The notes beneath the pieces were generated by a model. That model had not been told where the DNA came from. It made no database searches and worked only from the letters and a program-made list of their open reading frames with translations. The position numbers and the translations under genes are program-made. Positions 1-64,000 of a stretch of DNA of 64,000 nt are shown here, piece by piece (positions within the stretch are counted from its first letter, which is position 1; the number at the start of each line of letters is the position of its first letter). The DNA comes from Syncephalis fuscata (taxonomy: Eukaryota; Zoopagomycota; Zoopagomycetes; Zoopagales; Piptocephalidaceae). The stretch is taken from assembly GCA_025786725.1 (NCBI GenBank), contig JAHLTZ010000011.1, positions 248,001 through 312,000 of the forward strand, written 5' to 3'.

Positions 1-185
1 TAGCATTGTTTCAAAAATGAAGCATTACTTCTAGTGATTAGAAATGGACATTAGGCCTATATGTGCCATATCTGAGTATATATATATATATTAAAAAATA
101 AGCCATGCGCGTAACAAAAATGAATAAACCATTACACGTTTCCTTTTCACGTATTTTCTTTACCTACCTTGCAATCATTTAGAAA

Positions 186-2321
186 ATGATTAAATCGACC
201 ATCCACACAGTTCTATTATTACTTTATGTTGCTGGCAACATAACAATAATAGCCGAAGCTACGCCTCAATCCAATACCCCATCACCTGGAGCTTTACCAG
301 AACGACGTATTTACAACGCACCAGAAGATGATAGTCTACCGATTTTCAAACTACGCCAATGGACACAGGATGTAAAAGATAAATCCTGGTGCATGACGGC
401 AAGGACACGCGTTAATACGAATGACCAACAATCAGTGTGCAAGAAGAAGAGTGCAATTTAACGGCACCGCGACAATATTTGCAGTTTTGGAAATTGACTG
501 CTAATTCATCACGTTACAAATTTAGATTCCGTGAATCCAATCTTTGTTTAACCGCAGCTGGTAATTTACGTACAGCAGCGACGGGAACAACAGCTGCTGC
601 CACGAATCAGGCAAGAAAACAACAAACCAAAAACCAAAAACAGAGACGTGCTTTGGTGGGTGATTTGTTAGAAGGTGTTTTAAAGGCTCCGACAGGCTTT
701 GATGCTGTTCTTGCCCACGGTGGACATCCAGAATTACAAAAACGTGATTTAGTGGATGGCTAGTAGAAGGCGTTTTAAAGGCTCCGACAGGCTTTGATGC
801 TGTTCTTGCCCATGGTGGACATCCAGAAAGACAAATATCTGAATCCAGATTGGTTAGACGACAAAGCACATCTGCCGCTGCTCCAAATAAAGTTCCCCAC
901 AAACTACTAATTCTAATGGTACAGTGCTGCAGTCAGTAAAGAATCAACGCCTAAACCTACTACTTCAACAGTTGCAGCTGGCAAAAATCCTAAATCCACT
1001 GCTCCAACTACACACTACGCCATCTACGATCCACTACTTCAACAGTTGCAACTGATAAAATCCTAAATCCACTGCTCCAACTAACAGCACTACGTCATCT
1101 ACAATTCCACTACTACTCCATTGCCTTCAGCAAGCGCCACGAGCGGTACTATTGCATTAAGTAGTTGTGTCGACAGTGATACACAGGTATTCCAGTCAAG
1201 ACTTGTTGAAAAGTCTGGACGTAAAAACAAATACTATCAGATTATGTCATCGTCGCTTCAGTTGTGTGTTGCCAGTAGCAGCACTAATGAAGCAGCAATC
1301 ACCTGGTACCGTGCAAAGAAAATGATGATGCACAGCTATGGCTTCTTGAAAATAATGAACTTACCATTAAAGAGATCGACACTACACATACAATTCTTGA
1401 ATATGCCGCAGCCTTCCAATTGAAAGGTTTTGAAGATAAACTTGGATTCCGTCGTGATGGCATTGTTGATGATTTGACGGTTCAAGAAATAGAAGCCATC
1501 GAAACGGCATCTCCTGGTGCCATAGCCGTATTTGAAATGGCCCTTGAACTGGCAGCGGCCATTAAGGCTTATGTTCAGACCATATTTGCCTACCAGCAAT
1601 CGGGTACACCAATTATTTCAAAGCTGATTAACAAGTTCCTTACACCCGATGATTATCCATCAGCCTGGGATAAGATATGGGGAATTGCAACTATGGTGTT
1701 GGGCTATATTCAATTACCAGGTGCAGCGGATGTTGTTAAGTTCGCGCTCATGGATGGTGTCAGCCATGTTACACGAGAAATAAACAAAGATCGTGAAGCA
1801 AAGCCGCCCCCACCGACCGAGTTAATTGCTTGGGATAAATTTGCTCTTGTGCAATGCGATTATACAGCGGATATGCTCTACGCCGGCTTCCGTGAGATAT
1901 TCCAGAAACAGCAAATTGGTCAGCTACGTACAATGCTTGAAGAGTTCCGTGCTGGCAAATACTTTATTAAGAATGATGAGTTCTACCACCAGTATCAAGT
2001 TAATTTTCTTAAGCAGCTTGTTGAGATTAAGGGCGATGGTGGTTTCTGGGTTTCGGTATGCCTCCACAGCGACACTTTCCGATGCACCGGACAATGAGTA
2101 TAGATAAACTGAATAATCATAGCCGTTTCCATAATGGATTCTATACTAGTAATCTACCTGAAGTAGCGGCTGAACACATTTTCATGCTAGGGGAACAAGA
2201 TAATTTCTACGGCGGTAAAGCTGGATGGAAAGCCGAAAGATTCCTTTTTACTTGTCGTGATTCACGTTGCAATGTAAAGCTGCGACTGCCTGTTGGTTCC
2301 AATACACTAGAGCGCGTCTAG
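186..2321 (+). CDS. Secreted lectin-like protein (ricin-B type beta-trefoil pieces), frame-disrupted
   Basis: Starts at ATG 186 with a hydrophobic leader (residues about 4-25, then a small-residue stretch ATPQS), a plausible secretion signal. The following sequence has features of a ricin-B-like beta-trefoil: cysteine-bearing strands, QFW and LCLTA motifs near 475-560, and a related cysteine-rich stretch near 1150-1310. A Thr/Ser/Ala-rich linker at about 900-1120 separates the two and contains imperfect tandem copies of a Thr-Ser-Thr-Val-Ala unit. A segment encoding GVLKAPTGFDAVLAHGGHPE occurs twice, near 676-735 and 769-828. After 1420 comes a helical region of about 220 residues that I do not recognise. 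The frame breaks several times (near 430, 760, 895-1100, 1315, 2050-2100), mostly as if one base were missing. It could be a true pseudogene, but sequencing error is likelier. Sugar binding is inferred from the fold only. Confidence 0.5.
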
Positions 2322-3818
2322 CTGACTGTATAAAGTCATACTTGCTATAGCAACTAGTCAATAAACTACTTAATGTCTTTTGACTAAAATACATCCATTG
2401 TTTTATCTATTGCTACACGCCATAATATCTTTTTTGTGCAGGCTGACCATTATTACCATATCTATATGCTGTTTTGCTTAACTAACCTATTGAATAGCTG
2501 TTTTTATTAATTCTATACACGCCAAAGTAACATATAAACCATTTGTAATATTAAGCAATATTAAATTTAATTGATAGTAAAAGAAACTAAATAGACTTGA
2601 CTGTATATTAGTTATAAAGTATTGCTAACATAATTACTATTACTATTTTTATATTATCGTTGATTTTACAACAGTTGTATTTGGTACACAACTTGCAATG
2701 AATAAATTATTACTTTATCCATTGATTTGCAGTACGCTTATTTATGCCAAATATTTAAATAAAGGCCAATTATTAAACACTATTTACTTAAATAATATAT
2801 AAATATATATATAATTAACACTACTAGCAATCATATAATAACAAATACAATGATTATACCTATACTACGCTATAAACATGCGATAATACACGCACGCACG
2901 CGCAATTATCTGCATATCTGTTGGTCTATACTTGTGGCCTCTAACCGCCTTGAGTTGCACCAAAACACGTGAAATATTTTATATGACTGCTTTCTATTAA
3001 ACATGCACTTGTGCATAAGTGATGAGATGGCAAGTGCGCTTGTGCTCATGTTATAAATGATAGCAAAACAACAAAATTAATAGATTAAAGTAATTTAATA
3101 AATACATCCATATTATTATACACGGTCACATATTTACCAGTCAATAAAAAGCAGCCTTATTACTATTATGGATACATGTTAGTCTATCTACAGACATATG
3201 CATGTGTACATATGTACATGAGTGAGTGAGTGCGTGTGGTGGTTGAATGGGTAACTGGGTGGCAGACATGCTGTATTATGTGCGATGTGTGTGTGTGTGT
3301 GTGTGATGTGTATGTACCTATAAATATATAGTTGATATTCTATACATGAACTGCTGCCATTCATAATAGCAACACTAATGCTATTGTTGTTACTGTAACT
3401 ATGTCCACTGTTCTATGGACTCAAAAAAAGGATACCAAAAACACAAGATAAACAACAACTTGGGTCTTTTTTCTTTCCCCGCGGCCATCCCATCTCACAT
3501 TCCACTTTTACTTTGACTCCTTTACTTATTCATATTATTTGCCTGTTACTTCTTTTTCTTTGCACCTACAACGCTTTCCCGGGACTATTGCAACGGCTAA
3601 AGTGGCGTTGGTGTTGTCTGTTGTGTGCACTTTACGCATCTTTATTTAACGTCTTGCTTTATCGTTAGTGCCCTTGCTATCCTACGCACCACAGCATCCT
3701 TTGCATTGTTATTTGTTGTCGTTTATCTCGTTATTGTTTACTCGTAGCAGGTACGCGTAGGCACGCGTAACTGTACAGTCAGTGTACTCTACCTTGTCCA
3801 TCTATCTATCCATGCAAC
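2322..3818. other. Intergenic region, AT-rich, no gene seen
   Basis: The AT-rich stretch has no credible coding potential. It contains a short GT microsatellite at about 3287-3304 and, near 3470-3700, a pyrimidine-rich tract that probably belongs to the promoter and 5' leader of the downstream RasGEF gene. Confidence 0.6.
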
Positions 3819-6800
3819 ATGAATGGCTTTAGTAGCACACGTAATCTTCTCGAAAAAGCGGCTGCCGAATATGAAGACGGCAAAAGAAAGGTAAAGTGTT
3901 TAAACACCGCTAAATATATGACAAAAGCCTTTGCTTATTCTATCGTTGGCTATTCTGTTGGTAATATATTATATATTGAATATTGAATATTGTATATTTT
4001 ATATTGTATACTGTGTATTACATACAATATAGGATGCCTATTCCAAATATGTGGCTGCGTTAAATTCGTTGCTATTTAAATTAAGTGGCAATAAAGTGGT
4101 TTTTATCGATAGTGGGGGTAAGTATTATTTAATTAATATTATCACAAATTATAATTACTAACAGTATTTAATATGTAGAAGAGCCTAATGCAAAGGCCAA
4201 AGAACTACTGAAGGATTCCAAATTGCCCACGAATGTTTGTATTATGCCGAAAACGTAATACTGGATCGACCCATCAATTACCGCGAAAAGCAGAGAAAAA
4301 GTCGAAACGTAAAAAGAAACGATCCCGCAAGCGCAGTGGAGAAAATGTCGCAGAAATTAACGAATCTAGCGCAGAAGAACAATCGACTGATAGTGATGCA
4401 TCTAGCAAGCAAAATAATGATTCTGGAGATGAAGAAAACAACGCTCAAAAAGATGCCAAAGATACCGTGGCTGAGCGTGTTCTAGTACGAATCTGTGACG
4501 AACACGATGAAGATGATGAACACACTGTACCGCTAATTCCACTATCGCCACTCTGTCGAATGTATATTGTTAACACGCGCCGTCTTGCCAAGTCTACACG
4601 TGAATTAACGGCTGCCAAAGGATCACGTAAAGATCGTACAAAGTCAGCACCATCACTAACTGTATTACGTCGACTTGATGAAGATATGCGTATTCAGCGT
4701 GCCAAAGTAGATGACGTGACAGCACAAATCACTTCAATCCAAGATAAAACAATGCTAGACTGGGATCCAGATCAACTTGCGCGTCAATGGTGCATTATTG
4801 ATGCTGCTCTATTCTCCAAAGTTGATGTTCGCCGTGATTTACTTACTACGTTGGCCGAGTCAGAGCGGGTGGGCCGAATATTTGGCGATGCAGTAGAGGC
4901 TTGTGTTGACTTTGAACGCTATGTTAACAGTGCCGTGGCTCATTTGTTAATTATTGGCGCGGAAGAGTTCCGTCCTGGAGAAATGGTTATTCGAGTGGCA
5001 CGTACAGCTCATCGACTACTTCATCGATACCGTAATTTGAACGCCTTTGCCGGTTTAATTCGTGCTTTAGTGTGTGCACCAGTCCGTCGTTTGGATCGGG
5101 CCTGGCAGAATGTGCCAAATCGAGTCCGCCGTTTAATCCAAGAATATGCACGTGCCCTTGAACCTGTAACATTGCATCGACGCTATATGATGCTTTTACA
5201 GGAAGCATTAGATGATAGACGTACTGATATGGGCGATAATACGGGTATGGCACTTATTCCATGGATGCGACCTCACTGCGATATGATACGAGCATGGCTA
5301 CGTGCCTATACAACACAGCGTGAAACGCGAATTATGTCTGAATTAGGCATGAAAAAGCTAGATGCCATGCATGCCACACTAGAGGAATGCCAAAAGTATG
5401 CTGGCGGTACAGCTGAGGGTACAACGCCAAGTGCCACTATTGCTACACCCATGAATAGCTTTAGTAAAATTGAAAATCACTCAGTTTCACGAGTTGGCCC
5501 ACGTAGACGTCGTGGATTTGTTGAGCTAGATGGTACACAACGCCATTTACCAGCCATTGGCGATCTAGCTACATTAAGTGACTCTGATATCGGTTTACAG
5601 CACTGGATGTCATCACGTGTTTACCTGACACGAGCCCAGTTATGGGAAGAAAGTATACAGATTAAACCAGCTGGACCAGGAGAACGTATGCCGGCTCGAG
5701 ATGCCTACCGATTCATTGATGATCGTAATAAATACGCTGAAGATGATGTACCAGAATCCGGTGAACGTGGCACTACTGGTAGAAAGCGTGGATTACAAGC
5801 AGAAGCAGAAATCCGTCAAGCGTGGCAAACTACATCAGGCTCGTTGCGAGAACGTCCCGTATCAACCATTGGACAAGTAGAGGCGATTCTATCGCCAAAA
5901 CCAATATTGCCATCGGCCATGGGTCGTACACAAGCCGAAGAAATGGCCGCAGCTATGGCAGATGCCACTGCTAATGCGCATGCCAATGGTGATACTGAAA
6001 CAGCCGTTAATATCGACGGCTCCCTAATGACCGTCAATCAAATGCTGTCATTTTTGGATGAAGAGCCGGCACCATCAGCAGCGGATGTAGCACCATCAGA
6101 CAATGCGTCTATGTTACCTACAGAACCATTTATCGATGATGAAGGTAGAAGTCTAGTTGATATTGCTCGCGAAGAAGTATTAAAACGATTGGGTGCACGA
6201 GGTGGTTTTGAGACTATTCGCAGTGAAGTTGAACGTCTAGCGCTTGACGATACTACTACTACTACGAAGCCAGCCAATGAAGGAGATGAACTACAACGTG
6301 ATATTACGCCTAAACCATCGGATATACATGCCAGTACTTATACCGAATCAGGCGCAGCTACACCAGTGCCTCGTCGTCGCCAACGCCGTCTAGGTGCACG
6401 TACCGCCTATCAAGGCAATCTAAGCGATCCAGAAGATGGATACACAGCAACAAAGACCGGCATAGCCACTGGTACAACAGCAGCCCGTAGTCGACCACAA
6501 ACTATGTTTGCTGAACTAGAACGATTGACACTTAATCGAGAATCAGAAACAGCATGGCTGAACGCATTGGCCCGTCAGGCAAATGAAGAAACAGAACGAG
6601 AGACACGTCACAGTTGATAGAACGTCTTGATCGTGCCGATGAAGCATTACAAAAGGCAAAGACAGGCCAAGTAGATGTAGTTAATGCTGAGACAGCAACT
6701 GTTGCAGTAGAATTAACTGCCACTGAAGAATATCAGCAAATTACTACAACAGATAAATTACATTGCATTACTGATATGCCATCCACACTATCGGCACAAG

Positions 6801-8853
6801 ATGTCACAGCTGCTTCTGCTTTAACACGTCATACACATGTACTATCGGATGCATTATGGACATTGTCACCTGTACCAATGACACCATTACCAAATTCACT
6901 AGGTGCAGAATTATCACGAGTATTTGCTAGTGAATCACCTAATGAAGCTGCTATAGTAAATGTACTGAAACAACAACAACAACAGCAGCAGCAGCAGCAG
7001 TAGCAGTAGCGGTAACAACAGAAATGGTAGCAACAACAGCAACAGCAACAGTATCTGAATTTACAGATATTACATTAATAAATACAGATGTAACTCTAAC
7101 AGAAGCTAGAGAAGAACCAACTGTAGATGAAGCATTATTTGACAACGATATCAATATGAAATGACCACTACAGCAGGAATGTTAGAAGAACTCGACCAAG
7201 TAGCTTCAACAAATTCACTTTATTCAAATAGCGTATTTATAAATGAATATTTACCTACTAAACAAGATGTTACACCACCACCACCAATGACCCCAACAGC
7301 TACTACTACAACGACCGCTGTTGATTCAACTACCGATACTACCATGTCTAATGTTAATATAGCTACTGAAGTGGCCATCGTTACCGCTGCAGGGATTACA
7401 AATAGTAAACAAGAAGATACAAATACTAAAGAAGTAGTATCAACAACAGTAATCACCGAAGAAATAGCTACAACGACTATTAATGACGCCGTCAATTCTG
7501 TCGATACTGGACTTGTAGCAGAACAGCCAAAGAATGACATTATTGTATCAAAACCAGTACCTACAGTACCTACGTACCAACACCAATAATATCAATATCT
7601 ACACCTGCTACAGCTATAATGTATACTGCAACTAACGACAATGATAATGGCATTGATGATGACAGTGTAATAATGTCAGATGAGATTACTGAAGAGGTAT
7701 CATTATTGGTTTCAGAAGATTTATCAGCTATTTATTCTGAATCTGATCGTGGCGATGAAGATGATATGGATGATGACTTGGATGGACTACCGCTTACTAT
7801 ATCGCTTAAGAACTTGCAAGCAGCACAAGGTCTTGACTATTCAGAGTCTGAAGCATCATCAGATGGAGAGGCCATTTCTTTATTGCTTATTCAAGAGAAC
7901 ATTCATTCTTGGAGAGTGACGGTGCCTCTACTCGTGCCTCATCTCCACCTCATGATGTTACACTGTCTATGTTAATGCACCTAACGCAAACTAGCCAAAT
8001 TAGCGAAGTGACACTTGTATCGGATGAAGATACCAGTAATACCAATCGATTACCAACTGGCACTACAACGATATTGGAAGAAGAAGCACTATTTTATTCG
8101 AAAAAACAACCATCGTTACCGTCATTTAATTCAGCGCCACCTCATCACGGTCCATCGATGGGTCATCAACGAGCCCGCTCAGTGGTTACTGAATCTATTC
8201 GACAAAACTATGGTCAACATGCTTATCAACATCATCGATCACAATCTAGTTCAGGTAAAGCGCTTGAAGGTATTACAGTTCATGTAGAAGGTGGCAAGAA
8301 AGTTACCTTCCGTGAACCCAATCCAATGCATCCATCACTAAGAAAGAGTTCAACTGCTACTGTAACCTTTTCACCTACATCAACACCGCCACCACCACCA
8401 CTGCCGGCTATTACATTGCCATTATCATCTGCATCGCCTATTATAGTGCAGAAATCATTACCATCACCACCATTACCATTACCTATACAGCCATTGCAAC
8501 AACAACAACAACAACAGCAACAGCAGCAACATCAACAACGTCCACGTAATACACGTCAATCTTCCCAGCCTTTGGAAGACAACATTATTACAAACAAGAA
8601 TAATCATAACAATAACCATAATAATAATCATGGCAATAATCATGGTAATCATGGTAATAATAATAATAATGGTAATAATAATGGTAATAATCAAAATTCA
8701 CATCGTGGTCGTGGTCGTGGTCGAGGTGGTCGTGGTAATCGTCGTAACAACAACAATAACAGTAACAACAATAACCACCATCATAATCGACGAAATAATC
8801 GTGGACAGCAACAAGGTCAATCAACACATCGTCAAGTGCATGTCGATGGGTAA
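3819..8853 (+). CDS. MIT-like / RasGEF domain protein with Q-, N/H- and RG-rich C-terminal tail (frame-disrupted)
   Basis: Exon 1 (3819-3890, starting MNGFSSTRNLLEKAAAEYED) joins exon 2 (4033-4117) and exon 3 (from 4179) through introns with GT...AG ends. The first about 75 residues resemble an MIT helical hairpin (LLEKAAAEYEDGKRKDAYS, later CLYYAENVI). A basic stretch of Lys/Arg and an acidic Asp/Glu stretch follow. Nucleotides about 4755-5350 encode a RasGEF catalytic domain: W-D-P-x-x-L-A-R-Q-W, R-x-x-V-I-R-V-A, Y-R-N-L-N-A-F-A-G-L, R-L-D-R-A-W and I-P-W-M-R-P. The rest is low complexity: poly-Gln at about 6970-7000 and 8497-8540, Asn/His runs at 8600-8690, and an RG-rich box at 8703-8745. 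At least seven frame changes occur, all equivalent to one missing base, so this is very probably one intact gene of roughly 1,650 codons. Likely role: activating a Ras-family GTPase, with MIT suggesting endosomal/ESCRT recruitment (inference). Confidence 0.7.
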
Positions 8854-9640
8854 CAAATCGTTACTGAACAAGATAGTATTATTATATTTATATGATATAG
8901 TGCCTTTCTTTATTTTCTTTATAATAAAACACAAAAACAAAGTATTATTATTTATATGTTTGTTTAGTATACTGAATATATAATAGTTGCATAAATATTG
9001 GGAATAAAATAATATTTTGGTCACTTTATTATGAAAAATAATAGTCTATTTGGTAACATGTTTAATTAAATTAAAATAATGGTGTTATGATTCTACTTAA
9101 AGAAATTATAACTTGAATGACCAAGCAGCACTTTATCCTAGTGTTATTGTATAGCGTTAATTTCTAATGCTTATTAACGTCTATAATATAGCATGCTGAT
9201 TAATTAGTATTGATTTAACAATAGGTTTATTTGTCATTAATTACCATAGGTTAACTGCAATACACCGAATAACATACAGCACTAAACAGAGATAAAATAA
9301 AACTAGGAATTTAATATTTCTTTATTGATATGTGTAAATATATTATTTCATACTAAGCACAACTAAGAATAGGATCTAAATACTTTGTATTATTGTATTC
9401 TAAAACAGAGTATCAGTTTGTGTTGCTGTTCATACGTTTAAAACCAGTAATTATTTACTTATCGCATCTTCGTAATAACTGTCAGTTAATGGTAATTGGC
9501 GCTGATATCCAATATTTGTATTATTTTTGTGACTGATTATATGTGATATCAACAGTTTAATTATACGCTGTATTTCTTAGTCATATCATTATAACAATTT
9601 AAATATAAAACAATCACACCAGCGCCATAATAATATGCAA

Positions 9641-10582
9641 CAATATCAAAAAGTAACTCTAATGTAATTAGATGGCAAAAGCAATAGTGATCATTCAATT
9701 AATAAATTGTTAATAAAATTAAGCAGAACTTTACGTACAATGAAGTAAATTGTTTGATATTTTGCACAAGTATGCACATGACATATATATGACTATTGGC
9801 AAACTATAGTGTTATTGTATTGAATAACGATACAATGATTGTGATAACACACTAATAAATGTACAAAAATAGCAGTTTTTTACTGTTTATGGCTTGTATA
9901 CTTAAATACGGCAAAATGATTAGCAGATTTGAGTTCCCCATGCTAAGCTGTACAGACTGGTATGGAATATAGAGCAACGATTTTTACAACAAAAGTTGGT
10001 CAAAAATGTAATTTACGTATTAGCTGACAAAAATTTACATTATATGTAAATACATGGCATAAATCGTCACTGCATATTAATGTTTTTGTACAGTAAATTG
10101 CTATCGTGATTTTTAGCGTTGTAGATTGCTTTGAAGTTAGCTCGTATCAGCTTTCATTTTCTATATTAAAATTTTAAAATCAAAACTTTAATCGCTTTTG
10201 TCAACTAATACGTAAATTACATTTTTGACCAACTTTTGTTGCAAAATCGTTGCTCTATATTCCATACCAGTTTGTACAGCTTAGCATGGGGAACTCGAAT
10301 CTGCTAATCATTTTGCCGTATTTAAGTATACAAGCCATAAACAGTAAAAAACTGCTATTTTTGTACATTTATTAGTGCGTTATCACAATATTGCATGTTA
10401 TGCAATACAATAACACTATAGTTTGCCAATATCATATATATGTCATGTGCATACTTGTGCAAAATATCAAACAATTTACTTCATTGTACGTAAAGTTCTG
10501 CTTAATTTATTAACAATTTATTAATTGAATGATCACTATTGCTTTTGCCACCTAATTACATTAGAGTTACTTTTTGATATTG
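9641..10582. repeat. Long inverted repeat (arms about 390 bp, spacer about 164 bp)
   Basis: The left arm (about 9641-10031) is the near-perfect reverse complement of the right arm (about 10196-10582). Shared blocks include CAATATCAAAAAGTAACTC, GGCTTGTATACTTAAATACG and TGGTCAAAAATGTAATTTAC. A few small substitutions and indels are visible, for example around 9830 versus 10395, so identity is roughly 95%. No transposase is present and I could not define a target-site duplication. A foldback/MITE-like element or a palindromic duplication are both possible. Confidence 0.85.
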
Positions 10583-11639
10583 CTGTATACTGTCATAATG
10601 TCACAGTCTGGATATAGGGCCAAATGTATGAAGCTCTTGGAGATTACTTGATATACATATATTCATATATTTGTACAGCGCCACTCAATATAAATACACA
10701 CATGATCCGCTCATATTATAATAAAGTAGAAATCAATACCTTATTAGTGTTTTATTATATATTTAGTTGTACTATCATGGCAATAGTTTTAAAAATGAAG
10801 CTTTTATACTAATGCTACTATTTTTTAAATTAACTATTTGGCATAGCTGAACTAACTGCAAAGTAGAGCACGTTAGATGCCACATTCAATTTGATTAGTA
10901 AATTGTCATCAGAAGCAATACTTTATATTACTTGTTTAGACGCCGTCGTTGTCGCGCCATATTATTGCAGTTCTAGATCTAACAATTGTAGTTTAGATAA
11001 TCAAGCAACGCTTTATACGAACATTATTATAATGTCAATTTTAAGGTTTACTAATGCTTAACGCATAGAATATAATGTGTTGACTGGTTAATACCATATA
11101 GTTAATAAAATTGTTTTTTATTTGCCATTGAATAGCACAGTTCATCTATAATAGATTAAATAGCTTTGTGTGGTAGTAAGTAGAAATAGAGTGAAACTAG
11201 AAATTGCTTATATTTTTATTGATATTAAATAATGCTATTGTTATATAGTGAAATAGCTAATGATAGAACTTGAATTTTTTGTACTATATATCACTAATGC
11301 AGTGTTATCAGCTTATACAGCTATTCGCATATTTACCACAGACAAATAGATACTCTTCATATATTTGTAATGATTGTTTGTTATAGCAATTACTGCTTAT
11401 ACTCGGCATATATGTACTATTCTTGTGATTGATCATATGATATTTTTAAGCACGCTTTCACAAGATTCTGTCCATAATATCAAAATAGTAACAACAATAA
11501 AATAAAAAATAAACTAAAATGAATTATCCATAAGTTGGCACCATGTATGATACTTGATAAAATATATATTAATCATTAGCTTTAAATAATAAGATAATCG
11601 ATAAGTTTTGACTGGAAAATATTTCAACATGTGCGACTG

Positions 11640-11830
11640 ACGGAGCTTTATTATATGCCATATCCAACACCAAGTAATATAAATCAATTGGACACTTCAA
11701 CTGTTTAAAGCAGTGAATCTTTTATATCCACATCTGATATATCGCCGCTTGAAGCTCGATTAACAAAATTAAAGCTTTCTAGGATCGATTATTTAACAAT
11801 TGTAAACACGATTTTGTAAATAAAATAATG
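11640..11830 (+). pseudogene. Relic of the 3' end of a 13.1-kb-type membrane protein gene
   Basis: The stretch near 11735-11790 (TCTGATATATCGCCGCTTG, then CTCGATTAACAAAATTAAAG) matches the last part of the gene at 13114-14736 (GATGCGTCGCCGCTTGAAAC, near 14628-14648). Upstream, a CCAACACCAAGTAATATAAA-like piece resembles the region at 14205-14235. No open frame remains. It lies beyond the right copy of the local duplication, so it probably records an ancient tandem duplication. Confidence 0.5.
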
Positions 11831-13113
11831 TTTTTATTATATCTGTGTATTGTTAAACTGTTTTATAGTTGTGATGTTTGTTAATAAATGTATTATGCTA
11901 ACAATATTAATGTGTAATTTTCATATTAAAAATAGTTCAGAGTCCGTCAGGGACTATCGATTACATACCAATATTATTTATAAAAGTGCAATGAAGATAA
12001 TGTAACTAATATTGTTATACTTCTAACACTTGATTTATTGTAACAAGAAAGCTATTACTACTCAACTTGTTACAAATTAGGAACATTTTATTTATCATTT
12101 GATTTATTTAAAAAACCACTTGATTACATTCGTCGTAATAACTGTTTGCTCGCAACTAAAAAGACATACTGCTATTATTTATCATTAAAATAATTTTAAA
12201 TTTAACTATTATGGTTTGATTCAATTTTTATTTAAACTAATGAACAATTGCTTTATCTTACAAAATGCACTGATGTCTCTTCTTTTTACTTTATCAATTA
12301 TATATCCTGTAATTACAGTTGATTTTTTGATATTAAATAAGCTTTATTCATTACTATCCACTATTTATACTACATTTAGAATTTTACTAGTGACATGTTC
12401 AATGATGCACCAATATTTAGAATAAGTTAAACTATTTTATTATTTCGCTTATTGATTTGCTATAATATATTTATTTCCTATCTTTAAAATATAGCCTATT
12501 AATTGAATAACGACCTTGTAGTTATGATGCAAATATATCTATAATGATGACTTGATTATTAATATCACTTACTACACAGTTTTATTTTCAATAGAACGAA
12601 CGCATAGTTTAATTGCAAACATGACTGACACTATTTACGGTATTGTTTAATTTAAAAACGATATTGCTTTAAGTATTAGAATAATAAGCACATTTTGACT
12701 GTGCAATATTTCACTCAAATTTTACTATTAAAACAGTGCCAAATTGGCTAAGGCAGTAACCGCAACTTATGATACTTTATCAAATATCGTACTGTGTAAC
12801 ATTACACTTATATAAACACATGGTTAATCAATTTTAAAACTTTCTTTGTTCTCGTATGAGCCTTGAAATGCTTAAGCATAATTTGCTATCCTTTCAATGC
12901 AGTAGTCCTTGAGTATTACATGGATCCAAATAAAATTAATCAATGCATTATTGAATGGCTTATTCATCTGATTTATCATTCATTCTATTCCTTTATATTT
13001 ACGTTTAACACTCGTACTATTTTAAGGCTGTTTATTAGAACTAGCAGTTCTGCTTTAATCCAACATCATCAATCCGTATCACTACTAATCATTCACGTTT
13101 ATTACTCAACACC

Positions 13114-14736
13114 ATGCGTTTACCCAATGTTCCACATGAGCCTACTTTGCTTGTGATATCACGTTTTCTATTCATAGCAATAGGAGTTACTGGGCTATCA
13201 TTAATTATGATTGTAGAGATAACCCGCTTAATTGAACAAAAAGATATTTATCAAGTGGAATATTATGCCAAACACCTTTCTGTGCCAACTATATTGTTTC
13301 GAGCAGTAGCAGTGCCTAAAGTACACATAATGCACGATTTCAGAATTATTACTAATTCATTAGTCAACAATACAAATTTCTAGATATTAAAAAGTAATCG
13401 AACGTGTTGAATGGAATCAGAATGTAACCGATTTAAGTTATCGAACTCGAGATTGGGAGCAAGTATTGTATGAGGAAATGCTATCTCCTTCACTAAATAA
13501 CGCACGACTTAATATGGAGATCATAAATTCTAATATCAACCATGTTTTCGTTCCAGTATCTCAAAACAGTTCCAAAAAGTCTGTCATAGGCAACAAACTT
13601 GTTACTGAAGTTAGAATGAGAATCAGAGCAATTATCCCAGATGATAGAATATCTGTTACTATGAAAATTCCTGATTTTCAAGCCGATATGTTTGTTATTG
13701 ATAATCCCAATTTACTTAATTCAACAAAGCGTGGTAAATCATTTGATTTGGCCACACTTGATTCCAAGTCTCGTTTTACTTTAAAAAGTGGAATCAATTT
13801 TGTGATCGATTTTATTGAAACCTACACGGAAAAAGACAATAAGACTGAAAGAATGCGTGATTTTGGAGTTTATGAACAGCTGGGACCAGATCCAACGATA
13901 ATAGAGCTTACCATTGCTGCTCGTAACAAACCGTCTGCCGATAGAAGTGGGTTTATGGTAAAAAAAAGAACTGCACGACGCCCAGTTAGCTTGTTTCAAG
14001 CATTTGGTGCAGTTGGTGGTGCTATATCGCTTTTTATTGCTATGTTCACCGCACTAGTTGGTCAACGTCGTCTCCGACCATGGGGAATTGTTCAACGGTA
14101 CCTTATGCGCAACAAAATGCTCAGTCTTTTACCGCAGTTTATGATCAGCATCAAATCTTATTATTGCCCTAAATTTAAGCGCAAACCAGATACTGGGTGA
14201 CCCTTTTACATACGCCAAGCCCATATCAAATTAATGTAAAATTTAGTCCATCAATGCCTGTTTATAATCCATATCGACCAAAATCGCCAAATAATAATGA
14301 TATACCTCAGAATATACCGTCTATAACAATTAGTGGTGAGAAAGAAGATTCAAATACTATTGGTACTCGTGTCAATGAAATCAATGAACATAAGGCATTG
14401 ACGAGCGCACAAATGGAACAGTTTGCAATAATGTCAAATCGACTTGCAACACTTGAAGGAAATTCAAGTATAACTAACTGCAATATAATGTCAACTCAGC
14501 CTGCAACATTTGCAAATAATCCAACTATAAGTAAAAATAGTATGATGTCAAATACATTGACACCGGGTAATATAAGCTTATCGAATACCTCAACTACGCA
14601 AAGTAACAAAACATTTGTATCTACATTGGATGCGTCGCCGCTTGAAACTCGAGTAGCAAATCTCGAGACTTTCCAATATCGATTAGAAACATTTTACTTG
14701 TCATCTGACTTGCTTAAAGACACGTCATTCAATTAA
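13114..14736 (+). CDS. Two-pass membrane protein, unknown function (frame-disrupted)
   Basis: The start at ATG 13114 encodes a short N-terminal tail and then a membrane segment (LLVISRFLFIAIGVTGLSLI, residues about 11-30). A soluble domain of some 220 residues follows. A second hydrophobic segment (about 13990-14065: FQAFGAVGGAISLFIAMFTA) leads into a basic RRLRPWGIVQRYL motif. The C-terminal tail is Ser/Thr/Asn-rich and ends in a short possible coiled coil (LETRVANLETFQYRLETF). I recognise the architecture as one repeated among hypothetical membrane proteins of zygomycete fungi, but cannot name a function. Three frame breaks occur, each as if one base were missing: T run at 13377-13379, A run at 13389-13393, G run at 14195-14197. 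A decayed fragment of a paralog lies upstream at about 11.7 kb. Confidence 0.65.
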
Positions 14737-15220
14737 TGTTTACAATAAACTATTGGTTATATTCATAATAGCAATAATAAGTAATAAATAACAATTGCTT
14801 ATTAATCTTATTTGTAATAGATAGATTCAACAATCATCATTTATTGAAAAGATCTCTCTTAATCTTTCCTTCTCTTTTTTATCATTGGTATTATCATTAT
14901 AGCATCACTGCATCTTCCATTACTTGTAGCCAGAGGTGGCACAGTAAAAAGAAATAAAAATGCAAGTGAGCGAACGAAAAGGAAACGTAGACATGTAAAG
15001 TAAAAGACAAAAGAGAACGAAAAAGATAAAGAGCAAGAGAAAAGATGGATGAATAGATGGATGGCTTTAACCATCAATGCAAGCCTTACTCCAAATAGTA
15101 GTTGGTTGGTTTGGTGTTAAAGGAGAAGGAAATTCAGTTATCATGAATCAAAAAGAGAAAAACTAATAAGAAAGATTGGTCACTTTTCGTTATTATTGTT
15201 ACTAGTGCCATTGTTATTTA
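14737..15220. other. Intergenic region between convergent genes
   Basis: This holds the 3' flanks of the membrane-protein gene and of the oppositely oriented kinase gene. AATAAA-like and AATAAC motifs follow 14736. On the minus strand a purine/pyrimidine-skewed tract lies at about 14940-15060. No gene is seen. Confidence 0.5.
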
Positions 15221-17633
15221 TCATTGGCCACCACGATTCATACTACTAGCCATTGAAAGATGACCAGAGTCGCGTGAATCGTAAGTAAATCCAATAAAGT
15301 GGTCCTGTATCGTTTGTGATAATTGAGATTCAGTCACGACCGAGTCTTCTGGACGTTCACTAGTGAATTCCGGATCGAAATTTGTTGTATCAGTGGCAGA
15401 CGACTAATTAAAAGATATCATTAGTTTAAGTGAATTCGAATAACATGCATGCATTATTATATAATTGATTACAATAAAAATAACATAGTACGCTTTTCTA
15501 AATACTTACCACACTTGGTTTAAAGGGAGGCTGGTACTTTTTGGCCAATAGCTTGCCCCAGTCAATTTCGGCAAAGAAAGGATGAGATTTAATTTCCTCT
15601 GCACCTTTAACGCCTAGACGTCGATTAGGATCACGGTTAAGCAACTAGTAATAGTAATGATAAACAATTATAATTAATATTTGATCTATATGATATATAC
15701 ATAGCAACGATCTAATAGATAATCACTGGTGTTGTTGTTGTTTTTACACTTACACCAGTCAGTAATGAACGTGCTGCAAGACCAATCTCCTCGGGAAACC
15801 GTAATTCGTCTTGAAGAATTTTACGATACATTTCATTGGTATTTTCGTCGTAGAATGGCGGTAAACCGGTTAACATTTCGTAAAGCAATACACCAAGTGT
15901 CCACCAATCAACTACTTTAGTGTAGCCTTGACCGTACAAAAGTTCGGGTGCTAAATATTCCGGTGTGCCGCAGAACGTGTTTGTCTTTTCACTGGCCGTC
16001 ATATTCAATTTACATAGGCCGAAATCACAAAGGGCGATGTGTCCGTTGTAGTCTAAAAGAATATTCTTGAAACACAAATAAAAGGGTAAAATGAGTTGGT
16101 TGATTATTGATATTATTAGTATTGCTAATTATTGCTACTTACTTCAGGTTTAAGATCGCTATAATGGACAACAGATAAATAATAGACATATTATATATTT
16201 ATATCGTATATTTATGTTAAGCTTATTAGTTTAAACTAAACTAAAGCATTGCTGCTTACCGGTAAATAATATCGTATTTGTGCAAACACTCTAATGCGCA
16301 TAACAACTCGGCTGCGTAGAACCGGCTACGCCGCTCGTCAAATCGACCTTCTTGCTGAAGATGATGGAAGAGCTCGCCGCCATTAACAAACGCCAGTACT
16401 AAATAGAGTTTTTCTGGACTTTGGAAGCTGAACTTTAGAGGAACAATAAATGGATGGTGAATTCGAGCTAGTACTGATCGTTCGGCCAACGTATGGTGTA
16501 CTTCACCGCGTTGGACAATTTTATCTTTTCGGATAATTTTCATGGCATAAATGCGACTTGTATCCTTTTTGCGCACTTGCATCACCTTGCCGAAGGATCC
16601 TTTACCAATGACTTTAAGTAGATCAAAGGTCTCAATCGATAATGGTGCATTCTGTACAGGTAGTTTAAAACATAGTTGTACGCGTAAATGACCTGAACCA
16701 CCGGCCAACGGATACCAATCATCTTGTACTTTCTATTAGTAGATAAATAGAAAGGTACATAAATAAATAGAAAGATAGATGATTAGTTTAATAGTTAATA
16801 GATATATGTATGTTTTAGTTTAAATAAACCAAATAGATGCTTCATTTTGCTTTCTTTCTATATCTACATCTCTATCAGCCATAGTCATCAATAACACATA
16901 CCTGATCTAAAAACGAAGGCATAATTTTAATAACACCTAAAAATGCGTCTTGATTGAACATTTGCTGGTCAGAGTTTGAATTATTATTCACAATGGGTGC
17001 TGTGGTGCGCATATACAATGAAACAAGTACTTCCGATTCGCGAGATACATCACTATAAACCAGAAAACAGACACATTATTAATAATCAATAAAATACTAT
17101 TATGTATTCATGCTAATTGCTAATTGCTACTTACAAATTTGCTCTGTATTTCCAGACGGGATTTGGAACATCACCGCCAAGTGCATCAATCTGCAGTTCA
17201 TTGCGGTCGAATTCCAGCACTACATAGGGCAGCCACCAGCTCTTTGATGTTGCTCCAGGTTGAACCTGTGCCGCTCGCTGTGCCAATTGCAAAGCATGAT
17301 TCGGTATAACAATGTTGCGTGCTTCAACTACACGGATAAGCAATGTGCCCGACTTGGCTGGTGGTGGTGCTGGCACCGGTGATGATGGAGCCATCATATT
17401 AGAGTTAGATGAGCCAGATGATGGTGGATGTGCACGATACTGTCCGCCGGAAGAAGAGCCACCTGATGGCAGACGTGCATGTCCATTGCCATCGGAATGG
17501 CCGTTACTCGCTTGTTCACTACCGCGTGACATCACGCCTGATCATCCATTAGCACTGATGTCTGCATAGCATTGACTAGCGCGTTATCCGCCTATCATAT
17601 CTACTTACGCTGAGGAAGTCGCCAAGACGACAT
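15221..17633 (-). CDS. YPK1: AGC protein kinase, Ypk1/Gad8 family
   Basis: Eight exons: 17609-17633, 17135-17537, 16902-17052, 16260-16732, 16143-16158 (16 nt), 15754-16065, 15510-15644 and 15221-15403. All junctions keep frame with GTAAGT-like donors. The N-terminus is Ser/Gly/Pro-rich, then a C2-like region ([13 protein letters not shown]). The kinase domain carries [13 protein letters not shown], the catalytic loop YRDLKPEN split around the 16-nt exon, DFG, the activation loop [34 protein letters not shown], a turn-motif region and the hydrophobic motif FIGFTY. These match Ypk1/Gad8 kinases, which TORC2 activates to control sphingolipid synthesis, the plasma membrane and actin. The start could alternatively be the internal ATG at 17532; the 25-nt first exon splices in frame, so I prefer 17633. 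No frame break was found. Confidence 0.88.
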
Positions 17634-17738
17634 GGCTTAATACACTAGACCGGAATGAGTATGAGATAAAAATACGAACACCAAAACGAAAACACAGTAT
17701 AATAGCAATAGTAGTGGCGGTGACGGTAGTCGTGCAGT

Positions 17739-17789
<51 letters not shown>

Positions 17790-18670
17790 TAATAACTAGT
17801 AGTGTAGTATTGTAATAGTGGCTGTAGTGGCTATAGTAATAATTGTAGTAATAACGAGCAAACCGTAATACTAACACTATTGATTAGTAACAATAAGCGC
17901 AAAGTAGTAAATAAACGCAATCGTATTGAAAATACTATATATGCTATGTTTATTCTAAAGATGATAGATGAACTTACTGGCCGCTTACTTCTGACGAGTT
18001 AAATAACGCACGTGTTGCTATACAGCACTAGCACAACAAAAGATGAAATAACCAAAGGCTAAAGCGATAGAAAAGTACGAAGAGAAGAGGAGAGACGAGA
18101 AGAGAAAGAGAGAGAGAAAGAAGCAAGTAAACGCACTGAAAGGCAAAGTAAAAGAGTGTTTTTGGACTTGCACAAATGTTAAGAGATGAAGAGCGAGTAA
18201 GTAGTAAGCAGGTGAGTGAGCGTGGTTGGTCAACGAAATAAGTAAGTGTGTTGTTATCTGTCTGTGTATATGTGTGTGTGTGTGTGTGTGCTGTTGTTAA
18301 AAGGAAAGAGTCCAAGGGACAAGTCCGTCAAAGTTGGTGGTGATACACGTTCTCACACACGCACACGCGCACACTCACCGAGAATGAAATAGGTTAAAGA
18401 GAGAGAGAGAGAGCGGATAAATGAATGAAGAGTGAGGAGTAGATTGAGTGTGAGAGGACCACATGTTATATGTGGATATTCATCTCATGTGTGGATGAGT
18501 GAGCGAGTAAACACATCAATTGAGAAATGCCCTTTTCCATTTTGGTGTTCCGCCTCGGGCTTGATATTTTTAAATAAGATTCCTCGAGTATTTTAAATAT
18601 TGGTAAAGACGCCACCATTGTAAAGATTGAAGGGCACGTATTTATTCAATCTCAGTAAATAAGCGTGTCT
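17634..18670. other. Divergent promoter region with microsatellites
   Basis: Upstream region shared by the kinase (minus) and the methyltransferase (plus). It contains an AGT trinucleotide array at about 17739-17789, a GT array at about 18270-18290, a GA array at about 18397-18414 and a GA-rich tract at 18080-18120. The open frames visible here are microsatellite artefacts. Confidence 0.6.
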
Positions 18671-19914
18671 ATGGAAGAATCCAGCGAGAGTAAGTCACTC
18701 GATCTAAGTCAATTAACGGTTTCAACACGTCTGCCTGTGGGATTAGACGCCGTTATAGCAGCTAGTGGTCGACAACTTTATTTGACGCAAGAACACGAAA
18801 CGAGGGATGGTGTATTAACTACTCGACAGGCTGTTACGACGGCCAGTGCGGCTGTCGTGCAAGACTTGACGTATGGCCTGGCCGGTAAAGTTTGGGACGC
18901 TGCGTATCTCACTGCACTTTACCTATCGGTGCCGATGATGGAGGCCACCTCGGCAACTAGACCCCGAATTACGTTGGTGCCGCCTCCATCGCCAGTGCCA
19001 CTTTTTGCACCAGTGCCACCACAAGGTTTAGCCAAGGCGGCTGTGGAGGTTGATAGACGTCAACATTCATGGAAGTTACTTGAGCTTGGCAGCGGTACCG
19101 GCTATTTAGGCTTGCATGTGGCGCAGCAGCTGGCCATGGCTGCACAGCTTAATCCATACGATGCACCAACGGCCGATATCACGCTAACCGATCTACGTGA
19201 GGCCCAGCCACTACTACAAAAGAACATTTGGCTGGCTGCTAATCATGATCTACCTGCTACTGCTAATAATAATAATAATAATAATACCGATGCCGTATTA
19301 CTTGGTGACCGAGTATCTGTACGAACTCGACCACTTCATTGGGGCAGTACATCAGATGCTGATTCGCTTAAAAGTGAATTGCTACCAGATCAGTCTGAAT
19401 GGGATCTAGTAATTGGATCGGATTTGGTTTATTTTCCTGAATTATATGAACCACTTATTAAAACGCTTTGTCAGGTAAATACAGATATAGATATGTATAT
19501 AACGTAATAATAATTATAAGTCTATAAACTAAATGATATGACAAGGTATGTTCTATGCGAACAACACTAGTTTTGGGCTGGCGATGTCGTCAATTATGGC
19601 GCGAATCACCATTTTGGGAACAATTTGGCCTTTATTTTACATTTGAGGCTGTACGGGTTCAATCAATACCAAAACCAGTATCCAATAATGAAAATGACAG
19701 CGATAATAGCGATAACCGTAACACTAATGAAAATAGCGATAATACTAATGACAATAACGATAATGAAGAGTATTTTTTGGGAGAAGAACAGGATGCATGG
19801 GTGTTTGTAGCACATAAGCGACCGATAAACACTGACGAGCCATTTAATTCGGAATTAAAATATAGAGTAGATGATCAATTAGCACGTTTATTATTGGCTA
19901 GAATACGTATTTAA
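18671..19914 (+). CDS. Class I SAM-dependent methyltransferase, METTL21-like (methyltransferase family 16)
   Basis: Two exons: 18671-19473 and 19546-19914, intron with GTAAAT donor and AAG acceptor. ATG 18671 is chosen because the upstream in-frame codons are not ATG. The SAM-binding motif is LLELGSGTGYLGLHVAQQLA; motif II is DITLTDL. The post-motif WDLVIGSDLVYFPELYEPLI is typical of the METTL21/22/EEF-KMT group of protein lysine methyltransferases. The C-terminal half has the expected R-x-x-x-x-x-F-W and F segments (WRESPFWEQFGLYF) and an Asn/Asp-rich insertion. A short Asn run near 19262-19286 is a polymorphic-looking repeat. The substrate (perhaps a chaperone or elongation factor, as for human relatives) cannot be told from sequence. 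Confidence 0.8.
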
Positions 19915-21749
19915 ATAAGCGAAATTATTTTACTTTAAACTTTGAGCTCTATGTTTTTTTGAAAATAAAATATATAAAGTTTAGTAAAATTCCATTGAAG
20001 TTAACGTAAGTATTATTACATATTAACGAGCCTTATTGTAGGTCAAAACTAGTGTAATATTAGTCATATGCTTATTATTTTCAATACATTAATATTAAAC
20101 AATTTATTAATGCTTTAGAATAGCTTGAAGATCAAATGACTAAATTTGACAACATTCAATTTATTGAATATAATGGTGGATGATGAGTGATATCAAAGCT
20201 TAAATACTTATCATCATAGATTCATTGTTCAATATGCATATATCTCTTTATATCGTTACAATGTATATCTATAAAAGTATATACATTATGTTGTTATAGT
20301 TTCAATTACATATAGTTTGCTAAATGAATGAGGTAAAATGAGTTGAGATTTGATAATAATAAAACTAGAACAACAATAAAAACAGTTTGAATAGAGGAGG
20401 ATTAAGAGAGCATAGGTTGATATATAAAATGATAAATGTACAGTAAGAAAGCATATAAACAATGTTAAAGTTACCGTGTGTATAATGCATTGAGGGAAAT
20501 GAGTAAAGTATATTGGAACATGTAAACAATAGAATGTATCTAGTATATTGTAGAATGATACGTAATAGCACGGAATAGAATGGGAATGGTATAGATGAAC
20601 CAAGGATATATTAAATAATGAGTCTACAATAATGATATTTAAGCTTTGTTATCATTTACCATCCATTATCATGTTCACTAGAACGATTGTTTAGTTTAAA
20701 TGTGTAATAGTCGATATAATCATTTAATCTCCAAACTATTCTAAATAATTGATAAACTGTTTAATAGTTGTAAAAGAATGGTTATTTTTATTTAATTAAT
20801 AAATGAGATGATAGATGCAATTGATAACACAAATCATAACCGAATGGCATTGTACATGTAAAGAATATGAATAAATTGAAATACCATTAAGAGTTGTTCA
20901 AATGGTGGAATGAAAAAAGAATAAAAACCAGCCATATAAAAGCAAGCATAATCATAAAGCATGTCATCAGTAAATTGTTGAGTATAATAAGAAGAGTAGA
21001 TAACAAACAGTAAAAATAAGTATGTTTATAGTATAGTGTCGTCAATAAATCACTGGCAGCATTACCAAAACGAGTAATCTGAATAGATTACTACTTAAGA
21101 GTTGTCGTTACATAGTGCTTCAGTTAACATATGTAAAATGTGACACACCAATACATTTACAAAAGTAAATATCCTACTAGCTAAATAAATAAACAAACAA
21201 AATGTATCCATTTTAACAAGTCTGCATTCATCACAATTGTGTGTACAAATCTGACTACAGAAACAATATACAATTTATTTTACATTTAGTTTATTTGTTT
21301 ATTATTATTTTATTAAACATATGTTGCAATGTTATATTAACCACATGCACATACATATAAAACAAAATACTGGTTGACTATGCAACTATCCCAAGGCCAA
21401 CTAGTCTAGAATGGGAAGGGTACATACAAGGAAACTGCATGGTGTATGGCAAACTCCGTCATCCGCGCCTGTATGCATAATTCATTCGCACCAAATTGAT
21501 AGCGCACACCTATCATGCATACAGGCGAATATATCTATCCACGCACACGCACACGCACACAACACACATATACGCAGACACACTCGCACACACGCACCCT
21601 TAAACACTTTGTTATCCTCTTTCCATCTCGCTACTCTCTATTGCGATCCGCTTTCTTTCTCAACCGTACCACTTATTGCCTATTTGTTTTGTGAATATGA
21701 CTTATACGGAGGTCCATGAAAGACCCGAGAACACGCACAACCATCTACG
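19915..21749. other. Intergenic region with a dispersed repeat and a CA-rich tract
   Basis: No gene is seen. About 20390-20640 resembles 29205-29440 (see repeat entry). A CA-rich microsatellite-like tract lies at about 21537-21597 in the probable 5' region of the MAP kinase gene. Confidence 0.5.
20390..20640. repeat. Dispersed repeat, copy A
   Basis: Diverged match to about 29205-29440 in the same orientation. Shared landmarks include AGTATATTGGAACATG versus AGTATGTTGGAATAT, ATCTAGTATAT, and a GAATAGAATGGGAATGG-like versus GATAAAATGAGAATAAT-like end. No coding capacity is visible, so the repeat class is unknown. Confidence 0.5.
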
Positions 21750-23815
<2,066 letters not shown>

Positions 23816-24165
23816 ACCACCCGTCTATTCCACTTTTTTTCACTATTTCCTATATGATTTACGTTATACACTAGTATCATTTGTGACTATGATGTAGTGC
23901 TATCACCTTTACTGTTGTTGCTGCTGTTGCTGTGCCATGCTGTTACTGTTGTTGCTGTTATGTGATTGTTCTCTTTGTAATGGCTATTGTTACAGTTATT
24001 ACTGCACAATGGCTAGAATGGATCCATCAACTATCCATATTGGCTATTTATTTGTCAATAAATGATATTGCGAAAAATTATAGTTTATACTACAAGTCGA
24101 TGAATCTAATGTAAATAATAATTCTAAATAGATAGTTAATGTAATTATTTATTAATAAAATGGCT

Positions 24166-27100
24166 TTATTTATCTGTTGTTGAAGAGACGGATGGAAGAG
24201 AGCGAATATGTGCTCGGTAGTATAATGTAATGTCACCGCCAGATTTCCATACAAATGCCCGTACTGTAGCTAGTGTCATTGTAGGTGGTAGAATCTAAAT
24301 TATATATATATATATACATTAATATTTATAAACAATTATATTCATATACTTGCCTTTTCTTTGCACAGTAATTCTAGCCATGCTTCAGGCTTTTGATGAT
24401 GGTTATTACTGTTATTGTTATTGTTGTTATTGGCATCATCATTAGAGTTGGCTTTACTATCTCGACAATTTGTTGAACGTGATACTGGCTCATCAGGTGT
24501 ATCAACTTGATTTGATTGATCTGTTGCCAAATCTGGCAGTTCCAATCGATCCAATATATAGGAGAGTACTTTACGTATACGTAATGCTCGATTCGCCGTT
24601 AATCGAACCGAACTATTATTAAGTAATAAGTAAATAGTCTATTCATTAATATTGCTTTGTATTAATCTTACCCCTTGGATAGATCGGGTAAACCAGAATC
24701 TGGATAGGGCATTAGTACAAAACTAAGTCGAACAGGCTCTCGAGGCGGTATTGCATTCTAGTTTATTCACTTGTCGTTAGTCATCAATACTTTATAATAG
24801 TAACATTTAAGTTTACTTGGAATAAAAAGTCCATTAACCAATTGGGCAACGTAGCCTCTAGTGTCATATTATCCGCAGATGTATCACCAAGTTGAGCACG
24901 GTAAATATCTGAAGACCCACTGGCTTCTTGTGATTCTTCAATAACTGCTACAGTCACTTCATTGGGCAGTTGTAGTTTAGGCGTATCCGGCCCATAGGGC
25001 ATGCCATTGGCCAATGTATCCGCTGATAAAGGTGGTCGTCGTCGAACAATAGAGGATGACGATGAAGGTTGATTCACCATAGTAGATCCAGTGACCGTGG
25101 TTGTATCCCCAAATGTGACGATGTGTATGAGAACGTGTAGGTGAATTTAAATCTTCAGAATAAACAGTTGTATTGGCACTAGGTAGAACTGATGAGGATG
25201 ATGGCTGTTGTTCTGTATCTAATTGAGATGAAGCCGGTAATGAAGTCGATACAGTTAATCCACTATTCGTTTTACTATTCTTATCACTTGATCCAATAGC
25301 TAAAGCTGCTTGTTGACGAGAATTTGGTCGTTTAATTGAAAAGCTTTTTAATCTACGCATAAATCCACTACCACCACTACCACCATTATTGTTGTTATTG
25401 TTTTATTGTTATTATTGTTGTTATTGTTACTATTATTCTTTTCAGTAGAAAAAGTGGGTGGTGGTGGTCGAATAGAAGTAGTTGAGTTGCATTGGCCGCT
25501 GCTTCTGCCGCTACAAATGGATCATTGTAATTCTTTCTTAATGGCTGACCTACTGGTTCAGTATAAGAGCGTAATTAGTGATAACATAGTTGGTGGCTTG
25601 GATGACATAGTTGTATTATTCGTATGATTAGCATCAGTTATAGTAGTCGTAGTAGTCGTATTGGTAGTGGTAGTAGATGTAGTATTCAATGTTTTCGATA
25701 CTACCTCTTTTTTAACACTAAAGTAGTCTTCACCCACTGATGCACGATGTACATTCTCGGGTCGACGTGGTTCCCCCGAGAAACTGGCCCCTTTAATCAT
25801 GGTATGAGTTGGTGAAGAAGGACTGCTTGGTGGACTGGCCATTATGGTGGGTGGTAATTCAGGCGATGTAGTACAGCTAGGTGGTGCAGAAAATACATGT
25901 GGATTTGGGTGAGTTAATTTAGTAGGTGAAGATGGTATGAATTGTGGTGCAGATATAGTCATTGTAATGGACTTGTAGTTGATGTTGGTGGTATCGGTGT
26001 TACTACCAAAGGTGTATCAATATCTAAAGGTGTTGAAGATGAATTGACTTCAGTGGTGTCAAGTGATGTGTTTTCTTGATCTTGGGTCTGTTTATTTGTA
26101 CTTTCTATTTGTTGTTCTACCAATGGAGAAACTGATTCAGAAAGTACTTTTTCATCTTCAATTAACTCTTGTAAATAGGCATCGGCAAATCTGGAGAATA
26201 GTCCACGTAATATCCATTTTCCAAGATTAACTAATCAATAATTGTTTATATTAGATATCATTCTACAGTCTAATATCTACGAGTATTTACCACGTTGTTC
26301 CTCCAAACGATCACTAGGAAGGGCATCTGGTGGTAGATTCAACTCATCTGCGTACACTTCTGCATCAAAACATCGTCGTTCATCCAGTGTTACGGTTAAT
26401 GACTAAATTAAAAAGTAAGCTATATCCCGCCAGTATATAATTGTATGTATATCAACTTACGCCAATCCTCGTATCAACTGAACACCAAGTAGGAACTGAA
26501 ATCTCTGTATTTATCTTATCTAAACATTGTTCAAATGGCTGTTCACCAAATGACTTGACACAAATACACTACAATGGAATAAGTATAGTTATTACTATTT
26601 AGTGGATCAATTACCCTTATAATATCCCATAATAAGACTTCACCGGCTGTGTTTTCCGTAAGTACCATACGACGATCATTAAGTATATGATATTTGATTA
26701 ACCCTCGTTTGCCTATATAATTTATGATTAGTGTTACATTTATAATAGTTTATATTATAGTTATATTATAGTTGTATTTACCATAGACAATAGTTTCAGG
26801 CATACTACGTAGTGGATGGGTAAAATTGCAATCACTACCAAGTGATACTTGATCGTGAATAATATGATCATTTTCATTTGTTAATAAAGTGGCTGGTGCC
26901 GTCTCTTCTAACGATGTAACATCTTCCATGTCAAAGGTAAGTGAGGCATCAAGTGAAGCTCTAGTGTAGGATGCTTCTTCATGAGAAATATCTTTCTATT
27001 GTTACATTCAATCTATTAATTAATTATGTACAAATATTAAAAACACTTGCCCAACAATGCAAATCAGAACTTGTGGTAGCGGTCCACAAATAACGCTCTT

Positions 27101-28678
27101 CACACCCAACAAGCTAATTAATTATATAATTAATATGTTATATGTTATATGTTATATGTTATATGTTATAACTAGTACCTTGTTAATACCTGATGTTTCT
27201 CGTAAAACAGGCACTACAAGAGCCTCTGTATCATCACTATCTAACCAGTGTTTAGTAACTAGACCATCTTTACTGCCTGCATAGAAACACCGCAGATGTG
27301 GATCTTCACTTAAAAGTGACCAAATAGATTCGTTATCCCGTGAATTGTAAGTGGCCACACATCGACCAGCTACTAATGACCATAGTTTAATGGTTGCATC
27401 CGATGACGCAGATAGCGCCTAATAAGCAGTATTGTATTACTACAAATTAATAGTAAACAATATCGACAACTACTTACGGTTCGTCCATCATCACTAATTA
27501 ACAAAGCACGAACCAATTCAGTATGGCCTGCCAAAACGGCAATTCGTCGACCAGAACGAGGATCCCAAACACGAATAAGCTAATTAATATAACATTAGTG
27601 TCAATATCAATCTATTATAGTGTTCATCTAATTGATTCCATTATATTGTTACCTTATCAGGTGCACCCGCCATTAATAACTGGCCATAAGCATCACATGC
27701 CAAAGCATAGACAGATGCCGCTTCAGATTCTTCATTAAATGAAACTAAATAATATTAAATAGTTAGTGATCTATTCTAACAATGCTTATTCACATATATA
27801 TATATATATTTACCAATAGGCTGATGAAAAGGACGTGTCTCTCCCAAATCCCATACGCAAACCTGTCGATCAAGTCCACCGCTTGCCACCCAGCCTGCAT
27901 GGCGTGGATAGGCCAGCGCCCGCACATAGTCGCGGTGAATAGCAATGGTCCGTGTATGGCGCCCAGTAGTGTCAATATCCGGTTGCCATAGTTTTACCGT
28001 TCGGTCCGATGATGCACTTACAACTAAGTGTATAATCAGTATTGTCGTCACAGTAACTATTTATGTTGTTTACATCATTATTGTGTTATAGTTACTTACC
28101 CGAGGCGCCTTGATGACAAACAACAACATCATTAACCCAATCAGTATGGTGTTGACTAGTAGCATATAATTTTGCCGACTATTCTTTTATATTAATAACT
28201 ATACAATTTACCATGGATGGCTATCACTTACTTGTAGTGTTTCAGCAGCCATTGAATTACGTTTAGATGCCATAGAGTTTCTCTTTAGTGCCGAGTCATC
28301 CATGGCATCTGCTGTGATAGATGCACTTGTCATATCCGCCGTGTTTCTATGGCGTTCAAGGTTCCAAGCCGCGACTACACCATCTCTCCCCGCCGTATAG
28401 AGTCGTGCTGTTTCTAAGTTGCTCGTTTCATTTAGGTGCGATTCCAATTTTTTCGTCTCGCCTTTACTATCGCTACCTTCTAGCGCTAAATCTGATCTAT
28501 CAAGGCAGGAGCTGTATAATGCTAGTGCATTAATCCCTAGTGAATGACCAACGCCATGACTCGTTTTGTCAGAAACACCAAGTGTCTTTCCGAAAGCAGG
28601 GTTAGTCTCGCCTACTGTGGCTGAATCGCAATGAGGAATGACGTAGTTAATGCGACGTCTAGCTTGTCGTCGCTGCAT
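24166..28678 (-). CDS. WDR48: WDR48/UAF1-like WD40 protein, activator of USP1/12/46-type deubiquitinases
   Basis: Starts at ATG 28678. WD40 exons include 28232-28678, 28100-28177, 27814-28023, 27653-27744, 27478-27579, 27179-27418, 27051-27113 and 26782-26995. Diagnostic segments are [77 protein letters not shown] and WCSVDTRIG. The C-terminal half matches the DUF3337 part of WDR48: [10 protein letters not shown], a helix before LDRLELPD, and near the end [14 protein letters not shown]. Human WDR48 lacks the large Ser/Thr/Pro-rich insertion seen at about 25080-26200. That insertion carries one or more frame breaks (near 25970, 25550-25360 and 25120), probably sequence errors. The intron after 27051 uses a GC donor (GCAAGT). 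Known partners are Ubp9/USP12-like enzymes. Confidence 0.85.
27137..27172. repeat. Seven-base tandem repeat inside a WDR48 intron
   Basis: About five copies of a TTATATG-type unit in the 65-nt intron between exons 27179-27418 and 27051-27113. It lies at the 5' side of this minus-strand intron, after the donor, and probably varies in length. Confidence 0.8.
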
Positions 28679-29801
28679 AGTGGATCAGTAAGTTCATGTG
28701 TGGATAGAAAGAAGCAAGAAATACCGCAGATACAAGCTATGCTTATCGGCGGTTACAAATAAAGAATAAGCAATATCTTGTACAAATAGAATATAGGTGT
28801 AGTAGATGTTGAATTCAAAGCAATAGAACAAGTAACTAAAAGGGTATTAGTAGGATGGTGTCCTTTGTTTTATTATAGTGTTGCTTCTCATTATGGAATA
28901 TTACCCATGTACAGGGACGACAGAGATATTCAGTTAGTTACTGTTTTGTGATATGCGTGGGCAAATAGTTGATATTGCTGCAGTAGCAACATTGTTACAA
29001 GGCCATGCTTTAAACATGATTATGCAAGAGACTAGCCGTGTAATAAGCTATTATTTTACATCTAGGCTAATAGATAGTATTACAGTTGACAAATACAAAA
29101 TAAAGCTTATTTTTACGTTATGGCCTATTCATCACTAGACTTGTCCTACATATATCGTGTCTTTGGTTTGTGCTATTTAATTTACTTTTTATTTATATTA
29201 AAAGAGAATAACAGTTTTGTATAGGGAAAGGCTAGGCGATTACAAAATGATATATAATATAATGGATATACAATGTTGAAGCTGCAGTGTTTATAACGTA
29301 ATAACTAGACCGAGTGAAGTATGTTGGAATATAAAAAACTAGAATATATCTAGTATATCATAAAATAGTATATAGTAATATGAGATAAAATGAGAATAAT
29401 TTATATAAATAGATCATATAAATACTGGATAATAAATGGCTATTAATGTATTTAATAACATTAGTATAAACATATTTAAATTAAATATCGATAATAATAC
29501 AAAATAATATTGTAATACAAAATAAGTGATTAAATAAAGTATTGTAGCAATGTACGTTTTATCTCTCCGTAAATTGCTTCTCTTCTAGGCTGAAATCTAC
29601 TTTAATCTCCCAGGGCAGCAAATCATTTTACGCAATCAATTGTAATAAATTAAATAGCTTAAATTGCGTTTAAATAATCATTTACAATAAGCATTAATGT
29701 AATATAATAACATTATCATTTTCATAAAATAGAATTAAATGTAACAGAACATTGTATCGATAGCTGCTATTTTAAGCATTTAAGTAAATAATGTAACATA
29801 C
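28679..29801. other. Intergenic region, AT-rich, with a dispersed repeat
   Basis: No gene is seen. About 29205-29440 is copy B of the repeat also found at 20390-20640. The last about 100 bp lead up to the retroelement insertion point and resemble the sequence before the repeat copy at 40.7 kb. Confidence 0.5.
29205..29440. repeat. Dispersed repeat, copy B
   Basis: Diverged direct copy of about 20390-20640, same order of shared short blocks. Class unknown. Confidence 0.5.
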
Positions 29802-30466
29802 TGTTACTATTCCACTAAGAGTAGAATAATAAACGGATTACTAATATTATGCTTGGTCTTGAGTGACCTATAATGTTAGTAATTAGTGTTATATAAGACT
29901 TACTTAATTGTTTTTATTAATAAAGATTATCAACCTTTAATTAATAATTTCTACAGAAGTAGAATAAATGACTAGAATATTGTTAGCTCAGATAGAAAGA
30001 TCAGTTCAGTCTAGCAATCACTGCAAGACTGAAATGATCAAAAGGTTCAAAATTCAAATAAAATAAAAAAAGAATTTAAACCAAGATAAGATAATGTTTA
30101 TTAAGATTAAGAAACATAGTTGCCATTTTATAGCAAATGGTCTTGAATACTGTGAAGGAAGAACTTGAACGGCTTGTCTGTTCAATTTCTTCTTCGAGCG
30201 ATATGGGGCCAGTGTTACTTTAATAAGTAATATGGGGCCGTGGATCGCAAATGTTTATAGGCGCTGTGTTTCCTGCTACGAGTTAGAAGCAATTATAATA
30301 GTATGATCGTCGTATCTTGGCTGAAAGTACGACTATCTTTGTAAGGACCCTGACGATTACCAGAAATGGGAACAATCACGTGATGTAATTATTGCTAATT
30401 AAGTTATTTACCACATTTAGTAAATAACGCAATTTACACCATAGTTATACAGGTAAATTAGTAACA
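29802..30466 (-). repeat. 3' LTR of the gag-only element
   Basis: 665 bp, matches 31872-32536 base for base in my reading. In the sense (minus) direction its first nine bases still encode the end of gag (Cys-Tyr-stop). Confidence 0.92.
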
Positions 30467-31789
30467 TTCCCCTGCACCACACGAAAATGCGTCCTCGCAT
30501 TGTCCATAACACAAAGAATGTTTTAAGTTGGACAAAGGTAATTCTTCGTATGGTTTAGCGCTTCCTTTACCTCTGTTATCCAACATAAAGATGCCATAAT
30601 TGTAGTTGTCGAAAGCTGACAATAATGGCAAGTTATTCGAATGCAATATATAATTTATATTTATATTCTCGGCATTGCGTTTAAGCCGAACCAATTTAGT
30701 AGCATTCAATTTTATCTCATCGAACTTGTCTACATTGTTGTTTACTAGCTCGATGTAGTTGTTGCATGATATTACCCTTTGTTGTATTTTATCGACAATT
30801 GTTGAATCAACTTGCAAATCATATGACGTAGTACTTGAATTGATATTACTAGTGCCTTCATATTCAACTATATCTTTTTGTTGCTTAGTATCAATTACTT
30901 TGTCTGAGGCAGTTTGATTCGGCGGACATTTGTTGACAATATGTACTGTCGGCTGACACGCTGTTAACTTTGGTTGTACTTTGTGACGAATTTGGTAAAC
31001 AGACGTATATATCCATTCTCGCATATAAATTGATTTTGCGTAATGGCAATGATACGGCTCGTGATCAATTTGTTCACATGAATAGTCATATGGTAGGCTA
31101 CCATATTCATTAATGTGGTTTAACTCCACTCTTTGAGTGATTTTAACGATTGTATCAAAGCTGTATTGTCGAATTTGATATTCGCGTTCCATAAAATCTA
31201 AATGTCTTAACAATTTTTCCCGTATTACACCAGATAAATTTTGCTTAAATTGATCGATCAGTTCAGCGTCACTAACATTTAGATATAGCGTACAACGTTT
31301 GTGTATTTCGCTTAACCGTTTAGCAAATGTTGTAACACTATCATTCTTTACAAATGTGCAATATCGAAATTGTTCTAGCCAAAGACGTTCTATACTTGGA
31401 GTAATAAACTTTGCGTAGAATTTTCCATAGAATGAATTGGTTGAATAATGACCAAAATCATCGCTTTCTCTCCATGTTTGGATCCAATCTTCTACATCGT
31501 AAAACCACAGCGCTGCATGTCCTTCCAGATACAATGATACTTTCGCTAGTTTTTCGTACTCTAGCCATCCATTCCGTCTAGCACCTTGCTCAAATAGTTC
31601 CAGCCACAGAATTGGATCTTCGTCTTCAATTAAACTGTTGAATAACGGAATGCTACCATCAATTTTTGCGTGGTAGTCCATTGTTTTATGGGGCAGATAA
31701 TAATCATTGTACTTGTATCTTGTATCTGTGGTGTAGCCTGTTGTCCATAATGGAGTTCTTCTTACTCTTGGGTTTTCCGGGCCGTCCAT
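30458..31789 (-). CDS. Gag-like protein of the LTR element (443 aa)
   Basis: The uninterrupted frame starts 82 nt inside the 5' LTR end. Residues about 50-210 match retrotransposon gag capsid architecture: W-L-x-x-F-E-x-x-x, Y-L-E-G-H-A-A-L-W-F, a helix with FYGKFYAKFI and LWLEQFRYCTFV, then VTTFAKRLSEIH. There is no CCHC zinc knuckle; instead the C-terminus has a small cysteine cluster (CYGQCEDAFSCGAGECY). The polypurine tract is coding, and the stop codon TAA lies inside the 3' LTR, an economical overlap. It would package the element RNA if supplied in trans with Pol. The intact reading frame contrasts with the frame breaks in neighbouring host genes. Confidence 0.85.
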   Translation of the reverse strand: MDGPENPRVRRTPLWTTGYTTDTRYKYNDYYLPHKTMDYHAKIDGSIPLFNSLIEDEDPILWLELFEQGARRNGWLEYEKLAKVSLYLEGHAALWFYDVEDWIQTWRESDDFGHYSTNSFYGKFYAKFITPSIERLWLEQFRYCTFVKNDSVTTFAKRLSEIHKRCTLYLNVSDAELIDQFKQNLSGVIREKLLRHLDFMEREYQIRQYSFDTIVKITQRVELNHINEYGSLPYDYSCEQIDHEPYHCHYAKSIYMREWIYTSVYQIRHKVQPKLTACQPTVHIVNKCPPNQTASDKVIDTKQQKDIVEYEGTSNINSSTTSYDLQVDSTIVDKIQQRVISCNNYIELVNNNVDKFDEIKLNATKLVRLKRNAENININYILHSNNLPLLSAFDNYNYGIFMLDNRGKGSAKPYEELPLSNLKHSLCYGQCEDAFSCGAGECY

Positions 31790-31871
31790 AGCATAATGCT
31801 TTATTTATTTGCACAGGAGATCTTTCGGGGCCGGTGGACCTGTTTTACCAGGTCCTGGTGTGCTCGCCAAA

Positions 31872-32536
31872 TGTTACTATTCCACTAAGAGTAGAATAAT
31901 AAACGGATTACTAATATTATGCTTGGTCTTGAGTGACCTATAATGTTAGTAATTAGTGTTATATAAGACTTACTTAATTGTTTTTATTAATAAAGATTAT
32001 CAACCTTTAATTAATAATTTCTACAGAAGTAGAATAAATGACTAGAATATTGTTAGCTCAGATAGAAAGATCAGTTCAGTCTAGCAATCACTGCAAGACT
32101 GAAATGATCAAAAGGTTCAAAATTCAAATAAAATAAAAAAAGAATTTAAACCAAGATAAGATAATGTTTATTAAGATTAAGAAACATAGTTGCCATTTTA
32201 TAGCAAATGGTCTTGAATACTGTGAAGGAAGAACTTGAACGGCTTGTCTGTTCAATTTCTTCTTCGAGCGATATGGGGCCAGTGTTACTTTAATAAGTAA
32301 TATGGGGCCGTGGATCGCAAATGTTTATAGGCGCTGTGTTTCCTGCTACGAGTTAGAAGCAATTATAATAGTATGATCGTCGTATCTTGGCTGAAAGTAC
32401 GACTATCTTTGTAAGGACCCTGACGATTACCAGAAATGGGAACAATCACGTGATGTAATTATTGCTAATTAAGTTATTTACCACATTTAGTAAATAACGC
32501 AATTTACACCATAGTTATACAGGTAAATTAGTAACA
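31872..32536 (-). repeat. 5' LTR of the gag-only element
   Basis: Second copy of the 665-bp LTR, upstream of gag in the minus-strand sense. It should contain the element's promoter. Confidence 0.92.
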
Positions 32537-32540
32537 ATAC

Positions 32541-33130
32541 TATTTGATTTCTTTGGATCATTTGAGGCTGATTATTGTTGTTGGCCATCTGTAGAAAGAT
32601 TGATCGAATATTAATAAAAGTCATTAATCGCGATCCCATATCGTTTCGCAGCTGTTGTTGTTACTGCGTACAGTGTGGTTTCTTTGCGTCTGAATGGTCT
32701 CTTCTAGTTTTTAATCTTCTACTGTTGCATTTGAACAGATTTGCAATGTAAAATACTTGTCTATGATGACAAGAAGGTAGAACGGCTAGCGTTTCTAATG
32801 TTCACCATTTTCTTGAGCATTCTTGCTATCAACTTGGTAGGCGCAGTTTATTTACCGACCATTGATGAAGCAAATGGCCTCCACTATATGCAATAATGAT
32901 AGGTTGAGTGTCTTTACCAGGAAGATCTTGTGGCAACAGTTATAACCAGAATATACGCCATGTTGTTGAGATTACTTGAACAGGTGTTGATGTAAATAAG
33001 AGAAATAAAGCCTAGGGATTGAATAGTGTTTTTATTGATGTTCAAATAGGCATGTTATTTATATTGTTATATTCAGCATTATCGGATAATATAATACTGA
33101 ATAGAAAAATAAAATGGCAATAGAAAAAGA
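32541..33130 (-). pseudogene. Decayed repeat with former coding capacity, copy 1
   Basis: Direct copy of 40722-41310, roughly 80-85% alike. On the minus strand a short stretch still reads like protein (DLPGKDTQPIIIAYSGGHLL), with stops on both sides. The retroelement inserted at its left edge; the other copy shows the empty site. Confidence 0.55.
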
Positions 33131-34200
33131 AAGTGAAATGAATAAATAAAAAATGTGGAGTCAAGGTAAAAATGACATGACCATATAAATATTATGCGCT
33201 CAATCCAATGTTTTGTTTTATTTTAATATATAGCTATACAGCTTTTATTAATGAGCAATAAATAAAATTGATCTGTCTTTCTACTGTTGCAATAATGTAT
33301 AATATCAGCTGTTTACTTTGATAAATAATTAGATTAAGCCTTATAATAGTTGGCTTAGTTGGTGGTCGTGTAAATGTGAGTATATAAGATGTTACAATGT
33401 GATTGTAAATATTTATCCGCACAAACAACCAGAATTATAATTATAGCGACAATAATAAGCTATTTAACTACTAAACGCATTTATTTAATTTCATTTACAT
33501 CTCTCTGTTTTCTGTGTATTATCTTGGTTTAACGTTGCTGCTGTTTTAGCTGCATCAGCAACAGCTAACTTTTGATAAATGTAGTTCAGCTTGGCATAGC
33601 TATAATGATTTGCCATAGGTTAAACCAGTAAGCCTTTGAGATGCCAATTGTTTTTCCATTGGTTTCTGCTTTGGCTTGTTCTCCTATATCCTATCTTGCT
33701 TGCCTTGTCAGAAATGATTTCAGAAATGTAAGCAGCACTTAGGCCTTAGATGTTTACCAATTGATATGCAACCCATTGCTATTATGCATTTGAATTGCTG
33801 ATATTTAATTAGAATGTCTATTGTGTCTAAATAGTGTCTGCATATTGTATTGCGCGTAGTTTAGCCAATGCAATCTAGTTTACAGCTGAAACTGATAAAA
33901 TGACATGTTGGAATGGTCCATTGCTCAAAATGCTGTGATGCATCATCCTACAAATAGTACTCATTGTATAATCAATTTCAGGTAATTTGGATTAGCCGTC
34001 ATTTGAATGATGGCAGTTGCACAGCATGTGGCATAATATGCCTTGATGTGATGTACTTGTGAATTCAAAACAATGATTACCCCATAGCAATGGGCATAGT
34101 GTCGAATGAAATGCACGCATGTACCAATCAATATACTTTATAATCTAAAATTACGGCTGACCTATGTATAGCAATAAAAACTTGTATAAAATACCAGTTT
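33131..34200. other. Intergenic region, no gene seen
   Basis: AT-rich sequence without supported features. From about 34200 onward it begins to resemble sequence upstream of the second microexon locus (from about 50890). Confidence 0.4.
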
Positions 34201-34453
34201 GATACATTAAACTTGTTTTGCATCAGTGCTGAGTGCTATTCTGTATGCAACAGATATTGAGGACCGAATCGGTAGAAATGACAGCAAATACATCGTTATC
34301 GTTTTACAAAGCCAAACAATATACTTGTTTTTACTAAATAGTTAGACTGTGAAACAAAAAACACAGAACGGTGTACATATCTCTATTGTATATGCACTGC
34401 TCATTGGGATTGCTGCGTCATTTGTGTAAATGCTGAGAAGATTGAAGTAAAAC

Positions 34454-34516
34454 CAGGCAGGTTGAAATCAAGGCCGAACAGGTTGAAATCAAGACTGGGC
34501 AGGTTGAAATCAAAGC
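34454..34516 (+). repeat. 21-bp tandem repeat, three copies
   Basis: The block CAGGTTGAAATCAA recurs at 34458, 34479 and 34500, an exact 21-bp period with variable bases between. It lies about 340 bp upstream of the start codon of microexon gene 1 and is not seen at the paralogous locus. Confidence 0.85.
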
Positions 34517-34854
34517 TAAGAAGCATACTATTACATTCCCAATCTATTAATATACACATACACCTTAAATCATTTTTGGGTTTGCTTTATTGGTTCATAT
34601 TGTATATCAATGGTATACCTCGTGTGCTACAGTACACTGGCATCTCACTATAGCTGTAAGTTTAAATAGCTTACAAAATATACACAACCAACTGCAATAT
34701 CATCATTACACTCTACTTCTTGCTAAACACACACTACTCCCCATTTTATACCGACCACTCTCTACTTCTTGTTATACACGCACTACTCTCCACTCTATAC
34801 CAGCCACACTCTACTATCTCTTTTATTTGTTTGTCTTAACAAATCAATATTACC

Positions 34855-37800
34855 ATGAAGCTTTCCATTATCGTCGTTTGCACCATTATCGTGGCTATTG
34901 TGGCCGTTACAACCATAGTGGATGCTAATCCAGTCTTAGTCCGTCGTCTTGGTATGTTGCAATGACAATAAATATATAATATTATTATATTTACTAACAG
35001 CATTTTTAACTAATGACTATATTAGATTGTAAGTAATATTTTATATTCCTTTACTTTTATTTTGAAAAGCTTGTACATTTCTACTACATATAATTGAGAA
35101 TTTGCACTTTTTTTAGTTTCTGCTAAATGTATAGAGTTTTTGAAATTGAATGGGCTGCCACATTTTTGTGTGAAGCCGAGTCCTATCAATCTTACACTGG
35201 GGCCGCTATATTAATTAATGCTCTGCCAAAGCTCTATTTAATATGGCCTTGGATGTATTGCTTGCCTATGACTCTACTGGCTTCGACCTTTGTTACAGGA
35301 CTTCTTTAACAGTTGATGATACCTAATTACTAGCTATTGTTGTTTCACTTCTTCATGACTTTTCTTCTTGTCATACGCGTTTCTTTCACTTCTCAGTGTC
35401 TGCTTCGCATTTGCCCTTCTTCCTACTGATTTTAGTATGAGCTGGCTATCTGGAATCATTATACTTGTTTTTATTGACTATTATTGACTATATAAGTATT
35501 ATTTTTATTATCTTATCTTATTTTCTTTGCTTTTTAAATACTGTTATTGTCTCTGACCGGGCTTTATTGTCTGACCCCATTTACGCTGCGCTGTACCCAT
35601 TACCTTACTTTTTGGACTGTTGATTACAAACGCGCTTATATTTTTTTGCACCTTCCTCTTCAGTTTTGGTTGATTTTTTGTAACTGTTATTCTCACGTCT
35701 TCCATTGCCATATTAATCTCGTCATTGTTTCTGTTTTTTTTGTTCACTTGCCATCTCTACATCTTCCTCTTCTGCTGACATTGCTCGTTCGCCTTCTAAC
35801 AGCATCTACTCTCCCCAATCACTCGTCATCTCCATAATTCCTTTTTTTTAATTGGCGATATTATTATATATTAACTAACCATATACTAATTATATACTGT
35901 GCTGTGTGTGCCAACGAATAAATATCAATAGCTGGTAGGTTGCATTACATATCAATAAATTATACACTAATTATGTATCATGTAATACACTTATCAATAA
36001 CTTAATGTTAGAGCAATGTAAGTTGCATTGTGCATTAATTGATTGCTCACTAATAACATGCTATGCATTATTTTTATCAACAACTTAATGTTAATAGGCA
36101 GTAAGTAATGTTATATATTGATAATTTATAAACTAATTATATACCATGTATTGTGTGTATTAACAACTTAATACCATAGGGGGTAAGTTGTATTGTATAT
36201 TAGCTAACTATACATTAATCTTATACCATGCACTTTGTATATCAATTACTTAATACTAATAGATTGTAAGTTTTATTATATATTAGCTGAGGATTGGCTA
36301 ATTATATAATGTGTTGTGTGTATCAATAACTTAATAATAATAGGCAGTAAGTTGTATTGTATGTTACTGACTTATATATTAATTATATGCCATGCATTAC
36401 GTACATCGATAACTTAATACCATAGAGGGTAAGTTATTGTATATTAATTGAGCATTGGCTAATTATATATTGCGTTGTGTGTATCAATAACTTAATATCA
36501 ATAGCCGGTAAGTTGTATTGTATATAAACTAACTATTCACTGATTATATTTATGTATTGTGTGTATCAACAAATATTAATAGATTGTAGGTAGCACTATA
36601 TATTACCCGGCTATTAGCTAATTATATAATGTGTTGTGTGCATCAATAATTTAATCCTAATAGGCGGTAAGTTGTATTGTATATTAAATAACTATACATT
36701 AATTATGCTATTTACTAATTATATCGATTATTTGATATTAATAGCCCGTAAGTAGTATTGTATATTAAATGAATATACATTAACCATGCTACTTACTAAT
36801 TATACCAATTATTTAATGTTAATAGTCCGTAAGTTATATCGTATATTATTTATTTATTAAAAACGCCTGTGAGCCCCCGCTGCGCATAATTAAAGAATTT
36901 GTGTTGCTTCCCACTATATTTGGACTTTTCCAAACTTTTAATGGGTGGACTGCCACGTTTTTGCGCAAAATCCGGTTCATATAGATTTCACACGGGGCCA
37001 TCTTTTTTTAAATGGTGCTACACAGCACTATTTCCTTGAATTTGATCCCAATTGTTTTTTTCCTCGACTACTCTAGCCAAGGTTTTGTTTCTAGACCTAC
37101 TTATTGGGTTCTGGTTTGCAATTTGTTAACTAGAGAAAACTGGGGGGGGGGATTTTCCACTTAAGGATTGATTCAAACTGAGATTTAAACCCGGAGCCTT
37201 CAGCTCGGGAGACGCTATCTTAGCTACTTTGAGCTAGCAACGTCCTCTTGTATTGTATATTAATTGACTAACTATGCTACTTATTGATTGTACCAATTAT
37301 TGAATACTAATAGATTGTAAGTTGTATTGTATATTAACTAGCTATACATTAACTATAATATTTACTAATTATACTAATTATTTAATATTAATAGATCGTA
37401 AGTTACATTATATGTCAACTTAATATACATTAACTATACTATTTACTGATAATACTGATAATTTAATATTGATAGGCGGTAAGTTGTATTGTATATTAAC
37501 TAACTATATATTAACTATGCTATTTACTGATAATACCAATATTCAATATTAATAGGAAGTAAGTTACATTATATGTCAACTGAATATACATTAACTATAC
37601 TATTTACTGATAATACTAATTATTTAATATTAATAGGTGGTAAGTTGTATTGTATATTAACTAAATATATATTAACTATGTTATTTAATAACCGTATCAA
37701 TTGTTTAATATTGATAGTTGGTAAGTTGTATTGTATATTAATTGACTATATATTAACTATGCTATTTGTCGATTGTGCCAATTATTTAATATTAATAGGA

Positions 37801-38674
37801 CGTAAGTGATATTGCATATTAATTGGCTATACATTAATTATAATATTTATTGATTGTACCAACTATTTAACATAATAGAATGTAAGTTGTATTGCATACT
37901 AATTGAATATGCATTAACTGTCCTATTTACTAACTGTATCAATTATTTAATACAATAGGCAGTAAGTTGTATTGCATATTGCTGACTATGCACTAATCCC
38001 ATGCTATTTACTATGTGTATCAATAATTTAATATTAATAGGGGGTAGGTGATATTGTATATTAGCTGGTTATTCACTAATTATATACCATGGATTGCGTA
38101 TCAACAACTTAATATAGCAAATTGTAAGCTATATTTTATATTAATTAATTACTTAATAATCACATACTATTTGTTATTTATATCAACATTTTAATATTAA
38201 TAGTGTGTAAGTAGTATTATACGGCGACTGATTATGCATTAATCACATGCTATGTACGGTATGCATCAACAACTTAATATAATAGGCAGTAAGTTATGTT
38301 GCGTATCGATTGAATATACATTAACTATATACCATATATTATGTATATCAACGAATTAATATTAATAGAGCGTAAGTTGTACTGTGTATTAATTGCTTAT
38401 GCACTAATTATATACTATGTATTGTATTCATCAACAACTCAAAATTAGAGTATTGTAAGTTGTATCGTATATTAATTGATTACTCACTAATTGCATGTTA
38501 TGCACCATGTGTATCAACAACCTAATATTGATAGGCGGTAAGTAGCATTGTATATTGATGGCTTATACATTAATTATGGCATATAATATCTTTATTTGTA
38601 AATACAGTATAATCGATGGCTTCAAGACATTAGCATTGGTGGTGCAATCGAACCACTATTCCAATACACTTTAG
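34855..38674 (+). CDS. Secreted cysteine-rich peptide gene built from single-codon microexons, paralog 1
   Basis: Exon 1 (34855-34951) encodes a signal peptide (MKLSIIVVCTIIVAIVAVTT, then IVDA) and NPVLVRRL, with a dibasic RR that fits Kex2 processing; it ends in phase 1. A 3-nt exon ATT lies at 35026. After a long intron holding a degraded element, 28 microexons run from 35932 to 38537. All are 3 nt except three of 6 nt (36012, 38118, 38449), each between a TAATAG-like acceptor and GTAAGT/GTAGGT/GTAAGC. Read in phase 1 they encode 32 residues without a stop. Six are cysteines, spaced C-x2-C-x3-C-x10-C-x4-C-x3-C. The terminal exon is placed at 38634 (stop 38674); an alternative acceptor at 38608 would stop at 38612. 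A SINE sits in one intron. Splicing is predicted, not observed. Confidence 0.68.
35100..35870 (-). mobile_element. Degraded insertion in an intron of microexon gene 1
   Basis: About 35130-35290 is a diverged copy of the body of the SINE at 36849-37247 (shared blocks GGGCTGCCACATTTTTGTG versus GGACTGCCACGTTTTTGCG, and CACTGGGGCC versus CACGGGGCCA). The following 35300-35870 is T-rich on the plus strand. On the minus strand it reads as short Lys/Arg/Gln/Glu-rich stretches (QPKLKRKVQKNISAFVINSP), which could be the start of a retroposon ORF1. The boundaries are unclear. Confidence 0.45.
35932..38537 (+). repeat. Array of about 81-bp intron-microexon units, locus 1
   Basis: Microexon starts: 35932, 36012, 36098, 36180, 36263, 36344, 36426, 36505, 36583, 36664, 36745, 36826, then (after the SINE) 37314, 37395, 37476, 37556, 37637, 37718, 37799, 37879, 37959, 38041, 38118, 38204, 38286, 38369, 38449, 38535. 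Spacing is 77-86 bp. The intron ends are strongly conserved (TTAATATTAATAG; GTAAGTTGTATTGTATATTA) and most introns carry a CTAAT/CTAAC branch-like motif. The 3-nt exons vary (for example CTG, GCA, GGG, ATT, CCG, TCC, GTG, GAC). Confidence 0.85.
36849..37247 (-). mobile_element. tRNA-derived SINE inserted in the microexon array
   Basis: The minus-strand head (about 37247-37180) looks like a tRNA: A-box-like TAGCTCAAAGTAG and B-box-like GGGTTTAAATCTC. The tail on the minus strand ends in AATAAATAAATAA repeats. It is flanked by a 15-bp target duplication with two mismatches (36834-36848 and 37248-37262). Removing the element and one target copy restores a normal-length array intron between the exons at 36826 and 37314. 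The flanking bases are array sequence, so the insertion postdates the array. A G run of about ten occurs at 37142-37151. Confidence 0.78.
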
Positions 38675-38890
38675 GTATATATTTGGTGAAAATCAAGATT
38701 ATTTGACAATTACGCCGTCCAGTCTATTTATATATCAAGTTTTGGCCAATGCTCCGGTTTATCCAGTCTTTAACCAATGGAATCATTATTTTATCAACAA
38801 GATTGCAATCAGTTGTTTCTATTCAACTGTGCATGCTTATAGTAATAAACTTATGGCTTCATCTTAAATATATACAATCAAATTGCTAAA
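38608..38890 (+). other. Terminal exon / 3' UTR conserved with the second microexon locus
   Basis: About 70% similar to 54150-54395. One frame in each reads alike (for example AIEPLFQYTLGIYL versus VIELLVQYNLGIYL, and NQWNHYFINKI versus NQWHHYIINKI), but it is not the frame delivered by phase-1 microexons. It may be 3' UTR, or an alternative coding end reached by a phase change. Confidence 0.5.
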
Positions 38891-40720
38891 TCTATAATCA
38901 TGTTCTATTTGTATCCAATAATGACAACTATTAATTAAATAGTTAAATTAACAAAAAAAATGTATAATTATATCATGTAAGCTAATAGGCATAGATTGAT
39001 ATAAATAGTAGCAAAGCTATTATTATCATATAGCCAAATAATATTATGCTGAAATTAGAATAAAGGCACTTTTTTAATAAAACAGGGCAATAAAGCATAC
39101 AATATTATAAACAAAATAAATAGACAAAACAAGTACGTGAATAGTAATAACAAAATTATACTGTATGCAGTTGACCAAGCGCAATAAACAAAATAAATCA
39201 AAATCTACTAAATAATACAGTTAGCAATAAACTTTAGCTTTTATTAATATAGTTTCTACAATCTACAATATTAATGATATAGACAAACATATAGTATGTG
39301 TATACAAGATAGATATGTACAGTACAATAATAATGATAAATAAATAGCTTAATAATCAATGACACCCAGCAGCCAGTTTCATTTTCAATAACACGGATAT
39401 TTCGTTTAAATGTGTGGCTATTATAGTTATTTAACTGTTAAATTACATTAAACAATCAATAATATGCTTAGTATTGTCAAAAAAGGTTATTTTATTTAGT
39501 TGCTAAAATATCATAAGATTTAATACAAATCAAGTGGTTTAAATGATCCGTCATAACACCCTTTTAAGCTTCTTTCGCCATGTTCCACGGCTTTTCTAAA
39601 TTATGACATTGGAGCGACTACTGCGATGTTTAAGAATGAATGTTACGAGTAGATTGTTCTAGTTTGCCAATGATAAATGCCATGTTGACGGCATTATTTT
39701 GCATATCTTCACTCTTGTTTGATACATCAGCTAATTAATTTAAGTTAATTAAAGCAATACTACTTTCGTGTAATTCAGAATTGTTTAATTGCTAAATATG
39801 ATATCTGAAACACTCTGAATAAACTATTCTAATTTTATTTGTGGTTAAATTTAAATTTGAAAATATTTACTAATTAAATCATTTTTGTTTGCATTACACT
39901 TTATTTATTTTAATAGTTGCTTCATTATTAGTTTGTATCTATTTAATAAAAACGTTTATTTCAACATTAACTACCAGTTTAATATCCTTAATATTAATTC
40001 TTGCAAAGCGTGCTCTTGTATTGTGTTTTTTAGTTATATCTGTTACAAGTATATTGTTGAAAGTCATTTGATACTAATAGTATTATTTATTAAATTGGTA
40101 TTCAAATATTTGAATAAGCTACTACTTCTATTTCTTTTCCTCCTTTAATTACTTGGTCAATGTTATATCATTTTATTACTGATATTGTAACAATACCATT
40201 CTTTTTTATTGAATCAAAAGCAGATTAAGCTTTGTAATAAGCAATAATAGCACTTGTTAAGCTATTGCAGTTGTTAGTGTATATTAAATAATCAATGTGC
40301 TTAATACTTTTACTTGTGCATCTGTTGGTTTTACATTTGAAAATATAGCAATATTATTTACAATTGCCAACAAGTCTAAACTCGTCAACGGCAATCCTCA
40401 GCTTTTTAATACTGGTAAATGTAGATTTTTTAAATAGTTCAGTGGATACTGTTGTAGATTTTCTTAATAAAAGGAGTTAATATTTTAATGTTTTATTTCT
40501 CCTTATTTAAAATCGTAATTTATTATAGTAAGCTTTTTTAAAATTTAAAGTTCAAAAAGGGGCATTATTCAAAACTCTCTATTTTACCCTGCTTCCACTT
40601 TTGAATTCTTAAAGTAAAACTTGTTCCAATTGAAGTCGCACTGCTATACATAACAATCATATAATTTTTTTATTGAAATGCTATCAATAAATTGATTTAA
40701 ATAAAAAGCGTAACATACCA
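38891..40720. other. Intergenic region, AT-rich, no gene seen
   Basis: Very AT-rich, with only spurious short open frames (for example 39885-40148) of Ile/Leu/Phe/Tyr composition. No supported feature. Confidence 0.4.
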
Positions 40721-40721
40721 T

Positions 40722-41310
40722 TTAATTTTTTGGAACATTTGAGGCTGATTATTGTTGTTGGCCATGTGTAGAAAGATTAATCGAATATCAATAAAAGTCA
40801 TTAATCACAATTTTATATTGTTTCGCAGTTATTATTGTTGTTACTACGTACATTGTGGCTTCTTTGCGTCTAAATAGTCTCTTCTATTTTCTAATCTTCT
40901 ACTGTTGCATTTTGGGCATATTTACGATTTAAGATACTCATCTATGGTGACAAGAAGATAGAAAGACTGGCGTTTCTGATGTTCACCATTCTCTTGAGCA
41001 TTTTTGATATCAACTTGGTAGGTGCAGATTATTTGCCAACCATTGATGAAGCAAATAACTTCCATCATATGCAATAATGATAGGTTGGCTGTCTTTACCA
41101 GGAAGACCTTGTGGTGACAGTTGTAGTCAGAATATACGGCATGCCGTTGAGGTTACTTAAACAGGTGTTGATGTAAATAAAAGAAATAAAGACTAGGGAT
41201 TAAATAGTGTTTTTATTGATGTTCAAATACGCATGCTATTTATATCGTTATATTTGGCATTATCAGATAATATATTACTGAATAGAACAATAAGATAGCA
41301 ATAGTAAAAA
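40722..41310 (-). pseudogene. Decayed repeat with former coding capacity, copy 2 (empty-site copy)
   Basis: Direct copy of 32541-33130. On the minus strand, stretches such as GLPGKDSQPIIIAYDGSYLL and, in another frame, WQIICTYQVDIKNAQENGEH remain protein-like. Its left edge (GTAACATACCATTTAATTTT, from about 40712) corresponds to the joined flanks of the LTR element at 29.8-32.5 kb, i.e. an unoccupied insertion site. Confidence 0.55.
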
Positions 41311-42106
41311 AACGGTGAAATGAGTAAATAAAGATGTGGGAGTCAAAATACAGTAGAAACATTAAAGCCATTTAATACTAAAGTTGTTGCTATAAAACAT
41401 ACTACCAATAAATTACTGAGTGTAATAGAAAATGCAATCAAGCCAATGTTTTTTAAAGACAAGTGTGGCTATAGAAGGTGTTATTGTTAAAATAATGAAA
41501 TATAATTATATTCTAGAAGATAAAGCAATAGATCAATAGTTTATATGAATGGATAAATAGTGCGATGTTAATGCCAGCAGAAACATGTACTATATATTCA
41601 GTACAATGGCCAGTGGTAAACCAAGGCCTTCTGGTTTCTTACCGCCTATTATTATAAGAAATAAAACTAATACTGTTGCATCAACATCATAATTAAATGT
41701 AATATTCTATTGTAAGTAGAATGAAATACTATTTAACATTTATTAGCACTGACCTTGGATATTGAAAATAGTGCTGATTAATTGACACTGATTAATTCAA
41801 TCGGAGTTGATATGATACTACTTCAATAAATACCACTTCTTAGTAGTAAAAACTGATTGACAATTTATTATTCAAATTATTGATCTTTTTATCCTAGTTT
41901 GAATTTAAAGAGTCAAAGTACAATAGCTCCTTCTTTAAATAATTTCTCTTATTTCTGACATCAAATGACTAACTACATTGTATATTTGATTATTGTGACT
42001 ATTCACTGTCGATCATATGACACCTGATTTTCTACTAAATCTTGATCTAAGGATCAATTAGCATCAGTATTTACATCACCACATCTTTTTCTTATAACTT
42101 TCCGCT
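41311..42106. other. Intergenic region, no gene seen
   Basis: AT-rich flank and promoter of the methyltransferase gene at 42107. Nothing else is supported. Confidence 0.4.
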
Positions 42107-43013
42107 ATGAGCAACGACACCTGGTCACCCACGCTATACCAAAAGCATGCTGGCTTTGTAGCTCGCGAAACACAAAGAATCGTTTCGTTGCTTGAGCTTA
42201 AGCCCAGTGATACTCTGCTCGATGTAGGCTGTGGTGATGGTGTACTAACCTTGGAGTTACAAAAAGCATGTAACCGCGTGGTTGGCATCGACTCTAGTGC
42301 TCGTATGATAGAGTCTGCCCAGCAACTCGGCATTATGGATGCTCGCGTTGCAGAGCTTACAAATCCCACGATTGTTGCCGACGACGACATTGGCCAGTTT
42401 GACAAAATATTTTCCAATGCTTGTATGTCTATTATAGCACATCTATCTATCTACGTACTAATAAAACCTTGCTATACACAGGTTTCCACTGGATTAAGCA
42501 GAAAGATCAATCAAAACTGATTAATAATCTATGGGAATATCTCAAACCAAGTGGACGATTAGTATTTGAAATGGGTGGCCATCAAAATATTGCTGGTGCG
42601 TTCTAATAATATTATACCAAGCTATGACTTGCTTATTACTTACTAATCGATTAGCACTACATATGGCCCTGATCGACACCTTGAACGATATGGGCCATGA
42701 TGGCGAAGCTTATTCACCATGGTACTTCCCAACTGCCGAAACTTATACCGCGCTGCTAGAAACACATGGATTTCATGTCTTACATAGCGAGCTAGAACCA
42801 GCAATTCGACACTGTCCACCGGGTGAATCAATTGGTGGCTGGATAGACACGTTTGCGGCATCGTTCTACAGTGCATGTCGCGACGATGCTGAACGGCAAG
42901 AATTCCGCAACCGATGCATTGAACGCCTTAGACCAGTGCTTCAAGACGAGCATGGTCACTGGCATATCGTTTATGTTCGTCTGCGCATTGTGGCAGAAAA
43001 GCAGTCTAAATAA
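42107..43013 (+). CDS. Class I SAM-dependent methyltransferase, trans-aconitate methyltransferase-like
   Basis: Three exons: 42107-42422, 42482-42595 and 42655-43013, joining in frame (S-N-A-C-F-H-W-I across the first intron). The start codon lies just after a pyrimidine-rich leader. Motif I is LLDVGCGDGVLTLEL, followed by VVGIDSSARMI, then FDKIFSNACFHWI, the post-motif hallmark of the trans-aconitate/juvenile-hormone acid methyltransferase-like group. A later LKPSGRLVFEMGG and the C-terminal Trp/His-rich half complete a normal-sized small-molecule methyltransferase of about 262 residues. Substrate unknown. There is no frame break. Confidence 0.8.
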
Positions 43014-43341
43014 TAATTGGCAATTATCATATATATATATATATTATATTATATAGCAAGTGTTTTATAATGGTGTTTAAATGATGATTTATTATAATTT
43101 AAATTCAATATGCTTAACAACGTAAATATTTATAGATTAAATTCAGACTCAGATATTACGAAAAAGACACAGCGATATCTGAGCACAACACTCGTTACGT
43201 ATAATATCACGTGACCGATATTCTCCAATTAGCGTCATCCAACACTTCACACCGCGAATAGAAATAATCCCTAGCAAGATATTCACGCTATTAACAACAC
43301 CAGCGCTACTACACCTATTCCCTTTCAACTGTTTCGTCATC

Positions 43342-45170
43342 ATGGTTCGTTTTAATCTACCAAAGCGATGGCTACTGGCCACACTGGCACTCGCATATAC
43401 CAGCTGTGTAGTGGCTAAATCTTCTTCTGGAGACTCTGTATTAGTACTACTCAATGAAGTTGGAGAGGAGAAGCAGTTCTCCGAGTTCTTTGGTGGTCTT
43501 CAAGGTAAGACGACGCCTGTCATGTAATAGTGGTTGTCACATATTTACTTATCTACAATAATACAACTAGAGCGTGGCTTTAATTTAAAATACGAGACAC
43601 CGTTGGCCGAAATAACTGATTTGGAATTAATACGATTTGGTGAAAGACGCTACGATCATATTATATTCTTTGCCGATCAAACACTTAGTAGGTTCTAATA
43701 CCGATACGTATATATACACATTCCACTTACATAATAAACAGAGTTCCCCGAACAGTTATCGGCAAAGACATTGATTCAGTTTGTTAATCTTGGCGGCAAT
43801 ATCTTGGTAACAACCGGTCCTAAGATATCAGAAACAGTACGTAATCTTGGTATGCAATTTGGTGTATACTACGAGGAACGCGACACCTTTGTTATCGACC
43901 ATTTCCAGTATGATCGTGCACTCGATAAAGATGGCCGCCATACGGTATTGGCCATGACACAGCCATTGGCGACAGCATCACTACCTACTGGTCTTGGCCG
44001 TTACTTTAATTTTGACGCATCAACACCAGTACTCTACCAAGGTATTGGCCACGTCATTTCAGACAATCCAATGGTATCAACTGTATTATCGGCATCTGAT
44101 ACTGCCTACTCGTCCGATACACAAGATACACAGGTGGTCGACGAAGAACCGATAGCCGTTGGTCATGAAATCGGCCTAGTTAGTGTTTTCCAAGCACGTA
44201 ACAATGCTCGTGTTGCTTTTAGTGGATCACGCCAATTCTTTTCAGATGCGTAAGTATTTTATTCCAAACAATATAGACGATAATCTAATTGGATTAAATA
44301 TAGCTATTTTAAAGCACCAGTTGAATTTGGTTTACCTGGACAGTTACAATCGTAAGTATTATGACCATTATTAAACTTAGTTTATTATTTACTTAATTTG
44401 CTAATCACCAATTTCATAGATTTAAATCAAGTGGTAACAAGGCATTGGCCACTCGATTGACCCAGTGGACTCTACAGGAAATAGGTGTACTACGAGTTAA
44501 CAAAGTACTTCATCATAAATCAGACGAAATTTCATCTAAAACAGCCAGTGCTGAAAACTACCGTATTAAAGATGATGTGGTAAGTATTTTAACAATAATT
44601 AGCTAATTAATTAATTGATAATTAATACTAATTATTTCAAACCATACTTATTAGACTTATCGTATTGATATTTCCGAGTATAATGAAGATCACTGGGAAC
44701 CGTTCAAGACAGATGATATTCAATTGGAAGCCATTATGCTTGATCCATATATTCGCACTAACCTGACTGCCATAACCAATACCAAATCCAAGTCTAAACG
44801 TACTGCCACTACTTATGAAACACAATTCCAATTACCTGATGTATTTGGTGTTTATACACTTCAAATCCTCTATCAACGCCCCGGCTATAGCTGGATTGAG
44901 AATCGCAGTGTCGTGCCAGTGCGACCCTTCCAACACGATGAATATCCACGTTTCTTGACTATAGCCTATCCATATTACACAGGTGCTGCATCAGTTATGG
45001 TAGGATTCTTTGTATTCTGCGCTGTCTGGCTGTACACGGCCCAGGATAAACCCAATACCAATAACAAGAATAAGAATAGCCATACCAGTTCTACTGATAA
45101 TAAATCTACAGCCAAGTCATCATCATCATCATCATCAACAACAACAACAACACAACGTAAATCAAAGTAA
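43342..45170 (+). CDS. WBP1: Oligosaccharyltransferase 48-kDa subunit (Wbp1/OST48)
   Basis: Six exons: 43342-43504, 43571-43687, 43742-44249, 44304-44351, 44420-44579 and 44655-45170. An N-terminal signal peptide (WLLATLALAYTSCVVAKS) precedes the luminal domain with DSVLVLLNEVG, FNLKYETPLAEI, DHIIFFADQ, IQFVNLGGNILVTTGP and VFQARNNARVAFSGS, all typical of Wbp1/DDOST. The late luminal segment (DVFGVYTLQILYQRPGYSW, then PVRPFQHDEYPRF) leads into a single membrane helix (SVMVGFFVFCAVWLYT). The cytosolic tail is unusually long and Asn/Ser/Thr-rich. It ends in RKSK, compatible with a dibasic ER-retrieval signal. The protein works in N-glycosylation at the ER. The gene converges on EMC1 with only 42 bp between stops. 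Confidence 0.93.
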
Positions 45171-45212
45171 AATAAAACGAAGTTTATTATTTGCTTCATT
45201 TCCAACGAGCAT

Positions 45213-48200
45213 TTAACTTTTTCCTTCGTACCTAAATATTAAGTGTTGGTTAGTTATATGATTACTCTGTTCTTTGTTAATAGTTACCATTGGATTGGCC
45301 ACCATAATACCTAGAGTGAGACCAACAATAGTTAATAAAAGTGCACTCTTGCTGAAATCTTCATTTAGCATATCAAATGTGCCGGATGGCGTGTCACGTG
45401 TGAAATAGATATCAAGTCCATAGGCCACGACTAAAGCGGTGGATTCCATCATGGATGGTGTAGATACAATCTCTTTAATACCCCATAGCTATATAGATGT
45501 AGATAGATTAGTACTTTATAGTAAATAGATTGCTATAACCACTTACCGTTTGATTATACGAAAGAACCCATGATGGATTAAAGGGAATGGCCGGTTCATA
45601 CGGCAATAGTCCTTCTTCTCTATCTGCCTCAGATAATGGATCAGTTGAACGTCGTGCATCAATAAATCGACGTGATATGCCAAATAGTTGACCCGAAGGT
45701 AATGCCACTAATGATCATAGTTACAATAATGAATATACAGGGTCATTTAAATCACACTATCCTACCTAATACTTGTTTTGTTGTAATACCTCGACGTGTT
45801 GTTGTTGCACCAATTGCATCCACACCATACGGTAATGTATACATTTGTGACAACACATAGGGTCGATGTGGATTAAAAGATGAAAATACCTCACTATAAT
45901 AACATTGTATATCAATAAGTATTGTCATCTACACTCTACTAGGCTTACCTTTCAACGCGAACATCTTCGAGTATACTCTCGTACAGTTCTAATACAATGG
46001 CTTGGTATCCTTTAGTCACACCTGTTCGTCCATTACCCCGTCCACTATAAGTGATAACAAGCCAGTTTTCTGATAATACCATATGTACTGGATGGAGTGC
46101 ATCCACTACTACATCGTTATAGAATGTTTGATGCAGTATAGTACCGCTAACTGTATCTACTAGATAGACATAGAGACGATCACCGGTTGCGTCATCCTTT
46201 TTAACAGCAGCAATGCCGATCAAATTTGGATTAAGATATTTAAATAGTACAGATCGATCACCTAATGTCTTGCCAATGGATGCCGTTGGATCTATAATAG
46301 GTTATTAGAATTACTATTTAATATGTAATGTCTATTGTTCTTACCATAAATTGAATGTTGAGCCGTTGCAATAATATGCAAGTCATCTGGCAATAATAGA
46401 CTCCATGTCTCCTTTGTTGCCAATGACTATATAAAGTTAGTATTTAATTACTATTATTATTGCTACAACTTACTGATGGCAAATGATCTTGATTCGCCGC
46501 TAATTGATGGCCACTTAATCGACTGGATGATAGTTGTAATCCATGGGCAAATACTAATTGATTTGCATGTCCCAGTAATTGTTGACGTGCCTCTGGCATA
46601 TTAGGCCATAAGTGTATTTCATATTGATCATCCAATAGAGCAAGTAATTGGATATGTTCTGGATGAGATGTTTCCTGTGGTAGTCGGTAGATCTTTAAAG
46701 GATCAAATGAAAAGGTGGATAAGGTAACAATATTTGATGGTGCACTATAATCTTGTCCAGTAAGAGCATCAATACACAAAATGGTAGTTTCTGGTGTCTA
46801 TAAATAACGTATTATTAGTGTTATTTTAACATTAATTGCGTATTTTGTTTACCTTTTGGTGATATTTAGTTACTACTAAGGCTAATAGAGGTGGATATTT
46901 GACAATGGTTGAACGAACATGATACATGCCATGGATCTTAATCTTATCTAATCCTGAACTACCTTGGAATCGCGACCAAATAACTCGACCTTTATGGGAT
47001 GTGTCTAGTGCAACTAACTTGCCTGAACGAGTGACAAATACTAATAATTTACGTAGACCAAATGTATCTTTACGTAATGGACGTGTAGTACTATTATCGC
47101 TGTTCTCCAAAGACTCATTAGAACTATTGGTCGTAGCTGTATCGCTGCTATTTATCAAATTACGCAAATAACGCTAATATTATATCAACAAGAGTTAGTT
47201 AACGGCTTTAATCAATTTATTTGACTTACAATTAACTTGTCTGTATGTGTTGTTACACGTCGGGTAAAACGTTGTATACTTGAAATATGCTCTGATAACT
47301 CGACCGGTTCCTCTATCAATATACAATAAATATTTGCTGCTTTATTCACTACTATTGACCACTTACCGAGTTCATCGTGTTCCCATGATACAAGATTATT
47401 TTCAGGTAAATCAATAGGCTCCATTGATACTATATCAGCTAGTGATTCTTCACGTGTCCATACATGTTTTGTATCTCTTAATAAATGAATAGAGCCGTCG
47501 GCAGTTGTGGTTAGTGTACGTATGGCCATAATTTCATTCTGGTCATTGGTGGCTGCTTCAAAGATTGCCTAGTAGTATAGTTGGTGATCGTGTTTAATAA
47601 TAAGCAAGAGTCAGTGCTATAAAACTTACATTCGCCAATGGACCAGTAGACTTTAATGAAAATGACACTTTAGACGAAAATGCCGAGACTTCTGGTTGAC
47701 GTAGATTATAGACATTGACATCTACATTATTCTAATGTATTATAATATATATATATTAGCAAGTATTATAATCATTATGCGGTATTAACATACTTCATCT
47801 TCTGTAGCGGATAAACGGGCAACTAATAGTTGTTTTTGATTATCTGTATGTACATGACCAAACACTGATGGATCTATATAATATTCATTTAAAATGGCGT
47901 ACTATAAACATATATCATTAATTACCCGACTATTATATTCTACTGTTTTGACAAGTTTATCATCTTGCAAGGTAATCAAATAAGTGTAATACTGATCCAA
48001 TGTCAGGGTACGTGCTGTAACAGAGATGACCTGACTGTTCTCGGAGAATGCTTGTACATTGATCTCAACATCTTTTTCAAACTAAAAATTACAATAAATA
48101 TATTTACATAGCCATGATACTATAATAGATTACCTTTAATGACAGTGAAATAGACTTGTTATTGGTTATTGACTGGGCATAAAGTGTCCATCCACGTGGT

Positions 48201-49071
48201 TTACTTGACTTTTCAATCCACATTCCATAATACAAAGTACTATCCATGGCTTGAATCCAAGTAATAGTAGAATCCACCGTAGATTTTAACGATGTATTGG
48301 CGGTATTCGCTTTACCGGATACTGCATCAACATCTATTACTATTGGCTTTGATTTACTCGATTGACCAGTGACATGTAATTGATCGTTATTTGTAATTAT
48401 AACATTTTGATAACAATCAGTATCGCTGTTTATAGAGTGTTAATAGTCATGTTACCCATTACTACGTTATTACCTTATTTTCAATTCAGTCTGCCATAGT
48501 TTCTTGCCATCTTTGGCCGAGAAACGCGTTAAATGTTTACATTCGGTCAAAAGAATAACATCGCCATTAGGAGTAAATACGATATCGGCCGATGAGTGGC
48601 CAGTAGATACAGTTCGTGTATAAACATATTCCCAGACTAAAAATGACGATTTTACATCCCAAACACGTAGTAAACTAATTTTATCCGTTGATGAAACTGT
48701 AGCAATATCTATTATGTTATAGCCGCTTATTAGTAATAAATATTTATAAATATCTATATTATTCAATATTTACATTCTCCTAAGGCGCGACATGTATGAT
48801 TGGCAACGATGGTACCTGTGCCATGATTCAGATTATGACGCCAAACTATTATAGTCTTATTAGTGTCGTATTTGTCTATTCGTATATTAAAGCATTTACC
48901 AAGTGTGCCACTACGAGGTTGGACAGAGGCAAGAATACCTCGGTCAGTTAACAGTAGCAATTGACGAGATCGAGTATCAGCACGATGAAAAAACGATTGT
49001 TTTGGTACGCCAATTAGCGGAATATGCCTATTCGATATTGAGTATGTTAGTAATGCTATTGCTGTAGCCAT
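45213..49071 (-). CDS. EMC1: ER membrane protein complex subunit 1
   Basis: Multi-exon gene. ATG 49071 starts a hydrophobic leader (MATAIALLTYSIS); even more hydrophobic codons (a Leu run) lie in frame just upstream without an ATG, so the true start may be missed. The next segments resemble the EMC1 beta-propeller: GVPKQSFFHR, LLLLTDRGILASVQPRSGTL and, after a 60-nt intron, VWRHNL. Later diagnostic stretches are TWAREESLADIV-like (WTREESLADIVSMEPIDLPE), LLVFVTRSGKLVALDTSHKG, LALLDDQYEIHLWP, LSENWLVITY, QAIVLELYE, LPSGQLFGISRRFIDARR, GLLPYEPAIPFNPSWVLSYN and the C-terminal VVAYGLDIYFTRDTPSGTFD followed by one membrane helix. EMC inserts tail-anchored and multipass proteins into the ER. Confidence 0.92.
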
Positions 49072-51644
49072 TGCTACTAGCAGCAGTAGGAGTAGTGGAC
49101 CGTGCCATGGCTGCCATCTTACCAGTCATAGAGGCCGGCTTGATCTTCGTAGAGCGCAAGAGCGGGTCCTGGTAGCTGTAGACAGCAACACACCAGTAGA
49201 CATAGGGCGTAAACACGGCCCAGGAGGGAGACGCGCATCTTACGTAGGTTGTTTGCTTGTGTACTGTAGCTGGCGTGTGTAGGTGTGTAAATATACTAGA
49301 ACTAGAACAAAAGCGGTAGTGGTGACGACGTGGCAAGAAAGGAGAGGGATTGGCGTGCAGGTGTATTGTCTCTATAATCAACAATAATCGGTGTAATAAA
49401 ATGAACTTTAACAAACGTGAAACTGGCATTACATTAACGCAGTATCTTTTACTAAATTGTTATTTGTTTACATGTGACATAGATTGCAGGTAGCATGATT
49501 GGAAATAAAATGCCGATACTACTATATTGTTTGCTTTAACTGTGTATATTTATGAACTAAACACTATGATATTGAGCATAATGATATTTATTAAACATTT
49601 ACAAATGGTATGTTTATTCTGTTAAACTGTATAAATGAGTTGATTGCATATCCTAGTCGATAATACTACAAGAAATAAACAACAATTATTATAAAACAAA
49701 AATAAGTAAATAGAAAATGAAGCGAGATGATTGAGCATAAAAATAAATGCCATTAGAATGGATGAATGACGTAAAAGTGGTTGATATTCTCTAGTCGATA
49801 TAGATTTATAGTCTTTTGCTATATTTTAATATAGTTATCGCAGATATTCGGAATAATGTAATTACGCTTTTGTTTTAATTTTAATTTTTTCTTATACTGA
49901 AGATATAGCTGTGAGTTAAAACTGAGTCATATTGCCCTTGTTAATATATAATAGGATGCCTTACCCATATGCTATGATTTCTATGAGTAGTATTTGGTAT
50001 TACACTGCTATTTCTTTTAATCATAAATTATTATAATTCAAATATTACATGATTTAAAAGCAAATATTACAGATATTAAATTTTCACAAGTATGAATGTT
50101 TACCAATTCAATTTAAAAGAGTAGCTTATTATTAAATGCTATATACTGTCCTTTACTTTATTTCCAACTAGTATTATCATTCCAGTGCATTGGCGTCAGT
50201 TAGATGTTCGCTAAACTCTGTCTAGTTTAGTTTAATTGCAATAATTTACTTTTTGTTCATTAGATTGATGATAGTACCAAATCAATTAATATTTGGGGTA
50301 CAACTATTTTTTTTATTAACCTCTGTTTTAGTTTGTTATTTTGTCAAAAACTTTACTTAATCTATTATCAGAGTTACGTCCAAAAGCATATATTATCAAT
50401 TAGATTTTGAATGATTATTAATTAATATGCGGTCCGTTACCACTGCGCATTCAGCACTGACGTTATTTGTCTGTTACTGTATGATGTGTGTATTTTAGTT
50501 TTAATAAGTGTTGTATGTAATGTAATAAATACAGGTTATTTTACAGTAGAACATTCAATATCACTAATAATTGAGTGAAATAATTACTTAAGATGTTATG
50601 ATGTATTGCACTACAATAGCCCCTATTGCACAACTAATTCTCAGCCAATTCCAATTAGCTATCACATGAAGTGTTGGAGACAGCACAACTGCTGGTATTC
50701 ATATACTTGGGTATAACACATTTGTAAATCTAAACACGGCTTATCCCTGTAAGAATTTCATAGTATTGAATTGAATGTATTTGTGAATCGATTAGTAGTT
50801 TTTATGATTTAGAGTTATGACTGATTTACACACAAAAGTGTATATTTGTACAAAAATGCCATATAATTTTATTTTTTTGGTGCATTAATATTGTGTATGA
50901 TTTGGTTTTATGTAGACATTGAGGCTTGAATCGATGGAAGGGACAGTAAAGTAGTTATTACTTTTTTGTGGATTACAGGCTATATTGTTAAATAAGCAAA
51001 TTGCGTAATAGAATCCAGGCTAATATGTACACCCCTGTAATATACGTATTAAATTACCGGTATTACTATTTCAGATGTCTGAGTAGGCTGGGTTAATTAG
51101 TTGTTTATATAATAACAAGCCATTGGTATATTTGTATATACACAATTCAAATTGTCATGTGAGTGTTGGTATTGATTTCCATTGACGCGCAATCAAATAG
51201 TCAATACAATGCATTTCTTGGCGCTTTAGCATAGTTACAAAGTTGAATACCCATGAAATTCACACAACTAACCAACGCATTATTACAAATATGCCTTATT
51301 TAGTATTTCCTTAAATGCAATACATACATTAATAAATATATTATTAATATCTTTTCCCATCATTAATTATTTGTCAATTATGTTACTAAATCAAGTAATA
51401 AGCTAATGTCCGCTGCTTTATGCATTGATTGGACACTTCCATGACACAATATACGTTAAATAGTCCACAAAATCTGCATAACCAACCAGTGCTATCATCA
51501 CCACACTCTGCTTTCTACCAAGCACTCACTATCATCTACTCTAAACCTTCACTTTCTACTTGCTGGCAATTACACGCTACACTCTACTCCATACTCCCAT
51601 TTGCTACTTCTTGCTCTACTTTGTTTCAACAAGTCAACATCACT
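49072..51644. other. Intergenic region upstream of microexon gene 2
   Basis: AT-rich, no gene seen. From about 50890 it shows diverged similarity to about 34200 onward (AGACATTGAGGCTTGAATCG versus AGATATTGAGGACCGAATCG), marking the left part of the segmental duplication that contains the microexon loci. A pyrimidine/CACTCTACT-rich leader precedes the start codon at both loci. Confidence 0.5.
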
Positions 51645-54172
51645 ATGAAGCTTTCTATTAGTGTCGTCTGCACCCTTCTCGTGACTTTTGTAGCTACTAC
51701 AGCCATGGTGGATGCTAAGCCAGCTCTAGCTCGTCGTGGTATGTTGCTACTTAAATCAATGTGCAAACTGTTATATTTACTAACATTATGTAAAATTAAT
51801 GATAGCTCCAGAAGGTGAGTTGCAATTATGGATTGTTGTTATGGTATTTATTGTATATTTCTATATAGATGATACGGATGTTGTATACATGAGACCAGGC
51901 AGTAAGTTTGTTATAAATCAATAAAGCAAACGTTGGATTTATGATACTAATATGCTAAAATAATGTTAATAGAAGGTAAGTGACATTGTATATTAATTAA
52001 CTATACACTAATCACATTTTATATATTGCGATATTAATATTGGTTTATTAATAGGAGGTAATTAATATACAATATTGATTGACATGTACTGATTACATAT
52101 TGCTTGTTGTGTGCATTAACAAATTAGTATTAGCAGACAGTGAGTGACACTATATATTATGTATTACATGTATTAACAACTTAATGGCAATAGCCTGTAA
52201 GTGGCATTGTATATTAGTTAGATGTATACTAATCACATTTTATTTATTATGTGTATCAACATCTTAATATTAATAGGCAGTAAGTAATACTATATTAATT
52301 GAATGTTTACTGATTGTATGTTACCTATTGTGTATATCAATAACCTGATAATAATAGAATGTAAGTGGTAGAATATACCATTTAGCTATGTACTGATCAC
52401 ATGAAATTTATTGCATGCATCAACGCCTTAATATTAACAGGCCGTAAGTAATAATGTACAATTATCGATCACGCACTAATTGCATTTGACTATTTGTGTC
52501 AACGACTTAATATTAATAGAAGGTAAGCTATATTTTATGACATTAACTAGTTCACAACTAACTGCGTATTATGTATTGTGCATGTTGATAATCTAATATT
52601 TATAGATGGTGGGTAACATTATATACCAATTAGCTATAAATTAATTAAATTCTGTGCTACGTATCAACAACTTAATTTTAACAGAGGGTAAGTGGCATTG
52701 TATGATAATCAACTATGCACTAATTACACTTTTTTATACTTTAAATAACAAATTAATATCGATAGATGGCAAGTGATGCACTATATCAATTGACTACAAA
52801 CTAATCACATGTTCATTATACACCATCAATTAATACTAATAGGCAGTAAGTGGCATTGTATATTAATTGATCATACATTAATTCCATGCTATGTATTGTG
52901 TACACCAATAACTTGATATTAATAGACTGTGAGTTATATTGTATGACAATCAACTATGCACTAATTATATATTTACTATGTGTATCTACAACTTGATACT
53001 AATAGGCAGTAAGCAGCATTGCATATTATCAATAGCTACTAATTACTTGCTATGTATTTTATGTGTAAACTTGATATTAATAGCTAGTAAGTAATACTAT
53101 ATTTCAATCGATTATGCACTAATTACATGTTATATATCGTGTACACTGGTGATTTGATATTCATAGGCTGTAAGTTACATTGTATAGCGATTGATTATGT
53201 ATTAATTGCATGCTATCTATTGATGCATAAATGGCTTGGTTTTAATAGGCAGTAAGTAATACCGTATATTAATTAACTGTGTACTGATCACATGTTATAT
53301 ATCGTGCTATTAATGTTGGACTATTAATAGAAGGTGATTACTAGTGTATAGCAATTGACATGCACTAATTATATAACAATTGTTTATATTGTCTATTTAA
53401 TATTAATAGAGGGTAATTAGTATATAATATCAATTAACTGTGTACTGATCACATTTTATTAATTGTCTATATCAATAAACTGATATTAATAGACCGTAGG
53501 TGATATTATATAATAATTGACTATTCACTAATCACATGTTATATATCATGGCTCCAATAATTCGATATTAATAGAAGGTAATTGATATTGTACAATGATC
53601 AGCATACACTAATTACATGCTATTTGTGTGTACTAACGGTTTAATATTAATAGTTTGTAAGTGATACTGTATATTAATTGGCTATGTACTGCTTACATTT
53701 TATTTATTGTGTCTATTAATAACCTATTATTAATAGTCCGTAAGTGATGTTATATATTAGCTGGTGTGTGCTGATCACATTTTATCTATTGTTTATATCA
53801 ATGGCTTGACATTAATAGCTAGTAAGCAATACTGTATATTAATAGGCTATACACTAATTACATAATTACTCTGTATATCAATGACCTAATGTTAATAGTC
53901 GGTAAGTGTTATTGTATATTGATTGAGTATGCATTAATTACGTGCTCATCGTATGCCTCAACAACCTGATCCTAATAGGCAGTAAGTGATATTACACACT
54001 AATTAATTATTCACTAAGCAAATGTTTGCAATGTATATCAAAAACTTAATATAATAGATCGTAAGTAATATTGTATACTATTGGTTTATACGCTAATCAT
54101 ATTGTATGTATTGCATACATTTGTGGGCATAATGCAACTGGTGCATTTAAAACATTAGGATTGATAATGTAA
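51645..54172 (+). CDS. Secreted cysteine-rich peptide gene built from single-codon microexons, paralog 2
   Basis: Exon 1 (51645-51738) encodes a signal peptide (MKLSISVVCTLLVTFVATTA, then MVDA) and KPALARR, ending in phase 1. Exon 2 (51806-51814, 9 nt) and exon 3 (51869-51901, 33 nt) add an acidic stretch (APEGDDTDVVYMRPG in order). Then come 27 consecutive exons of exactly 3 nt, from 51973 to 54060, separated by introns of 54-83 nt. In phase 1 they encode about 27 residues with no stop, including four cysteines spaced C-x1-C-x6-C-x2-C and several Asp/Glu/Lys. The last intron ends at CATTAG and the terminal exon (from 54159) stops at 54172. RR suggests Kex2 maturation. No known family is recognised; it could be an effector or signal peptide. 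The splice model is predicted only. Confidence 0.7.
51973..54060 (+). repeat. Array of about 80-bp intron-microexon units, locus 2
   Basis: Microexon starts: 51973, 52055, 52137, 52194, 52277, 52358, 52441, 52520, 52606, 52685, 52766, 52843, 52926, 53006, 53084, 53167, 53249, 53331, 53410, 53493, 53575, 53654, 53737, 53819, 53899, 53979, 54058. Each is exactly 3 nt between an AG and a GT (GC once, at 52769). Most introns hold CACTAAT- or TACTGAT-like branch motifs about 40-45 nt before the acceptor. One intron (52140-52193) is short at 54 nt. Confidence 0.87.
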
Positions 54173-54395
54173 TTGAACTACTAGTTCAATACAATTTAGG
54201 TATATACTTGTGGAAACAAGGCTATTTGACAGCTGCTGGCCAGCACGTTTATATACCAAGTCCCATCCATTGCTCCGGTTCCTTTATCCCTTAATCAATG
54301 GCATCATTATATTATTAACAAAATCGTATTTAGCTGTATCTACTCAGCCATACAGATCTGTAATAATAAATACATGATTTCATCTATTTATATTT
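54150..54395 (+). other. Terminal exon / 3' UTR conserved with the first microexon locus
   Basis: Counterpart of 38608-38890. Polyadenylation-type AATAAA sequences occur at about 54364. Indels between the copies break the shared reading frame, which favours a 3' UTR. Confidence 0.5.
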
Positions 54396-55009
54396 GATAG
54401 CTTTTTAAGTCTGTATTATTTTTGCATTCAAATATTAAAAATATCACTCAAATAACAATCCAATATATAGGTATTATAGTAATATTTTTTAGATAATATT
54501 GTTGTGAGTCTAAAAATAGAAATATTTTTAAATTACTTGGCATAAATATATTAAAACACCTGTGTACGCACGCTCACTATAAATACATACATAATCTGCC
54601 CATCTTGTAATAAAGTATTGCTCATCACTACATTCTATTTTATTAATTAGTTAGTTGTCTTATCCAATGACAACATAATATTAGCAGTATTTTATTAATT
54701 AAATAATCACTATTACTTTCCAATCTGCATTTAATTACATTATAATCATTTTTTAAACAAATCATAGCTATTATAAATCAATACTAAAGTACTTATATGA
54801 GTTAGTGATTAGTATTGATATTCAATATATGTATTGTGCTTATAATTAAAACATATAACACTAAAAACAATGCAGTCGAGTGGTTTTTTTGTTAGTTACA
54901 TTATTATTTTATTTTAAATAGTCTATTTTATAATCAAGTAAAATAAGGCTTATTGTAGCATAGACACATTTAATATTGACCGTGCTGTCTTTCCTTTCAT
55001 GTTAACGCT
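54396..55009. other. Intergenic region, no gene seen
   Basis: AT-rich; no supported features. Confidence 0.4.
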
Positions 55010-56228
55010 AATTGGGAGTGCTGTGTTTTATTGGGCTCTCGAGCTATATATTGGCCATAAAATTCATTCTGATCAACTCAGCTTTTATGAATTAGTTTTT
55101 AAGAAAATTATTTGGCAGCGCAAAAAATGCTAACATTACGTTCAAAGTAACGGAGAGGAACAAACGGATGAGGAAGCTTCAAAGGAAAGATTTTGACTAC
55201 AAAACGACCTCATGTCTGCGGACGGTAAAAATGATCCTGTTTAACTTTTAGGCCTGTGTAAAACATTTGCTACTCGGACTAGGCCAAACGCTGTGCTGGA
55301 CAATGCTTGGATGGCCACACGCACTAATGAATGTTTTGGCTACTTGGGCCCAAATGGAGCCGGAAAACAATGACACTTGAAGTAAGATAATCGACACATT
55401 TGATTTGAAATACTAATCATCGCTATCTATTAGATTTTTACAGGAAAGTTGCAGGCAACTACAGGTACCGCAAGTATCTGTGATCCGCCCATACAATCTT
55501 ATGATATGCGTATTCATTCGCTTCTTAAAGTTTGTACACAACATAGCATTTTATGGAATAAATCAACTGCTGGGAACATTTGCGCCATTTGCACGTATTA
55601 AAGGTGTGGCTAAAAATGAAATTGAAAGTGCTACAGAGGAAATGATTTAGTTACTTGACTTGACACCAGTAGTCGATCAGTATTCCGACACATACTCCGG
55701 TGGCAATAAACGACGCCTCAGTCTAGCTATTGCCTGTATTAAACATCCACAAGTTATGTTTTTAGACGATAAGTAGCTGCTGCAAGTTTTATCTATTCAT
55801 TTAATCTAACACCATTTAATGTGTAGAACCAACAACTGGCGTTGATATTGGTATTTGTGTAAAATTTGGGAGTATATTCGACACTTAAAAAACGTTTTAG
55901 TATTGTGCTTATCACGCACAGTATGGAGGAGGCAGATACACTGTGCGATCAAGTTGCTGTAAGGGTCAATGGCCAGGTACAGGCAATTGGCACGCCACAG
56001 CGTTTAAAAAACGTATACGGAACAGATTATAAGATTCTAATAAAAACAACCGATTTCAATGGTGCAGTGGCAGTTCAACAAAAATCCTGTATCAAGCTAG
56101 GTGCCAAATCCATTCAGTTACTTGGTTGTCATTTAGAGATGGAATGTGAGCGTCAGAACCAATCGCCCATCATGGCAGCCGACACAACTGGTACATTGGC
56201 ACGTACCTTTCATATAATCAATTCTTAA
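55010..56228 (+). pseudogene. ABC transporter, subfamily A-like, truncated pseudogene (last nucleotide-binding domain)
   Basis: Near 55020 a piece of a final membrane segment remains (IGSAVFYWALELYIG). The nucleotide-binding domain follows: a Walker A region GPNGAGK at about 55348-55368, broken by one missing A in the run 55364-55367; KVCTQHSILW; the signature SGGNKRRLSLAIACIKHP; a Walker B-like QVMFLDD; TTGVDI; and LITHSMEEADTLCDQVAVRV with the H-loop. An in-frame TAG interrupts at about 55648-55650 (in EEMI-stop-LLDL), and several other frame changes occur. The upstream transmembrane and first ATPase halves of an ABCA protein are absent. It is therefore most likely a decayed 3' fragment of a lipid-type exporter gene. 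Confidence 0.8.
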
Positions 56229-56367
56229 TGTACATTGTAGATGTAATTACTACAATAAGCAATAAATAATTAATAATTGCATATTTATTTATTGAATCAA
56301 TTACTAGAGTATTTATTATATAAAACATAATAACTATAGACAACTATTTATTAATTAAAATACTTGA

Positions 56368-58079
56368 TTAGCTGGCTTTAAGACAATCATCAATAATACG
56401 CATGCAACCTAGTATACGCTCTTCAGAGAATCTTTCGCCAAATACTTGGATACCAATTGGTACACCATGTAAAAGATCCATATCGTAAAATTTACGTGAC
56501 GTGTTTTCTATATAAGAAATGGGTGCGTCTCCTCCTAGCCATGATACATTTTCTTGCTGTTTATCCAGTTTAGCATCAACAGTGGTTACGGGAATTGCTC
56601 CCGCAGTTACATCGAGAACATTATGAAGCGCAGTGTAGCAAACCATAGGGAATTGCTTGCCGGCCGTTTCGTGTAGCACGGCAGGTACACCAAAACCTGG
56701 GCAAATAATAGCGTCAAACGGACGACCACATTCCTGTAGAGCCGTTTCACGCGCTGTACGCAAAAACAAATTACGATATTTATTGCGACGGCCAACTAGC
56801 ATGGCATCTCCTCAGTTGTATGACCGCGTGATATTTCTAGCAATTGAGCTAGCTGTGGCTCTTTATACCAATAAGTAGCGATCCACATCTTTATCTTACG
56901 GGTAATCCAGTGCATTTCGGTCATTTCCAATTGTGGTGTAATGGCTTGACAACGGTCATCATTGCCAAGAATGGCTCGCACATCGCTAAGATTATCGGCG
57001 TAGAGCAATCCCAGGAAAAGTGTAAACGCTTCAAGTACATTGGGCGGCTTGAATTCGACCACTTCATGTCCTGCTGCCCGTAATTTATCAACGGCTATTC
57101 TTACTGCACGCTGACAAGCTGGCGCCGCTGGAAGAAAGCCATCATAAGTATAATAGCCAAGACACAACTTGGCCGGTGGCTGCCATGTGCGCCACGGTAA
57201 AGGAACACAGCCTGAATCTTCTGTCCATGGCTCTTGTTCAATGAGGGCCTTCATGAACAGTTCGAGGCTAGCCACATCACGAGCCATTGGACCAACACTA
57301 ACAGGTATGTATTCCTGAAATCCTTCTTCACCAAGCGTCTCGGCCAATGGTACACGGAATGACGTTGGCTTAAGGGCGTAGATGCCCGAGCAATGCGCTG
57401 GAATACGCACCGATCCACCAATATCCGATCCAATACCCAGCACTGAGGCTTTACTGGCTAATAGCGCACCTTCACCGCCACTACTGCCACCAGGAGCCAC
57501 GTGTTTGTTGTGTGGATTTAGTGTACGACCAAAAACCGGATTGTAGCACTCAAACGTCAGCAGTGTTTGAGGTACGTTTGTTTTCACGTATGGAATAGCA
57601 CCCGCTCGACGTATACATTTTATCAATACGGAATCGCGTGGATGCTTTACGCCTATCAGCGAAGAATGGCCCATACAAGCTTCATGGCCCTTCATTATCA
57701 TACTATCTTTAATTGAGATGGGCAGGCCGTGTAATGGACCAATGGGTCCCTTTTCCGCCATATGTTCATCCATTTTACGAGCTTCTTCAACCGCCTCTTT
57801 AATAAGCACTTCTGCCAAGCAGTTAACCTTATGTTGGGCATTTAATGCCCGTATGCCTAAAACGGTGGCTGCTTGAAGTGCCGTAAACTGTTTTTGTGCT
57901 AGAGCAGTCGTTAAATCACAGGCTGACATGTCACCCAAGCCATTTATCTTTTCGGTAAGCTTTAATTCTTCACTCAGTTTATCGAGCGTAACTTGAGCCG
58001 CATCAATATCGGCCTCTTGTTGTTGCCGCTTCTCACCACAACGGTGACGCGCAGCCCGAGCAGTAAACCAGCTAGACAT
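56368..58079 (-). CDS. Amidase-signature hydrolase, fatty acid amide hydrolase-like
   Basis: Apparently single-exon gene starting at ATG 58079. The amidase signature is complete: SIKDS (Lys124), GGSSGGEGALLAS (cis-Ser199) and GSDIGGSVRIPA (nucleophile Ser223), with the 24-residue spacing between the serines found in FAAH. Further FAAH-type stretches are PYVKTNVPQTLLTFECYNPV, VSVGPMARDVASLE, GYYTYDGFLP and, near the end, HNVLDVTAGAIPVTTV and HGVPIGIQVFGERF. A frame change at about 56803 (GG on the plus strand where GGG is expected) separates the last 140 codons; restoring one base would join them. The overall length, about 570 residues, is normal. The N-terminus has no clear membrane anchor. 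Likely hydrolyses acyl amides; the substrate is unknown. Confidence 0.87.
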
Positions 58080-58264
58080 AGTAGTGCACTAATAGGATAC
58101 GAAAGAGAAAAATGCCAGATATGAACGGTATTGTCATGTTCCTGTATTTATTGACAAAATGCACATCAAGGCAACGTAGCACAGCTACAGAACAAGCTGC
58201 ATCAATTATGCTACAGATCAGGTACTAAGAATACTTGTTTATTTATGTGTGTATTTATCATTGT

Positions 58265-60991
58265 TCATTGTCGTCGTTTCATTTCCGGCGTATCATCTTG
58301 GCGCTCTTCAAAGATAGGCTTGGGCTGATTCTTTTTATAAGCTGTAGTAACCAATGTTCACATTAATATGTTAATGGGTATTTTTCATTAATATGCACAT
58401 ACCTTGGCCTACAAATCTTGGATTGGCCTCTGCATCTTTAGCGTACTTTAATAATGCTTCTCGAGGATCATCGGCTAAATAAAAATAAACAGTAAATTAA
58501 TCCATTATTATATCCATTTTTATGTATTATTATATAGCGATAGCTTACATTGTAATTTATCTCGAAGTCCATCAATAGCAACATACTCTTGTATATTGCT
58601 ACCCACACGTACGCCACGTCCTTGAGCAGACATGGGTAAATCTATGAATGTTTGGTTAGTACATTATATTGAAATTATATTGAATCTAAATACTTACCTG
58701 GTCGCTTTGATTGCCGTGGATCTTTGCGTGCTTGTTCTTTCAAGCGTTTAAGGCTTTTGTTCTCTTCTTCGCCAAACATTGGCAGAACATTGGGTGTGAC
58801 AATATTTCCCACTGTCTCTTGCTCATCAATTGCGCGGCGTTTAGGTGCCCGATCAGCACATAAAAGTGCACCTTTATTACTATCAGTTGTACTATACAGA
58901 ACCGATATTTGGCCATTACTACAACCGGCCACTATCTAATATATCATTACATTAATTTTATATATATATACATATATATATTATAATCAACTTACTTGGT
59001 TGATGCGTTCATGCCATAATACTCTGATAACACTTGCTTCCGATATCGCTATTTACATTATATAGTAGCATTAACAATTAGTTATGTGTAGATATTAATT
59101 AAATATAGCATATTTACTTAATTGACGAACTACTTTTAGCGTAGATCGATCAAGTACAGCAATCCTGCCCTTCTTCTCCTCCGGCGTAGTTCCCAATCCT
59201 ATACAATAGCTATGGTTACTCATGTGGACACTCATCAATGATTTCTATAGTTACCGGTTAGTATAAGCTTCCCATCTGGACTAAAACATAAATTGCCCTC
59301 GGAACTGGCACTAGGTAATTGATGGGCCACACAGACCGGTTCTTTTAACCGTCGAATATCCCATACTAATTGTATTAATCATACGCGTTAGTATTAGATG
59401 TCAAGAACAACAATATTCGCTATAATAATAATTTACATTTTACCGTATCATCCCACCACGAGATACTACTTGCTGATCCCCGGTGTAAACATAACTGAGG
59501 AAGTATCCGTCAATGGTGTATGAGCATTTTCTGCCGTCTAATCATATTTAATCAATACACCATGTTACGCAATACTAGTAACACATTCATGCCATTTACC
59601 TGAACAGGTCTAAATAACGATCCATTGGTTGACCATATACTAATAGTACCATCCTGGGCCGCTAATCTTAATTTAATAAAATGATTATATACTAAATACC
59701 ATATGACATACCTGATACGACGGCTGATCCATCCGAGTTATATGACACGGCAGTAATTGGCGTACGTGATGCCTTTCCCTTGCCTTATATACAGCCATTC
59801 CCTGTTGTCTTGTTGTCTTATTACCATTCCACAATCTATTTCTAATATAAGTAAAGCATAATATACAACTGTTATCTTGCTACCTAATGGTACTATCAAC
59901 CGATGCAGTAATAAACCTTTCCTTGTCTGTAGGATGCCATTGACAACAGTTGATCATAGCTACATGTCCACTAGTATGTATTCATTAGTAAAACTATATA
60001 CACTATATACAAGTCGACTATATCTAACTATTTACCTTGTATGTTTTAGGTCCCGTATATAGACATCACCACGAGAGAATTCAGATCTATATTCATTATT
60101 TAATAATATTAATATTAATATTAATGGTGTTATAATGAATATTAATATAAACCTACACGCTAACACCATTACGATCAAATATTTTTGCTTGACAAGTAGT
60201 AGGAATTACCAATAACTGATCACCACTTAAACTAAAGTGAATATCTTTAATCTAGTTCATATAGACCACAGTAATTAAGGCCATTTAATAAACTATTATT
60301 ATTGTTCTTATTATTCTTATTATTATTCTACTTACTTTATTGCCTTCACATGGTTCAAAATTACGAAATGCCCGACCTGATGAATCCATGCCGTTGAAAT
60401 CCCATAGACGTACAGTATCGTCATAAGCACCAGTGGCCACACGAGAACCTGATGGCTCAATAGACAAGGCTGAAACGGCCTATATGATCAATCCAGTATC
60501 AATATTATATTATACTATATATTATATATTTATATCTTACTTTATTATGACCAACTAACTTCATTTCATGTGATACAGGTAATGTTGAACAAGTATCATG
60601 ATCGCCATCTTCTTTATCAATATCTAAATTTAATGATTCTGATGCTGTGGATGTTAATATTCCTTTATCGCTATTCTATACACATAACAAATAAGTTAAT
60701 ATCCATTAAACTAAAAATTATTATTATTACTTTAGACGACGGTTTCGTTGAATGGCTACTTGCTTCCAACGTCGTTGATGTTCCACTAGACTTCTTCTTA
60801 CTCGGTCGACTTAATAAGTCGTGGTCATTACTCTTCTTCGTTGAGCGAGACCCTTTCACAGACTGGCCATCAACGCCAAAAGACTTTGGCAATAGTGAGG
60901 AGAGTATATCATCCTATATACGCGGAATATACAACAACAAACTATAAGTTACCTTAAATGACTAGTCTATTCTACTTACAAAACCTGACAT
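58265..60991 (-). CDS. WDR70: WD40 protein WDR70 (GAD-1) family
   Basis: Many small exons. Exon 1 is only 12 nt (60980-60991, M-S-G-F), followed by a Ser/Lys-rich region (DDILSSLLPKSFGVDG). The propeller begins with LPVSHEMKLVGHNK, AVSALSIEPSGSRVATGAYD and DDTVRLWDFNGMDSSGRAFR, the WDR70 hallmark Gly-Met-Asp. NFEPCEGNK and later WD repeats continue through 59.0-60.2 kb. The C-terminal half includes RRAIDEQETVGNIVTPNVLP, MFGEEENKSLKRLKEQARKD, QGRGVRVG, ADDPREALLKYAKDAE and a final basic PEMKRRQ, all in the order of animal and fungal WDR70. The family acts in chromatin ubiquitylation during DNA repair. It is transcribed away from the gene at 61170, with a shared 178-bp promoter interval. Confidence 0.88.
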
Positions 60992-61169
60992 GTCAATCGA
61001 TAAGAAAACGATAATATACTGTAGATTACAATAGTAAATGTAAATGTAATAATAAAGCTAATTAATTCAATATTAATTGATCAAGTGTAGTGTTTTATTT
61101 CTTTTCCATTAATATCTTCACATTAACAGATACTACACGGTCTGTATTTGTGCTTATGTAAACACTATT

Positions 61170-61722
61170 ATGGAACGACCTATTCGTAGACCGGGTCGTG
61201 CCAATGCCTCACAACGTAAACGACCTATTGAGAAAGTAACTATTGAACACGTTACACCACGTCCGTCTATTTCTACAATACCTTCAACTACTACAACAAC
61301 AACAAACCACGATGAATCTGTAAGTTATATAAAAATAGTAAACAATATATATTGAATACGATACTCTAGACTGTACCAACCAACAATACAAATATTCAAT
61401 TAGGTAAGAACAGAACAGTAGTATATACTAATATAAATACTAATACTATTTATATAGATCCATCAACTAATTTATTACGTATATTGCATCATGCTACAGT
61501 TGATTTAATTGCTCATGGTGATCTTGGTGATCCAAGATTGAGTCAACAATTAAATAATGCATTTGAGGCAACGGCACTCAATGCAGTTGGTAAGTAATTG
61601 ATATTTTATTTAATTAATAAGTATTGACATTGATCTATTACAATAGCCAATTTAATGATTGAGTATACAGCACACATTCTAAGACCTACACTTGAACATT
61701 TAAACGAAAAGATGGAGATGGA

Positions 61723-61763
<41 letters not shown>

Positions 61764-61835
61764 CGAAGATGGATATGAAAAGAACAAGAACAAGAAGATA
61801 ACGACAGTAACTATAGTAATAGTGAATCAGAATAG
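61170..61835 (+). CDS. Small hypothetical protein with helical core and acidic tail (frame-disrupted)
   Basis: Three exons: 61170-61319, 61370-61589 and 61647-61835. The N-terminus is basic and Thr-rich (MERPIRRPGRANASQRKRPI). A helical core follows (STNLLRILHHATVDLIAHGD, then LSQQLNNAFEATALNAVANL and MIEYTAHILRPTLEHLNEK). It leads into a long Asp run from a GAT repeat at 61720-61762, and the tail ends EQEQEDNDSNYSNSESE. Two frame changes occur at A runs (61707-61710 and 61778-61781), each as if one A were missing; reading across them gives a coherent acidic tail. The helical core could be a histone-fold-like or transcription-factor subunit, but I do not recognise it and assign no function. 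Confidence 0.6.
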
Positions 61836-61906
61836 TATAATATAAATAATATACAAATATTTGAATCGTTATAACAAAACTAGCTTTTACTTTTACTATG
61901 TGATAA

Positions 61907-64000
61907 TTAATCCAAATGTGTTTCGGATAACATCTTTTGTCGATTTGCTTCAATATGACGACGTTGTGTTTCTTGTAGTTTGTGTACAAGTTTATTGGTC
62001 TTTTTAGCTGTACGGCGTTCCTATTATTATTATTATTAAATTATTATTATTATTAAATTATTATTAATGTCACTTTATTGGTAATTACACTGATTACTTA
62101 CTCGTTTAGCTTCTTTGGCTGCTTCTTTACGTAATTTACGTTCTTCTTGTGATTCAGTCTTGGATCGAGCAACTCCCAAATTCACACCTATATAAATATA
62201 AATATGTAGTAATCTAGTAAATATAAATCATACCAGTCTTTTCCGCTTTACTTGTTGTTGTCGTCTCATCATTTCCATCTTCTACAACAATTGGCATACC
62301 ACTTTTACGACTAAGACGAATACGACGATTAACCTCTTGAATTAATCCAGGATGATTCTCAAGATTAGAATAGGTACCTAAATATTAATGTTAATATTAC
62401 TATTAAATATAAGTTATAATTACTTACTTAGAATCGATTCACAATCCCATGCATCTCGTTCCTTCTCTTGTGGATACAACATATCAATACTCTTTGCTGC
62501 ATCGATAGTTGAACGATAAGCACGCTCATTTAATTGAGCCGTTGCCTCTTTGATTCTACCCGCATCGGTATCGTCTTCATCAACTAGAAGGGCGTGACGA
62601 TAAGCACCGAGTTTCTCACCGGCACTGCCATGCAACATAGGCAACATCTTCTTGCCAATAACCTCGTATTTATCCAAGAAATCATCAAGAATGGCTTCAA
62701 AATCTTCACGTTGTTTAATTGATATATGAGTGCGTCTACCAGTTTTAGGATCGATATCTGCATCATCATCATCATCATCGTTCTCTTCATCATCGTCATT
62801 TCTTTCATATTCCTCTTGAATCTAATATTATATTATTAATAACTGACTATAGTATAACCAATTAACTTACTCGATCAAATTGTTCATCCAACATTGTCAA
62901 TTTCTCATTACGGAACATAGCCGAGGATGACATTGAGAATCCAGTGCCTACTGAACCAGTTTCAAATCGATCACTTTGATTGTCATCTGCTGCTGCTGCC
63001 CTTAATTGCTTAAATCTATTAAATAAAAATGGTTAATATTAATAATAACTAAATACTCTATATCTATATATCTATATATTTATATATTACTTTAAGAAAC
63101 GTCTCTCCCATCCACCTTCATCATCATTTTCATCGTCATCGTAGTCATCTTCATCACTTTCTCCTACTACATCAAAATCAAATGCATCTTCATTCGAATC
63201 AGCATCAGCATCGAGTTGGGCAATAAAATCATCATCAAGTGTATCTTCAGCTTCTTCGTCATCTTCTTCTTCATTATCACTTAATTCAAGTGCTTCAAGC
63301 GCTTCTCTTAATTCTGGATCCATATCTGGCTGTAATCCTATTATTTACACACACACATATATATATTACTATTTAATATATATATATATATACATTTCTA
63401 TTCACTATACCTTGTACTACAGCTGGTTGATTCATTAGACCAATAGGCATTTCATAGACTGATGGCAATACTTCAGCTGGTAATAGTGTTTTTGATGGAT
63501 TCCGTGGTGATTCATCCACAGTTGATACATCATCTTTAATCTATATTAAATTAATATTAAAAAATGTTTATTAACATAGTACACTACTTACCTGGACACT
63601 GCTCTTCTTCTCTTTACGTTCACGAGTGGGTGCTTCTAAAAATATAGCACCTTGATTGCCTATAGGACGTAAATGCTGTGTATAGTCATACTCGGAGTCA
63701 TCAAAAGATACACCGAATAAGGCTGCTTCACCAGTATGGCTGAAATATATATATAACAATTAGGTTGGTCAGTTCAGTTACTCACTAGTGCTACAATGAA
63801 TATAGAATGTACTTACTTCTCTTCATCATCGCTACTACCAATGTCAGACAAGTGATTGGCTTGTCTATTGGCCGCTCCATGTCCCTAGTATATAGTTGGT
63901 TAGTATGAATATACGCCCTATTTCCTCATTCTTGTTCTTACCCGTGTAATTTCCTTGAATACACGGTCTGAGGCTTCTGCATCAGCAATGAGCGGGTCTC
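61907..64000 (-). CDS. LTV1: Ribosome biogenesis factor LTV1 (N-terminus beyond the window)
   Basis: Partial gene: the first codons lie past 64000. Recognisable LTV1 segments in order are DPLIADAEASDRVF at the window edge, GVSFDDSEYDYTQHLRPIG (the FDD-YDY-QHL box), a long acidic region (63100-63300, Asp/Glu/Ala) and SMSSSAMFRNEKLTMLDEQF. WDCESILS with TYSNLENHPGLI follows; this is the most diagnostic stretch, equivalent to WDCESICSTYSNLYNHP in animal LTV1. Then come RIRLSRKSGMPIVV and a basic C-terminal helix (ERKLRKEAAKEAKR, KKTNKLVHKLQETQRR). LTV1 is an assembly factor of the pre-40S subunit, released after phosphorylation. The gene converges with the hypothetical gene ending at 61835. Confidence 0.92.

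Follow-up and report, generated by a model that had tools for sequence, protein, structure and literature searches.

A 64,000-nucleotide stretch of DNA (the window) from the soil fungus Syncephalis fuscata (Zoopagomycota) holds, at 51645-54172, what is very probably a functional-looking protein gene with a leader on exon 1 and a mature Cys-containing peptide that would be encoded mainly in 27 exons of 3 nt each, spliced in order. The DNA itself displays the anatomy of such a gene and a frame that is open in phase 1; the order of the exons matters, splice sites are conserved in three near-duplicate gene pairs, and the spliced reading is homologous to intronless genes.

Anatomy of the array genes

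All 27 of the predicted successive units, each with AG, three bases and then a GTAAGT-like donor, are present in the window gene, and the introns that precede the 3-nt exons have the predicted lengths of 54-83 nt (54-98 nt across the whole gene). A splice-site search that is blind to the reading frame, with weights derived from the same 27 units, recovers exons of 94, 9 and 33 nt followed by 27 exons of 3 nt. Note that later parsers give a shorter exon 3 because they penalise length. The parts of the gene are as follows.

51645-51738, + strand: exon 1, signal-peptide-like leader and pro-region, MKLSISVVCTLLVTFVATTAMVDAKPALARR + 1 nt, phase 1
51806-51814, + strand: exon 2, 9 nt, residues agree with public partial model P0009
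51869-51901, + strand: exon 3, 33 nt, same residues in P0009
51973-51975, + strand: 3-nt exon 1, AAG (splice-unit parse)
52055-52057, + strand: 3-nt exon 2, GAG (splice-unit parse)
52137-52139, + strand: 3-nt exon 3, ACA (splice-unit parse)
52194-52196, + strand: 3-nt exon 4, CCT (final base starts the stretch aligned to intronless L007)
52277-52279, + strand: 3-nt exon 5, GCA (within L007-aligned stretch)
52358-52360, + strand: 3-nt exon 6, AAT (within L007-aligned stretch)
52441-52443, + strand: 3-nt exon 7, GCC (within L007-aligned stretch)
52520-52522, + strand: 3-nt exon 8, AAG (within L007-aligned stretch)
52606-52608, + strand: 3-nt exon 9, ATG (within L007-aligned stretch)
52685-52687, + strand: 3-nt exon 10, AGG (within L007-aligned stretch)
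52766-52768, + strand: 3-nt exon 11, ATG, then GC donor (within L007-aligned stretch)
52843-52845, + strand: 3-nt exon 12, GCA (within L007-aligned stretch)
52926-52928, + strand: 3-nt exon 13, ACT (within L007-aligned stretch)
53006-53008, + strand: 3-nt exon 14, GCA (within L007-aligned stretch)
53084-53086, + strand: 3-nt exon 15, CTA (within L007-aligned stretch)
53167-53169, + strand: 3-nt exon 16, GCT (within L007-aligned stretch)
53249-53251, + strand: 3-nt exon 17, GCA (within L007-aligned stretch)
53331-53333, + strand: 3-nt exon 18, AAG (splice-unit parse)
53410-53412, + strand: 3-nt exon 19, AGG (splice-unit parse)
53493-53495, + strand: 3-nt exon 20, ACC (splice-unit parse)
53575-53577, + strand: 3-nt exon 21, AAG (splice-unit parse)
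53654-53656, + strand: 3-nt exon 22, TTT (splice-unit parse)
53737-53739, + strand: 3-nt exon 23, TCC (splice-unit parse)
53819-53821, + strand: 3-nt exon 24, CTA (splice-unit parse)
53899-53901, + strand: 3-nt exon 25, TCG (splice-unit parse)
53979-53981, + strand: 3-nt exon 26, GCA (splice-unit parse)
54058-54060, + strand: 3-nt exon 27, ATC (splice-unit parse)
54159-54172, + strand: last coding exon, ...RLIM stop (acceptor placed by eye)

As foreseen, all 27 of the 3-nt exons are open in phase 1, with two stops in the third phase, and phase-1 splicing gives an ORF of 231 nt (about 230 nt had been expected) that would encode a peptide of 76 aa, which contains Cys and begins with a signal-like leader. 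The description of the gene as one of single-codon exons stood in part: the 27 exons have the length of a codon but they are not codons, with every residue taking its first base from the end of one exon and the other two from the start of the next. Exon 1 has 40 scored DNA matches genome-wide when its own copy is counted. At the other end of the gene the last-exon region shares homology with the 3' end of the intronless paralogues, and the acceptor at 54159 leads to a stop after four residues; an alternative acceptor before 54200 is possible. A last coding exon starting at 54200 (open frame RIYLWKQ...) was provisionally set aside, as in the intronless copies the 54200 stretch follows the stop.

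The locus described in the original prediction as a single array gene is real, but it is one of many, and a second array gene lies in the same window at 34855-38612.

34855-34951, + strand: second gene exon 1, signal-like leader, 97 nt
35026-38537, + strand: 28 micro-exons (26 of 3 nt, 2 of 6 nt), intronless homologue L034
36012-36017 and 38449-38454, + strand: the two 6-nt exons
38608-38612, + strand: start of last exon, with stop codon TAA at 38610-38612

The predicted peptide of this second gene reads LDSEQCRDCKADCALHYRGSVGQCRVCKQYCV after RR, and the parse may have missed an extra 6-nt exon near 38118. The idea that the second array is a pseudogene was reversed by a later parse of the array and by the intronless homologue L034.

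Splice signals and introns

The 27 3-nt exons of the window gene are followed by 15 GTAAGT, three GTAATT, three GTAAGC and two GTGAGT donors, with GTGGGT, GCAAGT, GTGATT and GTAGGT occurring once each; over the whole gene model all 30 acceptors are AG and 29 of the 30 donors are GT, the remaining one being GC. The branch-like CTAAT that was expected in most introns is present in 16 of the 29 parsed introns, and 22 of them have the looser CTRAY. A U1 snRNA search gave one match over the cut-off, and its canonical 5' end ATACTTACCTG is complementary to GTAAGT. The window gene introns are of U2 type as judged by their GT-AG ends, U1-complementary donor and branch-like motif.

The array introns constitute one sequence family with a common consensus (664 introns from 26 arrays). 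The window has 29 copies of a strict core, AATAGNNNGTAAGT, vs 0.07 +/- 0.26 in 100 shuffles, with 12 copies in the window gene array and 17 in the second array (36093-38377), and a profile search of the 64-kb window with the intron family found no match outside the two array genes at E <= 1e-3. Folding of five window introns, one of them cut a base early, gave z values of -1.30 to 0.93 with nothing consistent.

Intronless paralogues

S. fuscata also has intronless paralogues that encode the spliced phase-1 peptide in one uninterrupted ORF. The spliced triplets of the window gene and the intronless L007 ORF (CKCRDDDGYCTSC vs CKCQDEDGNCTSC) agree in 33 of 39 nt without a gap, over a stretch that spans 13 predicted introns; the alignment scores 69, whereas 20,000 permutations of triplet order reach no more than 49. 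The array L074 and the intronless L094 (its peptide compared with the leader included) align over 31 residues, ungapped, at 52% identity, scoring 94 where 500 permutations give a maximum of 43. The alignment of the second window gene to L034 scores 59, and 5,000 permutations give a maximum of 43. In L034 the homologous stretch runs straight into the last exon predicted for the second window gene. This homology supplies what we consider the decisive evidence for a spliced reading of the array and, together with the exon-order dependence described below, it supports the original interpretation of a gene made of 3-nt exons. In a comparison of 27 arrays with seven intronless peptides, 12 fail to outscore versions of themselves with shuffled exon order at P 0.05. 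No intronless relative came up when the genome was searched with the spliced peptides of two arrays, a gene with 41 micro-exons and the second window gene; L034 was recognized as a relative of the latter by a last-exon search and not by the peptide search.

A gene family across the genome

A pattern scan of the genome gave 3,396 unit-like hits vs one control hit (about 3,400 sites). Parsing succeeded for 31 of the 32 loci tried, with L070 left out when the signal-exon pattern missed its leader, which is present; of loci L013-L038, those that cover only 3' parts were left unparsed, the whole genes L026 and L036 were parsed, and L034 was used as an intronless gene. The 31 parsed arrays contain 797 micro-exons, 746 of 3 nt, 41 of 6 nt and 10 of other lengths, as called by a parser that favors 3-nt exons and uses no reading frame. 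Array genes have up to 42 micro-exons, and in all 31 arrays exon 1 is 94 or 97 nt long.

The order of the micro-exons was shuffled in 24 of the 31 arrays, after exclusion of four near-duplicates and three arrays with an exon that is not a multiple of 3. In their native order these arrays, which are related and thus not independent, have two stops in 644 codons vs 31.2 +/- 4.2 with shuffled order and 93 Cys vs 45.4 +/- 4.8; 22 of the 24 are free of stops vs 6.4 expected (maximum 14), and 10 of the 24 contain CX3C..CX3C vs 0.04 on shuffling. None of 5,000 shuffles reaches the observed value for stops, Cys, stop-free arrays or CX3C..CX3C. A plain minisatellite is ruled out by these 24 arrays, in which triplet order matters. 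Stops are present in three of the 31 parsed arrays, two of which are among the 24 in the order test, and several arrays hold introns of 400-900 nt.

Splice sites were compared between near-duplicate genes in three of six gene pairs, with one divergent pair shown apart. In the three pairs, differences affect 2 of 747 splice-site positions and 109 of 5,455 positions within intron bodies (Fisher P = 0.00016). In the pair L046/L039, one of the six, the donors differ at 20 of 197, nearly as much as the introns at 272 of 2,190, and gaps in this alignment suggest mis-paired units. Exon 1 of the pair L026/L072 differs more (7 of 94) than do the introns.

Three query proteins searched against a protein database of 5.8 billion gave seven, one and two hits, all from S. 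fuscata, in a search that required shared 5-residue words and that distant kinship could escape. The array gene family appears so far only in S. fuscata, whose sequenced strain is given as S228 in PMC7466969. Among the papers listed by full-text searches of an open-licence library, none describes such exon arrays in its title or in the opening lines of its abstract, and the pattern scan of viral contigs gave no matches.

Predicted peptides and deposited gene models

The exon 1 leader, MKLSI...DAKPALARR, resembles a signal peptide by eye, and CQDEDGNCTSCK is a predicted peptide fragment. CX3C..CX3C is found in 12 of the 31 parsed mature peptides and is absent from that of the window gene. A single-sequence structure model of the intronless relative P0008 has a helical mature part (block pLDDT 74-80) at a low-confidence mean pLDDT of 66. 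A Pfam search with six proteins gave no family above the cut-off, with LEAP-2 and big defensin weak and below it, and Foldseek gave no PDB match at E <= 0.001. ARAGORN, run on the window with the bacterial code, found no tRNAs.

The deposited model P0009 agrees in its residues with exons 1-3 and then departs to a different partial end, LVLAD, such that the array is not in the deposited model. The deposited models P0003, P0007 and P0009 of array genes all follow only the first exons. Standard annotation thus easily misses array genes, and similar genes may therefore be missed elsewhere.

Proposed expression of the arrays and competing explanations

We propose that mRNA is made from the array and that the ordinary U2 spliceosome would join the 3-nt exons in order while removing the homologous introns of ~78 nt, with a signal-like leader and a pro-region ending in RR provided by exon 1 of the window gene. 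A point against splicing of the array is that a 3-nt exon is too small for ordinary exon definition; splicing would instead occur by intron definition, probably 5' to 3', such that the growing exon lengthens by 3 nt per step and the next GTAAGT is then exposed. The process can be likened to a recursive-splicing ratchet point with a 3-nt payload. The resulting peptides would be secreted and act outside the cell.

A different possibility, which we do not favor but take seriously, is that splicing is combinatorial, with each gene yielding many peptides of which the all-exon product is merely one. Skipping of any subset of micro-exons keeps the frame because the window-gene micro-exons are 3 nt and phase 1-1, omission of the whole array is likewise in frame (...RPGRLIM stop), and small symmetrical exons are used in this manner in schistosome micro-exon genes (MEGs), according to the consulted part of PMC4350168. 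However, the ordered all-exon reading of the 24 arrays avoids stops and is enriched in Cys, therefore the full product looks selected, and there is no sign of skipping in the sequence. It is quite improbable that the arrays are decaying relics, with peptides now made only from the intronless paralogues, as might be read from the stops in a few arrays (2/24, or 3/31 of those parsed) and from the 400-900 nt introns. Against such decay, 22 of 24 arrays are stop-free where 6.4 are expected, splice sites differ less than intron bodies in the three near-duplicate pairs, and divergence among the window introns has brought their mean identity to 0.62 while all 27 splice-site pairs and the frame are intact. 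We give very little credence to the array being one large intron or a retained non-coding repeat, with a product of exons 1-3 plus the last exon. Joining across the array is in frame and P0009 does end soon after exon 3, but retention past exon 3 meets 70 stops in the frame of the gene, the first after residue 52, and this explanation accounts neither for the ordered-triplet homology to intronless ORFs in three genes nor for the exon-order dependence in 24 arrays.

Returning to in-order splicing of the whole array, we give even chances to a broader proposal, namely a new architecture with exons reduced to the length of a codon over most of the mature protein, in which on the order of a hundred genes are tandem arrays whose unit is one 78-nt intron and one 3-nt exon and form a codon-by-codon generator of secreted-peptide diversity, with unit-level recombination, perhaps in-frame skipping, and a 3-nt ratchet. 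If transcripts confirm the splicing, then the spliceosome accurately joins 27, and up to about 41, 3-nt exons per gene. Exon size and number would be pushed to an extreme, exon definition would look dispensable, and these genes would offer a natural setting in which to study the order and fidelity of splicing. The result would also be an extremely fragmented gene design, with a large family of small secreted proteins having about one exon per amino acid.

Proposed unit duplication and the gain or loss of introns

Array length would change by tandem duplication and deletion of intron-plus-codon units, with units duplicating, being deleted and diversifying codon by codon. Among within-array intron pairs of at least 97% identity, 13 of 16 share the flanking triplet vs 7% of 5,206 pairs below 75% identity (23 arrays). 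Recent within-array copies thus carry the same codon, which points to tandem unit duplication. This suggests a route of protein evolution by single-codon insertion, deletion and duplication through recombination between homologous introns; if so, peptides could gain, lose, duplicate and swap single amino acids without a frame break.

In some gene pairs the exons seem to evolve more rapidly than the introns. In two pairs 44-46% of triplets vs 11-14% of intron positions changed, and a later parse of one of these gave 32% vs 12%; the difference arises in part because non-orthologous units were paired. With unambiguously paired units the values are 25-50% for triplets vs 5% for introns in three related pairs (6-9 units each), and 0-6% vs 1-3% in four closer pairs.

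The intronless copies would represent replacement by spliced cDNA. The reverse, that intronless genes are ancestral and that introns were gained one per codon by introner-like insertion and not lost, we consider unlikely. It draws on the single family formed by the array introns (664 introns, 26 arrays), on the introner-like elements known in fungi (portion consulted of PMC4457414) and on an exon-1 tree in which the window gene groups with two intronless copies (support 97/70). This tree, built on 94 columns, is of low resolution with 19 of 37 forks open, and requires six state changes, two of them forced by well-supported branches; from it, repeated loss of whole arrays seems easier than repeated gain. 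Gain is further opposed by the shared codons of recent within-array copies, which point to tandem unit duplication, and by the confinement of family introns in the window to the two array genes at E <= 1e-3; a targeting rule would also be needed for introns to insert repeatedly at intervals of exactly 3 nt and always in the same phase.

Comparison with known systems

A close parallel is with the MEGs of Schistosoma, described in the sections consulted as having a signal peptide and mostly very small symmetrical exons, encoding secreted variable proteins and being hard to annotate automatically (PMC10526429, PMC4350168). Most MEG exons measure 15 bp, within a range given as 6-81 bp in the text and as 3-81 in the abstract; there are 10-20 per gene, with introns of 0.1-5 kbp and 35 genes, as given in the part of PMC10526429 consulted. 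The mature coding region of array genes likewise consists mostly of very small symmetrical exons (27 x 3 nt in one phase in the window gene), but 746 of 797 micro-exons are 3 nt, with up to 42 per gene, and the introns are mostly ~78 nt and mutually homologous. Common descent with MEGs is not indicated by the search of the 5.8 billion protein database, where matches, for which shared 5-residue words were required, came only from S. fuscata. Aphid bicycle genes have many small one-phase exons, a signal peptide and Cys-containing secreted proteins; their exons are tens of nt long and their introns are not known to be tandem homologous units. The array genes resemble them in their small one-phase exons, signal-like leader and Cys, and differ in exon size and intron homology.

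The consulted portion of PMC8831610 on plant microexons, which include 1-nt exons in APC11 and VPS55, indicates that the spliceosome can include exons of 1-15 nt; it describes strong GTRAGT donors in VPS55 and ascribes intronless APC11 copies to RT-mediated intron loss. As described there, these microexons occur singly or as two adjacent ones in ordinary genes, in contrast to the arrays of S. fuscata. Introners are families of similar spliceosomal introns that multiply, in some fungi among others, according to the portions consulted (PMC9860276, PMC4457414), and the words 'Syncephalis' and 'Zoopago' are absent from the main text of PMC9860276. Introners insert in many genes whereas S. fuscata array introns are in tandem with a fixed 3-nt spacing; dispersal of the introner kind was not seen, with family introns located in only two array genes within the 64-kb window.

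At the ratchet points of recursive splicing a strong 5' splice site lies right after a 3' splice site, the donor is regenerated at each step and 0 nt are added to the mRNA, whereas each S. fuscata unit would add 3 coding nt. Finally, alpha-hairpinins are disulfide-bonded helical-hairpin peptides with CX3C..CX3C; the presence of this motif in 12 of 31 array peptides and the low-confidence helical model of the intronless relative P0008 amount to a likeness only.

Anatomy of the window gene

Re-inspection of the array gene at 51645-54172 (window gene), together with a frame-blind dynamic-programming parse that takes splice-site scores and lengths alone as input but whose weights derive from the same 27 units, showed all 27 of the originally predicted units of AG, three bases and a GTAAGT-like donor, preceded by introns of 54-83 nt (mostly 74-80). 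The parse gave exons of 94, 9, 33 and 27 x 3 nt, thus also recovering the predicted signal-peptide-like leader exon and the two small exons that follow it. The predicted spliced gene is 231 nt, close to the roughly 230 nt expected, and its product is MKLSISVVCTLLVTFVATTAMVDAKPALARRAPEDDTDVVYMRPGKGDTCKCQDEDGNCTSCKEDQVFPIGNRLIM. A deposited partial protein model of this locus (P0009) includes exons 1-3 and then diverges. The original prediction needs amending on two points. Within the array, every amino acid is divided over two exons (phase 1), indicating that the "one-codon exons" are codon-length but are not codons, and this real array is not the only one in the window, as a second had been left unmentioned.

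Features of the two array genes
51645-51738, + strand: window gene exon 1, signal-peptide-like leader with RR at its end
54170-54172, + strand: window gene stop codon (inferred last acceptor)
34855-38612, + strand: second window gene, exon 1 of 97 nt and 28 micro-exons (26 x 3 nt, 2 x 6 nt)

Intronless paralogues match the ordered triplets in an uninterrupted frame

A genome search with the spliced window protein returned four loci (contigs C157, C24, C278 and C222) that match residues 1-63 or 1-64 at 57-63% identity, each running through one uninterrupted frame. The mature part of these paralogues is CKCRDDDGYCTSC versus CKCQDEDGNCTSC from the window triplets, and 33 of 39 nt are identical to an intronless paralogue, ungapped, despite 13 introns within that stretch of the window copy. 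The window triplet order scores 69 against the intronless copy, versus at most 49 in 20,000 order shuffles of the same 27 triplets, and the remaining two phases score 16 and 24. Homology extends to the 3' end and, by eye, upstream of the start codon. We regard this match as the decisive test for the spliced reading. The frame stays open by chance in 11% of triplet shuffles, so that for this single gene an open frame alone is no proof. Uninterrupted relatives (C236:180381-180587, C273, C228, C157:276621 and others) encode a leader plus CX2CX3C..C..CX3C peptides, indicating that the family is a mixture of array and intronless genes.

Exon order is non-random in the parsed arrays

We fetched and parsed 31 of the 32 array genes tried, giving 797 micro-exons, of which 746 measure 3 nt, 41 measure 6 nt and 10 have some other length. 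This length distribution is not independent evidence as the parser is biased to 3 nt, and the odd lengths are perhaps parsing errors. Nineteen arrays have an exon 1 of 94 nt and 12 have one of 97 nt, and the highest counts are 41 micro-exons in one gene and 42 in its near-copy. The predicted spliced peptides are mostly short and Cys-containing (e.g. GDPAQCAACVENCKRRTGLDWGKCRNGSCRTIC at locus L074 and DAIEDCRRGRAACFKKCQSTWRDSASLEYRSCSMDCASYWRIC at L055/L064); three arrays (L073, L076, L077) have a mature part without Cys.

Exon order was shuffled within each of 24 arrays, leaving out four near-duplicates and three arrays in which one exon's length does not divide by 3. There are 2 stops in 644 codons versus 31.2 +/- 4.2 upon shuffling, 93 Cys versus 45.4 +/- 4.8, 22 stop-free arrays versus 6.4 (maximum 14 in 5,000), and 10 arrays with CX3C..CX3C versus 0.04, although these shuffles are not fully independent as the arrays are mutually related. 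An earlier 20-array parse agrees (1 stop in 385 codons versus 22.4, and 54 Cys versus 31.0, in 10,000 shuffles). This indicates that neighbouring 3-nt exons, some 80 bases apart in the DNA, are read together.

When 27 arrays were compared with seven intronless peptides (500 shuffles each), P was at most 0.01 in 13, 0.04-0.05 in two and above 0.05 in 12. The L074 peptide aligns with the intronless ORF L094 over 31 ungapped residues at 52% identity, scoring 94 where none of 500 shuffles exceeded 43. Counting against a general match to intronless copies, besides the 12 arrays above 0.05, genome searches with the spliced peptides of the 41-micro-exon gene and the second window gene gave no matches. 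The latter gene, whose predicted peptide downstream of RR is LDSEQCRDCKADCALHYRGSVGQCRVCKQYCV, does align with intronless L034 all the way from exon 1 through the last exon. Gaps fall midway along the mature part, and the score of 59 compares with a maximum of 43 among 5,000 shuffles; the L034 coding sequence continues straight into what is predicted to be the last exon. In the second window gene, two introns reach 903 and 485 nt, evidently enlarged by insertions, and the frame is open nonetheless; by eye, a further 6-nt exon probably lies near 38118 inside a 160-nt intron. A repeat of ~400 bp (GAGCCCCCGCTGCGCATAATTAAAG...) lies inside array introns, at 36829-37313 and in L039, L077, L082 and L086; by eye one end looks tRNA-like, perhaps a SINE, though ARAGORN found no tRNA in the window.

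Size of the family

The motif AATAGNNNGTAAGT has 29 matches in the window (12 in the window gene, 17 in the second array) versus 0.07 in shuffles. Throughout the S. fuscata genome (G000; 28.95 Mb, 299 contigs) a longer unit pattern, allowing up to three mismatches, has 1,533 + 1,863 matches versus 1 + 0 in a reversed control; with some 3,400 units in total and parsed genes having around 26 each, the estimate is on the order of 130 array genes. Among 150 scored leader matches, 77 have an open frame of just 39-43 aa, the length that a first intron placed right after the leader would give; a minority of these were inspected individually. Another 68 have open frames of at least 60 aa and are not all intronless, since they include the window gene, whose own frame is 129 aa; a long open frame thus does not imply an intronless gene. 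Three queries against 5.8 billion proteins gave 7, 1 and 2 matches, all from Syncephalis fuscata, a zoopagalean fungus. Members of Syncephalis are parasites of other fungi.

Probable unit duplication and divergence

The arrays have a common intron consensus, GTAAGTtgTATTgTATATTAA...TTTAATATTAATAG (664 introns, 26 arrays), and no introns of this type were detected in the 64-kb window outside the two array genes. Intron identity declines with distance, from 0.754 at lag 1 to 0.687 past lag 12. Within-array introns at least 97% alike have a flanking triplet in common in 13 of 16 pairs (23 arrays), and alternating units encode NPNP in L080 (CAA/ACC) and VPVP in L076 (TTC/CTG), indicating that units duplicate along with their codon. 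Among the 51 pairs that are 93-97% alike, just 29% have the same triplet.

Two paralogue pairs differ at 44-46% in triplets, 11-14% in introns and 2-3% in exon 1, suggesting diversifying selection on the predicted mature peptide, with the triplet excess partly reflecting mis-paired units and four closer pairs showing little difference. Across three near-duplicate pairs, differences affect 2 of 747 splice-site positions versus 109 of 5,455 in intron bodies (P = 0.00016) and 4 of 255 in micro-exons. The more divergent L046/L039 (six pairs were compared in all) differs at 20/197 in donors and 272/2,190 in introns, and large gaps in its alignment suggest mis-paired units. In L080 versus L086 and L079 versus L080, the central inter-Cys loops come from units whose introns are very similar and whose triplets differ, flanked by more diverged, Cys-encoding units.

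Proposed splicing and origin

Donors in the parsed arrays are near-perfect (exactly GTAAGT in 645 of 760), the last base of the 3-nt exons is almost unconstrained (G in 25% of 746), and the S. fuscata U1 snRNA has a canonical 5' end, indicating that splice recognition would be mainly intron-based. As a 3-nt exon has no space for factors at both sides simultaneously, we infer sequential splicing. Introns would be removed one after another, each removal setting the next GTAAGT against the growing exon, so that array splicing would amount to recursive splicing carrying a 3-nt payload.

An exon-1 tree (32 array and 10 intronless rows) intermixes the two kinds, with six changes, at least two of them forced. 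Our preferred reading is that intronless genes arose by repeated replacement by spliced cDNA, resembling the RT-mediated intron loss inferred in plants for APC11, which has a 1-nt microexon (PMC8831610).

The nearest known kind is the schistosome micro-exon gene (PMC10526429, PMC4350168), which likewise combines a signal peptide (signal-like here) with small symmetrical exons. Schistosome exons are mostly 15 bp, with 10-20 per gene and introns of 0.1-5 kbp, in contrast to 3 nt and mostly 74-80 nt in the window gene. Among the open-licence literature matches listed, titles and abstract openings describe no 3-nt-exon arrays and no micro-exon genes in Syncephalis, which does not prove absence. 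We rate the predicted architecture as categorically new, and as one that would work functionally like a micro-exon gene.

Elsewhere in the window, a 443-aa ORF at 30458-31789 (- strand) appears retrotransposon gag-like by eye, and two adjoining ORFs at 56368-58079 (- strand), just downstream of the window gene, resemble an amidase-signature enzyme by eye.
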